From an uncultured Clostridia bacterium (lineage in GTDB: Bacteria > Bacillota > Clostridia > Oscillospirales > Acutalibacteraceae), in NCBI GenBank assembly GCA_947598155.1, contig CANQFC010000009.1, forward strand, positions 1 through 55,114: DNA of 55,114 nt, written 5' to 3'. A program made the translations under genes and the position numbers. Numbering within the stretch: the stretch's first letter is position 1; every line of letters begins with the position of its first letter. This document shows positions 1-55,114 of this stretch, one piece after another. The notes beneath the pieces were generated by a model. It had not been told where the DNA came from and made no database searches. It saw nothing but the letters and a program-made list of their open reading frames with translations.

Positions 1-84
1 TTCCGGCAACTCAAACGGTATTTCATCTTCTATACATTTCACCGTACCATCAGCGAACTGCTCATAATGTAAATTATACCGTTG
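1..84 (-). pseudogene. Fragment of a type I restriction specificity subunit (HsdS), cut by the window edge
   Basis: Read on the minus strand from 84 to 1, this frame gives LHYEQFADGTVKC followed by IEDEIPFELPE. Such a stretch is typical of type I restriction-modification S subunits, just before the target-recognition domain. The frame is closed upstream by an in-frame TAA at 85-87 and has no ATG, so the 5' part of the gene is missing here; the rest lies beyond the left edge. It may be a decayed hsdS or a silent, promoterless hsdS cassette of the kind used in phase-variable type I systems. The family call rests on about 27 residues only. Confidence 0.5.
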
Positions 85-171
85 TTAAGTATATTCGTTT
101 TTTAGAATAAAACGCATATTATTAAATAAAGCACAGCCGAAAAATCAGCCGTGCTTTCACAAGTTTTCACT

Positions 172-1665
172 TTATTCTTTCTTCTTCCTATTCGGAAAGC
201 TGCCCTCAAGCCACTCTTCAAACTCCGCAAGGGTGATTTTGCCGTCGGAGCATTCGTCGCGCTTTGTCATCGCTTGATATTTCCATTTCTTAAAATCGGG
301 CTCTTTAATCTGCCTTACACGCACACGGGCGGCATAGCGCTTATAATACTTTTGATATAACGGAATGGAGGCATTGTCTGCCATTTTCTTTTTATAGTTT
401 TCTTGTGCGGCTAAGTCCTGGCAGTTGCGGGTTTCGCCCTCGGCAATGCGGTCGCAGTAATTGGTGTCGTAGTTGCCCTTCATAATGAAATACTTACCGC
501 AGCGTTTGCACTTTCTGAATCGGACATTGTGTTCGAGCATTTTAGTAAATTCCATTTCAAGAATTTCAGCGACCGAGCCGAACACATATTGGCGGCTGAT
601 AAAATGCGGCAAATTTATCAAAGCTACAACTTTTTCGGGAGTTGTTCCGAATTTTTCGGCAAGCTCCTTGTGTGCATCATTCGGTACCGAACTTTGAGAA
701 AATCTTTCTTTCAGCCCTTCAATATCCATACCGTAAGGCATTTCTTTTCCGCTCATTGTATTTGAGAAAGCCACTTCTTCCGTCCTCTCCAAGAACGGTG
801 ACAAACCTTTTAGAGAACGGTAAATATAAAACCTTTCCGACGGCAATCTGTCCGCCAAAGCTTCGGGATAATAATCTTCGTCAAAGCAAAATTCAATCAT
901 CTCACGATATTCCTGTTGGAGTCTCAAAAGATAATTGCCATACCATAATGTTTGCTTCTTTTTATCGCCTCCTTTTTTGAAAACAGGGGGACAGATAGCG
1001 GAATATAAAGAGGCGTAGATTATGTCTTTGATACTGATTATGGTTTCGGAATATTCGTAGTATTCTTCCACTCGCTCCTGCAATTGACTGTAAATTTTCT
1101 CCGGTTCGTCTTTATGAATCGGAGATTTTTCTTTTTTCACGCCTTCTTGCTGTGCGAACTTGTAAAGCAGGTTTTCAATCTCAACCAATTTAAGTTGTTC
1201 CTGAATTGCCGATTTGAAATCCGCATATATGAAATCCAATATGCCCTCGCCGTACTGCAAGTTAATTCTTGCACCGCTCAGAACATTATTAAAAGGCAAT
1301 TTCGGAAAACCTTTATCTTTATCCCAAAGATATTGCTGTTCTCTGTATTCGGCGCCTTCAAAATCTATTTGAAATCTGCTTGCAAACACATCTCGTTGCT
1401 TTTTATTGCGCTCTATGTATTCAGGCAATTCTGTATCGTTAGCAAAGTTTTTTGCGGTGATTTCTTCTCCCGTATATTCCTCAATGAGATGATTCATAGA
1501 AAAATATTCATTTCCTTCATCGACCGTTATATGAATTCGCTTGTCATCTTTGCTGAAACCGGCGTAGTTATAGAAATATTTTAACCTGACATTTTCCCTG
1601 TCGGAACGGTTCAGGTTGTAAATCTCGTTTTTGGTGGGCTTGTATTCAGAGTAATCTTTCTTCAT
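172..1665 (-). CDS. DUF6076-like zinc-ribbon protein of mobile elements
   Basis: This 497-residue soluble protein has no signal peptide or membrane segment. Near residues 395-430 it carries a Cys cluster, CKRCGKYF, then YCDR and NCQ, which looks like a zinc ribbon followed by a basic helical C terminus. That arrangement matches the DUF6076-type proteins often carried by integrative elements of gut Clostridia; its biochemical function is not known to me. It is transcribed away from the conjugation genes from its own promoter at 1734-1762. The C terminus ends in a Lys-rich tail. A regulatory or nucleic-acid-binding role would be inference only. The family name is from memory of the motif, not from a search. 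Confidence 0.6.
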   Translation of the reverse strand: MKKDYSEYKPTKNEIYNLNRSDRENVRLKYFYNYAGFSKDDKRIHITVDEGNEYFSMNHLIEEYTGEEITAKNFANDTELPEYIERNKKQRDVFASRFQIDFEGAEYREQQYLWDKDKGFPKLPFNNVLSGARINLQYGEGILDFIYADFKSAIQEQLKLVEIENLLYKFAQQEGVKKEKSPIHKDEPEKIYSQLQERVEEYYEYSETIISIKDIIYASLYSAICPPVFKKGGDKKKQTLWYGNYLLRLQQEYREMIEFCFDEDYYPEALADRLPSERFYIYRSLKGLSPFLERTEEVAFSNTMSGKEMPYGMDIEGLKERFSQSSVPNDAHKELAEKFGTTPEKVVALINLPHFISRQYVFGSVAEILEMEFTKMLEHNVRFRKCKRCGKYFIMKGNYDTNYCDRIAEGETRNCQDLAAQENYKKKMADNASIPLYQKYYKRYAARVRVRQIKEPDFKKWKYQAMTKRDECSDGKITLAEFEEWLEGSFPNRKKKE

Positions 1666-1678
1666 TTTCTCGCCTTCA

Positions 1679-1818
1679 TTTTAGAAAATCAGTTTTTGAA
1701 CAGTTTTAGACAATTAACATAACTCCAAACAACATTATACAAAAGCATTGCCTTCGTGTCAATACACAGCTATAATAAATTTGCAAATCGAAATTGTACT
1801 AAATTTGATTTTCTAAAA
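1679..1818. repeat. Inverted repeat bracketing the divergent intergenic region
   Basis: TTTTAGAAAATC at 1679-1690 and its exact reverse complement GATTTTCTAAAA at 1807-1818 flank the promoter region between the DUF6076-like gene and the excisionase-like gene. The left copy sits just upstream of the DUF6076-like start codon. They could be paired operators for an element regulator or the scar of a small insertion. Confidence 0.5.
1734..1762 (-). promoter_or_regulatory. Sigma-A promoter for the DUF6076-like gene
   Basis: On the minus strand TTGACA (1762-1757) is followed by a 17-nt spacer and TATAAT (1739-1734), a perfect consensus. It reads toward the DUF6076-like gene and lies between the two arms of the inverted repeat. 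A weaker plus-strand alternative (TTGCCT, 16 nt, TATAAT at 1771-1776) could drive the excisionase-like gene. Confidence 0.75.
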
Positions 1819-1937
1819 CTGAATGACCGTCCGAATGGGATATGACTTTGCGATGACAGTCGGAGACGACGAAAGCGAAGCAACGCCGCTGAGATAGGGG
1901 CAGGGATAACAAAAACGACATTCGGGCAGAACGGCGA

Positions 1938-2008
1938 AAGGCAACAGCAAGAGTCCTCCTTTCGACTGTTGCCTCGTACATAGCTGTACAAACCGTGCAG
2001 CTTTTTTC
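1938..2008 (+). promoter_or_regulatory. Structured leader with terminator-like hairpin before the excisionase-like gene
   Basis: GGCAACAG near 1938-1946 pairs with CTGTTGCC near 1967-1975. It is followed by a second hairpin, AGCTG at about 1982 with CAGCT at about 1998-2002, and a run of six T. This looks like an intrinsic terminator placed just before the AAAGGAGG ribosome-binding site of the gene at 2029. The arrangement suggests transcription attenuation of the element's replication and transfer genes. Confidence 0.5.
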
Positions 2009-2028
2009 TCACAAAGGAGGTTAAGAAG

Positions 2029-2256
2029 ATGAGAAAAACAGAATTGAAAGAGCTTTACAAGATGATGTTTCCGGACTATCCGGACATCGTTACGGTAGCT
2101 CAGCTTCAACAAATGCTCGGTGTAAGCCGACACTTGGCATACGACCTGATTAACAACGGATATATCTCCGGCGTTAAAATCGGAAACGCTTTTAAGATTC
2201 CGAAGGTCAATGTCATCAATTATGTTATGGAAGAAGGTGTGAAGAATGCAAGTTGA
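2029..2256 (+). CDS. Small helix-turn-helix, excisionase-like protein
   Basis: This 75-residue protein has a MerR/excisionase-type winged helix: VTVAQLQQMLGVSRHLAYDLINNG, a short linker, then VKIGNAFKIPKVNVINYV, the usual 'helix, wing, DNA-contact' layout of element-encoded Xis-type proteins. A strong AAAGGAGG site lies about 8 nt upstream of the ATG. Its last codons overlap the start of the RepA-like gene by 11 nt, so the two are translationally coupled. It may act as a directionality factor for the integrase at 6183, but its distance from int and closeness to the ATPase fit equally well with a replication or regulatory role. Confidence 0.75.
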   Translation: MRKTELKELYKMMFPDYPDIVTVAQLQQMLGVSRHLAYDLINNGYISGVKIGNAFKIPKVNVINYVMEEGVKNAS

Positions 2257-3270
2257 GAAGCTGAAAACGATTGATGCGGACACGCTGCTGTCAACGCCGA
2301 TAAGGAAAACCTTATTTGTGGTTGACGGCTTGATACCGCAAGGACTCAGTGTGCTTTCGGGTTCAAGTAAAATCGGCAAGAGCTGGCTTATGCTTTGGCT
2401 CGGTATTCAAGTGGCGAGAGGACAGCCCGTGTGGGAATTTGAAACCCACAAGAGCGATGTGCTTTATCTTTGCTTGGAAGATACTTACGCAAGAATACAA
2501 AGCCGCCTGTATCAAATCACAGACGAAGCACCGCCTGAACTTCGCATTGCAACAACGAGTTTTCAAATCGGCAACGGCTTGGACAGCAAATCGAACAGTA
2601 TCTTTCCGACTTTCCGAAAACAAAACTTGTCATTATCGACACCTTTCAAAAGGTACGAGATTCAAAAAGCACCGGCGGAAAAAGCGGAATGTATGCAGAC
2701 GACTACGATGATGTTTCGGCGCTGAAAAATATTTCGGACAAGTACTGCATCGCTGTTATGGTTGTTCACCACGTCAGGAAACTGAAAGATGTCAGCGACC
2801 CATTCAACGAGGTATCAGGCTCCACAGGTATCACAGGTGCGGCAGATACGAATTTTGTTTTGAAGCGCAGTCGTGCCAATGAAACCGGAACCCTGCTTGC
2901 CACCGGTCGAGATATTGCATATCAGGAGCTGACCTTGAAGTTTGATAACCGCAGTCACTTGTGGGAATTAGTCGAGCGAAAGGATATGGAGGATATTCAC
3001 CGTGAAGAAATTCCGAGGTTTATTTTCCGGCTGGTTGATTATATTTCGGAACATAAAGAGTGGCAAGGCACTGCAACAGAGCTCTTAACGCAGGTGAACG
3101 AAACCGAGGTTACACCAAATGTTGTGACCAAAATGCTTGCCCGATTTTCTTCGGAAGTTTTTCAGCCGCAAGGCATCGAATACAAAACAAAACGCACCGG
3201 CACAAGCCGACTGATTTACTTAAAAAAGAATGACGGCAATGACGGTGATGACAATAAATACTCTATATAG
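2246..3270 (+). pseudogene. RepA-like AAA_25 ATPase, interrupted by a frameshift
   Basis: Two overlapping frames encode one protein. The first (from ATG 2246) has the Walker A motif GSSKIGKSW near residues 33-41. The second frame resumes with LGQQIEQYLSDFPKTKLVII, so Walker B (KLVIIDTF) is outside the first frame, and continues through HHVRK and GSTGITGAADT to the stop at 3270. The reading frame slips near 2582-2583, where one base appears to be missing; adding it would restore a protein of about 341 residues. Proteins of this type are RepA/RecA-like helicase-primase ATPases of mobile elements. There is no slippery heptamer that would obviously support programmed frameshifting, so this is either a real inactivating deletion or a sequence error. 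Confidence 0.75.
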
Positions 3271-3457
3271 GAAAAAGCCGTCACAGCCGTCACTATCGTC
3301 ACTTTTTGAGAAAGTGGATATATGGCTATACAGGTAATGCCAATCCGTAAGGATAGCGAGCATAGGCTTTGTGTTGCCCACAAAACCGGCGGCAAATTGC
3401 CGAAAGGGACTTGCCGCCCCTGTAACCCCGATTTTTAGGAGAAAGGAATGAAAATAT
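3271..3457 (+). other. Candidate origin of transfer (oriT) region upstream of mobC
   Basis: This 187-bp non-coding gap precedes the MobC-relaxase pair, the usual position for oriT in mobilizable elements. It contains a perfect 8-bp inverted repeat, GGCGGCAA at 3388-3395 and TTGCCGCC at 3411-3418, with a 15-nt loop. Short direct repeats of CCGTCAC / CGTCAC occur at about 3278-3302. The nick site cannot be identified by eye. Confidence 0.45.
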
Positions 3458-3772
3458 ATGAGACAAAGAACAACTGCAATCAATATCCGAGTGACTGAGG
3501 GAGAGAAAAGAAAAATGGAAACTGCCGCTAAAAAATGCGGACTTTCGCTCTCTGCTTACCTTAGAAAACTCGGATTGGGCAAGGAAGTTCAGGCAACCTT
3601 GCCGCAGGAATTTTACGAAGCTTACCGAGGTTTGACCTCACTTCGTGACAATTGGAAGTCGCTTTCAGAAGCCAATGTAAATGCAAACTTCAACGATGTT
3701 GTGAGCAAATTATTGAAGGCTTATCACTCAATCGGTGAGCCGGAAAGCGCAAGTGATTCGCCGTGGCAGTAA
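3458..3772 (+). CDS. mobC: MobC-like mobilization accessory protein
   Basis: This 104-residue protein opens with a ribbon-helix-helix: TTAINIRVTEGEKRKMETAAKKCG then LSLSAYLRKLGLG, which is the typical MobC/relaxosome accessory signature. Such proteins bind oriT as dimers and help the relaxase open the nick region. Its last 10 nt overlap the GTG start of the relaxase, consistent with translational coupling. An AGGAGAAAGG stretch about 10 nt upstream supports the ATG. The C-terminal half is helical and family-specific. Confidence 0.8.
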   Translation: MRQRTTAINIRVTEGEKRKMETAAKKCGLSLSAYLRKLGLGKEVQATLPQEFYEAYRGLTSLRDNWKSLSEANVNANFNDVVSKLLKAYHSIGEPESASDSPWQ

Positions 3773-5148
3773 CAAAAATATGGGCTATAACCGACAGCGT
3801 CAGCCGTGTTTTGAGCTATGCGGCGAACCCGGACAAGACTATTTACAGCGATATTTGCAAGGCACTTCACTACGCAAGTGACGAAAGAAAAACCGTAATC
3901 GGTGAAGAAAAAGCTATGTATGTAACAGGCGTAAACTGCACCGCAGAAACCGCTTTTGCCGAGATGAATGCAGTTCAGGAACGCTTCGATAAGACGGTCG
4001 GCAATGTGGCTTATCACGCATATCAGAGTTTCAAAACAGGTGAAGTCACACCGCAACTTGCTCACAAACTCGGCGTAGAGCTTTCAAAAAGAATGTGGGG
4101 CGATCAGTACCAAGTGCTGGTCGCTACGCACTTCAATACCGGCACATATCACAACCATTTGGTCATCAATTCGGTGAATATGTGGAACGGTAAGAAGTTT
4201 AACTGCAACGAGGGTGCATACTGGAAACTGCGCAGTATTTCCGATGAGCTTTGCAAAGAAAACGGTCTGACGGTTATCAAAAATCCTAAAGGAAAGACGC
4301 CACGCAAGCTGTACTTTGCAGAAAAGAACGGCGAGCCTACTCGATACAATTTAATGCGTGAGGCGATAGATAAAGCACTTTCGATGAGTACAAATCCCAA
4401 AGCTTTTACCTATGTTATGAAACAGCTTGGATATGTAATCGACCTTAACCCATATCATAAGTACGCCACCATTCGCTCTGTCAACAGCAAAAAAGCGACT
4501 CGTTTGTACCGCTTAGGAGAAGCCTATGACCGTGATGCAATCTATGAGCGAATGAGAGATACACTGAAAAACAACCCACAGGAAGCTTACCGCTTATACT
4601 ATGAGTTTACCGAAAAAAAGAGCTTTGGTGTAACAATTCAAAAGGCGCATTTTGTTAAAGGCAACTTAAAAACAGCCAAAAAGATTACGGGTCTTAAAGC
4701 GTTGTATTTCAGATATTTATATCTGCTGGGCGTGCTTCCGAAGAATAAAAAGCATAAGCCGTTATCGCCCGAAATGCGTGAGGCTTGCCGTTGGCTTGAC
4801 CGCCACACCGCACAGGTACAGCTCATTTGCGACAATCACTTAACCGATATTTCCTCTGTGGAATCGTTTATAAAAAACGCAGATTCGGAAATAAAACTCA
4901 TATCGGATTACCGCAAAATGCTCTACCGAGATATTGATTCTTGCCACGATCCCGACGAAAAAGCAAAGCTTGTTGCCAAGCGAGATGACTGCACAAAGGC
5001 TCTGGCTCAACTACGAAAGGACAAGAAAACAGCGGCAAGGATTATAGAGGATAACCCTAAAATCAAAGAAAACATTCTCATTGAGGAGAATATGCGCAGC
5101 CGATATTTCGGACTAAACAAATCAAGAAAGAGAGGATACGAACGATGA
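3763..5148 (+). CDS. MOBP-type relaxase (mobilization nuclease)
   Basis: This 461-residue protein starts at GTG inside the end of mobC. It has the relaxase/mobilization nuclease fold in its N-terminal ~250 residues: a candidate nicking Tyr in VLSYAANPDKT (about residue 19) and a histidine metal site in THFNTGTYHNHLVINS (about residues 126-141). It should cut oriT and stay bound to the 5' end during transfer. The C-terminal ~180 residues are basic and partly coiled, as is common in these proteins. No type IV secretion genes or coupling protein are visible here, so the element is mobilizable rather than shown to be self-transmissible. It overlaps parB by 4 nt. Confidence 0.85.
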   Translation: MAVTKIWAITDSVSRVLSYAANPDKTIYSDICKALHYASDERKTVIGEEKAMYVTGVNCTAETAFAEMNAVQERFDKTVGNVAYHAYQSFKTGEVTPQLAHKLGVELSKRMWGDQYQVLVATHFNTGTYHNHLVINSVNMWNGKKFNCNEGAYWKLRSISDELCKENGLTVIKNPKGKTPRKLYFAEKNGEPTRYNLMREAIDKALSMSTNPKAFTYVMKQLGYVIDLNPYHKYATIRSVNSKKATRLYRLGEAYDRDAIYERMRDTLKNNPQEAYRLYYEFTEKKSFGVTIQKAHFVKGNLKTAKKITGLKALYFRYLYLLGVLPKNKKHKPLSPEMREACRWLDRHTAQVQLICDNHLTDISSVESFIKNADSEIKLISDYRKMLYRDIDSCHDPDEKAKLVAKRDDCTKALAQLRKDKKTAARIIEDNPKIKENILIEENMRSRYFGLNKSRKRGYER

Positions 5149-6062
5149 CAAAACGAAAATCAGATTTTACTTTACCGACACTAGACGACCTGTTTACAAC
5201 GCAGGCTGAGCGTGACGACGCAAAGCTTGAGCGTGTGAAGAACATACCTCTTGACAAACTTCACCCTTTTAAGAATCATCCCTTTAAGATATTGAATAAC
5301 GAAGAAATGGAAAGAATGATTGAAAGCATACGCAAAGTCGGCACAATAACTCCGGCGCTTGCACGACCGTTGTCTGACGGCGGCTATGAGTTAATCTCTG
5401 GACACAGAAGGCTTGCGGCGTGTCAGGTGCTCGAAATTGAAACTATGCCGGTTATCGTCCGTGAAATGTCAGACGATGAGGCGGTAATCGCAATGGTGGA
5501 CGCCAATCTGCAAAGGGAAACAATACTGCCAAGCGAAAAAGCCTTTGCGTATAAGATGAAACTGGACGCCATAAAGCACCAGGGTAAAACTTCTGTGCAA
5601 GTTGCAGAGAAGTTGCTTAGTGTAGAAAAGGTTGCCGAAGAAGCAGGTGAAAGCAAAGACCAAGTGCGAAGATATATCCGCTTAACTTACTTAATTCCCG
5701 AACTTCTCGCAATGGTAGATGACAATAAAATCGCTTTCAACCCTGCGGTAGAAATCTCCTACCTTGACCGAGAAGAACAGCTCACTTTGCTTGACGCAAT
5801 CAATATGAACGACTGCACACCGTCACACGCACAGAGTATCAGGCTGAAGAAAATGTCGCAAGACGGCTTGCTTACTGCCGATGCGGTCTACGCTGTTTTA
5901 TCGGAAGAAAAACCAAATCAAAGAGAACAAATCAAGCTGCCTCGTGATGAGCTTCGCAAATACTTTCCGCAAAATTACAGCGATGAGCAAATCAAACGGG
6001 ATATTCTAAAAGGCTTGGAGCTTCTGAAACGCCAACGAGAACGCAACAGAGACGCTCGTTAA
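5145..6062 (+). CDS. ParB/RepB/Spo0J-family partition protein
   Basis: This 305-residue protein has the ParB N-terminal nuclease-like/CTPase domain with KLHPFKNHPFKI, the SIRKVGTITP segment and the GHRRLAA motif (about residues 88-94). A helix-turn-helix domain follows (VEKVAEEAGESKDQVRRYIR, about residues 165-185). It starts in an ATGA overlap with the relaxase stop, so the two are translated together. No ParA partner is visible. Stand-alone ParB proteins are common in gut Clostridia elements and may act in element regulation or maintenance rather than classical partitioning. Confidence 0.85.
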   Translation: MTKRKSDFTLPTLDDLFTTQAERDDAKLERVKNIPLDKLHPFKNHPFKILNNEEMERMIESIRKVGTITPALARPLSDGGYELISGHRRLAACQVLEIETMPVIVREMSDDEAVIAMVDANLQRETILPSEKAFAYKMKLDAIKHQGKTSVQVAEKLLSVEKVAEEAGESKDQVRRYIRLTYLIPELLAMVDDNKIAFNPAVEISYLDREEQLTLLDAINMNDCTPSHAQSIRLKKMSQDGLLTADAVYAVLSEEKPNQREQIKLPRDELRKYFPQNYSDEQIKRDILKGLELLKRQRERNRDAR

Positions 6063-6074
6063 TTCGAACCAAAG

Positions 6075-6163
6075 TGTACAGCGAGTGACTTTTGTAGAAT
6101 GGAAAGAACTATGCCGGCAAGCTATAATAGGCTTGTCGGTGTAGGTCTTTCCTGTGATGTACA
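6075..6163. repeat. Nested inverted repeats upstream of the integrase gene
   Basis: Three inverted repeats nest in this gap. TGTACA is at 6075-6080 and 6158-6163. GGAAAGA at 6101-6107 pairs with TCTTTCC at 6146-6152. CCGGCAAGC at 6114-6122 pairs with GCTTGTCGG at 6131-6139 (one G-U). The inner two share the same centre. GGAAAGAAC here also matches the repeated motif around the attachment site at 7439-7870, so integrase could bind here and control its own gene. Confidence 0.55.
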
Positions 6164-6182
6164 ATGAAAGGAGTTAAAAATA

Positions 6183-7397
6183 ATGGTATCAGGACACCTA
6201 CAAGTAAAAAAAGGTTTTTATTATGTAGTGCTAAGCTACTATAACAACAACGGAAAACGCCGTGTGAAATACTTTTCCACGGGACTGCCCGAAAAGGGAA
6301 ACAAACGAAAAGCCGAAGCCGAGCTTGTGCGAATCAGAAGTGAATTCGTGCCCCCGCAGGAAGTCGGCGAGCTTGCTTCCGATATGCCGTTTGCAGACTA
6401 CCTGCTTGAATGGTTGGAAATCGTCAAGGTGCGTGTAAAGGCAACCACATTCAGCTCTTACGAGCAAATGGTGAAATCGGTGATTGAGCCGTATTTCCGA
6501 AAGAAAGCGGTAACGCTTCAGTGTTTGGAGGCAAGACACATTCAGCAATTCTATTCCGAAAAGCTGAAAACAGTCAAGCCAAACTCGGTTATTCACTATC
6601 ACGCTGTTATTCATCAGGCGCTGAAGTACGCAATGAAAACCGACCTTGTTACGCAGAATGTGGCAATGAAAGTGGATCGCCCGAAAAAGAATGATTATCA
6701 GCCTGTATTCCTTGATGCAGAAGAACTGCAACATTTATTTGAAGTAGTCAAAGGGACAAAACTGGAACTTCCTGTTTTAGTCGCCGCTTTCTACGGCTTG
6801 CGTCGTGGCGAGGTCTGCGGACTAAAATGGGACGCCATTGATTTTGAGCGTGGCACAATCACCATAAGGCACACGGTCACTTCTCTGCAAGTGGACGGAA
6901 AAACAAAAATGTACGCACAGGACTCTGCCAAAACAAAATCCAGTATGCGTACACTTCCGCTTGTCGGCAGCTTTGCTGAGTATTTCAAAGAAGTAAAAGC
7001 GGCACAAGAAGTCAATAAAAAGGTCTGCGGCAACTGCTACAACTACGAATATGACGGTTATGTCTTTGTAGACGAGCTTGGTGATTTAATGCGACCGGAA
7101 TATTTGACAAGCTATTTTCCGCAGTATATTCAAAAGCACGGTTGTAAAAGAATGCGTTTTCACGATTTAAGGCACAGTTGTGCAAGCCTGCTTCTTGCGA
7201 ACGGCGTACCGCTGAAACAAATTCAGGAGTGGCTGGGACACAGCGATTTTTCCACCACCGCTAACATCTATGCCCACCTTGACTACACTTCAAAACTGTC
7301 GTCGGCAAAGGCTATGGTCAGCGGAATGGCACTGCCCGAATCGGTGAATTTCGGCAGCAAGTGGACCGAAATTTCAGATGATGGCGAAAAGAACTGA
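6183..7397 (+). CDS. int: Tyrosine site-specific integrase
   Basis: This 404-residue phage-type integrase has an N-terminal arm-binding region (about 1-60), a SAM-like core-binding domain (about 65-165) and the catalytic domain (about 175-390). Catalytic residues are visible: Arg in YGLRRGE, HDLRHS, GHSDFSTTANIYAHL with the final Tyr nucleophile in NIYAH. A GAAAGGAG ribosome-binding site lies 9 nt before the ATG. It is the last gene of the element and ends about 145 bp from tRNA-Ser, the usual arrangement for an integrase next to its tRNA attachment site. Confidence 0.92.
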   Translation: MVSGHLQVKKGFYYVVLSYYNNNGKRRVKYFSTGLPEKGNKRKAEAELVRIRSEFVPPQEVGELASDMPFADYLLEWLEIVKVRVKATTFSSYEQMVKSVIEPYFRKKAVTLQCLEARHIQQFYSEKLKTVKPNSVIHYHAVIHQALKYAMKTDLVTQNVAMKVDRPKKNDYQPVFLDAEELQHLFEVVKGTKLELPVLVAAFYGLRRGEVCGLKWDAIDFERGTITIRHTVTSLQVDGKTKMYAQDSAKTKSSMRTLPLVGSFAEYFKEVKAAQEVNKKVCGNCYNYEYDGYVFVDELGDLMRPEYLTSYFPQYIQKHGCKRMRFHDLRHSCASLLLANGVPLKQIQEWLGHSDFSTTANIYAHLDYTSKLSSAKAMVSGMALPESVNFGSKWTEISDDGEKN

Positions 7398-7438
7398 TTT
7401 TAACGGTTCGAATACGCCAAAATGCTCGAAATCGCCTT

Positions 7439-7468
7439 GTTCTTTCCAAAAAACGGCCTGTTCTTTCC
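7439..7468. repeat. Integrase arm-site-like repeats, left of the tRNA
   Basis: GTTCTTTCC occurs at 7439-7447 and 7460-7468 as direct repeats. The reverse complement GGAAAGAAC occurs at 7667-7675 and 7680-7688 on the other side of the tRNA, and the variant GGACAGAAC at 7849-7857 and 7862-7870 in the next repeat unit. Pairs of short direct repeats on both sides of a tRNA att site are what arm-type integrase sites look like. Confidence 0.5.
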
Positions 7469-7498
7469 ATAGTTTTGAGCCGATTTTGAGCAAACGAG

Positions 7499-7540
7499 CA
7501 AAAAAGAAAAGTCCGGCAAACCCGCTTGTTTACCGGACTT
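7499..7540 (-). terminator. Intrinsic terminator of tRNA-Ser
   Basis: On the minus strand AAGTCCGGTAAAC pairs with GTTTGCCGGACTT (nearly perfect, 12-13 bp) and is followed by a T-rich tract (7508-7499). It lies directly downstream of the tRNA 3' end. Confidence 0.85.
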
Positions 7541-7542
7541 TC

Positions 7543-7631
7543 TGGCGGAGAGTTAGGGATTCGAACCCTAGGTTCCTTTTGGGAACACAGCATTTCGAGT
7601 GCTGCACCTTCGACCACTCGGACAACTCTCC
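7543..7631 (-). tRNA. tRNA-Ser (anticodon CGA)
   Basis: This is a complete class II tRNA on the minus strand. The acceptor GGAGAGT pairs with ACTCTCC, the anticodon loop is CTCGAAA, there is a long variable arm (TTCCC AAAA GGAA), the T-arm contains GGTTCGAATCC, and CCA is encoded. It reads UCG codons. It lies between the integrase gene and the tandem 5'-half repeats and is the likely attachment target of the element. No good promoter is visible directly upstream; the nearest consensus promoter is at 8009-8037. Confidence 0.95.
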
Positions 7632-7994
7632 GTGTATGTGATTCCGCATTTCTTCCAAAAACTTTTGGAAAGAACTGACGGAAAGAACAACAAAATATTC
7701 AATTTTCGAACCGAAGAAAACCCCTGATTTTACGGGCTTTTTAAGCGGAGCAAACAGCCAACTCTTCAAAAAATTTCGAGTGCTGCACCTTCGACCTCTC
7801 GGACAACTCTCCGTGTATGTTAAGCCTGAAATTCTGCGAAAAACCCAAGGACAGAACAGCAGGACAGAACAGCAAAATATTCAATTTTCGAACCGGAGAA
7901 AACCCCTGAATTTACGGGCTTTTTAAGCGGAGCAAACAGCCAACTCTACAAAAAATTTCGAGTGCTGCACCTTCGACCTCTCGGACAACTCTCC
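7632..7994. repeat. Two tandem ~181-bp units, each ending in a tRNA-Ser 5'-half copy
   Basis: Two units (7632-7812 and 7813-7994) are arranged head to tail. Over the last 129 bp (7684-7812 and 7866-7994) they are nearly identical. Each ends with a 40-bp copy of the tRNA-Ser 5' half (7773-7812 and 7955-7994), matching 7592-7631 of the intact gene with one shared difference in the D-arm. Identity to the tRNA stops just past the anticodon loop, which is where many tyrosine integrases cross over. The units carry no ORF. They explain the otherwise empty stretch from 7632 to about 8000. Confidence 0.9.
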
Positions 7995-8008
7995 ATTTTA
8001 TGAAGACT

Positions 8009-8037
8009 ATTTTACCAAACCTTTTTCAGTTTGTCAA
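8009..8037 (-). promoter_or_regulatory. Sigma-A promoter of the original tRNA-Ser gene
   Basis: On the minus strand TTGACA (8037-8032), a 17-nt spacer and TAAAAT (8014-8009) end 15 bp before the outermost tRNA 5'-half copy (its first base is 7994). That is normal tRNA promoter spacing. Transcription would enter the truncated copies first and reach the intact tRNA about 360 bp later. Confidence 0.8.
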
Positions 8038-8110
8038 ATATAAATTTGTCGGATATTGAAAGAAATAAAGATATGTGTTATTATTTATGTATTCTTGCCG
8101 CGGAGGACTT

Positions 8111-9007
8111 ATGAAAAAATTTGTACCGCGCTATTACAGCGCTTTTAAATGCAAGGCGGGGGAGTGCCGTCACAGCTGCTGCATCGGCTGGGAAATTGAC
8201 ATTGACCCCTCTGCAATCAAAAAATACAACGCATTAAATACGGATTTCGGGCAAAAGCTGCGAGATAATATTGATTGCAAAAACGGTTGCATATGTTTTA
8301 AACTCGGTAATGATGAGAGATGTCCGTTTTTGAACGAGCGTAATCTTTGCGAGATTATTTTGAATTTGGGAGAAGAAAATCTTTGCAATATTTGCGCCGA
8401 TCACCCGCGCTTTCGGCATTTTTACTCTGACCGTACAGAAACAGGGCTTGGAATTTGCTGTGAGGAATCTTGCAGAATCATTCTGTCTGACTGCAACCGC
8501 TTTTCTCTGATTTCCGACAGCGATGATATTGAAAATCTTACTCCGACGGAGGTTTCATTTCTTAACGAGCGCAATTCTGTTTTAAAAACTGCCGAAGATT
8601 TTGACAGCGTTTTTGACGCTATCAATAAAATAAATGAAAAATACAATTTAGATTCGATTGAATTAAATCCGCAAAAAGCGGCCGATTTCTTTTCATCGCT
8701 TGAAACGCTTGACATCGCTTGGCAGGATAAGCTCTCCGCCCTTAAATCAGATAAAACGGAAACCGCGTCAAAAGGGGCGCATAAAGCCTTTATTAACCTT
8801 TATAAATATTTTCTGTTCAGGCATTTAACCGATAATGATTTTTACGGCGCGCTGAAATTTGCCGAGATAAGCGTAAAGCTAATTTGGAAAATCTGTGAAA
8901 AAACGGGTTTTTCATTTGAAAACATATGTGAAATTGCGAGAATGTATTCATCTGAAATAGAGTATTCCGACATAAACGTCGATAAGGTTATTGAATTTGC
9001 GAGGTAA
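8111..9007 (+). CDS. FliB-like flagellin lysine-N-methylase family protein
   Basis: This 298-residue Cys-rich protein opens with MKKFVPRYYSAFKCKAGECR then HSCCIGW, followed by CPFLNERNLCEII, ENLCNICADHPR and GLGICCEESCR. This is the pattern of the FliB/YkgJ-like family annotated as flagellin lysine-N-methylase. The Cys motifs probably bind a metal or Fe-S cluster. I take the ATG at 8111, behind GGAGGA, rather than the upstream in-frame start at 8075. No flagellar genes lie in this window, so the true substrate is uncertain. It is followed after 2 nt by the MATE gene. Confidence 0.75.
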   Translation: MKKFVPRYYSAFKCKAGECRHSCCIGWEIDIDPSAIKKYNALNTDFGQKLRDNIDCKNGCICFKLGNDERCPFLNERNLCEIILNLGEENLCNICADHPRFRHFYSDRTETGLGICCEESCRIILSDCNRFSLISDSDDIENLTPTEVSFLNERNSVLKTAEDFDSVFDAINKINEKYNLDSIELNPQKAADFFSSLETLDIAWQDKLSALKSDKTETASKGAHKAFINLYKYFLFRHLTDNDFYGALKFAEISVKLIWKICEKTGFSFENICEIARMYSSEIEYSDINVDKVIEFAR

Positions 9008-9009
9008 AA

Positions 9010-10392
9010 ATGATAAAACAGTTTATAGGTACAAAAGAATTTTATAAGAGAATAATTGCGCTGACGCTCCCTATAATGATTCAGAATCTAATCACAAATT
9101 TCGTCAATATGCTTGACAACGTGATGATAGGCAAGGTCGGTACAACCGAAATGGTTGGCGTTGCAATATCAAATCAGCTCATTTTTGTGTTTAATTTGTG
9201 TCTTTTCGGCGCAATAAACGGAGCGGGAATATTCGGCGCGCAATTTTACGGAAACAAAGACCATCAGGGAGTGCGCCATACATTCAGGTTTAAGCTGATA
9301 ATTTCCGCTTTGCTTACCGCTGTCGGCTGTGCGATATTCTTTTTTGGCGGTAAAATGCTTATCGGCGCATATCTCGGCGGTGAAGGCGATTTAAAGGACG
9401 CCGAGGCATCCCTCGGATTCGGTTACAGCTATCTTTTAATTATGATGATAGGATTCCTGCCTTACGCATTGACACAGTGCTTTTCAAGCACACTGCGTGA
9501 AATTGAAAAACCGATGCTACCAATGGTTGCGGGTATAATGGCGGTTGCGGTCAATCTTATTCTAAATTACATACTGATTTTCGGAAATTTCGGAGCGCCG
9601 AAAATGGGCGTTAACGGAGCGGCCGTTGCAACAGTTGTTTCAAGATTTTCCGAGCTGTTAACGGTCGCCGTATGGACTTTAGTCTATCGAAAAAAAATTC
9701 CGTTTATTATCGGCGCATTTAAGAGCCTTTATGTTCCTAAGCCGCTTATTAAGCAAATAATATTAAAGGGTATGCCTTTAATGCTCAATGAAACTATGTG
9801 GTCCGCCGGAATGGCAATGCTTAATCAGTGCTATTCCGTAAGGGGGCTTGACGTCGTTGCGGCTAATAATATTATGCAGACGTTTTGGAACGTTTTTTCT
9901 GTGGGATTTTTGTCGCTGGGTGTGGCCATCGGAATAATAATAGGTCAGATGCTCGGTGCGGGAGAAACTCAAAACGCAAAAGACAGCGCCAAAAAGCTTA
10001 TAGCGTTTTCGGTTGCCGTAAGCATTGTTATGGCGTTTGCGTTTGCTTTCTGTGCAAAATTTATACCTATGGTTTACAATACAACTCAATCTGTGCGCAG
10101 TCTTGCGACTTTATTGATGCTGATTATGTCTGCGGCAATGCCTTTGGAGGCGTTTGCAAATGCGTGCTATTTTATAATACGCTCAGGCGGCAAGGTCGTT
10201 GTAACGTTTTTGTTTGACAGCGTGTTTATCTGGTGTATAAGCGTGCCTGCCGCGTTTATTCTGAGCAGATACACGGATGTAAATATACTCGTTCTGTTAG
10301 CTGCTATACAGGGTTTGAACGCCATAAAGTGCCTCATCGGCTTTGTTTTTGTGAAAAAAGGCAGTTGGATAAGAAAATTGGTTTCAAATTAA
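9010..10392 (+). CDS. MATE-family efflux transporter
   Basis: This 460-residue integral membrane protein has about 12 hydrophobic segments in two homologous halves. The N-terminal LTLPIMIQNLITNFVNMLDN segment with MIGKVGT is characteristic of the MATE (NorM/DinF-like) superfamily, which exports drugs or metabolites using Na+ or H+ gradients. The start ATG follows GAGG and lies 2 nt after the previous gene, so the pair forms an operon ending at the 10405-10435 terminator. Substrate cannot be inferred. Confidence 0.92.
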   Translation: MIKQFIGTKEFYKRIIALTLPIMIQNLITNFVNMLDNVMIGKVGTTEMVGVAISNQLIFVFNLCLFGAINGAGIFGAQFYGNKDHQGVRHTFRFKLIISALLTAVGCAIFFFGGKMLIGAYLGGEGDLKDAEASLGFGYSYLLIMMIGFLPYALTQCFSSTLREIEKPMLPMVAGIMAVAVNLILNYILIFGNFGAPKMGVNGAAVATVVSRFSELLTVAVWTLVYRKKIPFIIGAFKSLYVPKPLIKQIILKGMPLMLNETMWSAGMAMLNQCYSVRGLDVVAANNIMQTFWNVFSVGFLSLGVAIGIIIGQMLGAGETQNAKDSAKKLIAFSVAVSIVMAFAFAFCAKFIPMVYNTTQSVRSLATLLMLIMSAAMPLEAFANACYFIIRSGGKVVVTFLFDSVFIWCISVPAAFILSRYTDVNILVLLAAIQGLNAIKCLIGFVFVKKGSWIRKLVSN

Positions 10393-10404
10393 AATTAAAA
10401 TAAA

Positions 10405-10435
10405 AAAGGGTACGCATTGCAGCGTACCCCTTTAA
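10405..10435 (+). terminator. Bidirectional intrinsic terminator after the MATE gene
   Basis: GGGTACGC (10408-10415) pairs with GCGTACCC (10422-10429). It is preceded by an A-run and followed by TTTAAAATTTT, so it can serve both the plus-strand MATE operon and the minus-strand PAP2 remnant. Confidence 0.85.
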
Positions 10436-10464
10436 AATTTTAGGCAATAATTCGCTCTGAAAAA

Positions 10465-10767
10465 TCATTGCGCCCCGTTCGCCTGTAATTTTGCCTGTCG
10501 GTTATTTGCCATGCTTTCAATTTTTGAGAAACAGGGTCGGTAAACGCAGAATGTCAATTTCAAAAGTTGCATAAAGAAACGGGAAAAGCCTATGTTCAGA
10601 AATAAGAACCTGCCTCCCTTTTTGTCAACGCCCCAAAATAAGATACACGCAAGCATCCAAATAAAAATGCCGTATGAGAGATCGCTTATCTGGACGAAAA
10701 ATTCATTTAAAACTCCGCCCATAGCCTCCCTTAAATTCTGAAGCGCTAAAATATATTGAATATCCAA
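10465..10767 (-). pseudogene. N-terminal remnant of a PAP2-family phosphatase
   Basis: The first ~78 residues (MDIQYILALQNLREAMGG, membrane segment IFIWMLACILFWGVDKKGG, then LLKLTFCVYRP) look like the start of clostridial PAP2 membrane phosphatases. After CVYRP the family match ends and an unrelated 22-residue tail runs to a stop. The catalytic PSGH and downstream His motifs are absent, so it should be inactive. It probably starts at TTG (10767) behind GAAAGG. It could instead be a small membrane protein, but truncation is the simpler reading. Confidence 0.6.
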
Positions 10768-10926
10768 TACCTTTCAACCGCCTTTCCTGACATAAATTGT
10801 CAATCATTGTAATGATTTAATATTGTACCACAACTTAAATATTTTGGCATTTTTCATTGAAAAATAAATTTATTCTCGGTGAGGGTGTTGAGGTGATGAT
10901 AGTTTATGCTTGCTTTGTAAATACTA

Positions 10927-10956
10927 TTGACAAAGCGCTTTGTTTTTTAGTAAAAT
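10927..10956 (+). promoter_or_regulatory. Promoter and palindromic operator of the toxin-antitoxin operon
   Basis: TTGACA (10927-10932), an 18-nt spacer and TAAAAT (10951-10956) precede the antitoxin gene. The perfect palindrome CAAAGCGCTTTG (10931-10942) overlaps the -35 element and spacer, a natural autorepression site. The gap 10768-10926 otherwise shows only AT-rich sequence. Confidence 0.7.
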
Positions 10957-10990
10957 AAAGGTGAAAATAAATATAGAAAGGAAATTGTAT

Positions 10991-11212
10991 ATGAGCGATA
11001 AAGAAAGAGCAATGCAATTACTTGATAGTGTCCCCGATTACAAAATGGGATATGTTATTGCATATTTACAAGGAATTACTGCTGATGATGAAGATGACGA
11101 GACTTTCTGTGAAGGTTTAGTCGCTGAATACGAGGCGGATAACGAAAAAGGCAATTTCATTTCTATTGATGAAATGGCTAAAATCAGTGGAGTAAGTTTG
11201 TATGAAGTATGA
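10991..11212 (+). CDS. Antitoxin of a RelBE/ParDE-like pair
   Basis: This 73-residue acidic protein (MSDKERAMQLLDSVPDYKMG..., GITADDEDDETFC) has a C-terminal ISIDEMAKISGVSL segment. It precedes and overlaps by 11 nt a RelE/ParE toxin, so its role as antitoxin follows mainly from position, size and coupling. The ATG at 10991 behind AGAAAGGAAA is preferred over an upstream in-frame start at 10940. It may repress its own promoter through the palindrome at 10931-10942. Confidence 0.75.
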   Translation: MSDKERAMQLLDSVPDYKMGYVIAYLQGITADDEDDETFCEGLVAEYEADNEKGNFISIDEMAKISGVSLYEV

Positions 11213-11453
11213 TATATTGATTGACAAACCTGCTCAAAAGTTTATTCTTAGACAACCGCCTGAACAGCAAAAAAGATTACTACTCGCTATAAGCAAGTTG
11301 CCATTTGAAGGCGATTTTAAGAAAATGAAAGGCTATACGAATTACTATCGTTTGCGTGTAGGCGAATATCGTGTTATTTATACGAAAGAAGACCAAATTC
11401 TTGTGGTTAGGGTCATAAATGTTGGTAATCGTGGCGATGTCTATAAAAAATAA
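11202..11453 (+). CDS. RelE/ParE-family toxin
   Basis: This 83-residue basic protein has the RelE/ParE fold signature: YDILIDKPAQKFILRQP, the helical PPEQQKRLLLAISKL region, KKMKGYTNYYRLRVGEYRVIYT and a final VRVINVGNRGDVYKK. RelE-type toxins cleave mRNA on the ribosome, while ParE types poison gyrase; the LRVGEYRVIY core fits RelE-like members better. It overlaps the antitoxin and is followed by a terminator. The pair is small and portable and sits between a decayed PAP2 gene and a tRNA. Confidence 0.88.
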   Translation: MKYDILIDKPAQKFILRQPPEQQKRLLLAISKLPFEGDFKKMKGYTNYYRLRVGEYRVIYTKEDQILVVRVINVGNRGDVYKK

Positions 11454-11456
11454 GCA

Positions 11457-11486
11457 AAAGCGGTGAAAAAATCTTCACCGCTTTTT
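11457..11486 (+). terminator. Intrinsic terminator of the toxin-antitoxin operon
   Basis: AGCGGTGAA (11459-11467) pairs with TTCACCGCT (11474-11482), followed by TTTTT. Confidence 0.85.
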
Positions 11487-11563
11487 CGTTTGTATTAAGC
11501 ATATACACCCCCGGTTTTACCGAGAAAAAGAAAACCTCCAAGCATAATTTTAGGCAAAGTTAA

Positions 11564-11584
11564 AGGGCGTTAAAAACGCCCTTA
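11564..11584 (-). terminator. Likely terminator of tRNA-Leu
   Basis: AGGGCGTT and AACGCCCT form a hairpin just beyond the tRNA 3' end on the minus strand, followed by TTTAACTTT, a weak T-tract. Confidence 0.6.
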
Positions 11585-11586
11585 TT

Positions 11587-11673
11587 TGGTGCTGGTGACC
11601 GGACTTGAACCGGTACGGTATTGCTACCGAGGGATTTTAAGTCCCTTGCGTCTGCCTATTTCGCCACACCAGC
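11587..11673 (-). tRNA. tRNA-Leu (anticodon UAA)
   Basis: This is a complete class II tRNA: acceptor GCTGGTG pairs with CACCAGC, the anticodon loop is CTTAAAA between GGGA and TCCC, there is a long variable arm (CGGTAGCAATACCG), the T-arm contains GGTTCAAGTCC and CCA is encoded. It reads UUA/UUG. Confidence 0.95.
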
Positions 11674-11810
11674 GAATTTTAATTGTAACGTAACTTAACC
11701 CCGCGCGGTGAGGTTTTGGCGGGGGAGGTGACGCCCTATCCGCCGTTTTGGAAAGCCTATTTATTATAACTTAATTCTGTAAAAAAGTCAATAGAACGCA
11801 CAGTATATTT

Positions 11811-13145
11811 TTACATCGGACCTTTTCTGTAAGCGTAGCGGATAAGCTTTGCTGTTTTCCAGCGTTTAAATTTAGTTTCTGTTTCACCGAATTCCATAAT
11901 CTTTTTTGCTCCGTCCTCCCAAGGCGGTACAAACGGGCAGTTTGGATTATGATTTTTAATAAACGCGCAGGTGGAATTGAACATTTCCTTTTCAATTTCA
12001 AAGTCACGCTCTTGGAACGGACGCCAGTTTGTGTGAAGAGTGCCGAAAACATACAGCATATCGCTGCAATGCCAGTTTCGGTTATTGTCGCCGGGTAAGT
12101 CGCGGTCAAACATATAGATATAGCACTTGTTTTTGTTGTGCTTTTTAACTCTGTTTGCCCAGAGAGTATCGGCAAAGCGCAAAACAAGCGGTATCATATC
12201 ACAGCTTGTCATACCTATAAGGTATGAAATATCCGGAATTTTATCAAGACCGAAATTTTCTTTTTTAAGATATTTGCCGTCAAATACGGGAAAAGCATAG
12301 CGCATAGCCCCGCGTGTGCCGTCAAAAATCGGCCACCAGGCATAAAAAAGCTTTTTTGGGTCTGCGGTTCGCAGTTCTTCTATTGAATTTACACCGGCGT
12401 TTTTAACTACTTTGTCCCAAAAATTTCTCGTTTGCTCAGGAGTATATGGCCGTGAGAAAAGGCGCATCAGAGCGGTTGCGCTCATCATAAAAGCGCCTTT
12501 AAAATAATTCTTGCATTGGTCGCTTGAAAGGTGAATGTCAACGCTCATAGAACCTGCGCTTTGCCCCATAACCGTAATATTTTCGGGGTCTCCGCCATAG
12601 TCCTCAACATTTTCTTTTATCCATTTTAAAGCTATGTATTGGTCGTAAAGACCGTAGTTCCCGCAAAGGCCGTTTTCATCAGTAAGGTCGGGGTGCGAGC
12701 AAAATCCCCACGGCCCTAAGCGGTAGTTAATTGTAATATAAACAATGCCGTTTTCGGCAAATTTTGTGCCGTCAATATGCGCCTCGTTTCCGCTTCCGCC
12801 CGTAAATGTTCCGCCGTGAATGTAAATTGCGACAGGTAACTTTTCGGCATTTTTCGGGGTATAAATATTTAAGTATTGGCAGTCCTCGCTGTATGTAAAT
12901 TCAAGTCCTTTTCTAAATTCACGGTGATAAAAAGCATTGCACTGCTCGTCGGGTTCAAAGCTTCTGCGCTGATAGGAGCAGTCGCCCCACTTTGTCGCGT
13001 CGTAAACTCCGTCCCAAGAGGTTATTTGAACAGGGTATTCCCATCTTTTTGCGTCAGCGTATTTTATCCCTTTAAAAAGTATAAATTTTCCTTCGTCAAT
13101 TCCGCTTATTTTCCCGCATTTTGTTGTGATTTCAACAGTTTGCAT
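11811..13145 (-). CDS. Carboxylesterase/lipase family protein (type B, alpha/beta hydrolase)
   Basis: This 444-residue protein has the type B carboxylesterase features: AIYIHGGTFTGGSG (oxyanion-hole HGG, about residues 108-120), ENITVMGQSAGSMSVD with the nucleophile Ser of GQSAG (about 195), and GYARRWEYP-like N-terminal FKGIKYADAKRW. It should hydrolyse carboxylic esters, substrate unknown. There is no signal peptide, so it is probably cytoplasmic. I chose ATG 13145; an in-frame TTG start lies 15 nt upstream. It is shorter than many family members (about 500). It is transcribed alone and may help de-esterify imported compounds. Confidence 0.85.
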   Translation of the reverse strand: MQTVEITTKCGKISGIDEGKFILFKGIKYADAKRWEYPVQITSWDGVYDATKWGDCSYQRRSFEPDEQCNAFYHREFRKGLEFTYSEDCQYLNIYTPKNAEKLPVAIYIHGGTFTGGSGNEAHIDGTKFAENGIVYITINYRLGPWGFCSHPDLTDENGLCGNYGLYDQYIALKWIKENVEDYGGDPENITVMGQSAGSMSVDIHLSSDQCKNYFKGAFMMSATALMRLFSRPYTPEQTRNFWDKVVKNAGVNSIEELRTADPKKLFYAWWPIFDGTRGAMRYAFPVFDGKYLKKENFGLDKIPDISYLIGMTSCDMIPLVLRFADTLWANRVKKHNKNKCYIYMFDRDLPGDNNRNWHCSDMLYVFGTLHTNWRPFQERDFEIEKEMFNSTCAFIKNHNPNCPFVPPWEDGAKKIMEFGETETKFKRWKTAKLIRYAYRKGPM

Positions 13146-13227
13146 ATTTACACCCCGCAAATATTTTTACTGTTTAAATTATATATTTTTTTGTTTGCAG
13201 TGTCAACAAAAAGAGAGGGGAAGGAGC

Positions 13228-13791
13228 TTAAAACTTTTTTATAGTGAAAACGGCGCTCTCTAAAAGCTTAGAATCAAGGTTTTCGTGAGTGACAATAATA
13301 AAATCTCTTTTCCTGCTCTCTTCTTTAATGATTTCAACGGCGTGTTGTTTTAATTCTTTGTCAAGCCCCTTAAAAGGCTCGTCTAAAATTACAAGCTCGG
13401 AAGGGTAAGCAAGCGCGCGGGCAAGCGCGGCGCGCCGTTTCATTCCGCCGGAAAGCGAATTGGGCGGCGAGTCCGATTCTTCCTGAAGCCCCAGAGCGGA
13501 CAAATATTTTTCCGCGGTATTTACATCGCTGACCGCCGCAACGTTTTTAAGAACAGAAATGAACGGAATGAGCCTGTCCTCCTGAAACATAAAGGATATT
13601 TTCTGAGCGGGCACGCTTATTTTACCGCTGTAATTCTCAAGACCGGCAATCATTTTCATAAGAGTCGTTTTTCCGATTCCGGAAGCGCCGCGTACAACTA
13701 ATATTCCGTCAAAATTCAGCATACAGGAAAAATTTTCAAATACCGTTTTATCACCGTACTTTTTCGTAAGGTTATTTACCGCTATGTTCAA
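13228..13791 (-). CDS. ABC transporter ATP-binding protein (NitT/TauT type)
   Basis: This 187-residue ATPase has Walker A GASGIGKTT (about 35-43), Q-loop MFQEDRL, signature LSGGMKRR, Walker B LVILDEP and the H-loop IVTHE. It is at the short end for the family and lacks a C-terminal extension. It overlaps the permease gene by 20 nt and powers that importer. Substrate class is judged from its partners and resembles importers of sulfonates, nitrate or pyrimidine precursors. Confidence 0.9.
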   Translation of the reverse strand: MNIAVNNLTKKYGDKTVFENFSCMLNFDGILVVRGASGIGKTTLMKMIAGLENYSGKISVPAQKISFMFQEDRLIPFISVLKNVAAVSDVNTAEKYLSALGLQEESDSPPNSLSGGMKRRAALARALAYPSELVILDEPFKGLDKELKQHAVEIIKEESRKRDFIIVTHENLDSKLLESAVFTIKKF

Positions 13792-14572
13792 TGAAATATC
13801 CCCCTTTTTTTACGGCTTTTTTGAATATCAGTTCAAAAAGCGAAACAAAAAGTTTTTCAAGAACAAGACTTATCACTATAATAATACCTGTCCACGCAAA
13901 AAGCTCTGCCGTTTCCATATAAACCTGAGAATTTTTTAGCGCGTATCCGACAGTACCCCGCGACATACAAATTACTTCGGCGGCAACGCCTGCTTTCCAG
14001 CCGAGCCCTATCGCCGTTTCACAGGCCGAGGCAAACGACGGCACTGCGGAAGGCAAATAAATGTATTTTAGTTTTTTTCCGAAACCGAATTTGTAAGCGT
14101 CTGCCATTTCCAAAAGCTCACTGTCGGCAGAATTTATACCTGTTAAAATCCCCGCCGCCGCAATCGGCATCACCATTAAAAAGGTTATGAAAACGGGTAC
14201 GCCGTCACGCTCAATCCAAATAAGCGCAAGTATAATGAACGATACGACGGGCGTGGTTTTTACGGCGGTCAAAAACGGTTTAAAAATGCTTTTTAAAATT
14301 TCCGAAAACGAAATAAGAGAGCCGAGTATTCCGCCTGATGCTATGCCGAGCATATAACCGACGGTTATCCGAAAAAACGAGCGCAGGCATACGCTGTAAA
14401 ATTCCTTTTGGGTCAACATTTCCCTGAGGGTAACGGCAACGCTTAACGGCGACGGAAATAAAAGCTCAATACCTATCTTCTTGCTTAAAATTAACCAAAG
14501 CCCAAGCCAAAAGGCAAGGGCTAAAGATGCGTTTAATATTTTTTTCGGTACTTTTTTTAATTTAACCTGCAT
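13772..14572 (-). CDS. ABC transporter permease (NitT/TauT type)
   Basis: This 266-residue membrane protein has about six hydrophobic segments and the permease EAA-like loop (EMADAYKFGFGKKLKYIYLP, about residues 155-175) that contacts the ATPase. SsuC/TauC-like permeases have this size and layout. It overlaps its neighbours on both sides (11 nt with the binding protein, 20 nt with the ATPase), so the three are translated as one unit. Confidence 0.9.
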   Translation of the reverse strand: MQVKLKKVPKKILNASLALAFWLGLWLILSKKIGIELLFPSPLSVAVTLREMLTQKEFYSVCLRSFFRITVGYMLGIASGGILGSLISFSEILKSIFKPFLTAVKTTPVVSFIILALIWIERDGVPVFITFLMVMPIAAAGILTGINSADSELLEMADAYKFGFGKKLKYIYLPSAVPSFASACETAIGLGWKAGVAAEVICMSRGTVGYALKNSQVYMETAELFAWTGIIIVISLVLEKLFVSLFELIFKKAVKKGGYFIEHSGK

Positions 14573-15569
14573 AATAGAAGTCGTCTGCGGGCATTTTGCC
14601 GCCTATTGATTTCGGGTCTGCGTCAAAGAAAATCTGAAGATTCGCGGAAACCGATTTTTTCATTTCTTCGCCTGTAATAAATACGATGTTGCAATTCGGA
14701 ATAGCTTTTTTAGCCATAGCCGCTTTCGGAATGATTGAATATTCCTCGCAAAGCGCGGCGGTTTCATCTACGGAATTTACCGCAAAATTGATTGACTCCT
14801 TATATTCTTCAAGGAATTTTTTAACCGCTTCGGGGTTTTTCTCGCAAAAATCCTTTGTTGCGATTACACACCCCTGAATAAGGGTGAGGTTTGTTAATGA
14901 TTCAAATTCTTTTGTAAGGTCAATAGCTATTCTTACGTCTTTGTTTTGCATTAGAGTTGCGGTAACCTTCGGTTCGGGGAGCATCGCAATTTTTACTTTG
15001 CCGGACGCTACTTTTGCGGCAAGCTCATCGTGAGACGCCTCATATTGAACCTCTACCTTGTTTGTAAGACCGTTCTTTTCAAGAAGATAATTGAGAATAT
15101 ATTCGGGAGTAGAGCCTTGGCCGGTTGCGTAAACTGTTTTGCCCGCAAGGTCTGAAATGGATTTTATATCATTGCCGTTTTCAAGAATGTAAAGCACGCC
15201 CGCTGTGTTGACCGCAAGAATCTTAATTCCGCCGTTTGTCTTGTTGTAGAGAGCGGAAGCAAGATTTACGGGGACTGACGCTATTTGGAAATTTCCGCTT
15301 ACAACGCCGGGAACCACTTCGGTTGCGGGGTCGGAGCAGAGAGAAAAATTATAATTGTTAGCCGCCTGACCCTTTTTTTGATTATCCATAAGCTTAACTA
15401 AGCCGATACCTGTCGGGCCTGATAATGTTGCGATGTTGATGTCGACCGCTTTGTATTGTTCGGGGGTGGGCGATGACGCAGACGTTTCGTCTCCTTTAAT
15501 CTGTTTACCGCACGAAACGAGCGCGAGCATCATTACCAATGCCAAAAAAATTGAAAGTGTTTTTTTCAT
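14562..15569 (-). CDS. ABC transporter substrate-binding lipoprotein (NMT1/SsuA-like)
   Basis: This 335-residue protein has an N-terminal lipoprotein signal: MKKTLSIFLALVMMLALVSC, with the lipid-anchored Cys at residue 20. The mature part has a periplasmic-binding fold of the NMT1/SsuA type, with NIATLSGPTGIGLVKLMD near the N terminus and ISDLAGKTVYATGQGSTPEY in the first lobe. Such proteins capture small anionic or pyrimidine-like ligands; the ligand here is unknown. A Ser/Thr-rich linker (residues 28-36) follows the anchor. It lies 14 nt downstream of the Crp-like regulator gene. Confidence 0.88.
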   Translation of the reverse strand: MKKTLSIFLALVMMLALVSCGKQIKGDETSASSPTPEQYKAVDINIATLSGPTGIGLVKLMDNQKKGQAANNYNFSLCSDPATEVVPGVVSGNFQIASVPVNLASALYNKTNGGIKILAVNTAGVLYILENGNDIKSISDLAGKTVYATGQGSTPEYILNYLLEKNGLTNKVEVQYEASHDELAAKVASGKVKIAMLPEPKVTATLMQNKDVRIAIDLTKEFESLTNLTLIQGCVIATKDFCEKNPEAVKKFLEEYKESINFAVNSVDETAALCEEYSIIPKAAMAKKAIPNCNIVFITGEEMKKSVSANLQIFFDADPKSIGGKMPADDFYYAG

Positions 15570-15583
15570 TTTGATTACCTCTT

Positions 15584-16225
15584 TTATAGTATAAAAATTT
15601 TTTTGTTTTCACGGCGGATTTTACCGCTCTGTTCAAGGGAGTCAAGAACTCGGTAAAGACTTGCCCGGCTAATATCGAGAATCTGCGACAGCTCTTTCAT
15701 TGAAACTTGTATTTCACATTGACTGCCCTGATTTTCCGAGCTCTTTTTTAGATAGCGCATAAGCTTTTCCTCAGCGGACTGCGCCGTATATCCCTCAATT
15801 TTATCATTCAGAAACGTAACTCTGTGCGAAAGATATTTAATATAGGCCAAAGCCGCCGCCGAGTCGTTCTTCAAAATAATATCCATTCCGTCTTTTGAAA
15901 GCACGGCGGCCTTTAAAGGGGAAAGGGCTGTTACAGTATTTTGGAAAACCGAAATATCGTTATAAAGAAAAGCCGCTCCGTAAACGGAATACTTTTCAAG
16001 GCGGCTTATTACGGTGACGCCTTTCCTCACAATTGCGGTGCCTTCAAGAATAACGCAGATGCACGGTTTAAAATTTTCTTTTGAAAAAACCGTTTCGCCT
16101 TTTTGAAAAACTTTAATTTCGGCGTATTTTTCGAGCACTTCCCTTAATAATTCTTCACCGCACGGCGCGAAAATATCAGTCTTTTTGAAATATTCGGCTA
16201 TATCGGGATTTATCTGTTTACTCAT
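15584..16225 (-). CDS. Crp/Fnr-family transcription regulator
   Basis: This 213-residue protein has a cNMP-binding beta-barrel (about 20-125; VFQKGETVFSKENFKPCICV) and a C-terminal winged helix (about 150-213) with the recognition region MKELSQILDISRASLYRVLD. There is no Fnr-type N-terminal Cys cluster, so it is not an obvious oxygen sensor. It is first in the operon with the ABC importer and probably controls it in response to the imported ligand or a related signal. ATG 16225 is preferred to an upstream TTG at 16237. The nearby spacer 16240-16340 is AT-rich and could hold its operator. Confidence 0.85.
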   Translation of the reverse strand: MSKQINPDIAEYFKKTDIFAPCGEELLREVLEKYAEIKVFQKGETVFSKENFKPCICVILEGTAIVRKGVTVISRLEKYSVYGAAFLYNDISVFQNTVTALSPLKAAVLSKDGMDIILKNDSAAALAYIKYLSHRVTFLNDKIEGYTAQSAEEKLMRYLKKSSENQGSQCEIQVSMKELSQILDISRASLYRVLDSLEQSGKIRRENKKIFIL

Positions 16226-16343
16226 AAAACCGCCCAAAAGTGTCTTAAATAATACATATTTGCTATGCAGAATAGTATCACATTTTTAAACGGATGTCAA
16301 TAGAAATAAAATATATATTTTACTGCGATTATTAAAAAAGCCG

Positions 16344-16372
16344 TTGTAAAAAGCGATGAAATATGTTAATAT
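16344..16372 (+). promoter_or_regulatory. Likely promoter of the GH2-GNAT-GH95 genes
   Basis: TTGTAA (16344-16349), a 17-nt spacer and TAATAT (16367-16372) precede the GH2 start by about 30 nt. It is divergent from the Crp-like regulator, which could act here. Confidence 0.6.
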
Positions 16373-16403
16373 TGAGTTAAATTATTGAATGGAGGTATTT
16401 TTT

Positions 16404-19400
16404 GTGAATTACCTTATAAACCGTGAAAATTTCAGAAAATTTGAGATAAGCGAGATAGGTAAACTGCCGCCTCGCGCTTATTTTATTCCCTATTCTTCAA
16501 AAAAGGTTCTGAGTGAGCAAAGCGTTTTGACCGAAAGGTACAACAGCGACAAAGTTCATATTCTTTCCGGGGAGTGGGATTTTAAATATTATGAAAAAGA
16601 TATGCTGATTCCCAACAGCTTTTACACTGACCGTGTGCAGTTTGACAAGGTGCGTGTTCCGAGTACTTGGCAAAGGACGGGTTACAGGGAGCCGTGCTAC
16701 TTAAACACCCGTTATGAGTTTGAACCTACTCTTTACCCCGAAATTCCGCAGGATGTTCCTATCGGCATTTACAGAAAAACAATCAATATAGAAAATACAG
16801 ACAAGGTTAGAATTATAACGTTTCTTGGCGTTATGTCGTCGCTTGACCTGTATGTTAACGGCAAATTTGCAGGTTACAGTGAGGGCTCTCACAACTCAGC
16901 CGAATTTGACATTACCGATTTGCTCGTTGAGGGTGAAAATGAGATTCTTGCCGCGGTAAGCAAGTGGTCAACGGGAACATACCTTGAATGTCAGGATATG
17001 TTCCGTGAAAACGGTATTTTCCGCGACGTGTATATTACAGAACTTGAAAAAACATATATTTATGATTGCTTTGCAAATTCCGAAAGAGTAGGCAAGGGAA
17101 AATATAATCTTGATGTTTGTCTTGATATTATGGGCGCCGCCGACGGCTGTACGGTACTCTGCGAGCTTTACGACGGGGAAAATCTACTGGCGTCTGTTGA
17201 AAACGATGCTGAAAATAAGATGACGGTTAAATTCGGCGAGCTTGACGTCAAAGAATGGAATGCCGAAGAGCCTTATACATACACGCTTTACACAACGCTT
17301 AAAAAAGACGGCGAAACCGTTTCCGTTATCCGAATGTTCATAGGCTTTAAAACGGTTGAGATAAAAGGCAATATTTTCCTGTTTAACGGCAAACCGATTA
17401 AATTTAAAGGCGTTAACCATCACGATACAGACCCCGTAAACGGCTATGTTTTAACTCCCGAGCAAATTGCCGCGGAGCTTAAAACTATGAAAGAATTTAA
17501 CATAAACGCTATACGCGCTTCGCACTATCCTCCCGACCCGACTCTTTTAACGCTTGCCGACCTTATGGGCTTTTACATTGTTGACGAGGCGGACATTGAA
17601 ACACACGGCGCTTTTAATTGCCGCAAAATCGCTCCTACTCCAAACCTTATCAGCAATGATTTGAAATGGGCGCCGAGGTACATTGACAGAGTAAGCAGAA
17701 TGTATTACAGGGACCGCAGTCACCCGTCAATCACAATGTGGTCTCTCGGAAATGAGGCCGGCGGCTGGAAATGTCAGGACGCTTGCTATGATTATCTTAA
17801 AGAGCAGGGAACTTTAATTCCCGTTCACTATGAGGGCGTTATAAGAACCAAGAGAATGGCTTATGACGTTATTTCCGAAATGTACCCTTCGCACAGCCAC
17901 GTTGAAAAAGTTGGCAATAATACCGAAGAATCCCGCTTTGGCAAAAAACCGTTTTTTATGTGCGAGTACTGCCACGCTATGGGCGTAGGCCCCGGCGGAA
18001 TGGAAGAGTATTGGAAAAGTATTTATGCTCATGACAATCTTATGGGCGGCTGTATTTGGGAATGGGCGGACCATGCCGTTTACCACGGTAAGGATGATAA
18101 AAAATATAAGACGGAATACACATACGGCGGCGACCACGGCGAAGAAAAGCATGATAAAAATTTCTGCGTTGACGGTATGATGTATCCCGACAAAACCCCG
18201 CATACGGGCGCGTTTGTCATAAAGGCAGTTTACAGACCCGTCAGAGGGCGTTATGTAAGCGGAAAAATATTTGAGTTTACGAATACAAACCGCTTTAAAA
18301 ACAGCAATTATCTCACAATTCAATGGATTCAGAAAATAAACGGTGTTGAGGTTAAAAACGGCACGTTTACGCCCGATATTGAGCCTATGCAGAAAAAGGT
18401 TTATGTAATACCGTTTGAAGACTATTTGAATACTGACGACTGCCACATCGACTTATTATATTTTGACGGCGAACACAGAGTCGGTATTGAGCAGGCGGTT
18501 TTGAACGACGTTAAAAGCTTTATTCCCTCAAACGTTGGCGTAGGCGAGGTTATTCCGTCGCTTAACAATGATATTTTAACGGTTAATTTTGACTCTGGAT
18601 TTGTTAAATTTAATCGGCAGACGGGCGAAATGACAGAGTACTGCGTAAACGGAAAAAATTATTTGAACGAAACGCCGGCAAGCGGTAAGAAAGGCTTTGC
18701 GCCCAATCTTACCCGCGCCTCTCTTGACAACGATTCATTTGGATTTCCAAAGCTTTGGGCAGTAGCCGGGCTTTACGACGCCAAAACGGTATTAAAGAGT
18801 TTTAGCTTTGCGGATAAATCATATTACACCGTTGTCGCGGCGTCTTACAGCGTTAAAAAATCTTTTAAAAAACTGTTTGACGTTTCAATTATCTATAAAA
18901 TCCACAGCGACGGTCTTGTAAACGCGGAGTGCATTCTGAATAAAGGCCCGTTTGGCCCTCTTGAAATTCAGCGTTTCGGCGTTACTGTTGAACTTCCAAA
19001 AGATTTCTCTGAAATTGAATTTTACGGCAGAGGCTCCGATGAGAAAATGGAAAACCTGTGCGACCTTAAGGCGCACTCGGCTGTAGGTATTTATAAAACG
19101 ACGGTCGAAGATATGCACGAGCCGTACATAATGCCACAGGATAACGGCAACTGCGGAGGCGTTAAATATTTAAAGCTCTTTGACAAAGACGGAAACACAT
19201 TTACCGTTTACGGCGACCCGAAATTCAGTTTTTCCGCGCACAATTACACTCAGGATTCATTAGAAAGGGCAAAGCACAGAGAGGAGATTGAATACGCCGA
19301 CTCCTGCGTTCTTTCAATCGACGGATTTATGCGCGGCACGGGTACGAACACATGCGGCCCCGACACGCTTTCAAATTACAGGGTTAAAACGGACAGAACG

Positions 19401-19433
19401 CTTAAATTCAGATTTTCATTTAAGGCGGAGTAG
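16404..19433 (+). CDS. Glycoside hydrolase family 2 beta-galactosidase
   Basis: This 1009-residue LacZ-like enzyme has an N-terminal jelly-roll domain (YLNTRYEFEPTLYPEIPQD, about residues 95-115), immunoglobulin-like domains, the TIM barrel with acid/base Glu in SLGNEAGGW (about 445) and nucleophile Glu in FFMCEYCHAMG (about 520), and a C-terminal Bgal small-chain domain. It should remove beta-linked galactose from oligosaccharides. No signal peptide is present, so it works on imported sugars. I chose GTG 16404, 7 nt after GGAGG, over ATG 16389, which overlaps that site. Downstream GNAT follows after 3 nt. Confidence 0.92.
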   Translation: MNYLINRENFRKFEISEIGKLPPRAYFIPYSSKKVLSEQSVLTERYNSDKVHILSGEWDFKYYEKDMLIPNSFYTDRVQFDKVRVPSTWQRTGYREPCYLNTRYEFEPTLYPEIPQDVPIGIYRKTINIENTDKVRIITFLGVMSSLDLYVNGKFAGYSEGSHNSAEFDITDLLVEGENEILAAVSKWSTGTYLECQDMFRENGIFRDVYITELEKTYIYDCFANSERVGKGKYNLDVCLDIMGAADGCTVLCELYDGENLLASVENDAENKMTVKFGELDVKEWNAEEPYTYTLYTTLKKDGETVSVIRMFIGFKTVEIKGNIFLFNGKPIKFKGVNHHDTDPVNGYVLTPEQIAAELKTMKEFNINAIRASHYPPDPTLLTLADLMGFYIVDEADIETHGAFNCRKIAPTPNLISNDLKWAPRYIDRVSRMYYRDRSHPSITMWSLGNEAGGWKCQDACYDYLKEQGTLIPVHYEGVIRTKRMAYDVISEMYPSHSHVEKVGNNTEESRFGKKPFFMCEYCHAMGVGPGGMEEYWKSIYAHDNLMGGCIWEWADHAVYHGKDDKKYKTEYTYGGDHGEEKHDKNFCVDGMMYPDKTPHTGAFVIKAVYRPVRGRYVSGKIFEFTNTNRFKNSNYLTIQWIQKINGVEVKNGTFTPDIEPMQKKVYVIPFEDYLNTDDCHIDLLYFDGEHRVGIEQAVLNDVKSFIPSNVGVGEVIPSLNNDILTVNFDSGFVKFNRQTGEMTEYCVNGKNYLNETPASGKKGFAPNLTRASLDNDSFGFPKLWAVAGLYDAKTVLKSFSFADKSYYTVVAASYSVKKSFKKLFDVSIIYKIHSDGLVNAECILNKGPFGPLEIQRFGVTVELPKDFSEIEFYGRGSDEKMENLCDLKAHSAVGIYKTTVEDMHEPYIMPQDNGNCGGVKYLKLFDKDGNTFTVYGDPKFSFSAHNYTQDSLERAKHREEIEYADSCVLSIDGFMRGTGTNTCGPDTLSNYRVKTDRTLKFRFSFKAE

Positions 19434-19436
19434 CTT

Positions 19437-19880
19437 ATGATTGAATATAAGTGGTTTGAATCGGGCGAGCCTTATAAAGACTGCGCCGATATTCGCAAAG
19501 AGGTTTTCTGCGATGAGCAAAAATACCCGATTGACGCTGAATTTGACGAGCTGGATTCAGCGGCGCCTCATCTTGTCGTGTACAAAAACGCAGTCCCTGT
19601 CGGCACAGGGCGAGTGGTTTATGTCGATGAAAATTCCTGCCATATCGGCAGAATAGCAGTCAAAAAGGCGTACAGAAAAGAGGGCATCGGCAGAGCGGTA
19701 GTAGAGGAGCTTCTGCGCCGTGTCAAAGAGGAAAATATTTCTACTGTCACTATTGAGGCGCAGACGCACGCGGCAGGTTTTTACGAAAAATTTGGGTTTG
19801 AATTATTAAGCAGTGAGGTAATTTACGATTTACACGTTCCGCATTATAAAATGATGTTGGATTTAAATAAGCATAAGTAA
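19437..19880 (+). CDS. GNAT-family N-acetyltransferase
   Basis: This 147-residue protein has the GNAT fold with the acetyl-CoA loop VKKAYRKEGIGRAVVEELL (about residues 75-93) and the C-terminal YEKFGFE strand. The ElaA/YjcF-like N terminus (EVFCDEQKYPIDAEFDELD) suggests a small-molecule or protein amine acetyltransferase of unknown target. It is wedged between two glycosidases in what looks like one transcript, though this could be chance. Confidence 0.88.
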   Translation: MIEYKWFESGEPYKDCADIRKEVFCDEQKYPIDAEFDELDSAAPHLVVYKNAVPVGTGRVVYVDENSCHIGRIAVKKAYRKEGIGRAVVEELLRRVKEENISTVTIEAQTHAAGFYEKFGFELLSSEVIYDLHVPHYKMMLDLNKHK

Positions 19881-19949
19881 AATAACAAAGAAAGGGCGGC
19901 GCAGAGCAGGGGAATATTTCCAAAGTTTTTGCGCCGCGCGGCGTTTATT

Positions 19950-22334
19950 ATGAAATTGAGTTTTTCTGTTCCCGCGTCAAAAATTAAGCTGAAAAACGCG
20001 CTTTTTCACAGCGGCGACAATTTTTGGGAGCAAACATCCTTGCCTTTGGGCAACGGCACAATAGGCATTTCGGTGTTTGGCGACGTCAAAAAAGACTGCG
20101 TTTATTTTAACAATAAAACGCTTTGGAGAGGGGGCCCGTCCCCTAAACGACCCGATTACAACGGCGGGAATATCACCAAAGAAGATAAAAACGGAAAACT
20201 GCCGAGAGATTACTATAAGGAAATCAGAACGGCTTTTGAAAACGGTGAGGATGAAAAGGCGAGCGCTCTTTGCGAAAAGCTTGTCGGGAGCGGCGATACA
20301 GACGCTTACGGCTCATATATTTGCAGGGGAAAGGTGAATTTAAAATTCAGCGATATTTTTTCGTTTACTGATTACTCACGCGAGCTTGATATGGAGAACG
20401 CCGTTTGTGATGTTTCTTATAAAGCAAAGCTTTTTAACGGGAAAACCGTCTTAGATACGAGAAGATATTTTGTTTCATACCCTGACAGTGTCTCTGTTAT
20501 TGAATTTAAGCGTGAGGGCGGCGCGCTTTCGTTTGAACTTGAATTTTGCGAAAATGACGCTCTTAAAAGCAGATTTGAATATTCCGAAGGCGGTCTGACA
20601 ATATTTTCCGTCGTTTCGGATAATTCTCTTAAATGCGTTACTTCGGTGAAAATAAATACCGACGGTAAATTTTCAGCGCACGGCAGAAAGATTAAATTTT
20701 CAGGCGGAACTTACGTTTCGTTTATCACTGCCGAAGAAACGGATTATATTGATACGTATCCGAATTACAGGAAAAAAGATTTTAACGAAAGTGAAACGGC
20801 AAAAGAGCTGTGCGAAAAGGTAAATTGCCTTTCAAATAAAGGGACAAATAAAATTTTTAGCGAACATTCGGCGGATTTTTCCAAAATTTTTAACCGTACT
20901 TCGTTAAGCCTGAATGGCCGCAGCGCTCTTCCCGCCGATGAATTGGTCAGGCGTTACGGCGAAAACGGTCAAAGTGACCGCAGGGCTGAGGAATTGCTTT
21001 ATATGTTCGGGCGGTATCTGCTAATTTCGTCTTCAAGAGAGACTGACCTTTTGCCCGCTAATTTGCAGGGCATTTGGAACTGCTCGAATGCGCCGAAATG
21101 GAGCAGTGATTTTCATTTAAATATAAACCTTCAAATGAATTATTGGCCCGCCTTTTCGGCAAACCTTTCAGAGTGCGCTTTGCCGCTTATCCGCTATGTA
21201 AAGTCACTGAGGGAACCCGGCAGGGTAACGGCGCGGTATTATACCGATGAAACCTGCAAAAACGGTTTGGAAAACGGATTTTTATTCCACACGCAAAACA
21301 CGCCTTTCGGCTGGACTTGCCCGGGCTGGGTATTTGACTGGGGCTGGTCGCCTGCCGCTGTACCATGGATTTTACATAACTGCTTTGAGTATTATGAATA
21401 CACAAAAAATTCAGATGTTTTAAGAAACGACATTTACCCTATGCTAAAGGAAACTGCCGAATATTTTGGCAGACTTCTTGCAGATAACGGGGAAAGGCTT
21501 GTGACGTATCCGTGCTATTCGCCCGAACACGGACCGAGAACTATGGGCAATACATATGAGCAGGCTCTTCTTTGGCAGCTTTACGACGACGCGCTGAAAA
21601 GCGCAAAAGCCCTTTCTATTGACAGCGATTTATGTGAAAAATGGCTGAATATTCAGTCGCGGTTAAAGCCGTATGAAATAGGCTCCGACGGGCAGATAAA
21701 AGAGTGGTATCAAGAGACGTCTCTCGGCTCAATAGGCGAAAACCATCACAGGCATATGTCGCATCTTTTGGGGCTTTACCCGTGCAATGTAATGAATAAA
21801 GAAAAGGACCCCGAGCTTGTTTCGGCGGCAATTATTTCAATGAATCACAGGGGGGATAAGAGCACCGGATGGTCAATGGGTCAGAAAATCAATACTTGGG
21901 CAAGAACCGGCGACGGCGGCCGCGCGCACAAGCTGATTTCAGATTTATTCAAAAACGGCATTTACCCGAATTTTTACGATTACCATCCTCCTTTTCAAAT
22001 TGACGGCAATTTCGGATATACGGCAGGGGTAAATGAAATGTTGATGCAAAGCCATTGCGGCTTTATTGAGCTTTTGCCTGCTTTGCCGCCTGTCTGGAAA
22101 GACGGCGAGGTAAAAGGACTTATTGCAAGGGGCAATTTTACTGTTTCGGAAAAATGGGAAAACGGAAAGCTGAAATTCGCCGAAATTTATTCAAACAGCG
22201 GCGGAGATTTGACAATAGCTTATTTCGGCGGTAATTTTGAGGCGTCATTACCCAGCGGAAAAACGTATAATTCCGTTAATAATAGGTTGGTACTTCCCAC
22301 AAATATAGGGGACAGAATAACAATTACGCTTTGA
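19950..22334 (+). CDS. Glycoside hydrolase family 95 alpha-L-fucosidase/galactosidase
   Basis: This 794-residue enzyme opens with WEQTSLPLGNGTIGISVFG and NNKTLWRGGPSPKRPDYNG, the GH95 N-terminal beta-domain signature. An (alpha/alpha)6 barrel follows, with LPANLQGIWNCSNAPKWSSD, LNINLQMNYWPA and the C-terminal QIDGNFGYTAGVNEMLMQSH. GH95 enzymes invert alpha-1,2-fucosyl (some alpha-L-galactosyl) linkages. It has no signal peptide. The start is uncertain: ATG 19950 or an in-frame TTG at 19929, neither with a clear ribosome-binding site. With the GH2 enzyme it would strip fucose and galactose from host-type glycans. Confidence 0.9.
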   Translation: MKLSFSVPASKIKLKNALFHSGDNFWEQTSLPLGNGTIGISVFGDVKKDCVYFNNKTLWRGGPSPKRPDYNGGNITKEDKNGKLPRDYYKEIRTAFENGEDEKASALCEKLVGSGDTDAYGSYICRGKVNLKFSDIFSFTDYSRELDMENAVCDVSYKAKLFNGKTVLDTRRYFVSYPDSVSVIEFKREGGALSFELEFCENDALKSRFEYSEGGLTIFSVVSDNSLKCVTSVKINTDGKFSAHGRKIKFSGGTYVSFITAEETDYIDTYPNYRKKDFNESETAKELCEKVNCLSNKGTNKIFSEHSADFSKIFNRTSLSLNGRSALPADELVRRYGENGQSDRRAEELLYMFGRYLLISSSRETDLLPANLQGIWNCSNAPKWSSDFHLNINLQMNYWPAFSANLSECALPLIRYVKSLREPGRVTARYYTDETCKNGLENGFLFHTQNTPFGWTCPGWVFDWGWSPAAVPWILHNCFEYYEYTKNSDVLRNDIYPMLKETAEYFGRLLADNGERLVTYPCYSPEHGPRTMGNTYEQALLWQLYDDALKSAKALSIDSDLCEKWLNIQSRLKPYEIGSDGQIKEWYQETSLGSIGENHHRHMSHLLGLYPCNVMNKEKDPELVSAAIISMNHRGDKSTGWSMGQKINTWARTGDGGRAHKLISDLFKNGIYPNFYDYHPPFQIDGNFGYTAGVNEMLMQSHCGFIELLPALPPVWKDGEVKGLIARGNFTVSEKWENGKLKFAEIYSNSGGDLTIAYFGGNFEASLPSGKTYNSVNNRLVLPTNIGDRITITL

Positions 22335-22345
22335 TTTTAATATTA

Positions 22346-22378
22346 AAAAAGACAGCTTATTTGTGAGGCTGTCTTTTT
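22346..22378 (+). terminator. Intrinsic terminator after the GH95 gene
   Basis: AAAAAGACAGC (22346-22356) pairs with GCTGTCTTTTT (22368-22378), giving an 11-bp stem with a T-run. Confidence 0.9.
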
Positions 22379-22410
22379 GCTTGCGGCGAGTTAAAATAAA
22401 TATAATTAAA

Positions 22411-22450
22411 CTAAAAAATGAGCTCGGCATAACCGAACTCATTTTAATTT
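22411..22450 (-). terminator. Intrinsic terminator of the GPH transporter gene
   Basis: On the minus strand AAAATGAG-TTCGG pairs with CCGAG-CTCATTTT, followed by TTTTTTAG. It lies downstream of the transporter, past the point where its alternate-frame tail ends (22525). Confidence 0.75.
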
Positions 22451-22589
22451 TTTAAAGTTTTTGCGGACACTTTTGCATTTTTGCCGTCTTATATTATGAA
22501 AGCAAATTGCATCAAAAGCGGAAATTATTTCTTTTTGCTGTCTTTGCCCGCGGCTTTTTTAGCGGCTTTTTCTTCACGGATTCGCGCTT

Positions 22590-25085
22590 TCATAGCATCT
22601 TCCTCAGCTTTAAGCGCGCCGCTTCTTCGGCATCGGCTAAAAGCTTTGCCTCGTGTCTTGCCTTAGCCTCGTCGTAAAGGGCGTCAATTTCTTCAAGGTG
22701 AGTGTAGTTTTCAGCCTGTTCAATAATCTTCTTTGCATCAAGATAAGGCTTTGCAGCACGCGCAAAATAAGCCTGTTTATCCATTTCCGCTTTGGAAGCT
22801 TTTCTTGCCGCTTCACGGTTAAAGTTCTGTGCTTTAATCTCTTTTTTGATTGAAACGAACTTCTCCGCGTCGTTTTTCTCTTTGGCGTCTTTTAAATCGA
22901 GATTTAGCTGACGAAGGCGTGCGTCGCATTCGTCTTCTTCATCGAAATATTGTTCAAGAGCCGCAAAATCTGGCTGAGTGAGCTCAGAGACATTTTTAAA
23001 ATACTTGTCAATGGCTTTGCGTGAGCTTTTTTTGCTCCTTGCGAGCTCAATGGCAAATTTACGAAGTTCTTTTTCGCCTTCAGTGCTTTTCGGCATTGCC
23101 TTTGCTTCGGCAAGCTCAGCTTTAATTTCCGACATATCGGCGGAAAGAAGAGCGTTTAAACCGTTATTGTATATTTCCGTGTAACTCTTGAGCTGATGTT
23201 TCATAGTATCGGTCGTAAATTTATCAAGCTCGGCGCATACAAACTGTGAAATTTCAATTTCCTCGTTAAATTCCAAATCTTTGTAGTAGTTCTTTTTGGC
23301 GGATTTTCGCAGTTCTTTGTCATTCTTTATAGATTTATAGCTGTTTTTATCGACTGTTCTCGGGGGCAAAACCGCCGTTTCTCTGGCGTTGCGGATAATA
23401 TCGATTGATTCGACAAGCTTGCCGTCGTTAATGATACCGTTGCCGTAATCCTCAAACAGAGCGCGTACCTGAAGTACTCTGACAATTGATTTTTGCTTTT
23501 TTTCGGTAAAATCATACCAAATGTAAGGAATTACGTTCAAAAGAGCGCCGAAAGCCGAAACAATAATGAGAACGTGAAGCAGTTTTAAGAGAATATTCGT
23601 ATCGTATAAAGCGGAATACGGGTTTATATAGTTGTTTTGCCCGTTTGCGAGTTGTTGCTGCAAAAGCTGACCCACTGTTTGGCCGTCTCCGAGCATACGG
23701 TTAAGAATATTGGGATTAGACGTTACTGATATTGCTGTTGCCTCATTGATGCCGCCTCTTTTATAGATATACGGAAGAACGGCTGAGGTCACAAGGGCGA
23801 TTACCGTGCCGATGGTGTTGATAGCCGAGAACATTCCGTCGATTCGCTCGCCTGTTATATACTGCTGATAGTCGCGAATATCGGCTTGAATTGCGGGGTT
23901 AAGAATATGCGCGAACGAGCCCATAAACGCGTTGAGATACAGGCATCCCATAACAAGCCATATTGTAAGATTATCGATCTTATTAGTAAACGGTAGCATC
24001 ATAAGTATGAAAACAATATTAAAGATGTTTGTTATAACAAGAACGGCCTTTTTGCCCCATTTTTTGATGCAGAACGGCGCGAGCAGCATTCCCCATAACG
24101 AGGCGTTTCCGTAAATAGTCACAACTAAACCGTAAACATTGCCGTTGCATACTCCTCCGTAGTTGTAAAGCCAGTAAAGAATGTTTGCGTATGCGGTTTC
24201 AAGAAATCCTATCCACGTGGCAAGAGAGATTATCCAGAAATACTTGTTTTTGGCAACGGCGCGAAGCGCGTCGGACAGTTTAATTTGAACAACATGAGTT
24301 CTTGCCTGAAGAATTTTTTCTTCTGTATATTTGTAGACAACAATGCAAAGCAAAATACCGATTACCGCGAGAATCGGGTATAGAAATCTATATACACGTA
24401 TATCCGTTGTGTTGGTATGGAAAATGTTTTTGGCGATAATTGGCGTAAAAAGATTTACAACCGTCGGAGCGAAAGAGTAAACTACGGCTTTTACCGACGA
24501 CACGTCGGCTCTTTCTTGCGTGTTGGGGGAAAGAACGTGAATAAGATTTTCGTAGGCGTCATAGAAGAAATAGTAGAAGAAATTTAAAATAAAGTTAAAC
24601 AGCATTATAAGCGCGCATTTGATGATGTAGCCGTATTGGAGCGATCTTGCGCCTTGTCCGCTTCCGAGAGTCAGCGCCCCGGGGAATAAGTCGTACATCT
24701 TTGCATACGGAAACCAAACCATCAATACGCACACAATGGCGGTAGGTATTGCCATTGTAACTATGTAAGGACGGTATTTACCCGCTTTATTGCGGGTGTT
24801 ATCAATAATATTGGCGCGGATGCCCGTAAGCGGAATGTTTGACAAAACCGCAACAACGTACATTATGTACATATCCGTAGGGTCCACGCCGAGAGTGCCT
24901 GAGATTAAGGTATTTCCTGTTGAGAGCAAACAGGCGGTGCCGAGAGTAATAAGCATATAAGCGCCTATTCCTCCGCCCGAATATGCCGCGATTTCACGGA
25001 AAGGCATATATCTGCGGGGTTTGGGAACGCTCCAATAGCTTTGAAGATCGGATAAAAATCCTTTAATTTTTGTAACTAACTGCAT
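22590..25085 (-). CDS. GPH-type sugar transporter (MFS_2) with long C-terminal helical tail, frameshifted near its end
   Basis: This protein has 831 residues. Residues 1-550 form a 12-segment major facilitator of the glycoside-pentoside-hexuronide type (TGIRANIIDNTRNKAGKYRPYI is the conserved loop). Residues ~555-831 form a charged, Lys/Glu/Ala-rich helical tail predicted to lie in the cytoplasm. At about 22608-22612 the frame seems to slip: the other frame continues with KAEEDAMKARIREE, KAAKKAAGKDSKKK and stops at 22525, a natural continuation of the tail. One missing base (an A in the AAA run) would explain it. It is divergent from the glycosidases' side and probably imports the oligosaccharides they digest. 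Confidence 0.85.
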   Translation of the reverse strand: MQLVTKIKGFLSDLQSYWSVPKPRRYMPFREIAAYSGGGIGAYMLITLGTACLLSTGNTLISGTLGVDPTDMYIMYVVAVLSNIPLTGIRANIIDNTRNKAGKYRPYIVTMAIPTAIVCVLMVWFPYAKMYDLFPGALTLGSGQGARSLQYGYIIKCALIMLFNFILNFFYYFFYDAYENLIHVLSPNTQERADVSSVKAVVYSFAPTVVNLFTPIIAKNIFHTNTTDIRVYRFLYPILAVIGILLCIVVYKYTEEKILQARTHVVQIKLSDALRAVAKNKYFWIISLATWIGFLETAYANILYWLYNYGGVCNGNVYGLVVTIYGNASLWGMLLAPFCIKKWGKKAVLVITNIFNIVFILMMLPFTNKIDNLTIWLVMGCLYLNAFMGSFAHILNPAIQADIRDYQQYITGERIDGMFSAINTIGTVIALVTSAVLPYIYKRGGINEATAISVTSNPNILNRMLGDGQTVGQLLQQQLANGQNNYINPYSALYDTNILLKLLHVLIIVSAFGALLNVIPYIWYDFTEKKQKSIVRVLQVRALFEDYGNGIINDGKLVESIDIIRNARETAVLPPRTVDKNSYKSIKNDKELRKSAKKNYYKDLEFNEEIEISQFVCAELDKFTTDTMKHQLKSYTEIYNNGLNALLSADMSEIKAELAEAKAMPKSTEGEKELRKFAIELARSKKSSRKAIDKYFKNVSELTQPDFAALEQYFDEEDECDARLRQLNLDLKDAKEKNDAEKFVSIKKEIKAQNFNREAARKASKAEMDKQAYFARAAKPYLDAKKIIEQAENYTHLEEIDALYDEAKARHEAKLLADAEEAARLKLRKML

Positions 25086-25114
25086 AATCCCACTCCTTAA
25101 TAAAATACAATATT

Positions 25115-25143
25115 ATTTTACCATACAGCAAAATTTTAGTCAA
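25115..25143 (-). promoter_or_regulatory. Promoter of the GPH transporter gene
   Basis: On the minus strand TTGACT (25143-25138), a 17-nt spacer and TAAAAT (25120-25115), followed by AAGGAG before the ATG at 25085. Confidence 0.75.
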
Positions 25144-25209
25144 TAAAACATAACTCTTTTCAAACGGCTTAACTTACAATTTTTATGCCGTTTTTTTGTG
25201 CATTCTGTA

Positions 25210-25238
25210 TTGACAAAATGTAAATTTAATAAGATAAT
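25210..25238 (+). promoter_or_regulatory. Promoter of the mgtE leader transcript
   Basis: TTGACA (25210-25215), a 17-nt spacer and GATAAT (25233-25238). Transcription would start near 25245 and give a leader of about 160 nt before mgtE. Confidence 0.75.
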
Positions 25239-25294
25239 AAACAGGTAAATATTTTTTTCAAATATTTCAGACCGTTAAAAGGAGCGTGATAATT

Positions 25295-25384
25295 GTGGAT
25301 ACTTACCGAAGTACTAATGCGGAACCTCCGAGTACGAACTGCGTGTTATCCGCAGTTGTCACTTTGAGCGTTTCACTTCGTTAA
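25295..25384 (+). CDS. Candidate mgtE leader peptide (29 codons)
   Basis: A short ORF opens at GTG 25295, 9 nt after AAAGGAG, and ends at TAA 25382-25384. It encodes a 29-residue peptide beginning MDTYRSTNAEPPSTN and ending VVTLSVSLR. The E-P-P run is of the kind that destabilizes translating ribosomes at low Mg2+ in the E. coli mgtL leader. Two hairpins lie inside the ORF: GTACT/AGTAC (25311-25335) with inner CGGA/TCCG, and AACTGCG/CGCAGTT (25337-25357). Its 3' end overlaps the anti-SD sequence for mgtE. I do not recognise it as a named leader; that it is translated is inference from SD, ORF and position. Confidence 0.6.
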   Translation: MDTYRSTNAEPPSTNCVLSAVVTLSVSLR

Positions 25385-25404
25385 AAAATTAAAGAGGAGT
25401 GAAA
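25371..25404 (+). promoter_or_regulatory. SD-sequestering hairpin of mgtE
   Basis: TTTCACTTC (25371-25379), inside the end of the leader ORF, can pair with GGAGTGAAA (25396-25404), which contains part of the mgtE ribosome-binding site. The 9-bp stem has one G-U pair and a 16-nt loop. A ribosome finishing the leader ORF would open it; a ribosome that falls off early would leave it to form. Confidence 0.6.
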
Positions 25405-25407
25405 ATA

Positions 25408-26763
25408 ATGGATGAAATGTTTGAAACAGTTGTTGAAAACATTAAAGAACTTCTGCATGAAAAAAAGTGGGCAAAGCTGAAAGATATTCTTGAAGATATG
25501 AACGAGCAGGATATTGCCGAGCTTTTTATGGAGCTTGAAGAGCGGGAACTAACTTTTATTTACAGACTCCTGCCGAAAGAGCTTGCCGCGGAGGTCTTTG
25601 TCAATATGGAGCCTGAGTATCAGGAGGCGCTGATACGCGCTTTTTCAGACTCGGAGCTTCGTGAGGTTCTTGACGAGCTTTACGTTGACGACGCGGTCGA
25701 TATTATTGAGGAAATGCCCGCAACGCTTGTAAAGAGGATTTTACAGCATACCGACCCCGAAATGCGCAAAAGTATAAACGAGATTTTGCGCTATCCCGAG
25801 GATTCGGCAGGCAGTATTATGACTACCGAGTATGTGGATTTGAAACGGAATATGACAGTTTCCGACGCGTTTACCAGAATACGCAGAACCGGCGTTGACA
25901 AAGAAACGATATATACTTGCTATGTTACCGACAGCAAGCGAAAGCTGAAAGGCGTTGTAACGGCGAAAGACCTTTTGCTCTCCGATGAGAATGATTTAAT
26001 CAGAGATATAATGGAAAGCAACGTTATTTCCGTCTCAACAGTTGAAGATAAAGAGGTAGTCGCGGATATATTCCAAAAATACGATTTTCTTGCTCTGCCC
26101 GTGGTAGACGGAGAGGAAAGACTTGTAGGAATTGTCACGGTTGACGACGCTATCGACGTTTTGCAGGAAGAGGCAACGGAAGATATTGAAAAGATGGCGG
26201 CTATTACGCCTACCGATAAGCCGTATCTTAAAATGGGCGCAGTAGAAACGTGGAAAAAGCGTTTTCCGTGGCTGCTTATTTTAATGGTATCCGCAACATT
26301 TACAGGCAAAATCATTCAGCATTTTGAGTCGGCGTTACAGGCTTATGTAATTCTTACCTCATTTATTCCGATGCTTATGGATACAGGCGGTAATTGCGGC
26401 GGTCAGGCGTCAGTAACAATTATCCGCGGCTTGTCGCTCGGAGATATTGAATTTAAAGATATATTTAAGGTTATATGGAAAGAGTTTAGAGTTGCATTGC
26501 TGTGCGGCATTACGCTTGCAGTTGCAAACTTTGCTAAAATGATGATAATTGACCGCGTTAATATAACTGTTGCGGCCGTTGTCTGTATGACGCTTGTCTG
26601 CACAATTATTGTCGCAAAAATAATAGGCTGCACATTGCCTATTTTTGCAAAGGCAATTAAGCTTGACCCTGCGGTAATGGCAAGTCCGTTTATTACAACG
26701 ATTGTAGACGCGCTTTCGCTTTTGGTATATTTTACTATTGCAGGATTTACCTTAAAACTTTAA
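25408..26763 (+). CDS. mgtE: MgtE-family magnesium transporter
   Basis: This 451-residue protein has the MgtE N domain (about 1-125, with acidic DVDDAVDIIEEMP-type repeats), a CBS pair (about 130-255), a plug helix and a five-helix membrane channel (about 280-450; the segment with MDTGGNCGGQASVTIIRG is the conserved pore loop). It imports Mg2+, with the cytosolic domains closing the channel when Mg2+ is plentiful. ATG 25408 lies 8 nt after GAGGAG and is preferred over GTG 25399, which lies inside the SD hairpin. It ends at a strong terminator. Confidence 0.93.
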   Translation: MDEMFETVVENIKELLHEKKWAKLKDILEDMNEQDIAELFMELEERELTFIYRLLPKELAAEVFVNMEPEYQEALIRAFSDSELREVLDELYVDDAVDIIEEMPATLVKRILQHTDPEMRKSINEILRYPEDSAGSIMTTEYVDLKRNMTVSDAFTRIRRTGVDKETIYTCYVTDSKRKLKGVVTAKDLLLSDENDLIRDIMESNVISVSTVEDKEVVADIFQKYDFLALPVVDGEERLVGIVTVDDAIDVLQEEATEDIEKMAAITPTDKPYLKMGAVETWKKRFPWLLILMVSATFTGKIIQHFESALQAYVILTSFIPMLMDTGGNCGGQASVTIIRGLSLGDIEFKDIFKVIWKEFRVALLCGITLAVANFAKMMIIDRVNITVAAVVCMTLVCTIIVAKIIGCTLPIFAKAIKLDPAVMASPFITTIVDALSLLVYFTIAGFTLKL

Positions 26764-26765
26764 AA

Positions 26766-26799
26766 AATATCCCATACATTTTCTGTATGGGATATTTTA
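26766..26799 (+). terminator. Intrinsic terminator of mgtE
   Basis: ATATCCCATACA pairs with TGTATGGGATAT around a short loop, followed by TTTTA. Confidence 0.9.
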
Positions 26800-26813
26800 C
26801 TTGCGTTATTTGA

Positions 26814-26842
26814 TTGACTTTTATTGTCGAATAAAGTATTAT
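26814..26842 (+). promoter_or_regulatory. Promoter of the cohesin-domain gene
   Basis: TTGACT (26814-26819), a 17-nt spacer and TATTAT (26837-26842), about 70 nt upstream of the start codon. Confidence 0.7.
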
Positions 26843-26859
26843 ATAAGATATATAAGAAC

Positions 26860-26888
26860 TTTTAATAAGGGCATTGCCCTGCCATTAA
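26860..26888 (+). repeat. Dispersed intergenic repeat, copy 1
   Basis: TTTTAATAAGGGCATTGCCC then TGCCATTAA matches copies at 36508, 41877, 53118 and 53183. It lies in the 5' untranslated region of the cohesin-domain gene and contains the small inverted repeat GGGCA/TGCCC. Confidence 0.5.
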
Positions 26889-26914
26889 ATAATTCTTGAT
26901 AAACGGTGGTTAAA

Positions 26915-28150
26915 ATGAGAAGAATATATAAAATAGCTTTAGTACCGGCAGTTGCAGCAGTAATAATATCGCTTTTATTTGCTTTTTCTTCCTCGGCGGC
27001 GAATGTAAGGTATTCGGTGGCCGGCGCGAGCGGAAATAAAGGCGACACAGTTACCGTCAGCGTAAAGCTCTCATCGGACGTTGCGATTTGGGGCGCCAAT
27101 GTAAGCCTTGGATTTAACGCAAACGAACTTCAGTATGTAAGCTGCGCAAAGGGCGGTCTTGTTTCGGGAGGCAGTCTTGTAAGGTCGGGCTCCCAAATTA
27201 ACTTTTCAGGAATGTACGGCGGAAAAAGCGGAACCGTTTTTACAGTTAAATTTAAAATTTTAAAGGACTCGGGCTCGTCCGCTCTCACGCTTTCAAGTAC
27301 GGAAAATACAGATTCGGACGGTAAAACTTATTCCTGCTCATCGTCCGGGGGAAGTGTTACGGTTGTAAAATCAGTTACGGGCGTGTCGCTCAACAGCAGC
27401 AGGTTTACCCTGAAAAAGGGTGAAACGGCGCAGCTCAGCGCAACAGTTACTCCGTCTGACGCAACTAACAGAGCGGTAAGGTTTACTACGTCCAACAGCA
27501 GGGTAGCCACAGTTTCCGCAAGCGGCAAAATAACAGCCGTCGGCGGCGGCACTGCGAAAATTACGGCAACGGCAGGCGGAAAAAGCGCCGTATGCACCGT
27601 AAGCGTTAACGTTAAACAGACGGGGATTACCGTTTCCGGTTCAAAAGACAAAACAGTGAGCGAAAGCGCGTCGATTAAGCTGACAGCGGCCAAAGTTCCT
27701 GCCGACGCCACCGACAGTTACGCCGTGTCGTGGAGTTCTTCCGACAGCTCTGTCGCTGCCGTTTCCAATGACGGCACCGTTACAGGCGTAAAGCTCGGCA
27801 AAGCGGTTATCACTGCAACCTCTAACGGGTGGACAGCCTCTTACAACATAACCGTTACGGAAAAGCCTTCCGAAAGCGATACCGAGACCGACTCCTCATC
27901 GCAGGAAACTTCGAGCGAAGAAACGAGCTCTTTTGAAAATGAAACTTACAGCAGTACAACCGCCGCCGTTGAGGAAGTCAGCGAGGAGCCAAAAACTGTA
28001 AAAAAGACTTATTATTATACAATGCTTGTTTTGACAAGCGTTACCACGGCATTGGTTTGCGTTCCCGTAACGGCGCTCGTTACTTCAAATATTTATAAAA
28101 GCCAACTCAAAAGAAAAGAAGAAAATCCGTTCGGTAAATACGGCGAATAA
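26915..28150 (+). CDS. Surface protein with cohesin and two Big_2 domains
   Basis: This 411-residue protein has a signal peptide (KIALVPAVAAVIISLLFAFS, residues ~5-30). A cohesin-type domain follows (about 32-150; VSVKLSSDVAIWGANVSLGF and the YVSCAKGGL segment), then two bacterial Ig-like Big_2 domains (about 152-235 and 238-310; LKKGETAQLSATVTPSDATN). A Ser/Glu/Thr-rich linker (about 315-360) leads to one C-terminal membrane helix and a short basic tail. It is a membrane-anchored cell-surface protein, perhaps a receptor for dockerin-bearing enzymes. No dockerin is present here, and none of the glycosidases in the window carries one. ATG 26915 follows GGTGG. Confidence 0.8.
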   Translation: MRRIYKIALVPAVAAVIISLLFAFSSSAANVRYSVAGASGNKGDTVTVSVKLSSDVAIWGANVSLGFNANELQYVSCAKGGLVSGGSLVRSGSQINFSGMYGGKSGTVFTVKFKILKDSGSSALTLSSTENTDSDGKTYSCSSSGGSVTVVKSVTGVSLNSSRFTLKKGETAQLSATVTPSDATNRAVRFTTSNSRVATVSASGKITAVGGGTAKITATAGGKSAVCTVSVNVKQTGITVSGSKDKTVSESASIKLTAAKVPADATDSYAVSWSSSDSSVAAVSNDGTVTGVKLGKAVITATSNGWTASYNITVTEKPSESDTETDSSSQETSSEETSSFENETYSSTTAAVEEVSEEPKTVKKTYYYTMLVLTSVTTALVCVPVTALVTSNIYKSQLKRKEENPFGKYGE

Positions 28151-28160
28151 GAGGTAATTT

Positions 28161-28991
28161 ATGCTTAATATCGGTTGTCATTTGTCAGCATCAAAAGGTT
28201 TTTTGAATATGGGGGAAACGGCAGTTTCGCTCGGCGGAAATACGTTTCAGTTTTTTACTCGGAATCCGCGGGGCGGCAGTGCAAAAGATATTGACAAAAA
28301 CGACGCGGATTCGCTCGTTTCGTTTATGAAAGAAAACGGATTTGCGAAAATTCTTGCCCACGCGCCCTATACGCTCAACGCTTGCGCCAAGGTGCCGAGT
28401 ATTCGTGAATTTGCTTACAACACAATGCTTGACGACCTGAAAAGAATGGAATATCTGCCGGGAAATATGTATAATTTTCATCCGGGAAGTCATGTGGGTC
28501 AAGGCGTAGAAACGGGCATTGAGTTAATTGCCGATTTGCTTAATTCTATTCTCTGGGAAGAACAGCAAACCTGTGTTTTGCTTGAGACAATGGCAGGCAA
28601 GGGGAGCGAGGTAGGCTCGCGGTTTGAAGAGTTACGGCAAATTATAGACAGAGTTAACCTCAGCGGTAAAATCGGCGTTTGCTTAGATACCTGTCACGTT
28701 AACGACGCCGGTTACGACATAGTGAATGACCTTGACGGCGTTTTGAACGAGTTTGATAAGAAGATAGGTCTTAACCGACTTAAAGCGATTCACCTTAATG
28801 ACAGTAAAAATCCTTTGGGGGCGCGCAAAGACAGGCACGAAAAAATCGGAGACGGGTATATCGGCGAGGCCGCGTTTGAAAAGATAGTTAACCACCCCGT
28901 ACTGCGGGATTTGCCGATGTTTCTTGAGACTCCCAATGAGCTTGAAGGGTACAAAAGGGAAATCGCGTTGTTAAAATCTCTTCAAAGATAA
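28161..28991 (+). CDS. nfo: Endonuclease IV (AP endonuclease)
   Basis: This 276-residue enzyme starts behind AAGAGGTAATTT. It has the AP-endonuclease 2 TIM barrel: [76 protein letters not shown] and FLETPNE, with the His/Glu/Asp ligands of three zinc ions. It cuts DNA 5' to abasic sites in base-excision repair. It lies 10 nt after the cohesin-domain gene and shares its transcript up to the terminator. Confidence 0.95.
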
Positions 28992-28996
28992 AAATA

Positions 28997-29038
28997 AAAG
29001 CGGTAGGAATTGAAACGCTCAATTCTTACCGCTTTTTA
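28997..29038 (+). terminator. Intrinsic terminator after nfo
   Basis: AAAAGCGGTAGGAATTGA pairs with TCAATTCTTACCGCTTTT (one G-U) and a T-run. The inverted arrangement could also end the minus-strand gene at 29051. Confidence 0.9.
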
Positions 29039-29050
29039 AATGCTTTAAAT

Positions 29051-29605
29051 TTATACAAACTCATATAAGTCGATGACGCTGTCAATTTCCTGTTTCGCGC
29101 ATTCAAAAAGGTTTTTGCCGAGTTCGGAAAATTCATCGCTGCCGCAAATCATCGCGAAAGCTTTGCCGATTTCCTCAGAAATATTGGCACTCTTGCGAAG
29201 GGCAAGGTAGTAAAAGCTGTACTCTGCGCCGTCGTCAAGCCTGTCGTAAAATTCAAACGCGCTCGTCTTAACGGCGTCATACATTCTGTTTACGGCCGTG
29301 TTTGAAAGAAGAGGCGACGGGAGCGAGTGGTTAATGCAGTACTCCGCTGTAAACGCAAGCAGGACTTTGATTTGATACATAATATCATCGTCAAAATCCA
29401 AAACGCCTACCTCTTTTGACAGGTCTTTTATCATTTTTTCCTCGTCGACAAAAATATCTGCAAGATGCTTTCCGAGGGCTTTCGCTTTTTCGGAGTTGCC
29501 GTTAATTCTGTGGCGCTTCATTTCAGCGATAACAGAAATTTCGTCAAAGTTTTCTTGGGATTTGGTTTTATCGTTAAAAATTTTAATATCGCTGTCGTCG
29601 GGCAT
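29051..29605 (-). CDS. Hypothetical protein downstream of the PHP gene
   Basis: This 184-residue, acidic, all-helical protein has no signal peptide or membrane segment and is not recognised. Its middle part (IMYQIKVLLAFTAEYCINHS and SNTAVNRMYDAVKTSAFEFY) suggests a compact helical bundle. AAAGGAG lies 8 nt upstream of its ATG. It sits 20 nt downstream of the PHP-domain gene in the same direction, so the two probably act together or are co-regulated. No function is proposed. Confidence 0.75.
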   Translation of the reverse strand: MPDDSDIKIFNDKTKSQENFDEISVIAEMKRHRINGNSEKAKALGKHLADIFVDEEKMIKDLSKEVGVLDFDDDIMYQIKVLLAFTAEYCINHSLPSPLLSNTAVNRMYDAVKTSAFEFYDRLDDGAEYSFYYLALRKSANISEEIGKAFAMICGSDEFSELGKNLFECAKQEIDSVIDLYEFV

Positions 29606-29625
29606 AATCTAAGTCTCCTTTGAAT

Positions 29626-30510
29626 TTATGCTTCTGCCTGAGATTCGGAATTTTGAGCCAGTTTCTTTTTTTGGCGTTTTTGTTTTGATTTGTATGTCAG
29701 CAATGAATGGATTTCATCATCTGAGGCGGTAAAATCGCCTAAAGATACTTTATATTCGTTGTAAAGGCCGTGAAAATCACTTCCGCCGGTCACAAGCAGT
29801 TTTGCTTTTGACGCCTTTTTCCGTAAAAACGCCTGCTGTTCTTCGTCCGCGCTCGGGTGAATGACCTCAATTCCGTCAATTCCCAACTCAATTAAGCTGT
29901 CAATATAGTCTTCACAGCCCGAAAGAAACGGGTGCGCAAGAACGGCAATTCCGCCGGCCTCGTGAATTGAGTCTATAACGGATTTTGTGCTTTCGTATTT
30001 AGGAATAATAAGAATGTTGTTTTCGCTCTCTTTTGTGAAAAGCTGTTTATAAAGCTCTCCGTTAAACGATTCGGCATATCCGCACTCAATAAGCGTCTGC
30101 ATAATGTGCTTTTTAAAAATATTAGTGGAGCCTTTTGCGGATTTAGCGAAAAATTCCGCGGGAATATTATAGCGCTTTGCAACCTGAAGCATCATAAAGT
30201 GCGAGGCTCTTTTTCTTGCAATGGAGTTGCGCTTGCAAAGCCCCTCGAGCATATCCGGAGAGTCGGGGAGGTAGCAAAGAATATGAATATTTTTATCCGC
30301 CTCCTCAAAAGTGGAGGAAAATTCAACGCCGGGAATAACTTTAATCCCGTGCCTTGCGCCTATGACTTTACCTCTGACGGTGCCGGTAAGGCAGTCGTGG
30401 TCGGTTATTGCAATAACGTCAAGCCCTTTTTTTAATGCGAACAAAATAATTTCCTCAATACCGAGCGACCCGTCCGAAAGTCGTGTGTGACAGTGTAAAT
30501 CTCCTCTCAA
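29626..30510 (-). CDS. PHP-domain phosphoesterase (RNase AM/YciV-like)
   Basis: This 294-residue protein begins RGDLHCHTRLSDGSLGIEEI, followed by ITDHDCL, VIPGVEFSS, the AVLAHPFL motif and a C-terminal GGSDFHG. These are the metal-binding motifs of the PHP family. Close relatives act as 3',5'-nucleotide bisphosphate phosphatases or 5'-3' exoribonucleases. I take a TTG start at 30510, 8-9 nt after GGAGG, because sequence upstream in the same frame to 30558 does not match the family. The C-terminal ~20 residues are Lys/Gln-rich. Confidence 0.85.
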   Translation of the reverse strand: MRGDLHCHTRLSDGSLGIEEIILFALKKGLDVIAITDHDCLTGTVRGKVIGARHGIKVIPGVEFSSTFEEADKNIHILCYLPDSPDMLEGLCKRNSIARKRASHFMMLQVAKRYNIPAEFFAKSAKGSTNIFKKHIMQTLIECGYAESFNGELYKQLFTKESENNILIIPKYESTKSVIDSIHEAGGIAVLAHPFLSGCEDYIDSLIELGIDGIEVIHPSADEEQQAFLRKKASKAKLLVTGGSDFHGLYNEYKVSLGDFTASDDEIHSLLTYKSKQKRQKKKLAQNSESQAEA

Positions 30511-30743
30511 AATATATACCTCCGAAAAAATAACGTAAAAAGGCGTACATACCCTCAATATATAACATCATTATATACCATATATGCTAAAAAATCAAGT
30601 AAAATGTTGAAAAATTGTCAATTATAGTAATTAACTAACTAAATTTATGTAAATATACATAAATTTTAATTATATTTCCACATTTTGCACAAATTACGCA
30701 TAGTTTAAATTTTACTAAAAAAACGGAAATCGGTAAAAAAGAA

Positions 30744-30771
30744 AGGACAGCAAAATTTCGCTGTCCTTTTG
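30744..30771 (-). terminator. Intrinsic terminator after the metallophosphoesterase gene
   Basis: On the minus strand AAGGACAGC pairs with GCTGTCCTT, followed by TCTTTTTT. The rest of the gap 30511-30743 is AT-rich upstream sequence of the PHP gene with no further feature I can name. Confidence 0.85.
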
Positions 30772-30789
30772 ATGTTTATTCGCTTAATT

Positions 30790-32409
30790 TTATTCGTCTA
30801 TTTTCATTTTCTTTCCGTATTTAATTTGATTCGCTATAAATCCGGCACCGAAAATCAAAATGAGCGGAATAAGAAGAACTATAATACCAATAACTGCAAC
30901 GGCGATTATGGCGGGGCCTTTTCGGCTCTTGATTGGGTGCTCGGGCTTTTTTTCCTCCGGAACTGGGCCCTGCTCGCCCTCACCGTAATAAGGCATAATG
31001 GGCAGAACCGTGTTATAAGACGGAATCCCGCGGTTGTGAATAAGCGGTTCGGCAAAATCATACAAAGAGTCTGCCGTCTTAATGAGCTTTCTCACCTTTA
31101 TGTGCAGAGCGTCAAATATTGAGTCAAAAATGCTTATAAGACCCATTGCAATTTTGTAATGAGGGTCGTCCGGGTCATAAAGATTTTCACCGCCGTAAAG
31201 GTTGAGCACCATTTTGATGATAAAGTCAAGTACGCTCTCGTCTTTAATCGGCTCCCAGTCCTCTTCTTTAAGCCCTGTTTCTTTCTTAGTCCACTTGGCA
31301 ACTGTGCCGATTTTTAGTTTGTTGATTATCTTTGCAATGGGCTTAATCAGCCAGCCTATTTTATAAATTAGCTTTTTCTTGATTGACATAGCGGTAACCA
31401 TTGTCGCGAATGTGTCCGTGTCGCCGGCGGCGGCCTTTACCATATCGACTATCATACCCGCGAGCTGATTTGAGAGGTGGCTTTGCATAGTGCCGCCGTG
31501 AAGCTCGCAGTTTGGCATAACAGTTATAAAGTCTGTTGTAGTGCTGACAACATCTTTTGCCGGGTCAAGAACTATTGTGCGGATAGTGCCCGGGTAGCCG
31601 ACGGGGGAGGCTGTCGCAATGTCATAAAAAGTGTTTCCGCGCTTGGATATGTATTTGTCTATGCTGTGAATGTGCGTGTGCCCAGTGAGCATAAATTGAA
31701 TACCGAGGTCTGCGTACTGCTCACGGCGGATGTCAAAATCGCCGTGCATATCGTTTTTGCCGATAAGCCCGTAAATGGGCGAGGGCGCAATCAACGGGTG
31801 ATGCGTCATTGAGATAATAAATTGACCGTTCTCCTTTGCGTCCTGCACCTGAGCCTTGAGCCACTCAAAGCAGTCGTCCGAGATGCCGCTCTTGCCTGTA
31901 AGGTTAGTGTCGTCGTTTATTGCGAACAGCCGATAGCCGTCGGCAAGCTGAATAACGTATGACATACTCGGCATATGAAGCGAAATAGCTTGGTCGGGGC
32001 CGAATTCACGGTACATTTCAAATAAATCCTCACGCTTTGCGGCGGGAATTTTCGTCTTTTCGCCCGTTATGAAAGAATCTGTCTGCCCGTCGTCCTGATA
32101 ATCGTGAGTAGCGGTAATGACAAAAACACGTTTTCCGGCGTTTTTGAGGTCGCGGAGCATTTCAATAAATTCTTTGTGCGAATCAAAATCGCCGTTTGTA
32201 GTCGTGTCGCCCGAAAGCAGAACAATGTCAGTCCTGTTGTCGGATTTTATCTGCTCAAAGCAGGCGGCGAGTACTTCTGCGGCGTCTTTAAGCAAAAGCT
32301 GACTTTTTGAATTTGCCTTTTCGTAGGCTTTTCCGCTTGTTCCGAGCTTTTTGGAATAGTAGTGTGTGTCCGTAATAACCGTCAGGGTTAAGGGATTTCT
32401 CGTATCCAT
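30790..32409 (-). CDS. Metallophosphoesterase with C-terminal membrane anchor
   Basis: This 539-residue protein has the calcineurin-like motifs: TVITDTHYY, VLLSGDTT, ITATHDYQDD, SMTHHPLI and LTGHTHIH, which bind two metal ions. The catalytic part covers about residues 1-290. A middle helical region of unknown fold follows, then a Pro/Glu/Lys linker and one membrane helix (AIIAVAVIGIIVLLIPLILI, about 505-525) with a short basic tail. There is no signal peptide, so orientation is uncertain. Its gene starts 16 nt after thrS and shares its T-box-controlled transcript. Substrate unknown. Confidence 0.85.
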   Translation of the reverse strand: MDTRNPLTLTVITDTHYYSKKLGTSGKAYEKANSKSQLLLKDAAEVLAACFEQIKSDNRTDIVLLSGDTTTNGDFDSHKEFIEMLRDLKNAGKRVFVITATHDYQDDGQTDSFITGEKTKIPAAKREDLFEMYREFGPDQAISLHMPSMSYVIQLADGYRLFAINDDTNLTGKSGISDDCFEWLKAQVQDAKENGQFIISMTHHPLIAPSPIYGLIGKNDMHGDFDIRREQYADLGIQFMLTGHTHIHSIDKYISKRGNTFYDIATASPVGYPGTIRTIVLDPAKDVVSTTTDFITVMPNCELHGGTMQSHLSNQLAGMIVDMVKAAAGDTDTFATMVTAMSIKKKLIYKIGWLIKPIAKIINKLKIGTVAKWTKKETGLKEEDWEPIKDESVLDFIIKMVLNLYGGENLYDPDDPHYKIAMGLISIFDSIFDALHIKVRKLIKTADSLYDFAEPLIHNRGIPSYNTVLPIMPYYGEGEQGPVPEEKKPEHPIKSRKGPAIIAVAVIGIIVLLIPLILIFGAGFIANQIKYGKKMKIDE

Positions 32410-32425
32410 AATGCACCTCTTTATA

Positions 32426-34339
32426 TTAGTTTATAGCTTTTGAATTTATCTCTTCAAGCAAGTCTTTTATAAACTCGTCAACCGACTTAGAATCGGTGCC
32501 GCTTTCACCCCGTTTTCTGACTGAAACAGTGCCGTCTTCAGCCTCTTTATCGCCGATAACAAGCATATAATTGATTTTTTGTAGCTGAGCCTCGCGGATT
32601 TTATAGCCGATTTTTTCGTTTCTGTCATCGACCTCTGCTCTGATGCCGTATTTTTCAAGCTCTGCCTTTATTTCAAAGCATTTAGCCTGGTGACGGTCCG
32701 CAATGGGAAGAAGTTTTACCTGAACGGGGGAGAGCCAAAGTGGGAAGGCACCTGCAAAATGCTCTGTAATAACTCCGATAAATCTTTCAACGGAGCCGAA
32801 TACAACGCGGTGTATCATAACCGGGCAGTGTTTTTCGCCGTCGGCGCCCGTGTATTCAAGTCCGAAACGCCCGGGGAGCTGATAGTCAAGCTGAATTGTA
32901 CCGCACTGCCAAGTCCTGCCCAGCGAGTCCTCAATGTGAAAATCCAACTTCGGGCCGTAAAACGCGCCGTCTCCCTCGTTTACAGTATAGGTTTTACCTA
33001 CGGATGTAATTGCGTCGGCAAGGGCTTTTGTGGCTATTTCCCAATCTTCCTCTGAGCCTATGTGGTCATCTGGCATAGTTGAAAGCTCAATCGTATAAGG
33101 CAGACCGAAAAGTGAGTAAACCTCATCAAACAACTGCGCTATTCTGGCGACTTCATCGCGAATCTGCTCGGGAGCCAAAAGAATGTGGGCGTCGTCCTGC
33201 GTAAAACAGCGCACGCGGAACAGGCCGTGAAGAGCGCCAGAAAGCTCGTTCCTGTGAACCTTGCCAAGCTCCCCGTAACGCAGAGGAAGTTCCCTGTAAG
33301 AATGCGGCTCCAAATCATATACAAGAATTGAGCCGGGGCAGTTCATAGGCTTAATTGCAAAATCCTCGTCGTCTATCACGGTTGTGTACATATCGTCGTG
33401 GTAATGCTCCCAGTGCCCCGATGTCTCCCAAAGACTTCTCCTCATAATCTGCGGAGTCGATATTTCAAGATAGCCCCATTTCTTGTGAACCTCGTGCCAA
33501 TAATCTATAAGCGTGTTGCGAAGAACCATACCTTTCGGCAGGAAAAATGGCATACCCGGAGCCTCGTCTCTAAGAGCGAAAAGCCCCAATTCTCTGCCCA
33601 ATTTGCGGTGGTCTCTTTTCTTTGCCTCCTCTATTCTTGCAAGATGCTCCTCAAGCTCCGACTGCTTTGGAAAAGCTATGCCGTAAATTCGCTGGAGCAT
33701 TTTGTTTTTTTCATCGCCGCGCCAATATGCGCCTGTGCAGGAGGTCAGCTTGAACGCCTTAACCGCACCTGTCGACATAATATGCGGACCTGCGCAAAGC
33801 TCATTGAAATCGCCCTGCTTGTAGAATGTGATTTTCTCGCCCTTGTCCGCGTGTTCCTTTATAAGCTCGTATTTGTAAATTTCGCCGTTTTCCGTGAAAT
33901 AATCGAGCGCTTTCTGCGGCTCCATTTCATATTTTTCAAGCGGTAAATCCTCTTTAACGATTTTCTTCATTTCGGCTTCGATTTTTTCCAAAATATCCGG
34001 GGTAAAAACTGTTTCGGAGTCAAAATCATAGTAAAAACCGTTGTCAATGGCCGGGCCTATTGCAAGCTTTGTTTCGGGGTAAAGTCGCTTAACCGCCTGC
34101 GCGAGTATATGTGAGGCAGTGTGCCAAAAGGTCTTTTTGCCGTCAATATTCTCGCCGAAGGTTACAATTTCGACCGAGCAATCCTCATTGACGGGAGTCC
34201 TTAAATCGCAGTATTCGCCGTTAATCCTGCCGCCTACCGCCGCCTTGTAAAGCCCCATACCAATGGATTTGGCGATTTCGGCAACAGTAACGCCGTTTTC
34301 AAACTCTCTCACATCGTCTTTTAAGCTTACTTTAACCAT
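32426..34339 (-). CDS. thrS: Threonyl-tRNA synthetase
   Basis: This 637-residue class II synthetase has a TGS domain (about 1-62), an editing domain (HTASHILAQAV with the HxxxH site, about 70-220), the catalytic core with FRVRCFTQDDAHI (motif 2) and GSVERFIGVI (motif 3), and a C-terminal anticodon-binding domain (about 530-637). The ATG at 34339 follows AAAGGAG; frames upstream belong to the T-box leader. It charges tRNA-Thr and is controlled by the T-box described next. The downstream metallophosphoesterase is in the same operon. Confidence 0.97.
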   Translation of the reverse strand: MVKVSLKDDVREFENGVTVAEIAKSIGMGLYKAAVGGRINGEYCDLRTPVNEDCSVEIVTFGENIDGKKTFWHTASHILAQAVKRLYPETKLAIGPAIDNGFYYDFDSETVFTPDILEKIEAEMKKIVKEDLPLEKYEMEPQKALDYFTENGEIYKYELIKEHADKGEKITFYKQGDFNELCAGPHIMSTGAVKAFKLTSCTGAYWRGDEKNKMLQRIYGIAFPKQSELEEHLARIEEAKKRDHRKLGRELGLFALRDEAPGMPFFLPKGMVLRNTLIDYWHEVHKKWGYLEISTPQIMRRSLWETSGHWEHYHDDMYTTVIDDEDFAIKPMNCPGSILVYDLEPHSYRELPLRYGELGKVHRNELSGALHGLFRVRCFTQDDAHILLAPEQIRDEVARIAQLFDEVYSLFGLPYTIELSTMPDDHIGSEEDWEIATKALADAITSVGKTYTVNEGDGAFYGPKLDFHIEDSLGRTWQCGTIQLDYQLPGRFGLEYTGADGEKHCPVMIHRVVFGSVERFIGVITEHFAGAFPLWLSPVQVKLLPIADRHQAKCFEIKAELEKYGIRAEVDDRNEKIGYKIREAQLQKINYMLVIGDKEAEDGTVSVRKRGESGTDSKSVDEFIKDLLEEINSKAIN

Positions 34340-34360
34340 AAATTTTTCTCCTTTCAAAAA

Positions 34361-34630
34361 GAAAAAGCATTCCGTCCCCAAATAAAAGGGATGAAATGCT
34401 AAATAATACATTCCACGGTTCCACCCGTATTGCGGATATAATCCGCCGCTCAAAAAACCTTAACGCGGTTACACGGAATATCTTAATCAACGCTTTCGAC
34501 ATTCACTCGGGAGCGGTAGCGAAACCAAAAACCTTGCCGCCCTTACAGCGCCGGGGGCGGCTCTCTTAAAAGGCTTAAACAGGCCCGCTTTCTCCGTCAA
34601 CGATTTATATAGATTTAATTATTTCAATTT
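34361..34630 (-). promoter_or_regulatory. T-box riboswitch (thrS leader)
   Basis: On the minus strand the leader contains AGAGAG followed by a GCCGCCC/GGGCGGC stem, the conserved antiterminator box GGGTGGAACCGTGGAAT (34411-34428) and a terminator hairpin (AGCATTtCaTCCC with GGGAcGgAATGCT, 34366-34400) followed by TTTTTCTTTTT. A likely Thr specifier ACC is at 34515-34517. Uncharged tRNA-Thr should bind and allow readthrough into thrS. Confidence 0.92.
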
Positions 34631-34751
34631 CCAAACGGAACCCGCCTACAAAGGCGAAAGTACATCTTATTTATATTATATAATATACTAATTTATATGT
34701 GTTGTCAATGAAAAAAATAAAATTGTTAATAATTTATTTACAAATATTTCC

Positions 34752-34780
34752 TTGACATTTTTTGCTTGCGGGGGTATATT
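34752..34780 (+). promoter_or_regulatory. Sigma-A promoter of the hrcA operon
   Basis: TTGACA (34752-34757), exactly 17 nt, TATATT (34775-34780). The CIRCE operator follows at once. The rest of the gap 34640-34750 is AT-rich with no other clear feature. Confidence 0.9.
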
Positions 34781-34790
34781 ATAAATAGAG

Positions 34791-34817
34791 TTAGCACTCT
34801 AACAAGGCGAGTGCTAA
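34791..34817 (+). promoter_or_regulatory. CIRCE operator
   Basis: TTAGCACTC-N9-GAGTGCTAA matches the CIRCE consensus exactly (34791-34799 and 34809-34817). It is the binding site of the HrcA repressor encoded just downstream. Confidence 0.97.
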
Positions 34818-34848
34818 CGAGCACAAAATGAAATACGGCGGTGGGGAC

Positions 34849-35880
34849 GTGAAACTGAGCGAGCGTAAAGAAAAAATACTTGCAAGCATTGTTGAGTATT
34901 ATATTGCAACAGGCGAGCCGGTCGGTTCAAAAACTTTGCTTGAACATTTGCCCCTCTCTGTTTCAAGCGCGACTGTCCGCAACGAAATGGCGGAGCTTTC
35001 TGCCTTAGGATTTATTGAACAGCCGCACACCTCGTCAGGGCGTGTGCCGTCGCAGCTCGGTTACCGATATTACGTTGACAATCTTATGAATCAGTATGAG
35101 TTGCCGCTGCAGGAAAAACGCCTTATCGAATCCCGAATTTTAAGTGCGTCGGGCGAGCCTCAGCAGATTTTAGAGCAGGCGGGGCAGGTGCTCGCGGAGC
35201 TTACAAACTGCGCCGTAGTGTCGACGACCCCGTTTGACGAACACGCTGTTATCCGCAGGGTGGAGTTAGTCCCTATCGGCGCGCGCACTGCTATGATGAT
35301 AATGCTCTCATCTTCGGGAATACTTAAAAGTAAAGTGTGCAGGCTCGACTGCGAGCTGACTTTAGACATTATCGAGCTGTTTTACAATGTGGTTTCAAAA
35401 AATTTTATCGGCAAATCGGCCGAAGAGGCAAGCGTCGCTAAAATTCAGACTTTGGCGTTGTCTTTAGGCAATAAATCGCTGTCGGTATCACCGCTTTTGA
35501 TAACTCTTTCCGATTTGGCGCGGATGACCGAGCAGACTCAGCTCCTTTTGGAAGGCCAGTCAAATTTACTTAATTATACCGATTACGGTAACGCTTATGA
35601 AATTATGGAGTTCTTGCGGCAGTCGGACTTTCTTGCGTCGTTTTTCTCCTCAAATAAGAACGAAAACGCGCCGAGAATACTTATCGGCAAAGAAAATCGA
35701 TTTCGTGAACTTCAGGATTCATCGGTAATTTTCTCAAATTACAAGGTGGGCGGAAAAGAAAGTGGTACTCTCGGGCTTATCGGCCCTACAAGAATCGACT
35801 ACGCAAGGCTTATTCCGAGCTTAAAATATTTAACCGAAATCGTGGGCAATATAATGTCCGATACGTTGGATGAGCAGTGA
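34849..35880 (+). CDS. hrcA: Heat-inducible transcription repressor HrcA
   Basis: This 343-residue repressor has an N-terminal winged helix (LSERKEKILASIVEYYIATG and VSSATVRNEMAELSALGFIE, about 1-75) that binds CIRCE, then the GAF-like HrcA domain with FSNYKVGGKESGTLGLIGP near the C terminus. I chose GTG 34849, because family members begin right at the (M)xLSERK motif; an in-frame ATG lies at 34828. It represses its own operon and is kept active by GroE, so heat or misfolded protein relieves repression. Confidence 0.95.
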   Translation: MKLSERKEKILASIVEYYIATGEPVGSKTLLEHLPLSVSSATVRNEMAELSALGFIEQPHTSSGRVPSQLGYRYYVDNLMNQYELPLQEKRLIESRILSASGEPQQILEQAGQVLAELTNCAVVSTTPFDEHAVIRRVELVPIGARTAMMIMLSSSGILKSKVCRLDCELTLDIIELFYNVVSKNFIGKSAEEASVAKIQTLALSLGNKSLSVSPLLITLSDLARMTEQTQLLLEGQSNLLNYTDYGNAYEIMEFLRQSDFLASFFSSNKNENAPRILIGKENRFRELQDSSVIFSNYKVGGKESGTLGLIGPTRIDYARLIPSLKYLTEIVGNIMSDTLDEQ

Positions 35881-35954
35881 GAAAAATATAAGAAAGGAAG
35901 GCGCGGCGCTAAGAAATGATTATTTAATATCGTTTTGTGCGAATACCGCACCGT

Positions 35955-36503
35955 ATGGCGATTAAAATGAGCAAAGAACAGAGCAAGAAGAAAGCGGCGG
36001 AAGAAGTTACCGAGGAACCCGAAACTTCTGAGGTAACTGAGGAAAAGGCCGAGGCGGCTCAGACTGCCGAAGAAAAGCTTACGGAAGAAATCAAAGAGGT
36101 TAAAGACAGCCTTTTGCGGATAATGGCGGAATACGACAATTTCCGCAAACGCAGTCAGAAAGAAAAAGAGGCTGTATATGGTGACAGCAAGGCAAGCGTA
36201 ATAGCGGAGTTTTTACCGCTGTATGACAATTTCGGCAGAGCCGAAAGCCAGGAAATAACCGATTTGGACTCGTATAAAAAAGGAATTGATATGATTTACA
36301 GCCAATTCGGGGAAATACTTAAAAAGCTCGGCGTGGAAGAATTCGGCGAAACGGGCGATAAATTTGACCCGAATATTCACAACGCGGTAATGCACGCAGA
36401 AGATTCCGAAATGCCCGACAGCACGGTTCAGGAGGTTTTCTCAAAGGGATACAAATTGGGAGACAGAATTGTAAGGCCGGCAATAGTTAAGGTAGTAAAT
36501 TAA
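35955..36503 (+). CDS. grpE: GrpE nucleotide-exchange factor
   Basis: This protein has about 182 residues: an acidic N-terminal coil (EEVTEEPETSEVTEEKAEAA), a long helix with LLRIMAEYDNFRKRSQKEKE, and the C-terminal beta domain with GDKFDPNIHNAVMH and GYKLGDRIVRPAIVKV. It drives ADP release from DnaK. No convincing ribosome-binding site precedes either ATG 35955 or ATG 35967, so the exact start is uncertain. It lies 75 bp after hrcA in the same operon. Confidence 0.93.
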   Translation: MAIKMSKEQSKKKAAEEVTEEPETSEVTEEKAEAAQTAEEKLTEEIKEVKDSLLRIMAEYDNFRKRSQKEKEAVYGDSKASVIAEFLPLYDNFGRAESQEITDLDSYKKGIDMIYSQFGEILKKLGVEEFGETGDKFDPNIHNAVMHAEDSEMPDSTVQEVFSKGYKLGDRIVRPAIVKVVN

Positions 36504-36507
36504 ATTA

Positions 36508-36557
36508 AAATAAGGGGCTTGCCCCGTTAATGGCGCGGCAAGGCGCGGCAACAGCCC
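36508..36557 (+). repeat. Dispersed intergenic repeat, copy 2 (long form)
   Basis: AATAAGGGGCTTGCCCCGTTAA, continuing into GCGCGGCAAGGCGCGGCAAC, lies between grpE and dnaK. The whole stretch matches the reverse complement of 53094-53145. The GGGGC/GCCCC core forms a hairpin. Confidence 0.55.
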
Positions 36558-36562
36558 GCTAA

Positions 36563-38461
<1,899 letters not shown>

Positions 38462-38476
38462 TTACCGATAAACTTA

Positions 38477-38502
38477 CGGGCAGGGGCGCTTTGCCCCTGT
38501 CC
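38477..38502 (+). terminator. Hairpin between dnaK and dnaJ
   Basis: GGGCAGGGGC pairs with GCCCCTGTCC around a GCTTT loop. No T-run follows, so it is more likely an mRNA stabilizer or processing site than a full terminator. Confidence 0.5.
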
Positions 38503-38526
38503 GAGCACTCGTTTTAGGAGTTACTT

Positions 38527-39669
38527 ATGGCAGATAAAAGAGATTACTATGAGGTTCTCGGAGTTGACAAAAACGCGACGGAGGATCAAATAAAAAAAGC
38601 ATACCGTCAAACTGCTAAAAAATACCATCCGGACCTGCACCCTGGCGATAAAGAGGCCGAGGAAAAGTTTAAGGAAGCCAACGAGGCTTATGAAGTTCTG
38701 TCCGACGCGGATAAAAAAGCGCGTTACGACCGTTTCGGCCACGCGGGCGTTGACCCGAATTACGGAGCGGGGCAGGGCGGTTACGGCGGTTTCGGAGGAA
38801 TGGATTTTGACCTTGGCGATATTTTAGGCAGTATGTTTGGCGGCGGATTCGGCGGATTCGGCGGAAGGTCCAATCCCAATGCGCCGCAAAGAGGCTCTGA
38901 CACACAGGCAAGCGTGACGATTTCTTTTGAAGAAGCGGCGAAGGGATGTAAACGCACCGTCGACTCAATGAGAATCGAGGCCTGCGCTGAGTGCCACGGC
39001 AGCGGATGCGCGTCAGGCTCTTCGCCAAAAACCTGCCCAGAATGCCACGGCAAAGGTCAGGTTACAGTTCAGCAGAGAACGCCGTTCGGCGTAATTCAGA
39101 CCACAAAGCCTTGCGGCAAATGCGGCGGAAGAGGCACTGTTATTGATAATCCCTGTAAAAAGTGCGGCGGTTCGGGCAGAGTGCGCAAAGCGTCAAAACT
39201 TGACATAAATATTCCCGCAGGCGTTGACGACCGGCAGATTATTACCGTAAGAGGTCAGGGAAACCGCGGTTTGAACGGCGGCCCCGCAGGCGACCTTAAC
39301 ATAGTGGTAAATGTTCGTCCGCACCCGATTTTTGAGCGTGACGGTTACAATGTTTGGGTTGATTTGCATTTAACATATATGCAGGTAGCGCTTGGATGCA
39401 CCGTTCAGGTTCCCACTCTTGACGGTAAGGTTGAATATACTATTCCGGCAGGCACACAGCCCGGCGACGTTTACAAACTCAGAAACAGGGGAATCCCAAA
39501 CCGTTCCGGAATGGGAAAGGGAGACCAGCTTGTCAGAATTATTGTCGATGTTCCCAAAAAGCTTACCGAAAAACAGCGTGAGCTTATTAAGCAGCTTGCT
39601 GTTGAGTTCGGCAATACCGAGGGGCTTGACGAAGGCAAGAAAAATATTTTCGGGAAAAAGAAAAAATAA
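38527..39669 (+). CDS. dnaJ: Chaperone DnaJ (Hsp40)
   Basis: This 380-residue protein has a J domain (about 4-68; [17 protein letters not shown] contains the HPD motif), a Gly/Phe-rich region (about 75-125), four zinc motifs of the form CxxCxGxG ([32 protein letters not shown]; about 150-215) and the C-terminal peptide-binding domains. AGGAG lies upstream of the ATG. It stimulates DnaK ATPase and is the last gene of the operon. Confidence 0.97.
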
Positions 39670-39677
39670 ACGAACAT

Positions 39678-39716
39678 AAAAACGCTTTAAAGAGTTTTGG
39701 CTCTTTAAAGCGTTTT
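39678..39716. terminator. Bidirectional terminator between dnaJ and the sensor kinase gene
   Basis: AAAACGCTTTAAAGAG pairs exactly with CTCTTTAAAGCGTTTT (16 bp, TTTGG-type loop) with T-runs on both strands. It serves dnaJ on the plus strand and the histidine kinase gene on the minus strand. Confidence 0.93.
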
Positions 39717-39745
39717 TTCGTTAATAAAGCGTTTTTGAAACAAAA

Positions 39746-41185
39746 TTAAATCTTGTCAATATCAAACCAAAACGTTACGCCGTTGTTTGAATTGAAGGCG
39801 CCGTATTCGTTGCCGTGCAGGTTTTGTATCGCGCTGACTATTGAAAGTCCCAAGCCGAATCTGCCCTCTTTACGCGAACGGGATTTATCCGCTCTGTAAA
39901 ACGAATTCCAGATTTTTTCTATATCCTCGTCGGCGATTTCTTTGCCGGTATTGAAAACAAACACGCGGACTTTTTTCTCAAGCGGTTCGCAGTAAATTTT
40001 TATTCGTTTTTCACCGTCGGCATGGTAAACGGCGTTTGAAATAAAATTGTTAAGCACCATATTGAGCTTTATTACATCGCCGTTGCACATAATGTCTTTG
40101 GGAATATCGGTTTCGCAAGTGATTCCGTTTTCATCAAACACAATTTTTTCGCTGTCCGTGTATTCGGTGATAAAATCAAACAGTGAAAAATCCTCACGCT
40201 CAAGTCTGCTGTCGCCGATTTCAAATCTTGACAGCTCAAGAAGTTCAAAAACGAGCGCGTTCATCTTTTCACTCTCTTTTATTATTATGCCGCAGTATTC
40301 GCTCGCGCCGTCGGTATCGCCGCTTTTAAGCATAAGCTCCGCTCCTTCGGCATAACCGCGCACTATTGCTATGGGAGTTTTAAGCTCATGCGAAATGCTC
40401 GAAATAAATTCTTTTCTTAATTCGTCAAGAGTTTGCTTTTTTTCAATATCGTCCTGTAACTTTTGATTTTTGCGGTTTAAGTCTTGCAGTGTAACGTCAA
40501 GCGAACCGGAAAGGTTGTTGATACTCCCTGCGAGTTCGCCTATTTCATCGTTTGAATTTATATCAAGCCTTTCGGAAAAATCCATATTTGACATTTTTTC
40601 CGTAATCCTGTTCATTTGGATTAAAGGCTTTGTAAATCGTTTTGAATAAATGATAAAGAATATAATTACAACTATGAAAATAAACAGAATCGACGCCCAA
40701 ACAAAATACAGCGCGACTCCCGCGTTGGCCTCAACATTGGCTTTAACGCTGAAAATCTCAATTTCCAAGCCGCTGTTAAGCGTACAGGTGTAATCAATGT
40801 ACTGCACGCCGTTTGTTTCACGCAGGTCAAGCACCGAGCCGTCGTCGTTCGCTTTGTGTTCAATGATGACGGTGTTGCCTCCCGTCGGGACAAGGTTTTT
40901 TTGGCTTAAATACAGCGGATCTCCGTCGGGAAAATAAATGTCTATCGAAATATTGTTCTCAATCTCGATTTCCTTTACCGTGCCCAAGTAAACTCCGGAT
41001 TTTAAATCGAGCGAGTTAAGGTATTCGGCAGTCGATTTAATTTTATTTTTTTCGTTGTAATAATAAAATTTGCCCAAAGACGTCGTATTGATAATAAGAA
41101 TAACCGCAACCGCAGTAAGTAAAATAGCGGTTATCTGTAAAAACATCTTTAATCTGATGCTTAAACGGCGCTTATTCTTGTTCAT
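39746..41185 (-). CDS. Sensor histidine kinase
   Basis: This 479-residue kinase has a membrane helix (about 14-34), an extracellular domain of ~130 residues, a second helix (about 165-185) and a HAMP domain (RFTKPLIQMNRITEKMSNMD). The HisKA site is SSISHELKTPIAIVRGYAEG (phospho-His about 262). The ATPase domain shows NNFISNAVYHADG, VFNTGKEI and RFGLGLSIVSAIQNLHG. It overlaps the response regulator gene by 14 nt. The signal is unknown. Confidence 0.93.
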   Translation of the reverse strand: MNKNKRRLSIRLKMFLQITAILLTAVAVILIINTTSLGKFYYYNEKNKIKSTAEYLNSLDLKSGVYLGTVKEIEIENNISIDIYFPDGDPLYLSQKNLVPTGGNTVIIEHKANDDGSVLDLRETNGVQYIDYTCTLNSGLEIEIFSVKANVEANAGVALYFVWASILFIFIVVIIFFIIYSKRFTKPLIQMNRITEKMSNMDFSERLDINSNDEIGELAGSINNLSGSLDVTLQDLNRKNQKLQDDIEKKQTLDELRKEFISSISHELKTPIAIVRGYAEGAELMLKSGDTDGASEYCGIIIKESEKMNALVFELLELSRFEIGDSRLEREDFSLFDFITEYTDSEKIVFDENGITCETDIPKDIMCNGDVIKLNMVLNNFISNAVYHADGEKRIKIYCEPLEKKVRVFVFNTGKEIADEDIEKIWNSFYRADKSRSRKEGRFGLGLSIVSAIQNLHGNEYGAFNSNNGVTFWFDIDKI

Positions 41186-41864
41186 TTACATCACTTTCCT
41201 GAATTTTATATCCTACGCCGTAAACGGTTTTCAAATGCTTGTTGCCCCATTCTCCGAGCTTTGTGCGCAGTCTTGCCACGTGGGAATCAACGGTGCGCGT
41301 GTCCCCGTAATAGTCAAATCCCCAAATATCGTCAAGGAGCTGTTCGCGGCTGTATACTCTGCCTAAATTGCCGATAAGCTTTAAAAGAACATTGTATTCT
41401 TTAAGCGTAAGCATTATTTCTTTTCCGTCGATAAATACTTGGTGAGCGTTTTTGTCTACGGTCAGACCTTCAATACTGTTGTACGCAGGTTTAACGGGCA
41501 TATGCCCCCGTTTTAAAAGAGCCTCTATACGTTTCATTAAAAGGACGGGGCTGAAGGGTTTGGTAACGTAATCGTCGGCTCCCGATTCAAAGCCTTTTAA
41601 CTGGTCAAATTCCTGACTGCGCGCCGATAAAAGCAAAATGGGAACATCGGAATTTTTCCTTATTTCACTGCAAACCTCCCAACCGTCTTTTTCAGGCATC
41701 ATAATATCAAGAATAAGCAGGTCAGTATCCGCGTTTTCATAAAAAATATTTAAAGCCTCCCTGCCGTTTTCGGCCTCAAGGACTGTGAAACCATCTTTTT
41801 TAAGAAAATCCGACACAAGCCGTCTTATAAGCTGTTCATCGTCAGCGATAATTATTTTTGCCAT
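41172..41864 (-). CDS. OmpR/PhoB-type response regulator
   Basis: This 230-residue protein has a receiver domain (IIIADDEQLIRRLV, phospho-Asp in LLILDIMMPEKDGW at about 53, Lys in DYVTKPFSP) and a C-terminal winged helix (about 130-228; LTLKEYNVLLKLIGN and DTRTVDSHVARLRTKL). It is paired with the overlapping sensor kinase gene and probably controls envelope or stress genes. No target can be named from the window. Confidence 0.95.
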   Translation of the reverse strand: MAKIIIADDEQLIRRLVSDFLKKDGFTVLEAENGREALNIFYENADTDLLILDIMMPEKDGWEVCSEIRKNSDVPILLLSARSQEFDQLKGFESGADDYVTKPFSPVLLMKRIEALLKRGHMPVKPAYNSIEGLTVDKNAHQVFIDGKEIMLTLKEYNVLLKLIGNLGRVYSREQLLDDIWGFDYYGDTRTVDSHVARLRTKLGEWGNKHLKTVYGVGYKIQESDVNEQE

Positions 41865-41876
41865 AAAATCACGCTC

Positions 41877-41910
41877 TTTTCAATAAGGGGCTTACACCCG
41901 CCATTATATT
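41877..41910 (+). repeat. Dispersed intergenic repeat, copy 3
   Basis: TTTTCAATAAGGGGCTTACA then CCCGCCATTATA lies between the response regulator and queT. Confidence 0.5.
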
Positions 41911-41916
41911 TTTATT

Positions 41917-42426
41917 TTAATTAAGTAAATCTTTTAGTTTTGATTTCTGTATAGCTTTGCAGAGCAAAATTCCCAAAGTAAAGCAAACCGCCAATTCTCC
42001 CGCGGCAACCTCAAGTCCCGCGATGAGAAACGCTTTCCATTGAAAAGCGCCCGGCATAAGGTACGCAATCTCCGCGCCTACGAATATTCCGTTGAAAATG
42101 CAGGGGAACAAAAGCGAGAGCACGGGGATACCTTTAACTCTAATCTTTCTTGTAAGGTAGCCGAGCACGGCAGAAATAAGTGTAGCCGACGTGCCGACAA
42201 CAATGTCTATTACACCGAGCGTACTCGACATATTACTCAGCAGACAGCCTATTGTAAGGCCGGGAACCGCGGCGGGAGTAAATGCGCACAGTACGCAGAG
42301 CGCCTCAGACACTCTGAACTGAATTTGCCCGTAAGCAAGTCCGAACATCGATGAAGCAGCGGTCAACGCGGCATAAATAGCCGCAATGACCGCCGCTTTC
42401 ACGGCAAATAAGGTTTTTTGATTCAT
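41917..42426 (-). CDS. queT: QueT-type queuosine-precursor transporter
   Basis: This 169-residue membrane protein has about five helices. It opens with TLFAVKAAVIAAIYAALTAA and contains GQIQFRVSEALCVLCAFTPA and the AAGELAVCFTLG segment, which are QueT-family signatures. QueT is the substrate-binding component of an energy-coupling factor transporter for preQ1/queuine precursors. The family call is supported by the preQ1-type riboswitch directly upstream. ATG 42426 follows GGAGTG; the longer frame to 42477 is riboswitch sequence. Confidence 0.92.
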   Translation of the reverse strand: MNQKTLFAVKAAVIAAIYAALTAASSMFGLAYGQIQFRVSEALCVLCAFTPAAVPGLTIGCLLSNMSSTLGVIDIVVGTSATLISAVLGYLTRKIRVKGIPVLSLLFPCIFNGIFVGAEIAYLMPGAFQWKAFLIAGLEVAAGELAVCFTLGILLCKAIQKSKLKDLLN

Positions 42427-42434
42427 TTTTATCA

Positions 42435-42477
42435 CTCCGTAGTTTTGTTTTGTGTCAGGATGGTTTCGAACTGACAT
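42435..42477 (-). promoter_or_regulatory. preQ1-I riboswitch controlling queT
   Basis: On the minus strand a stem TGTCAG/CTGACA encloses the loop TTCGAAACCATC. It is followed by an A-rich tail CAAAACAAAACTAC that runs into the GGAG ribosome-binding site. The order stem, UUCGnA..CC loop, A-rich tail, and GG for a pseudoknot matches preQ1-I aptamers, with ligand binding expected to hide the SD. Confidence 0.75.
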
Positions 42478-42494
42478 TTTATTAAAAATTGCCG

Positions 42495-43652
42495 TTAATT
42501 ACTGCTTATAATTTTCGGCAGCTTTTTAATCCGCTCATTAAAATAGCTTTTTTGGGTGGCAACCACGCTGGAGCCCATTGACGAGAATAATTGCCTGATA
42601 ACTTTTGAAAACAGCGCTCTGTCCTGCTGGGAAAGCCCTTTTACGGCGTCAAGCGCAAGGGGTATATTTGAAAGAAGATTTTCCATCCACTTTCTGAAAG
42701 TGGGGGAGTTTGCCTCGTTTGTTTTTTCGATAATCAGGAAAAGCCCCTCAAGAAACTGCTCCCTTTGCTCTGGGGAAAAGCCGAAAACCCATTCGTTAAA
42801 GGTACGGTCAATAATTTTTGCGCGCATAATAATTTTTGTTCCCGCTACAAAATTTGTGCCGTCGACCTGCCACATAAACGGGTCGTGCTGATAAAATCCG
42901 ATACCGTCGCTTTTAACTATCTGCACAGTGGATTTGTCCGTCAAAATCATACCTATCATCGATTCTTCGGGAACATATTTTGAAATTTTCGGAAGAGTTG
43001 AAAGATAAGTCTCGTCGTTGACAAATTCCTCGGTAAATCCGGGGTTGTCAAAGGCGATTACCTGTTTTATCTTTTTCTTGTTTTCGTCTTTACAGTAAAC
43101 GCTTGAATAAATCGCGAGATTTCCGCCCTTTGAATGGCCCGTAACTATGACCTTTCCGCGCAGCATCGGAATGACCTTGTCAACATAGGCCACCGAAATT
43201 TCCTGCGAGCTTACGGGGTATTTATACAGCATATCGCAGTTTTCTTTCCAACCGAGTATCGTTGAGTCCGTTCCTCTGAAAGAAATTACGTTAAGATTTC
43301 CGGGAAAAACAAATACAATTCCGCAAAACTGCGTGTCGCTGTCTTTTTCGGAAATTTCTTCGTAAAACTTCGCTCTTACCTTTCCGTACCTTCTTGAATA
43401 AGCTACCGCGTTAAACAGTTTATTGTTATTTAACGTATTGCGAGGAAGTTGAAAAATGCCGCGGAAATTTTTATGCTCCGCAATTTCCCTGAGGTAAACG
43501 CCCTTTGACTGCGAACGGGTGTCCTCAACAATTCCGCTGTAATTGAGGTATGAAAGCTGGGCAAAAATAAGAGCGTCAATTTTGTTGAACGGAATTTCGT
43601 TAAAATCCGTGTTGGCGTTTAAAATAGCGTAATCGATAATACTGTTTGGCAT
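42495..43652 (-). CDS. Mbeg1-like (DUF2974) alpha/beta hydrolase
   Basis: This 385-residue protein has a lipase-like core: INVISFRGTDSTI-type strand (NVISFRGTD, about 128-136), the nucleophile elbow VIVTGHSKGGNLAIY (Ser about 173) and VIAFDNPGF. This pattern matches Mbeg1-like/DUF2974 proteins found widely in Clostridia. There is no signal peptide. Substrate is unknown. It lies upstream of queT on the same strand but is separated by the riboswitch. Confidence 0.8.
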   Translation of the reverse strand: MPNSIIDYAILNANTDFNEIPFNKIDALIFAQLSYLNYSGIVEDTRSQSKGVYLREIAEHKNFRGIFQLPRNTLNNNKLFNAVAYSRRYGKVRAKFYEEISEKDSDTQFCGIVFVFPGNLNVISFRGTDSTILGWKENCDMLYKYPVSSQEISVAYVDKVIPMLRGKVIVTGHSKGGNLAIYSSVYCKDENKKKIKQVIAFDNPGFTEEFVNDETYLSTLPKISKYVPEESMIGMILTDKSTVQIVKSDGIGFYQHDPFMWQVDGTNFVAGTKIIMRAKIIDRTFNEWVFGFSPEQREQFLEGLFLIIEKTNEANSPTFRKWMENLLSNIPLALDAVKGLSQQDRALFSKVIRQLFSSMGSSVVATQKSYFNERIKKLPKIISSN

Positions 43653-43775
43653 TTTATCACCTTATTCAAAAGAATATATACATATTAAATATTAAATAAA
43701 CCGAAAAAATTATATCACATTAAATATCCTCCGTCAACCGATGACGATTTTAATTGAAAAAATATAATATTTGCC

Positions 43776-43804
43776 TTGACAACTGATTTATGCTGTGTTA
43801 CAAT
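43776..43804 (+). promoter_or_regulatory. Promoter of the rpmG-secE-nusG operon
   Basis: TTGACA (43776-43781), 17 nt, TACAAT (43799-43804). About 95 nt of leader follow before rpmG, including AAAAGCGACG and an ACGGAGG ribosome-binding site. Confidence 0.85.
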
Positions 43805-43902
43805 ACATCTACCTCGAAAATGAGGGCTTTATTTTTGTGCCCATTTTTGAGGCAGGCTATATATCGCTTTTAAAAGCGACGAATTAACGGAGGTGCCGAA
43901 AA

Positions 43903-44052
43903 ATGAGAGTTAAAATCACATTGGCTTGCACGGAGTGTAAACAGCGTAATTATGACACTATGAAAAACAAGAAGAACACTCCTGACAGACTGGAAATGAA
44001 TAAGTATTGCAGATTCTGCAAGAAACACACTCTCCACAGAGAAACAAAGTGA
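43903..44052 (+). CDS. rpmG: 50S ribosomal protein L33
   Basis: This 49-residue protein was missed by a length cut-off. It begins [19 protein letters not shown] and carries two CxxC pairs, CTEC and CRFC, so it is the zinc-binding form of L33. The ATG is 8 nt after ACGGAGG. It is the first gene of the operon, 15 nt before secE, as in many Firmicutes. Confidence 0.95.
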
Positions 44053-44067
44053 TCGGAGGTAACAAAA

Positions 44068-44439
44068 ATGGCTGACAAAAAAGAAAAAGCCGCTTCCGAA
44101 GTTAAGAAGAGCAATGCCGACAAGGCCGTAAAGAAAGAAAAGGGAAACGTTTTCCAAAAGATAGGCAACGCTTTTAAAAAGGCGGGCAGTGCAATTAAAA
44201 ATTTCTTCAAAAACTTCAGGGGCGAATGTAAAAAAATCACTTGGCCCTCAGGCAAAACAGTTCTTAACAGCTCTCTTGTTGTTATCGCCGCAATATTGAT
44301 TGTAGGGCTTGTAATACTTGTTTTTGACACAGGTATTTCAGAGGCTATTGACGCTCTTGTAGGTCTTGCGGCAGACCATAAGGCAAAGGAAGCGGCGGAA
44401 ACTGCCGCAAGCATAATTTTCCCGTTCATTATGGGCTAA
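44068..44439 (+). CDS. secE: Preprotein translocase subunit SecE
   Basis: This 123-residue protein has a Lys/Ala/Glu-rich N-terminal extension (~50 residues), the conserved FRGECKKITWPSGKTVLNSS amphipathic segment and one membrane helix (LVVIAAILIVGLVILVF). It stabilizes the SecYEG channel. A further ~35-residue hydrophilic-then-hydrophobic C terminus is longer than in typical SecE. AGGAGG-like GGAGG precedes the ATG. Confidence 0.93.
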   Translation: MADKKEKAASEVKKSNADKAVKKEKGNVFQKIGNAFKKAGSAIKNFFKNFRGECKKITWPSGKTVLNSSLVVIAAILIVGLVILVFDTGISEAIDALVGLAADHKAKEAAETAASIIFPFIMG

Positions 44440-44452
44440 CGGAGGGACAAGA

Positions 44453-45013
44453 ATGGCTGAACTCTCCAGATGGTTTGTTGTTCACACCTATTCCGGTTAT
44501 GAGAATAAGGTTGCTACAAACATTGAAAAGGTTGTTGAGAACCGAAAAATGCACGACCTTATCCTTGACGTAAACATTCCTATGGAAACCGTTACCGAGG
44601 TTAAGGACGAGCAGAAAAAAGAAGTTGAAAGAAAAGTTTTTCCCGGTTATGTAATGGTTAAGGTCGCCGTATTTGAAAATGAAGATACCGGCGAGCTTGA
44701 AATGACCGATGACACTTGGTATGTAATCCGCAACACGCGCGGCGTTACAGGGTTTGTCGGCCCGGAAAGCAAACCTATTCCCCTCACCGAGGAAGAGGTT
44801 TACGCAATGGGCGTTGAGAAAAAGGTTATCAAGATTGACTATGAGGTAGGCGATATGGTAACGATTATTGACGGCGCGTTTGAGGGCGTTGTCGGCGTTG
44901 TCAAAGAGCTGGATACGGACGCAGGTACCGTTTGCGTTACAATCTCTATGCTTGGCCGCGATACTCCCGTTGAGCTTGAGCTTGACCAGGTAGAAAAAAC
45001 AGAACAAAAATAA
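44453..45013 (+). CDS. nusG: Transcription antitermination/pausing factor NusG
   Basis: This 186-residue protein has the NGN domain (RWFVVHTYSGYENKVATNIE, VFPGYVMVKV, WYVIRNTRGVTGFVG) and the KOW domain (VGDMVTIIDGAFEGVVGVVK). It binds RNA polymerase and couples transcription with translation or Rho. It is 13 nt after secE. GGAGG lies 6 nt upstream of the ATG. Confidence 0.96.
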   Translation: MAELSRWFVVHTYSGYENKVATNIEKVVENRKMHDLILDVNIPMETVTEVKDEQKKEVERKVFPGYVMVKVAVFENEDTGELEMTDDTWYVIRNTRGVTGFVGPESKPIPLTEEEVYAMGVEKKVIKIDYEVGDMVTIIDGAFEGVVGVVKELDTDAGTVCVTISMLGRDTPVELELDQVEKTEQK

Positions 45014-45063
45014 TTTGGTAATCAGCGTAGAATACGCTTTTTATGACGCTTCTTCGGAGCGTT

Positions 45064-45102
45064 GTGGGAGAAACGGCGCGAGCTTCCGTTTCGCCATACC
45101 AC
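45064..45102 (+). promoter_or_regulatory. Putative L1-binding leader of rplK
   Basis: GTGGGAG (45064-45070), a hairpin AAACGG/CCGTTT and ATACCAC (45096-45102) form a structure just upstream of the rplK ribosome-binding site. A shorter version precedes rplA at 45555-45584. Similar GTGGGAG...CCAC elements mimic the L1 site on 23S rRNA. Confidence 0.5.
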
Positions 45103-45121
45103 GAATTTTGGAGGTGCTAAA

Positions 45122-45547
45122 ATGGCTCAGAAAGTAATAGGCTTTATTAAGCTTCAAATTCCTGCCGGCAAAGCGACACCGGCACCGCCCGTAGGACCGG
45201 CACTCGGTCAGCACGGAGTTAACATTATGGCGTTTACAAAGGAATTTAATGAACGCACAAAGAACGATATGGGTTTGATTATCCCTGTCGTTATCACCGT
45301 TTACGCAGATCATACGTTTACATTCGTAACAAAAACTCCCCCCGCGGCGGTTCTTATTAAAAAGGCGTGCGGAATTGAGAGTGGTTCGGGTGTTCCCAAC
45401 AAGACAAAGGTTGCTTCAATTACAAAGGAACAGATTCAGAAGATTGCCGAGCAAAAGATGCCCGACCTTAACGCTTCTTCTGTTGAATCTGCTATGAGTA
45501 TGATTGCAGGTACTGCCCGTTCAATGGGTATTACCGTAGTTGACTGA
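45122..45547 (+). CDS. rplK: 50S ribosomal protein L11
   Basis: This 141-residue protein begins [20 protein letters not shown] and contains [17 protein letters not shown] and the C-terminal rRNA-binding [13 protein letters not shown] 45122 follows TTGGAGG. L11 binds the GTPase centre of the ribosome. Confidence 0.98.
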
Positions 45548-45554
45548 TCTCCTT

Positions 45555-45584
45555 GTGGGAGGAAAATCAGATCCGATTAACCAC
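45555..45584 (+). promoter_or_regulatory. Putative second L1-binding element, upstream of rplA
   Basis: GTGGGAGG (45555-45562), inner AATC/GATT and CCAC (45581-45584) repeat the pattern seen before rplK. The rplA ribosome-binding site GGAGGA follows directly. Confidence 0.45.
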
Positions 45585-45603
45585 TTTTTTGGAGGAAATT
45601 ATT

Positions 45604-46311
45604 ATGAAACACGGAAAAAAATATATTGAGAGCGCAAAGCTCGTTTCAAAAACAAAACTTTATGATACAGCCGAGGCGCTTGAAATTGCAGTAAAAACCG
45701 CAACGGCAAAATTTGATGAAACCGTCGAGGTACATGTTCGTTTGGGCGTTGACTCACGTCACGCAGACCAGCAGGTAAGGGGCGCTGTCGTTCTTCCCAA
45801 CGGCACAGGTAAAAAGGTTCGCGTTGCCGTATTTGCAAAGGGCGATAAAGTTGACGCGGCGTTGGCCGCAGGCGCCGAATATGTCGGCGCTGAGGATTTA
45901 ATGGAAAAAATTCAGGGCGGATTTATGGACTTTGACGTCTGCATTGCCTCTCCTGATATGATGGGTATTGTAGGCCGTCTCGGTAAGGTACTCGGCCCGC
46001 GCGGATTGATGCCGTCGCCTAAGGCAGGTACTGTTACTCCCGATGTGGCAAAGGCAGTTACCGAGGCTAAGGCAGGTAAAATTGAGTACCGTCTTGACAA
46101 GACAAATATCATTCACTGCCCGATAGGCAAGGCGTCTTTCGGAGCGGATAAGCTCAGGGAAAATCTTGACACGCTTATGGACGCAATAGTTAAGGCTAAG
46201 CCCGCGGCGACAAAAGGCCAGTATATTAAGTCATGCGCGGTTGCTACGACTATGGGCCCCGGCATTAAGATTAACCCGAACAAATTCGTTGCTACGTCAG
46301 TTGCCGAATAA
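45604..46311 (+). CDS. rplA: 50S ribosomal protein L1
   Basis: This 235-residue protein contains [59 protein letters not shown] and the C-terminal [16 protein letters not shown] 45604 follows GGAGGA; sequence upstream in frame is leader. L1 binds the 23S stalk and probably its own mRNA. Confidence 0.98.
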
Positions 46312-46323
46312 TTTAATTTGTTA

Positions 46324-46352
46324 TTGACAAACCTTTTTAGGTGTGTTAATAT
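46324..46352 (+). promoter_or_regulatory. Internal promoter for rplJ-rplL
   Basis: TTGACA (46324-46329), 17 nt, TAATAT (46347-46352), directly after rplA. Confidence 0.85.
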
Positions 46353-46480
46353 AACTTTGCTTGCCGAAGACAGTAGGTGCATTTTGCGTAAAGGTTTTAC
46401 CCTGCCTGCCGAGGAAAAGACTTATTTACATTAAAGTTTTGAGCCTCTCTGTCTTTTGGCAGAGAGGTTTTTGTCTCATA
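46353..46480 (+). promoter_or_regulatory. L10 leader (ribosomal protein autoregulation)
   Basis: The non-coding stretch between rplA and rplJ has pairing segments (TGCTTGCCGAAGACAGTAGG and CCTGCCTGCC) and ends in an attenuator hairpin, CCTCTCTGTC with GGCAGAGAGG, followed by TTTTTGT. This is the layout of the Firmicute L10 leader, where excess L10-L12 complex promotes termination. Confidence 0.88.
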
Positions 46481-46516
46481 AAGCAAGCGTAACATTTTAA
46501 TAGGAGGTGAATTCGT

Positions 46517-47035
46517 TTGCCAAGTGAGAAAGTTTTAGAAATCAAAAAGCAACAGGTTGCGTCTCTTAAAGAAAGAATTGATGGCTCTGTTGCGGGCGTA
46601 GTTGTTGACTACAAGGGCATCAGCGTTGCCACAGACACTCAGCTTCGTAAAGAGCTTCGTGAAGCGGGCGTTGAATACACCGTTGTTAAGAACACACTTC
46701 TTAAACGCGCTATCGAGGGTACGGCTCTTGACGGTATGTCGTCAGTTCTTGAGGGGACAACAGCTATCGCTACAAGTAAGGAAGATCACGTTGCCGCAGC
46801 CCGTATTCTCCACAAATATGCGGATGTAAAGGACTCAACATTCAGCATTAAGACAGGCTATCTTGACGGCGAGGTTATCAGCCTTGATATGATTGACAGT
46901 CTTGCAAAGCTCCCGTCAAGAGAGATTTTGCTTGCAACTGTTTGCAATGCATTCAATGCGCCTATTGCCGCTTTCGCAAGAGCTATTCAGGCTATTGTTG
47001 ACAAAAACGGCGAGCCGGCTCCGGCGGCAGAATAA
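46517..47035 (+). CDS. rplJ: 50S ribosomal protein L10
   Basis: This 172-residue protein starts at TTG 46517, about 8 nt after AGGAGGTG, and begins MPSEKVLEIKKQQVASLKER. It contains VVVDYKGISVATDTQLRKEL and VVKNTLLKRA, the L10 rRNA-binding region, and an Ala-rich C-terminal helix that holds L7/L12 dimers. It is controlled by the leader upstream. Confidence 0.97.
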   Translation: MPSEKVLEIKKQQVASLKERIDGSVAGVVVDYKGISVATDTQLRKELREAGVEYTVVKNTLLKRAIEGTALDGMSSVLEGTTAIATSKEDHVAAARILHKYADVKDSTFSIKTGYLDGEVISLDMIDSLAKLPSREILLATVCNAFNAPIAAFARAIQAIVDKNGEPAPAAE

Positions 47036-47077
47036 TTTAAAAATTTATTACATTTATTTATTTGGAGGTATAATACC

Positions 47078-47455
47078 ATGGCATCAGAGAAAATTGCAGC
47101 AATGATTGAAGAAATCAAAGCTCTTACAGTTCTTGAGCTTTCAGAGCTCGTACACGCAGTAGAAGATGAGTTCGGCGTTTCCGCCGCAGCAGCAGTTGCA
47201 GTAGCAGCTCCCACAGCTGGCGTGGCAGCAGCCGAGGAAGAGAAGACGGAATTTGACGTTGAGCTTACGGAAATCGGCGCTGAAAAGATTAAGGTTATCA
47301 AGGCTGTTCGTGAGATTACAGGTCTCGGCCTTGCCGAAGCTAAGGCTCTTGTTGACGGCGCTCCTTCTAAAATTAAGGAAGCAATGCCGAAAGATGACGC
47401 TGAGGCCGCTAAAGCAAAGCTTGAAGAAGTCGGCGCAAAAGTTACTCTTAAATAA
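47078..47455 (+). CDS. rplL: 50S ribosomal protein L7/L12
   Basis: This 125-residue protein has the N-terminal dimerization helices ([20 protein letters not shown]), an Ala-rich hinge ([19 protein letters not shown]) and the C-terminal factor-binding domain ([20 protein letters not shown]). GGAGG precedes the ATG. A strong terminator follows. Confidence 0.98.
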
Positions 47456-47468
47456 TTTTAAACAACCG

Positions 47469-47497
47469 AAAAAGGCGCTTTTACAGAGCGCCTTTTT
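47469..47497 (+). terminator. Terminator of the ribosomal protein operon
   Basis: AAAAAGGCGCT pairs with AGCGCCTTTTTT around a short loop. Confidence 0.9.
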
Positions 47498-47562
47498 TGT
47501 TGTTGCAAGTTACTGTTAACTGTGTTAGAATAAAAATATATATCCGAAAGGGGCTTTTGCCT

Positions 47563-48003
47563 ATGTCAAAATATACCGAGCGCGCCGAATATTTATTTAG
47601 AAGCGGATATAATTGCTCGCAGGCGGTTTTTTGCGCATTTGCCTGTGATTTTGGGCTTACGGAACCTCAGGCGGCAAGGGTTTCGATAGGGCTTGGCGGA
47701 GGTATAGGCAGAATGAGGGAAATTTGCGGCGCTGTTTCGGGTGCCGCAATGCTTGTCGGCCTTGCAAGGCCCGATTTTGACAAGGCAAAGGTATATGAAA
47801 CGGTGAGGGAAATAACCGAAGAATTTAAAAAAAGCCACAGTTCCATTATCTGCAAGGATTTATTAGGGATTAAAGAAGTGGATTTTAATGAAAAGCCTGA
47901 GCCGAGAACACCTGAATTTTATTTAAAAAGACCGTGTCTTAAAATAATCTGCGATGCGGTCAGCGCAACCGAAAAAATACTGTTTTCAAAGGAGACGAAC
48001 TGA
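47563..48003 (+). CDS. C_GCAxxG_C_C family redox protein
   Basis: This 146-residue protein contains the family signature SGYNCSQAV, IGRMREICGAVSGAAM and late Cys residues (SIICKDLLG, CLKIICDAV). The conserved cysteines suggest a redox or metal role, but the function is not established. ATG 47563 lies 8 nt after GAAAGGGG. Its stop is 1 nt from the start of the GH36-like gene, so it may be the first gene of that operon. Confidence 0.85.
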   Translation: MSKYTERAEYLFRSGYNCSQAVFCAFACDFGLTEPQAARVSIGLGGGIGRMREICGAVSGAAMLVGLARPDFDKAKVYETVREITEEFKKSHSSIICKDLLGIKEVDFNEKPEPRTPEFYLKRPCLKIICDAVSATEKILFSKETN

Positions 48004-48004
48004 T

Positions 48005-50701
48005 ATGGCAGACGTTTACGCATATTCCCGTGATGACAGAATAGTAATCGGCAACAGCTGTATTGAGCGCGTATTTCAAAACACGAACGACAAGCTCCGC
48101 ACAGAAAAAATAGTGAATAAACGCGTTGAAGGCACAGTTTCTTTGGAGCTTACGGATTTTTCCGCCGAATTTTTCGTAGGATTTAAATACAAGGGTGTTC
48201 TGCGTGAAAAGACGGTGTTTTTATCGTCAAACGAGTTAATTCTTGACAACATAAATATATTCAAAAACAGGGTTGAGTTTATTTTTAAGCCATATGCCTT
48301 TTCGGGCGCAAGAATGACCTTTATTTTAAATTATGAGGTCAACAGCGGCAGTCCTTATATGTCAAAATACATTGAGATGATTGTAGACGAACAGTTTCAG
48401 CAGAATATCGTAATAGACTGTATCGACTGCGAACACCTGTGCTTTAAGGATTGCAAAGATTCTTGGTGCATAGGTAAGGTTGAAAAAGCTCATCTTAGCG
48501 GTTACCACAATTCGCTCGGCCAGCCTGTTTATTTAAACGGTATGTTTTTTGCGAGTACTTTTCCTTTGGCAGACGCAAATATTTCGGACGGTACGGCGAC
48601 AATCCGCTGTTTCAGCGGCAAGCGGTTTGACAAACTGAATTTAAGCTGCGGAACGACTTTCCGCACGTGGAACACCGTTTCGGGTGCGGCGGCAGGTACG
48701 GATTATGTTACCGTGCGCAGGGAATTTCTCAAATATATACGTTCAGTTTCAAGAAAAAATCAGCCGAGATTTCAGTATAATTCCTGGTATGACCATATGC
48801 TGGACATAACCGAAGATAATATAATGAAATCTTTTATAGAAATTGAGGACGGTATTTCTAAGGCGCTTATTCCGCCCATAGATTCTTACGTTGTTGACGA
48901 CGGGTTCAACGATTATAACGGCGATTTTTGGAATTTTAATTCAAAATTTCCAAACGGATTTTCAAATTCCGCCAAACTCGCAAAGAAACTTTCGTCAAAT
49001 TTCGGTATGTGGTTAGGGCCCCGCGGGGGTTACAATTCAAAAACGCTGACGTTTGCGAAAAGAATTGAAAAGGCGGGAAAAGGCGGATATAACCGCGCGT
49101 CGATGGACATTTGCGTTGCAGATACGCGTTATATAAAAAATATTACCGATTATTTTATAGAGACAACTGACCGCTTTGATATAAATTATTGGAAACTTGA
49201 CGGATTTTTGCTTAAAGCGTGTCCGTCAAAAAAACACGGGCACATAACGGGCGGTTTTCACGATATGTACGAGTACACGGAAATGTGGGAAAATTGGCTC
49301 AACATATTCCGCAAATTACGTATTCACCGTGAAACGAACGGCAAAGATTTATGGATAAATCAGACCTGCTACTGCAACGCGAGTCCTTTTTTCCTTCAAT
49401 GGGTCGATTCCTTTTGGATTCAGAACAGCGATGACGTTGGTTCCCTTGAAAAGACAAAGAAAGGCGAAAACCTGCTGACGGCGGATGCGGACAGACTTCT
49501 TTCGTACCGTGACAGCAAATATTACGACTTTTTCATAAAAAGGAAGTACCAATTCCCGCCGGAATACCTCTATAATCACGACCCGATTTACGGCAATACC
49601 GCAAAGGTGTCAATGACTGACGGCGAATACAGAAAATATTTGTTTATGATAGTGGCAAGGGGCTCGTTCTTCTGGGAACTCTATTATTCTTATAATATGC
49701 TTTCTCCGTCAAAATGGCGCATAAACGCCGATGTATTCCGCTTTATAAAAGATAATGCCGAGATACTTAAAAACTCTGTTTTCATAGGCTCAGACCCTGC
49801 GGACGGAGAAATTTACGGTTATTCGGCTTGGAATGAAGACGGCGGAATAGTCGCTCTTCGCAATCCGTCTTTTAAAACGAAAAAGTTTATATTTAAACTC
49901 GGCATTGATATGGGATGCGCTGAATTTTCTGGGGAAATGCTCCGAGCGAACATTTACCCTTACACGGAGAACTGCGACGCCGAGACATATTCTTACGGGG
50001 ATTCATTTACAGTAACGTTAAACGGCGGCGAGGCGGTTTTAATGAAATTTTCCGCCAAAAAAGATGACGCGCCATCGCTCATATACGGCAGATTTGCGTC
50101 GCCAAACGAGCTTTTGCTGTTCTTTGACGGCAGAAATTATATGTCGTCCGATATGATTTCGTCGGACAAAAAAATTGCCTCGGTTGATTTGCTCGATGAT
50201 TACAGCACAGTTAAAGTGACTTTTGAGGAAAATGTGCAAAAGGCTTATATCTCTTTTACCGCGAAAAGTATGTTCGGTTCACTTGCGGACGGCGAAATAA
50301 GCGCAGTGAATTACCCCGATTTTGTTTGCAGTGAAAATATAATTCCAAACGGGCGCGATTTTACTGTCGCGTTTTCCTTGGAAAATATATCCGAAAACGA
50401 CGACCTTTTGAAAACCGACGATTTGTCGCTGAAAGCGTATGACGGCGGAATGCTTTTGAACTTTTGCGGCGAGAAATCAAAGCTCAATGTAAAAACGGCG
50501 CAGGGGGACAGAATAACGCTTGTCTGCGAGCCGAATGCGCTTATAAAGCTTTACAAAAACGGGGAGCTTTTAGGCTCGTTATACTCCGAATCATATGTGA
50601 ACGCTCTTTTCGGAAAGAAAATAGAATTTTCCGAAAACGCGTCCGACATTTTAATTCTTTCAAGAGCTTTAAAATATGACGAAACGGAGATGTCGTTATG
50701 A
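48005..50701 (+). CDS. GH36-like (clan GH-D) glycoside hydrolase
   Basis: This 898-residue enzyme has an N-terminal beta-supersandwich (about 1-270), a TIM barrel with SYVVDDGFNDYNGDFWNFNS, SNFGMWLGPRGGYN and INYWKLDGFLLKACPS (the Asp in KLDG is the likely nucleophile), and a beta-rich C terminus that resembles a laminin-G-like sheet (about 770-898). GH36-type enzymes remove alpha-linked galactose or N-acetylgalactosamine. Substrate here is unknown and the family assignment is by motif only. There is no signal peptide. ATG 48005 follows AAAGGAG. The next gene overlaps it in an ATGA. Confidence 0.7.
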   Translation: MADVYAYSRDDRIVIGNSCIERVFQNTNDKLRTEKIVNKRVEGTVSLELTDFSAEFFVGFKYKGVLREKTVFLSSNELILDNINIFKNRVEFIFKPYAFSGARMTFILNYEVNSGSPYMSKYIEMIVDEQFQQNIVIDCIDCEHLCFKDCKDSWCIGKVEKAHLSGYHNSLGQPVYLNGMFFASTFPLADANISDGTATIRCFSGKRFDKLNLSCGTTFRTWNTVSGAAAGTDYVTVRREFLKYIRSVSRKNQPRFQYNSWYDHMLDITEDNIMKSFIEIEDGISKALIPPIDSYVVDDGFNDYNGDFWNFNSKFPNGFSNSAKLAKKLSSNFGMWLGPRGGYNSKTLTFAKRIEKAGKGGYNRASMDICVADTRYIKNITDYFIETTDRFDINYWKLDGFLLKACPSKKHGHITGGFHDMYEYTEMWENWLNIFRKLRIHRETNGKDLWINQTCYCNASPFFLQWVDSFWIQNSDDVGSLEKTKKGENLLTADADRLLSYRDSKYYDFFIKRKYQFPPEYLYNHDPIYGNTAKVSMTDGEYRKYLFMIVARGSFFWELYYSYNMLSPSKWRINADVFRFIKDNAEILKNSVFIGSDPADGEIYGYSAWNEDGGIVALRNPSFKTKKFIFKLGIDMGCAEFSGEMLRANIYPYTENCDAETYSYGDSFTVTLNGGEAVLMKFSAKKDDAPSLIYGRFASPNELLLFFDGRNYMSSDMISSDKKIASVDLLDDYSTVKVTFEENVQKAYISFTAKSMFGSLADGEISAVNYPDFVCSENIIPNGRDFTVAFSLENISENDDLLKTDDLSLKAYDGGMLLNFCGEKSKLNVKTAQGDRITLVCEPNALIKLYKNGELLGSLYSESYVNALFGKKIEFSENASDILILSRALKYDETEMSL

Positions 50702-53061
50702 GAGAACTCAATGAAAGGCTTTTGGCCAAAACCGACGGCAAGGCAAATGAAGGCAACATCATAACATTTGATAATGTCCGCATAACCGTTATCGGCGACA
50801 TACTCATAAGAATTGAAACTAACGGTTTTACCGACCTTCCCTCGCAGACTGTTTGGTACAGAAACGGCGGAAAAACCGCATTTAAAACGGAAAAGAACGG
50901 CGATGTTATACGCATTGTAACTGAAAAAGCAGAATTTTTCGTTAATTTAAAGAGCGGAAAATTTCTATTTGCGGTTGTTGGCGGCGAACAGCTTAAATAT
51001 GACAAAAGCCTTAATATGAAAGGTACGACACGCACTCTTGACCAAACCTTCGGCCCCGTTTCGCTTAAAGACGGAATTCTGTCGAAAAACGGCGTAACCG
51101 TTATGAATGACAGTAAAACACTACTTTTAAAGGGTGACGGAAAACTTGAAAGCCGTCAAAAAGGCTCATCTGACAAATATGTTTTTGCATACGGAAAAGA
51201 TTATATCGGCTGCCTTAACGCATTTTATTTTATAACCGGAAAGGCTCCGCTTATTCCGCGTTTTGCCCTTGGAAACTGGTGGAGCAGATACCGCGCGTAC
51301 ACTCAAAAGGAATATGAGGATTTGATGGATGAGTTTATCCGCCGCGATATTCCTATTACGGTAGCGACGGTTGATATGGATTGGCACTGGGTAAATGTTG
51401 AGGAAAAATTCAATTACCAAGGCGATAGGGGACTTATATGGAAAGGCGGATGGACGGGTTACAGCTGGAACACCGACCTTTTCCCCGATTACAAGGGCTT
51501 TCTTGAGGGGTTACACAAGAGGGATTTAAAGGTAACGCTGAATTTGCACCCCGCGGACGGCGTGCGCCCGTTTGACGATATGTATGACCAAATGTGCGAA
51601 TCCGTTGGTCAGGACAAAAACGAGCAATACCCTGTTCAGTTTGATTTAACCGACAGCGCTTTTATCAATGCGTATTTCGATGTTCTGCATCACCCTTATG
51701 AAAAGCAGGGAGTGGACTTTTGGTGGATAGACTGGCAGCAGGGCACAAAGAGCAAAAAGGCGGGGCTCGACCCGCTTTGGCTTTTAAATCATTACCATTA
51801 TCTTGACATCGCAAGGAACGGTAAGCGTCCGCTTATTTTGTCACGGTATGCGGGACTCGGCTCGCACCGTTATCCTTTGGGATTTTCGGGCGATACCGCT
51901 ATGAACTGGAAAGTTCTTGATTTTCAGCCGTATTTTACCGCGAATGCCGCAAACAGCGGTTACACTTGGTGGAGCCACGACATCGGCGGGCACCATTTCG
52001 GCGCTCACGATGACGAGCTTTATATCCGCTGGATTCAATTCGGAGTATTTTCACCGATTCTCCGCCTTCATTCAACAAGCTCAGATCTTCTCGGTAAAGA
52101 GCCTTGGAATTTTTCGTGGGCGGCTAAAACTATCGGAACTGAGTTTATGCGTTTGCGCCACAAGCTAATTCCGTATATCTATTCTATGAATTATCGCTCT
52201 TTTAACGGGGGCAGAGCGCTTTGCGAGCCAATGTATTATACATATCCGAACGACAAGGGCGCGTATTCTGTAAAAAATGAGTATATGTTCGGCTCGGAGC
52301 TACTTGTTTGCCCTGTTACCGCAAAAATAAATAAGCGTACAAAAACAGCGTTTACAAAAATATGGCTGCCCGAAGGGCGCTGGACTAATATTTTTGACGG
52401 CAGAATTTATAAGGGCGGTCAAACGGTAACAGTCACAAGCCCTATAAACTCAATTCCCGTTTTGGCAAAGGCGGGGGCGGTTATTCCGATGTCTGAGGAT
52501 TTGGGCAATTCGTGGCGCAATCCCGAAAATCTTGCCTTTGATATTTTCAGGGGAAACGGCGAATTTGAGCTTTATGAGGACGACGGTGAGACGACGGAAT
52601 TTGAAAAGGGCGATTTTTCGGCCGTTTCTGTCAGCGTTAACGAGCTCGGCGAAAACCTTAAAATCACGGTTTCCGGCGGAAAACAAATTTCGTCAATCCC
52701 CGAAAAACGCTGTTATATATTTAGATTAAAGGATATAAAATCTTTTGACGGCGCTGAAATTTATGTTAACGGCGCAAAGACCGAGGGAGATATACAAAAC
52801 GGTGAAATCCGCCTTTCGGGTATTTGTGTTGAAGACAGAATAGAAATCACAGTTACGGGCATTACCGCCAAAACCAACAAGAGCGTCCGCGAAAGAGTTC
52901 TCGACTGTTTCGTAAAATACAACGGTAACAATAACGCAAAATATGCGCTGTATATGGGCTTTAAAACTGACGACGCGAATGTTCTCCGCAGAAAAGCGCT
53001 GAAAATAAACAAAAAAAGCTTAAAGCTTTCTTTGCTTGAGGCAATTGACGCTATGGAATAA
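50698..53061 (+). CDS. Glycoside hydrolase family 31 protein
   Basis: This 787-residue enzyme has the GH31 N-terminal beta domain and a TIM barrel with RFALGNWWSRYRAYTQKEYE, TVDMDWHW, the nucleophile segment DFWWIDWQQG (Asp about residue 348) and the acid/base Asp in LGFSGDTA. A DUF5110-type beta domain follows (about 570-700) with a ~60-residue helical tail. WIDWQQG and LNLHPADGVRPF resemble GH31 members that act on alpha-galactosaminyl or galactosyl groups, but this is inference. It is cytoplasmic and translationally coupled to the GH36-like enzyme by a 4-nt overlap. Confidence 0.85.
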   Translation: MRELNERLLAKTDGKANEGNIITFDNVRITVIGDILIRIETNGFTDLPSQTVWYRNGGKTAFKTEKNGDVIRIVTEKAEFFVNLKSGKFLFAVVGGEQLKYDKSLNMKGTTRTLDQTFGPVSLKDGILSKNGVTVMNDSKTLLLKGDGKLESRQKGSSDKYVFAYGKDYIGCLNAFYFITGKAPLIPRFALGNWWSRYRAYTQKEYEDLMDEFIRRDIPITVATVDMDWHWVNVEEKFNYQGDRGLIWKGGWTGYSWNTDLFPDYKGFLEGLHKRDLKVTLNLHPADGVRPFDDMYDQMCESVGQDKNEQYPVQFDLTDSAFINAYFDVLHHPYEKQGVDFWWIDWQQGTKSKKAGLDPLWLLNHYHYLDIARNGKRPLILSRYAGLGSHRYPLGFSGDTAMNWKVLDFQPYFTANAANSGYTWWSHDIGGHHFGAHDDELYIRWIQFGVFSPILRLHSTSSDLLGKEPWNFSWAAKTIGTEFMRLRHKLIPYIYSMNYRSFNGGRALCEPMYYTYPNDKGAYSVKNEYMFGSELLVCPVTAKINKRTKTAFTKIWLPEGRWTNIFDGRIYKGGQTVTVTSPINSIPVLAKAGAVIPMSEDLGNSWRNPENLAFDIFRGNGEFELYEDDGETTEFEKGDFSAVSVSVNELGENLKITVSGGKQISSIPEKRCYIFRLKDIKSFDGAEIYVNGAKTEGDIQNGEIRLSGICVEDRIEITVTGITAKTNKSVRERVLDCFVKYNGNNNAKYALYMGFKTDDANVLRRKALKINKKSLKLSLLEAIDAME

Positions 53062-53093
53062 ATGATTTTATTTAACTTCTGATTTTCCCAAAT

Positions 53094-53150
53094 CGGTTGT
53101 TGCCGCGCCCCGCCGCGCTTAATGACGGGGCAAACCCTTTATTGAAAATC
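53094..53150 (-). repeat. Dispersed intergenic repeat, copy 4 (long form, inverted)
   Basis: On the minus strand TTTCAATAAAGGGTTTGCCC and GCGCGGCGGGGCGCGGCAAC match copy 2 at 36508-36557 over about 45 bp. The plus-strand AATGACGGGG to ATTGAAAATC (53121-53150) is repeated as copy 5. Confidence 0.55.
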
Positions 53151-53182
53151 TTTAATATAATAAACCTTTGGAGCATTTATAG

Positions 53183-53211
53183 AATGACGGGGAAGGCTCT
53201 TATTGAAAATC
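53183..53211 (-). repeat. Dispersed intergenic repeat, copy 5
   Basis: AATGACGGGGAAGGCTCTTA then TTGAAAATC on the plus strand repeats the core of copy 4, 62 bp further on. Together these copies explain most of the 273-bp gap after the GH31 gene. Confidence 0.5.
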
Positions 53212-53247
53212 GCGGCTGCCTTTGCGGGCGGCCGCTTTTTACTTTTT
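53211..53247 (+). terminator. Intrinsic terminator after the GH36-GH31 operon
   Basis: GCGGCTGCC pairs with GGCGGCCGC (bulge and G-U) followed by TTTTTACTTTTTT. Confidence 0.75.
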
Positions 53248-53268
53248 TAAAAAAAATATAAAAAACAC

Positions 53269-53320
53269 TTGACAATTGAATATACATTCAACTATAATAC
53301 GATTGAACAATCATTCAACT
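53269..53320 (+). promoter_or_regulatory. Promoter and double operator of the metal-sensor operon
   Basis: TTGACA (53269-53274), 18 nt, TATAAT (53293-53298). Two similar 19-bp near-palindromes, ATTGAATATACATTCAACT (53275-53293, in the spacer) and ATTGAACAATCATTCAACT (53302-53320, after the -10), are typical ArsR/SmtB-type operators. Binding would block polymerase. Confidence 0.85.
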
Positions 53321-53334
53321 GAAGAGGTGCGCAT

Positions 53335-53697
53335 ATGCCAAAAAACGAGTATATCTGCGATTGCAATATGGTGCATGAGGAAACGGTTTCCGATACTGTG
53401 GCAAAAATGCCGAGTATGTATATGATGAATTGTGTGGCGGATTTTTTTAAGATAATGGGCGATTCAACAAGGTGCAGGCTTTTGTTTGCCCTTTTACAGA
53501 ATGAAATGTGCGTTTGCGACTTGGCGAATGTGCTTTCTATGACTAAATCCTCAATTTCACATCAACTCAGCAAGATGAAAGAGGCGGGTATGGTAAAATC
53601 GCGGCGCAGCGGAAAAACTATTTATTATTCCCTTGACGACTCTCACATAGCTGAGATTTTTGAAGTTGGATTACAACATGTTAAACATAAAATATAA
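53335..53697 (+). CDS. ArsR/SmtB-family metal sensor (CadC/CzrA-like)
   Basis: This 120-residue winged-helix repressor has the recognition helix TKSSISHQLSKMKEAG. Two candidate metal sites are visible: an N-terminal CDC plus ELCVCDL in alpha-3 (CadC/ArsR-like Cys site), and the alpha-5 pattern DSHIAEIFEVGLQHVKH, with D-x-H and H-x-x-H spaced exactly as in CzrA zinc sensors. It should release its operators when Zn2+, Cd2+ or Pb2+ bind and so switch on itself and the CDF exporter. ATG 53335 follows GAGG. Confidence 0.92.
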   Translation: MPKNEYICDCNMVHEETVSDTVAKMPSMYMMNCVADFFKIMGDSTRCRLLFALLQNEMCVCDLANVLSMTKSSISHQLSKMKEAGMVKSRRSGKTIYYSLDDSHIAEIFEVGLQHVKHKI

Positions 53698-53761
53698 CGG
53701 CTCTTATTAACGCTGTCAAATATCGGCGCGCTGCGCCTTATAAAATTCGGAGGCTTGATTT

Positions 53762-54664
53762 ATGAAAACAAAAACTGAAAAAAATATTTTAACGGCTTTT
53801 ATTCTTAACCTTTCATTTTCAATATTTGAATTTATCGGTGGAATTTTTACGCACAGCGTTGCAATTCTTTCCGATTCGATTCACGATATAGGAGACGCCG
53901 CAAGCATAGGAATATCGTATTTCCTTGAAAAGAAAAGCAAAAAACAGCCAGATGACGTTTACACCTTCGGATATGCGAGGTATTCCGTAATCGGCAGCGT
54001 TATCACAACCGTAATTTTGCTTGTCGGCTCTATACTTGTCATAATAAACGCCGCAAAAAGACTTATAAATCCCGTGGAAATCAATTATAACGGTATGATA
54101 ATATTTGCAGTTATCGGCGCTGTCACAAATTTTGCCGCCGCATATTTTACCCGTGAGGGAGACTCTCTCAATCAAAAAGCGGTAAATCTCCATATGCTTG
54201 AGGATGTTCTTGGCTGGGTAGTTGTCTTGATAGGCGCGGTAGCTATGAAATTTACCGATATTTCGGTTATCGACCCGATAATGTCAATAGGCGTTGCGCT
54301 GTTTATATTTATAAATACTATCAATAATCTGAAAGAGGTCGTTGAGCTTTTCCTCGAAAAAACTCCCGACGGCATATCAATAGATGACATTAAAGAGCAT
54401 ATTACCGAAATTGACGGCGTAACCGATGTTCACCATATTCACCTTTGGAGCTTGGACGGCGTATTGAATTACGCGACAATGCACATTGTCACAAACGGTG
54501 ACTCCGCCGACGTAAAGCAAAAGGTGAGAGCGGAGCTTGCCGAACACAATGTTATACACGCGACTTTAGAACTTGAATTGCCCGACGAAGCGTGCTCGGA
54601 GCATAATTGCCATATTGATTACGATTCCTCGCCGTCGCATCATCACCACCACCATCACCATTGA
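53762..54664 (+). CDS. Cation diffusion facilitator metal exporter
   Basis: This 300-residue CDF protein has six membrane helices with metal site residues in LSDSIHDIGDA (helix 2) and HMLEDVLG (helix 5), and a cytoplasmic ferredoxin-like domain (about 205-280) with DVHHIHLWSLDG. It ends in CSEHNCHIDYDSSPS and eight His residues, a natural metal-binding tail. It exports Zn2+ or similar ions using proton exchange. It is 65 nt after the ArsR-type regulator gene and is expected to be induced by the same metals. Confidence 0.93.
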   Translation: MKTKTEKNILTAFILNLSFSIFEFIGGIFTHSVAILSDSIHDIGDAASIGISYFLEKKSKKQPDDVYTFGYARYSVIGSVITTVILLVGSILVIINAAKRLINPVEINYNGMIIFAVIGAVTNFAAAYFTREGDSLNQKAVNLHMLEDVLGWVVVLIGAVAMKFTDISVIDPIMSIGVALFIFINTINNLKEVVELFLEKTPDGISIDDIKEHITEIDGVTDVHHIHLWSLDGVLNYATMHIVTNGDSADVKQKVRAELAEHNVIHATLELELPDEACSEHNCHIDYDSSPSHHHHHHHH

Positions 54665-54666
54665 GA

Positions 54667-54711
54667 AAAGCGGAACCGAAAGTTAAACTTCGGCGTTATG
54701 TTTCCGTTTTG
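54667..54711 (+). terminator. Terminator of the CDF gene
   Basis: CGGAA/TTCCG with an inner CCGAA/TTCGG stem, followed by TTTTGTTT. Confidence 0.65.
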
Positions 54712-54764
54712 TTTGAAACACCCGGTTGAGTTTCAAAAAAGATAAAAAATTTGAAAAAAAGTTG

Positions 54765-54793
54765 TTGACATTTGTCACTTGTTTTGTTATTAT
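54765..54793 (+). promoter_or_regulatory. rRNA operon promoter
   Basis: TTGACA (54765-54770), 17 nt, TATTAT (54788-54793), preceded by an A-rich UP-like tract. It drives the rRNA operon whose 16S gene starts near 55086. Confidence 0.88.
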
Positions 54794-54880
54794 ATACAAG
54801 CGCTGTGAAACAGCGAAATTACGGACCTTGAAAATTAAACAACGACGAGAAAGGAACCCTGGAGAAACCTGAAGAAGTTA

Positions 54881-54940
54881 GAGCTTTAAGAGTGAGAGCT
54901 TTAAGAGTAAGAACTTTAAGAGTAAGAACTTTAAGAAGGT
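54881..54940 (+). repeat. Four tandem 15-bp repeats in the rRNA leader
   Basis: GAGCTTTAAGAGTGA, GAGCTTTAAGAGTAA, GAACTTTAAGAGTAA and GAACTTTAAGAAGGT lie end to end at 54881-54940. The leader (about 54800-55085) also has hairpins AAACGCT/AGCGTTT near 54993-55007 and CAGACG/CGTCTG near 55057-55073, likely part of pre-rRNA processing. No ORF is present. Confidence 0.85.
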
Positions 54941-55085
54941 AAGTACAAGAAACAGTAATTCATATCCGGATAATTAAGGAATGGATTAAGAGAAACGCTA
55001 AGCGTTTTGAGAAGAAGAGTAAAGAGCTAAAAGAGCACTTTAGAAAATGATTGATACAGACGGAAAGCGTCTGAATTGATACAAT

Positions 55086-55114
55086 TTTTTAGAGAGTTTG
55101 ATCCTGGCTCAGGA
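55086..55114 (+). rRNA. rrs: 16S ribosomal RNA (5' end only)
   Basis: AGAGTTTGATCCTGGCTCAG, the universal bacterial 16S start region, begins at 55093, which corresponds to E. coli position 8. The gene therefore begins near 55086 and runs off the right edge. Confidence 0.95.

Follow-up and report, generated by a model that had tools for sequence, protein, structure and literature searches.

Leader ORFs whose translation gauges Mg2+ by the behaviour of the ribosome are known from enterobacteria, where mgtL and mgtQ are the examples. The question raised by the locus analysed here is whether a leader of this kind stands before the magnesium transporter gene mgtE of an uncultured Clostridia bacterium (Acutalibacteraceae), and, if so, what in it would read Mg2+. 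The locus lies in a DNA stretch of 55,114 nucleotides, which we call the window. The original prediction held that mgtE is preceded by a 29-codon, GTG-started leader ORF with a promoter and a Shine–Dalgarno (SD) sequence of its own, and that the end of this ORF pairs over the mgtE SD. These elements were all recovered (Table 1), and the ORF turned out to be part of a wider family. The leader region lies between mgtE and the start, at 25085, of a divergent gene on the minus strand, and the peptide that it encodes is VDTYRSTNAEPPSTNCVLSAVVTLSVSLR. A second in-frame GTG is located upstream, at 25286; the start at 25295 is the one common to all 13 of 13 aligned relatives. An SD-like sequence also lies 5' of the aligned start in the relatives, having been a criterion when ORFs were picked.

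Table 1. Features of the leader–mgtE locus in the window.
Feature	Position	Strand	Basis
Sigma-70-type promoter-like sequence, TTGACA-17-GATAAT	25210-25238	+	Consensus scan, 11 of 12 positions; by itself no proof of function
SD of the leader ORF, AAAAGGAG	25277-25284	+	Read from the sequence
5' arm of the 16-bp stem over the leader start codon	25286-25301	+	Minimum-energy fold; partner 25347-25362
Leader ORF, 29 codons and TAA (25382-25384), GTG start	25295-25384	+	In-frame conservation over about codons 1-14
Conserved N-terminal codons 1-14, MDTYRSTNAEPPST; Asp2, CGA-AGT, PPS	25295-25336	+	Alignments, codon tables
Conserved CGA arginine codon, codon 5 in the window	25307-25309	+	Codon counts
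3' arm of the 16-bp stem	25347-25362	+	Minimum-energy fold, covariation
Anti-SD segment TTTCACTTC, overlapping the last leader codons	25371-25379	+	Fold; joint pairing with leader codons and SD
mgtE SD region GGAGTGAAA, paired with 25371-25379	25396-25404	+	Minimum-energy fold
mgtE, magnesium transporter, 451 aa, ATG at 25408	25408-26763	+	TIGR00400, 492 bits; Pfam MgtE, MgtE_N, CBS

Two other elements of the window were noted in passing. Directly 3' of mgtE, at 26764-26798, a perfect inverted repeat (AAAATATCCCATACA...TGTATGGGATATTTT) is visible by eye and is likely a transcription terminator, and at 46346-46482 on the plus strand there is a ribosomal protein L10 leader RNA (RF00557, 81.7 bits).

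The mgtE loci of other genomes were collected as the best 30 from 59 genomes, 50 of which had a match, and the best 80 from named genome contigs, with nine loci (L001, L032-L037, L039 and L040) left out as duplicates. Among the 102 non-redundant loci, a leader of this family was present 5' of mgtE in 70. A single detection rule found a leader ORF in 71 of the 102 upstream regions and in 1 on the reverse strand, and the same rule applied to shuffled upstream DNA returned a mean of 1.35 per 102, with a maximum of 4 in 20 rounds. The frequent N-terminus of these SD-preceded ORFs reads MDAGS(S/T)xGTxxGRS, the family consensus is MDAGSSxGTxxGRS, and leaders of the window's genus read MDAGxxKSADPxPPRS or MDTYRSTxAKPPS. 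The leader ORF is almost certainly real and conserved. One of its carriers, [Clostridium] viride DSM 6836 (L100), is a cultured organism. Upstream of mgtE in L077, L084 and L087 we also noticed, partly by eye, the divergent leaders MSVPRSS, MNVPRSN and MSVPQSS, which lack Asp2; in L077 and L084 the Arg is encoded by CGA and followed by Ser.

The M-box (ykoK, RF00380) controls the same kind of gene as the leader, and it differs in being a separate RNA that lies 5' of the leader and is absent from the window. Scored by a sequence signature that agreed with Rfam on the 20 loci checked, the 102 loci divided into 46 with a leader and no M-box, 24 with a leader and an upstream M-box, 6 with an M-box alone, and 26 in which no leader was called and no M-box scored, of which 3 were truncated and too short for judgement. 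The leader was the commoner of the two among the mgtE loci examined (70 vs 30 of 102). Rfam itself placed an M-box in 10 of the 20 mgtE loci on which it was run, 8 of which carried the leader as well. The RF00380 covariance model found no M-box in the window or in the host genome assembly, and six further loci of the window's genus (L003-L006, L008 and L031) have the leader and lack the M-box. The leader could explain how Mg2+ import is controlled in genomes without a detectable M-box, the window's host among them.

Neither Rfam, searched with six relatives, nor Pfam and NCBIfam, searched with five leader peptides, gave a match to the leader. We found no mention of it in the consulted portions of PMC6429828 and PMC10219788, and no description of an mgtE leader peptide or upstream ORF for this group in a literature search that subscription papers and preprints mostly fell outside. 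Two published arrangements come near it. In Mycobacterium tuberculosis, a conserved upstream ORF, rv1805A, likewise lies 3' of the pe20 M-box, in another phylum and before another gene, the likeness being one of description and not of sequence (PMC12810186, in part). The mgtE motif SRC-65-1 is likewise a cis-regulatory RNA candidate upstream of mgtE, one whose stem takes in both SD and AUG; it is set apart, again by description, as a riboswitch candidate rather than an upstream ORF, with 32 examples, all from Thioalkalivibrio (PMC11109978, in part).

Genes downstream of the leader

The genes that follow the leader were surveyed with R1, a sequence-only covariance model of the SD and the first 19 codons. 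Over 295 genomes of the order, R1 matched 64 genomes at E<=0.01, in 67 places including the window: 52 before mgtE (the window among them), 5 before mgtA, 1 cut off by a contig end (L150) and 9 elsewhere. At E<=1e-3 there remained 50 places with the window, of which 43 precede MgtE and 4 MgtA, 1 is cut off and 2 lie elsewhere. A second model, R2, gave 30 places over 391 genomes of the class at E<=1e-3 (27 MgtE, 2 MgtA and 1 other), two of which (L205 and L208) are from genomes already matched by R1, and 6 places over 299 genomes of the phylum (5 MgtE and 1 MgtA), all outside the window's class; since R2 missed the window's own leader at E<=1e-3, these searches undercount divergent members. Places were classified by same-strand tblastn and inspection, L143 being recognised as a P-type ATPase by its N-terminal sequence. 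The R1 and R2 matches before non-importer genes were judged to be due to chance and set aside; the genes concerned are presumably three dnaX-like genes (with the segment V(V/I)EMDAASNNG), a secD-like gene, an F1-ATPase-like gene and others, with E about 1e-3 to 1e-2, and an ffh-like gene (L204).

The importer start lies 60-330 bases past the leader start in 87 of 90 MgtE/MgtA places (median 166), and further away in L119, L167 and L217. As in leaders of the mgtL/mgtQ type, then, a short ORF with an SD of its own stands close to the importer gene, the SD having been required in picking. For the ATPases of L126, L138, L139 and L167, NCBIfam ranks two magnesium-translocating ATPase models highest, by about 300 bits or more over the next type; that of L167 exceeds the curated cut-off, and the other three, cut by the locus end, fall below it. 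L190, L201 and L217 were assigned to MgtA by tblastn alone (58-61% identity). Rfam also found an M-box before the mgtA leader of L126. TIGR01524 matches under the cut-off, which are probably other P-type ATPases, were left unclassified and unused.

MgtE and MgtA belong to protein families that are not related to each other, so the leader follows the substrate and not the gene. That it is a cis-regulator of Mg2+ import is very probable, and the signal, as read from this gene context, is probably Mg2+.

Seven mgtA loci above the cut-off were inspected. Two of them, L218 and L219, have a variant leader and L221 has a possible divergent one; inspection by eye found no leader in the other four. The variant upstream of mgtA in L218 and L219 (MSDESSSGMEPDGLSS..., by eye) follows an apparent M-box and contains Glu-Pro-Asp, which is nearer to E. 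coli mgtL. The short SD-preceded ORF upstream of mgtA in L221 (MDGSPDGLCNIHD..., MDGSPDGL...) is possibly a divergent member of the leader family. We also observed that genome G282 carries near-identical leader copies with the same mgtA N-terminus on contigs C7 and C33 (L139 and L143), possibly as a result of duplicated assembly.

Codon conservation and the CGA codon

Re-fetched or near-duplicate loci (L116, L129, L132, L158, L178-L181, L205 and L208) were left out. The divergent L084 was excluded, as were the contig-end loci L143 and L150 from the leader tables and L167 from the later leader tables and the pairing tests; L154, L166 and L211 precede MgtE, yet their leaders are absent from the leader tables. 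For the alternative-pairing test the 150 leaders were reduced to 146 by the exclusion of L119, L138, L139 and L217, and afterwards to 145 by that of L184, which had a mis-called start.

Over codons 2-9 of 110 distinct leaders, entropy was 0.77, 0.77 and 1.48 by codon position (column-permutation p 0.0015), and the synonymous share of single-base codon differences was 0.61 against 0.24 expected, with 0.25 and 0.20 in the other frames. Because ORFs were chosen by Asp/Glu and Gly, this share is inflated at codons 2-4; for codons 5-9 by themselves it was 0.37 vs 0.20 (other frames, 0.34 vs 0.31 and 0.25 vs 0.17). The 13 distinct window-like leaders gave 0.52 vs 0.28, with a borderline third-position excess (permutation p 0.051). 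At tail codons 21-26 the share was 0.33 vs 0.27, and from about codon 14-17 onwards the leaders diverge in frame, length and stop position, as do even the near-identical L003 and L004. The TLSVSLR tail that the original prediction expected relatives to share is therefore not a family feature; the conservation that it looked for was found in the N-terminal frame and, across the wider family, in the RNA pairing, and not in the C-terminal codons.

This pattern bears on the idea that the ORF makes a small protein acting in trans, for example on the transporter. Such a protein would suit the conserved N-terminus and the dedicated SD, and it is hard to square with frame, length and sequence that are unconserved past about codon 14-17 and with the lack of a Pfam or NCBIfam match in the five leader peptides scanned; we give it next to no credence.

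An arginine codon of the leader is nearly fixed. Of 120 leaders examined, 114 have an Arg within codons 4-20, and the first such Arg is encoded by CGA in 102. For comparison, CGA accounts for 5.4% of the 2001 Arg codons counted in the genes downstream and, within long ORFs of the window, for 7.5% of 560. This CGA falls at codons 11-15 in 86 of the 114 leaders. The codon after it is AGT in 61 of the 114 and otherwise varied, the CGA being kept with other next codons, and the AGT may reflect pairing with an ACTTC-like anti-SD. Asp or Glu is the second residue in 119 of 120 leaders, a count to be read in view of the selection of ORFs, most of which were chosen for a GAN codon in second place; variants lacking an acidic codon 2 are L084 and L211, with Asn2, and L077 and L087, with Ser2 (all except L084 found by eye).

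Glu-Pro-Pro had originally been proposed as the sensor, on the model of mgtL, in which case this motif would destabilise ribosomes at low Mg2+. It is a feature of the window's leader and of those of L003 and L004, and N-terminal acidic residues are a known destabilising context (PMC11282234 and PMC8092293, both in part), di-acidic residues alone being described as insufficient (PMC11282234, in part). Across the family, Glu-Pro-Pro occurs in 3 of 150 leaders and an acidic residue followed by Pro in 18 of 150, and Lys replaces Glu in 11 of 14 window-like leaders. The repeated-acidic motif by which ribosome-destabilising leaders are known, with two acidic residues within one residue of each other, was seen in 12 of 150, and 73 of 150 have at least two acidic residues among the first 16. 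The proposed motif is not supported as the sensor, and we consider a sensor of this kind very unlikely.

The near-fixed CGA raises another possibility, which we put forward tentatively and with more doubt than belief: a new Mg2+ gauge in which a nascent peptide of about 13 residues (Met-Asp-Ala-Gly-Ser...Gly-Arg) would pause in an Mg2+-dependent manner at the nearly invariant CGA. Such a gauge would work by codon decoding, not by drop-off at acidic residues and Pro, and would be a module portable between two unrelated importer families of the phylum.

RNA pairing in the leader

The leader RNA of the window folds with -58.8 kcal/mol (z -6.25), and none of 200 shuffles was equally stable. The minimum-energy fold contains the 9-bp pairing of TTTCACTTC with GGAGTGAAA over the mgtE SD, as had been anticipated. 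The two hairpins described inside the ORF were roughly right, the fold consisting of one long branched stem and the SD hairpin, with a 16-bp stem that hides the leader's own start codon. Among 14 sequences of the window's subclade, the window included, the core of this leader-start stem (AATTGTGGA:TCCGCAATT) has two-sided changes at 3 of 9 pairs, which 7 of 500 shuffles matched. Covariation of the mgtE SD helix within the subclade was not significant. The window's tail segment pairs jointly with the leader codons and the SD at p = 1/51, the smallest value possible.

A second helix joins leader codons 7-10 to the segment just 5' of the anti-SD. In 15 sequences, 14 of them from the window's genus and the other being L038, it has two-sided changes at 6 of 9 pairs, and together with the SD helix it accounts for 16 two-sided cells against 6.1 in shuffles (0 of 500 reaching that number); the count of two-sided pairs alone is less striking (6 vs a mean of 3.5, matched in 26 of 500 shuffles). 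Sliding the tested helices by one base cut the pairing from 93% to 51-59%. When segments were swapped between loci, a leader's own codons 7-12 gave stronger pairing with its tail than those of other leaders (mean percentile 0.287, n=145, p 7e-16). The tail motif GTGYY-N0-7-TTCC, the complement of GGNAGT...GGCAC in the leader, was present in 32 of 119 leaders vs 1.9 in shuffles. A 12-base tail segment that pairs strongly with both the leader codons and the importer SD reached p<0.05 in 32 of 146 loci (median p 0.15). An older comparison with simple shuffles (106 loci), of the duplex energies that leader codons and the SD form with the tail, had given shifts of modest size (mean z -0.56 and -1.26), due in part to mis-called starts, and is superseded. 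The leader is conserved both as codons and as RNA.

A strong fold (z -6.25) with covarying helices is also what would be expected of a metal-binding riboswitch that reads Mg2+ directly, with the ORF incidental. Against this, third positions vary most, changes are mainly synonymous in a single frame, and Rfam at E up to 1 returned just the M-box and tRNA in six relatives. We regard a riboswitch as improbable.

Some loci seem to pair in ways of their own. In L201 and L211, leader codons and tail appear to pair over about 10-15 bases with sequences unlike the consensus (by eye, and for L201 also by the swap test), and in L211 the stretch that follows the mgtE SD resembles the leader segment (by eye).

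Ribosome position and the proposed switch

The effect of a translating ribosome was modelled by treating the bases that it covers as unpaired and reading out the cost of opening the importer SD. This cost averaged 6.7 kcal/mol for naked RNA and 9.15 kcal/mol with a ribosome at codon 9, a rise of 2.45 kcal/mol; opening became harder by >0.5 kcal/mol in 100 of 145 loci and easier in 3. A mask at codon 5 gave 8.5 kcal/mol (93 harder, 26 easier) and one at the CGA codon about 9.1 kcal/mol (127 loci). Masks elsewhere gave 6.3 kcal/mol at the start (-0.39), 6.1 at codon 20 (-0.58) and 6.7 at the stop (+0.05; 139 loci). With shuffled tails, the codon-9 effect dropped to 0.48 kcal/mol (p 2e-14). Thus, in these models, the importer SD of most loci becomes more closed when a ribosome occupies the conserved codons. 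Naked real leaders are themselves harder to open than shuffled-tail ones (6.71 vs 4.85 kcal/mol), so that openness without a ribosome is merely relative, and this prior closure slightly lowers our confidence in an SD switch.

The reading that we favour, with some reserve, is that the leader is a translation-coupled SD switch or attenuator, probably Mg2+-responsive, which would resemble mgtL and mgtQ in principle and differ from them in motif. It would tie translation of the first ~14 codons to how far the ribosome-binding site (RBS) of the Mg2+ importer gene is exposed. With codons ~5-13 free of ribosomes, the leader would pair with the anti-SD and leave the importer SD more accessible; a ribosome dwelling on these codons would release the anti-SD, which would then close the importer SD. 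Dwelling could be set by Asp2 near the start and by the rare CGA that ends the conserved part, the candidates for the sensing step being ribosome drop-off past Asp2 and pausing at CGA. At low Mg2+, drop-off or quicker clearance would be favoured and the importer made; ample Mg2+ would have the reverse effect.

A ribosome-based switch could also respond to something other than Mg2+. If the leader sensed decoding or ribosome stress (slow CGA, uncharged Arg-tRNA, ribosome drugs), Mg2+ import would be the response that stabilises ribosomes. The CGA codon, nearly fixed at 102 of 114 when the next codon is AGT in just 61 of 114, would fit such a sensor, as would the weight of ribosome position in the folding model; the strong tie to Mg2+ importers and the co-occurrence with an M-box in 24 loci favour Mg2+, and we think stress sensing unlikely.

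The switch that we favour has its closest likeness in Salmonella mgtQ, an 8-codon ORF before mgtB: both are short ORFs 5' of an Mg2+ transporter gene with alternative stems, which for the present leader are predicted, and the Asp2 of mgtQ is also found among the leaders picked here (PMC8092293, in part, for mgtQ). The mgtQ RNA forms either stems 1:2 and 3:4 or stem 2:3, the transporter RBS being hidden in 3:4, and its ribosome-destabilising acidic codons favour exposure (PMC8092293, in part). In most loci, the modelled direction, in which loss of the ribosome opens the RBS, fits this idea, whereas in the window's subclade it does not (PMC8092293, in part, for mgtQ). mgtQ itself differs in relying on Asp2 with Glu5, in its length of 8 codons and in its place between two operon genes (PMC8092293, in part). 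The present leader has a ~14-codon motif with a near-fixed CGA, and its importer genes, within the phylum of the window, are mgtE and mgtA. The comparison with E. coli mgtL made in the original prediction was apt as far as mechanism goes: in the mgtL of E. coli and Salmonella mgtA, too, an importer gene has a leader peptide and ribosome behaviour is the Mg2+ gauge (PMC11282234, in part). The differences are the EPDP motif and Rho-dependent termination of mgtL; here the predicted output is SD exposure, and a repeated acidic/Pro motif is missing in most leaders. The family may therefore work like the mgtL and mgtQ leaders and yet lack the acidic/Pro feature that defines them. A second family with a different motif, if true, would suggest that the logic of the ribosome gauge arose more than once, and it would offer a simple test bed for which feature (Asp2, CGA or Gly-Arg-Ser) makes translation read Mg2+.

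Alternative structures in which the transporter RBS is either hidden or exposed are thus predicted for the family, and weakly for the window itself, where the effects are small (1.5 kcal/mol naked and 1.5-2.9 kcal/mol masked). In the window's subclade the modelled direction is not followed, the SD becoming easier to open with a mask at the start in 11 of 15 loci (p 0.004) and with one at the CGA in 9 of 12 (p 0.007). This subclade, which has an additional stem across the leader start, may work with another polarity. A further variation was seen by eye in the compact mgtA leaders of L138 and L139, where the mgtA RBS itself (GGGTATT) looks to be the direct pairing partner of leader codons (AATACCC in L138), possibly with a matched change in L139; pairing of this kind would give a switch of the opposite sign.
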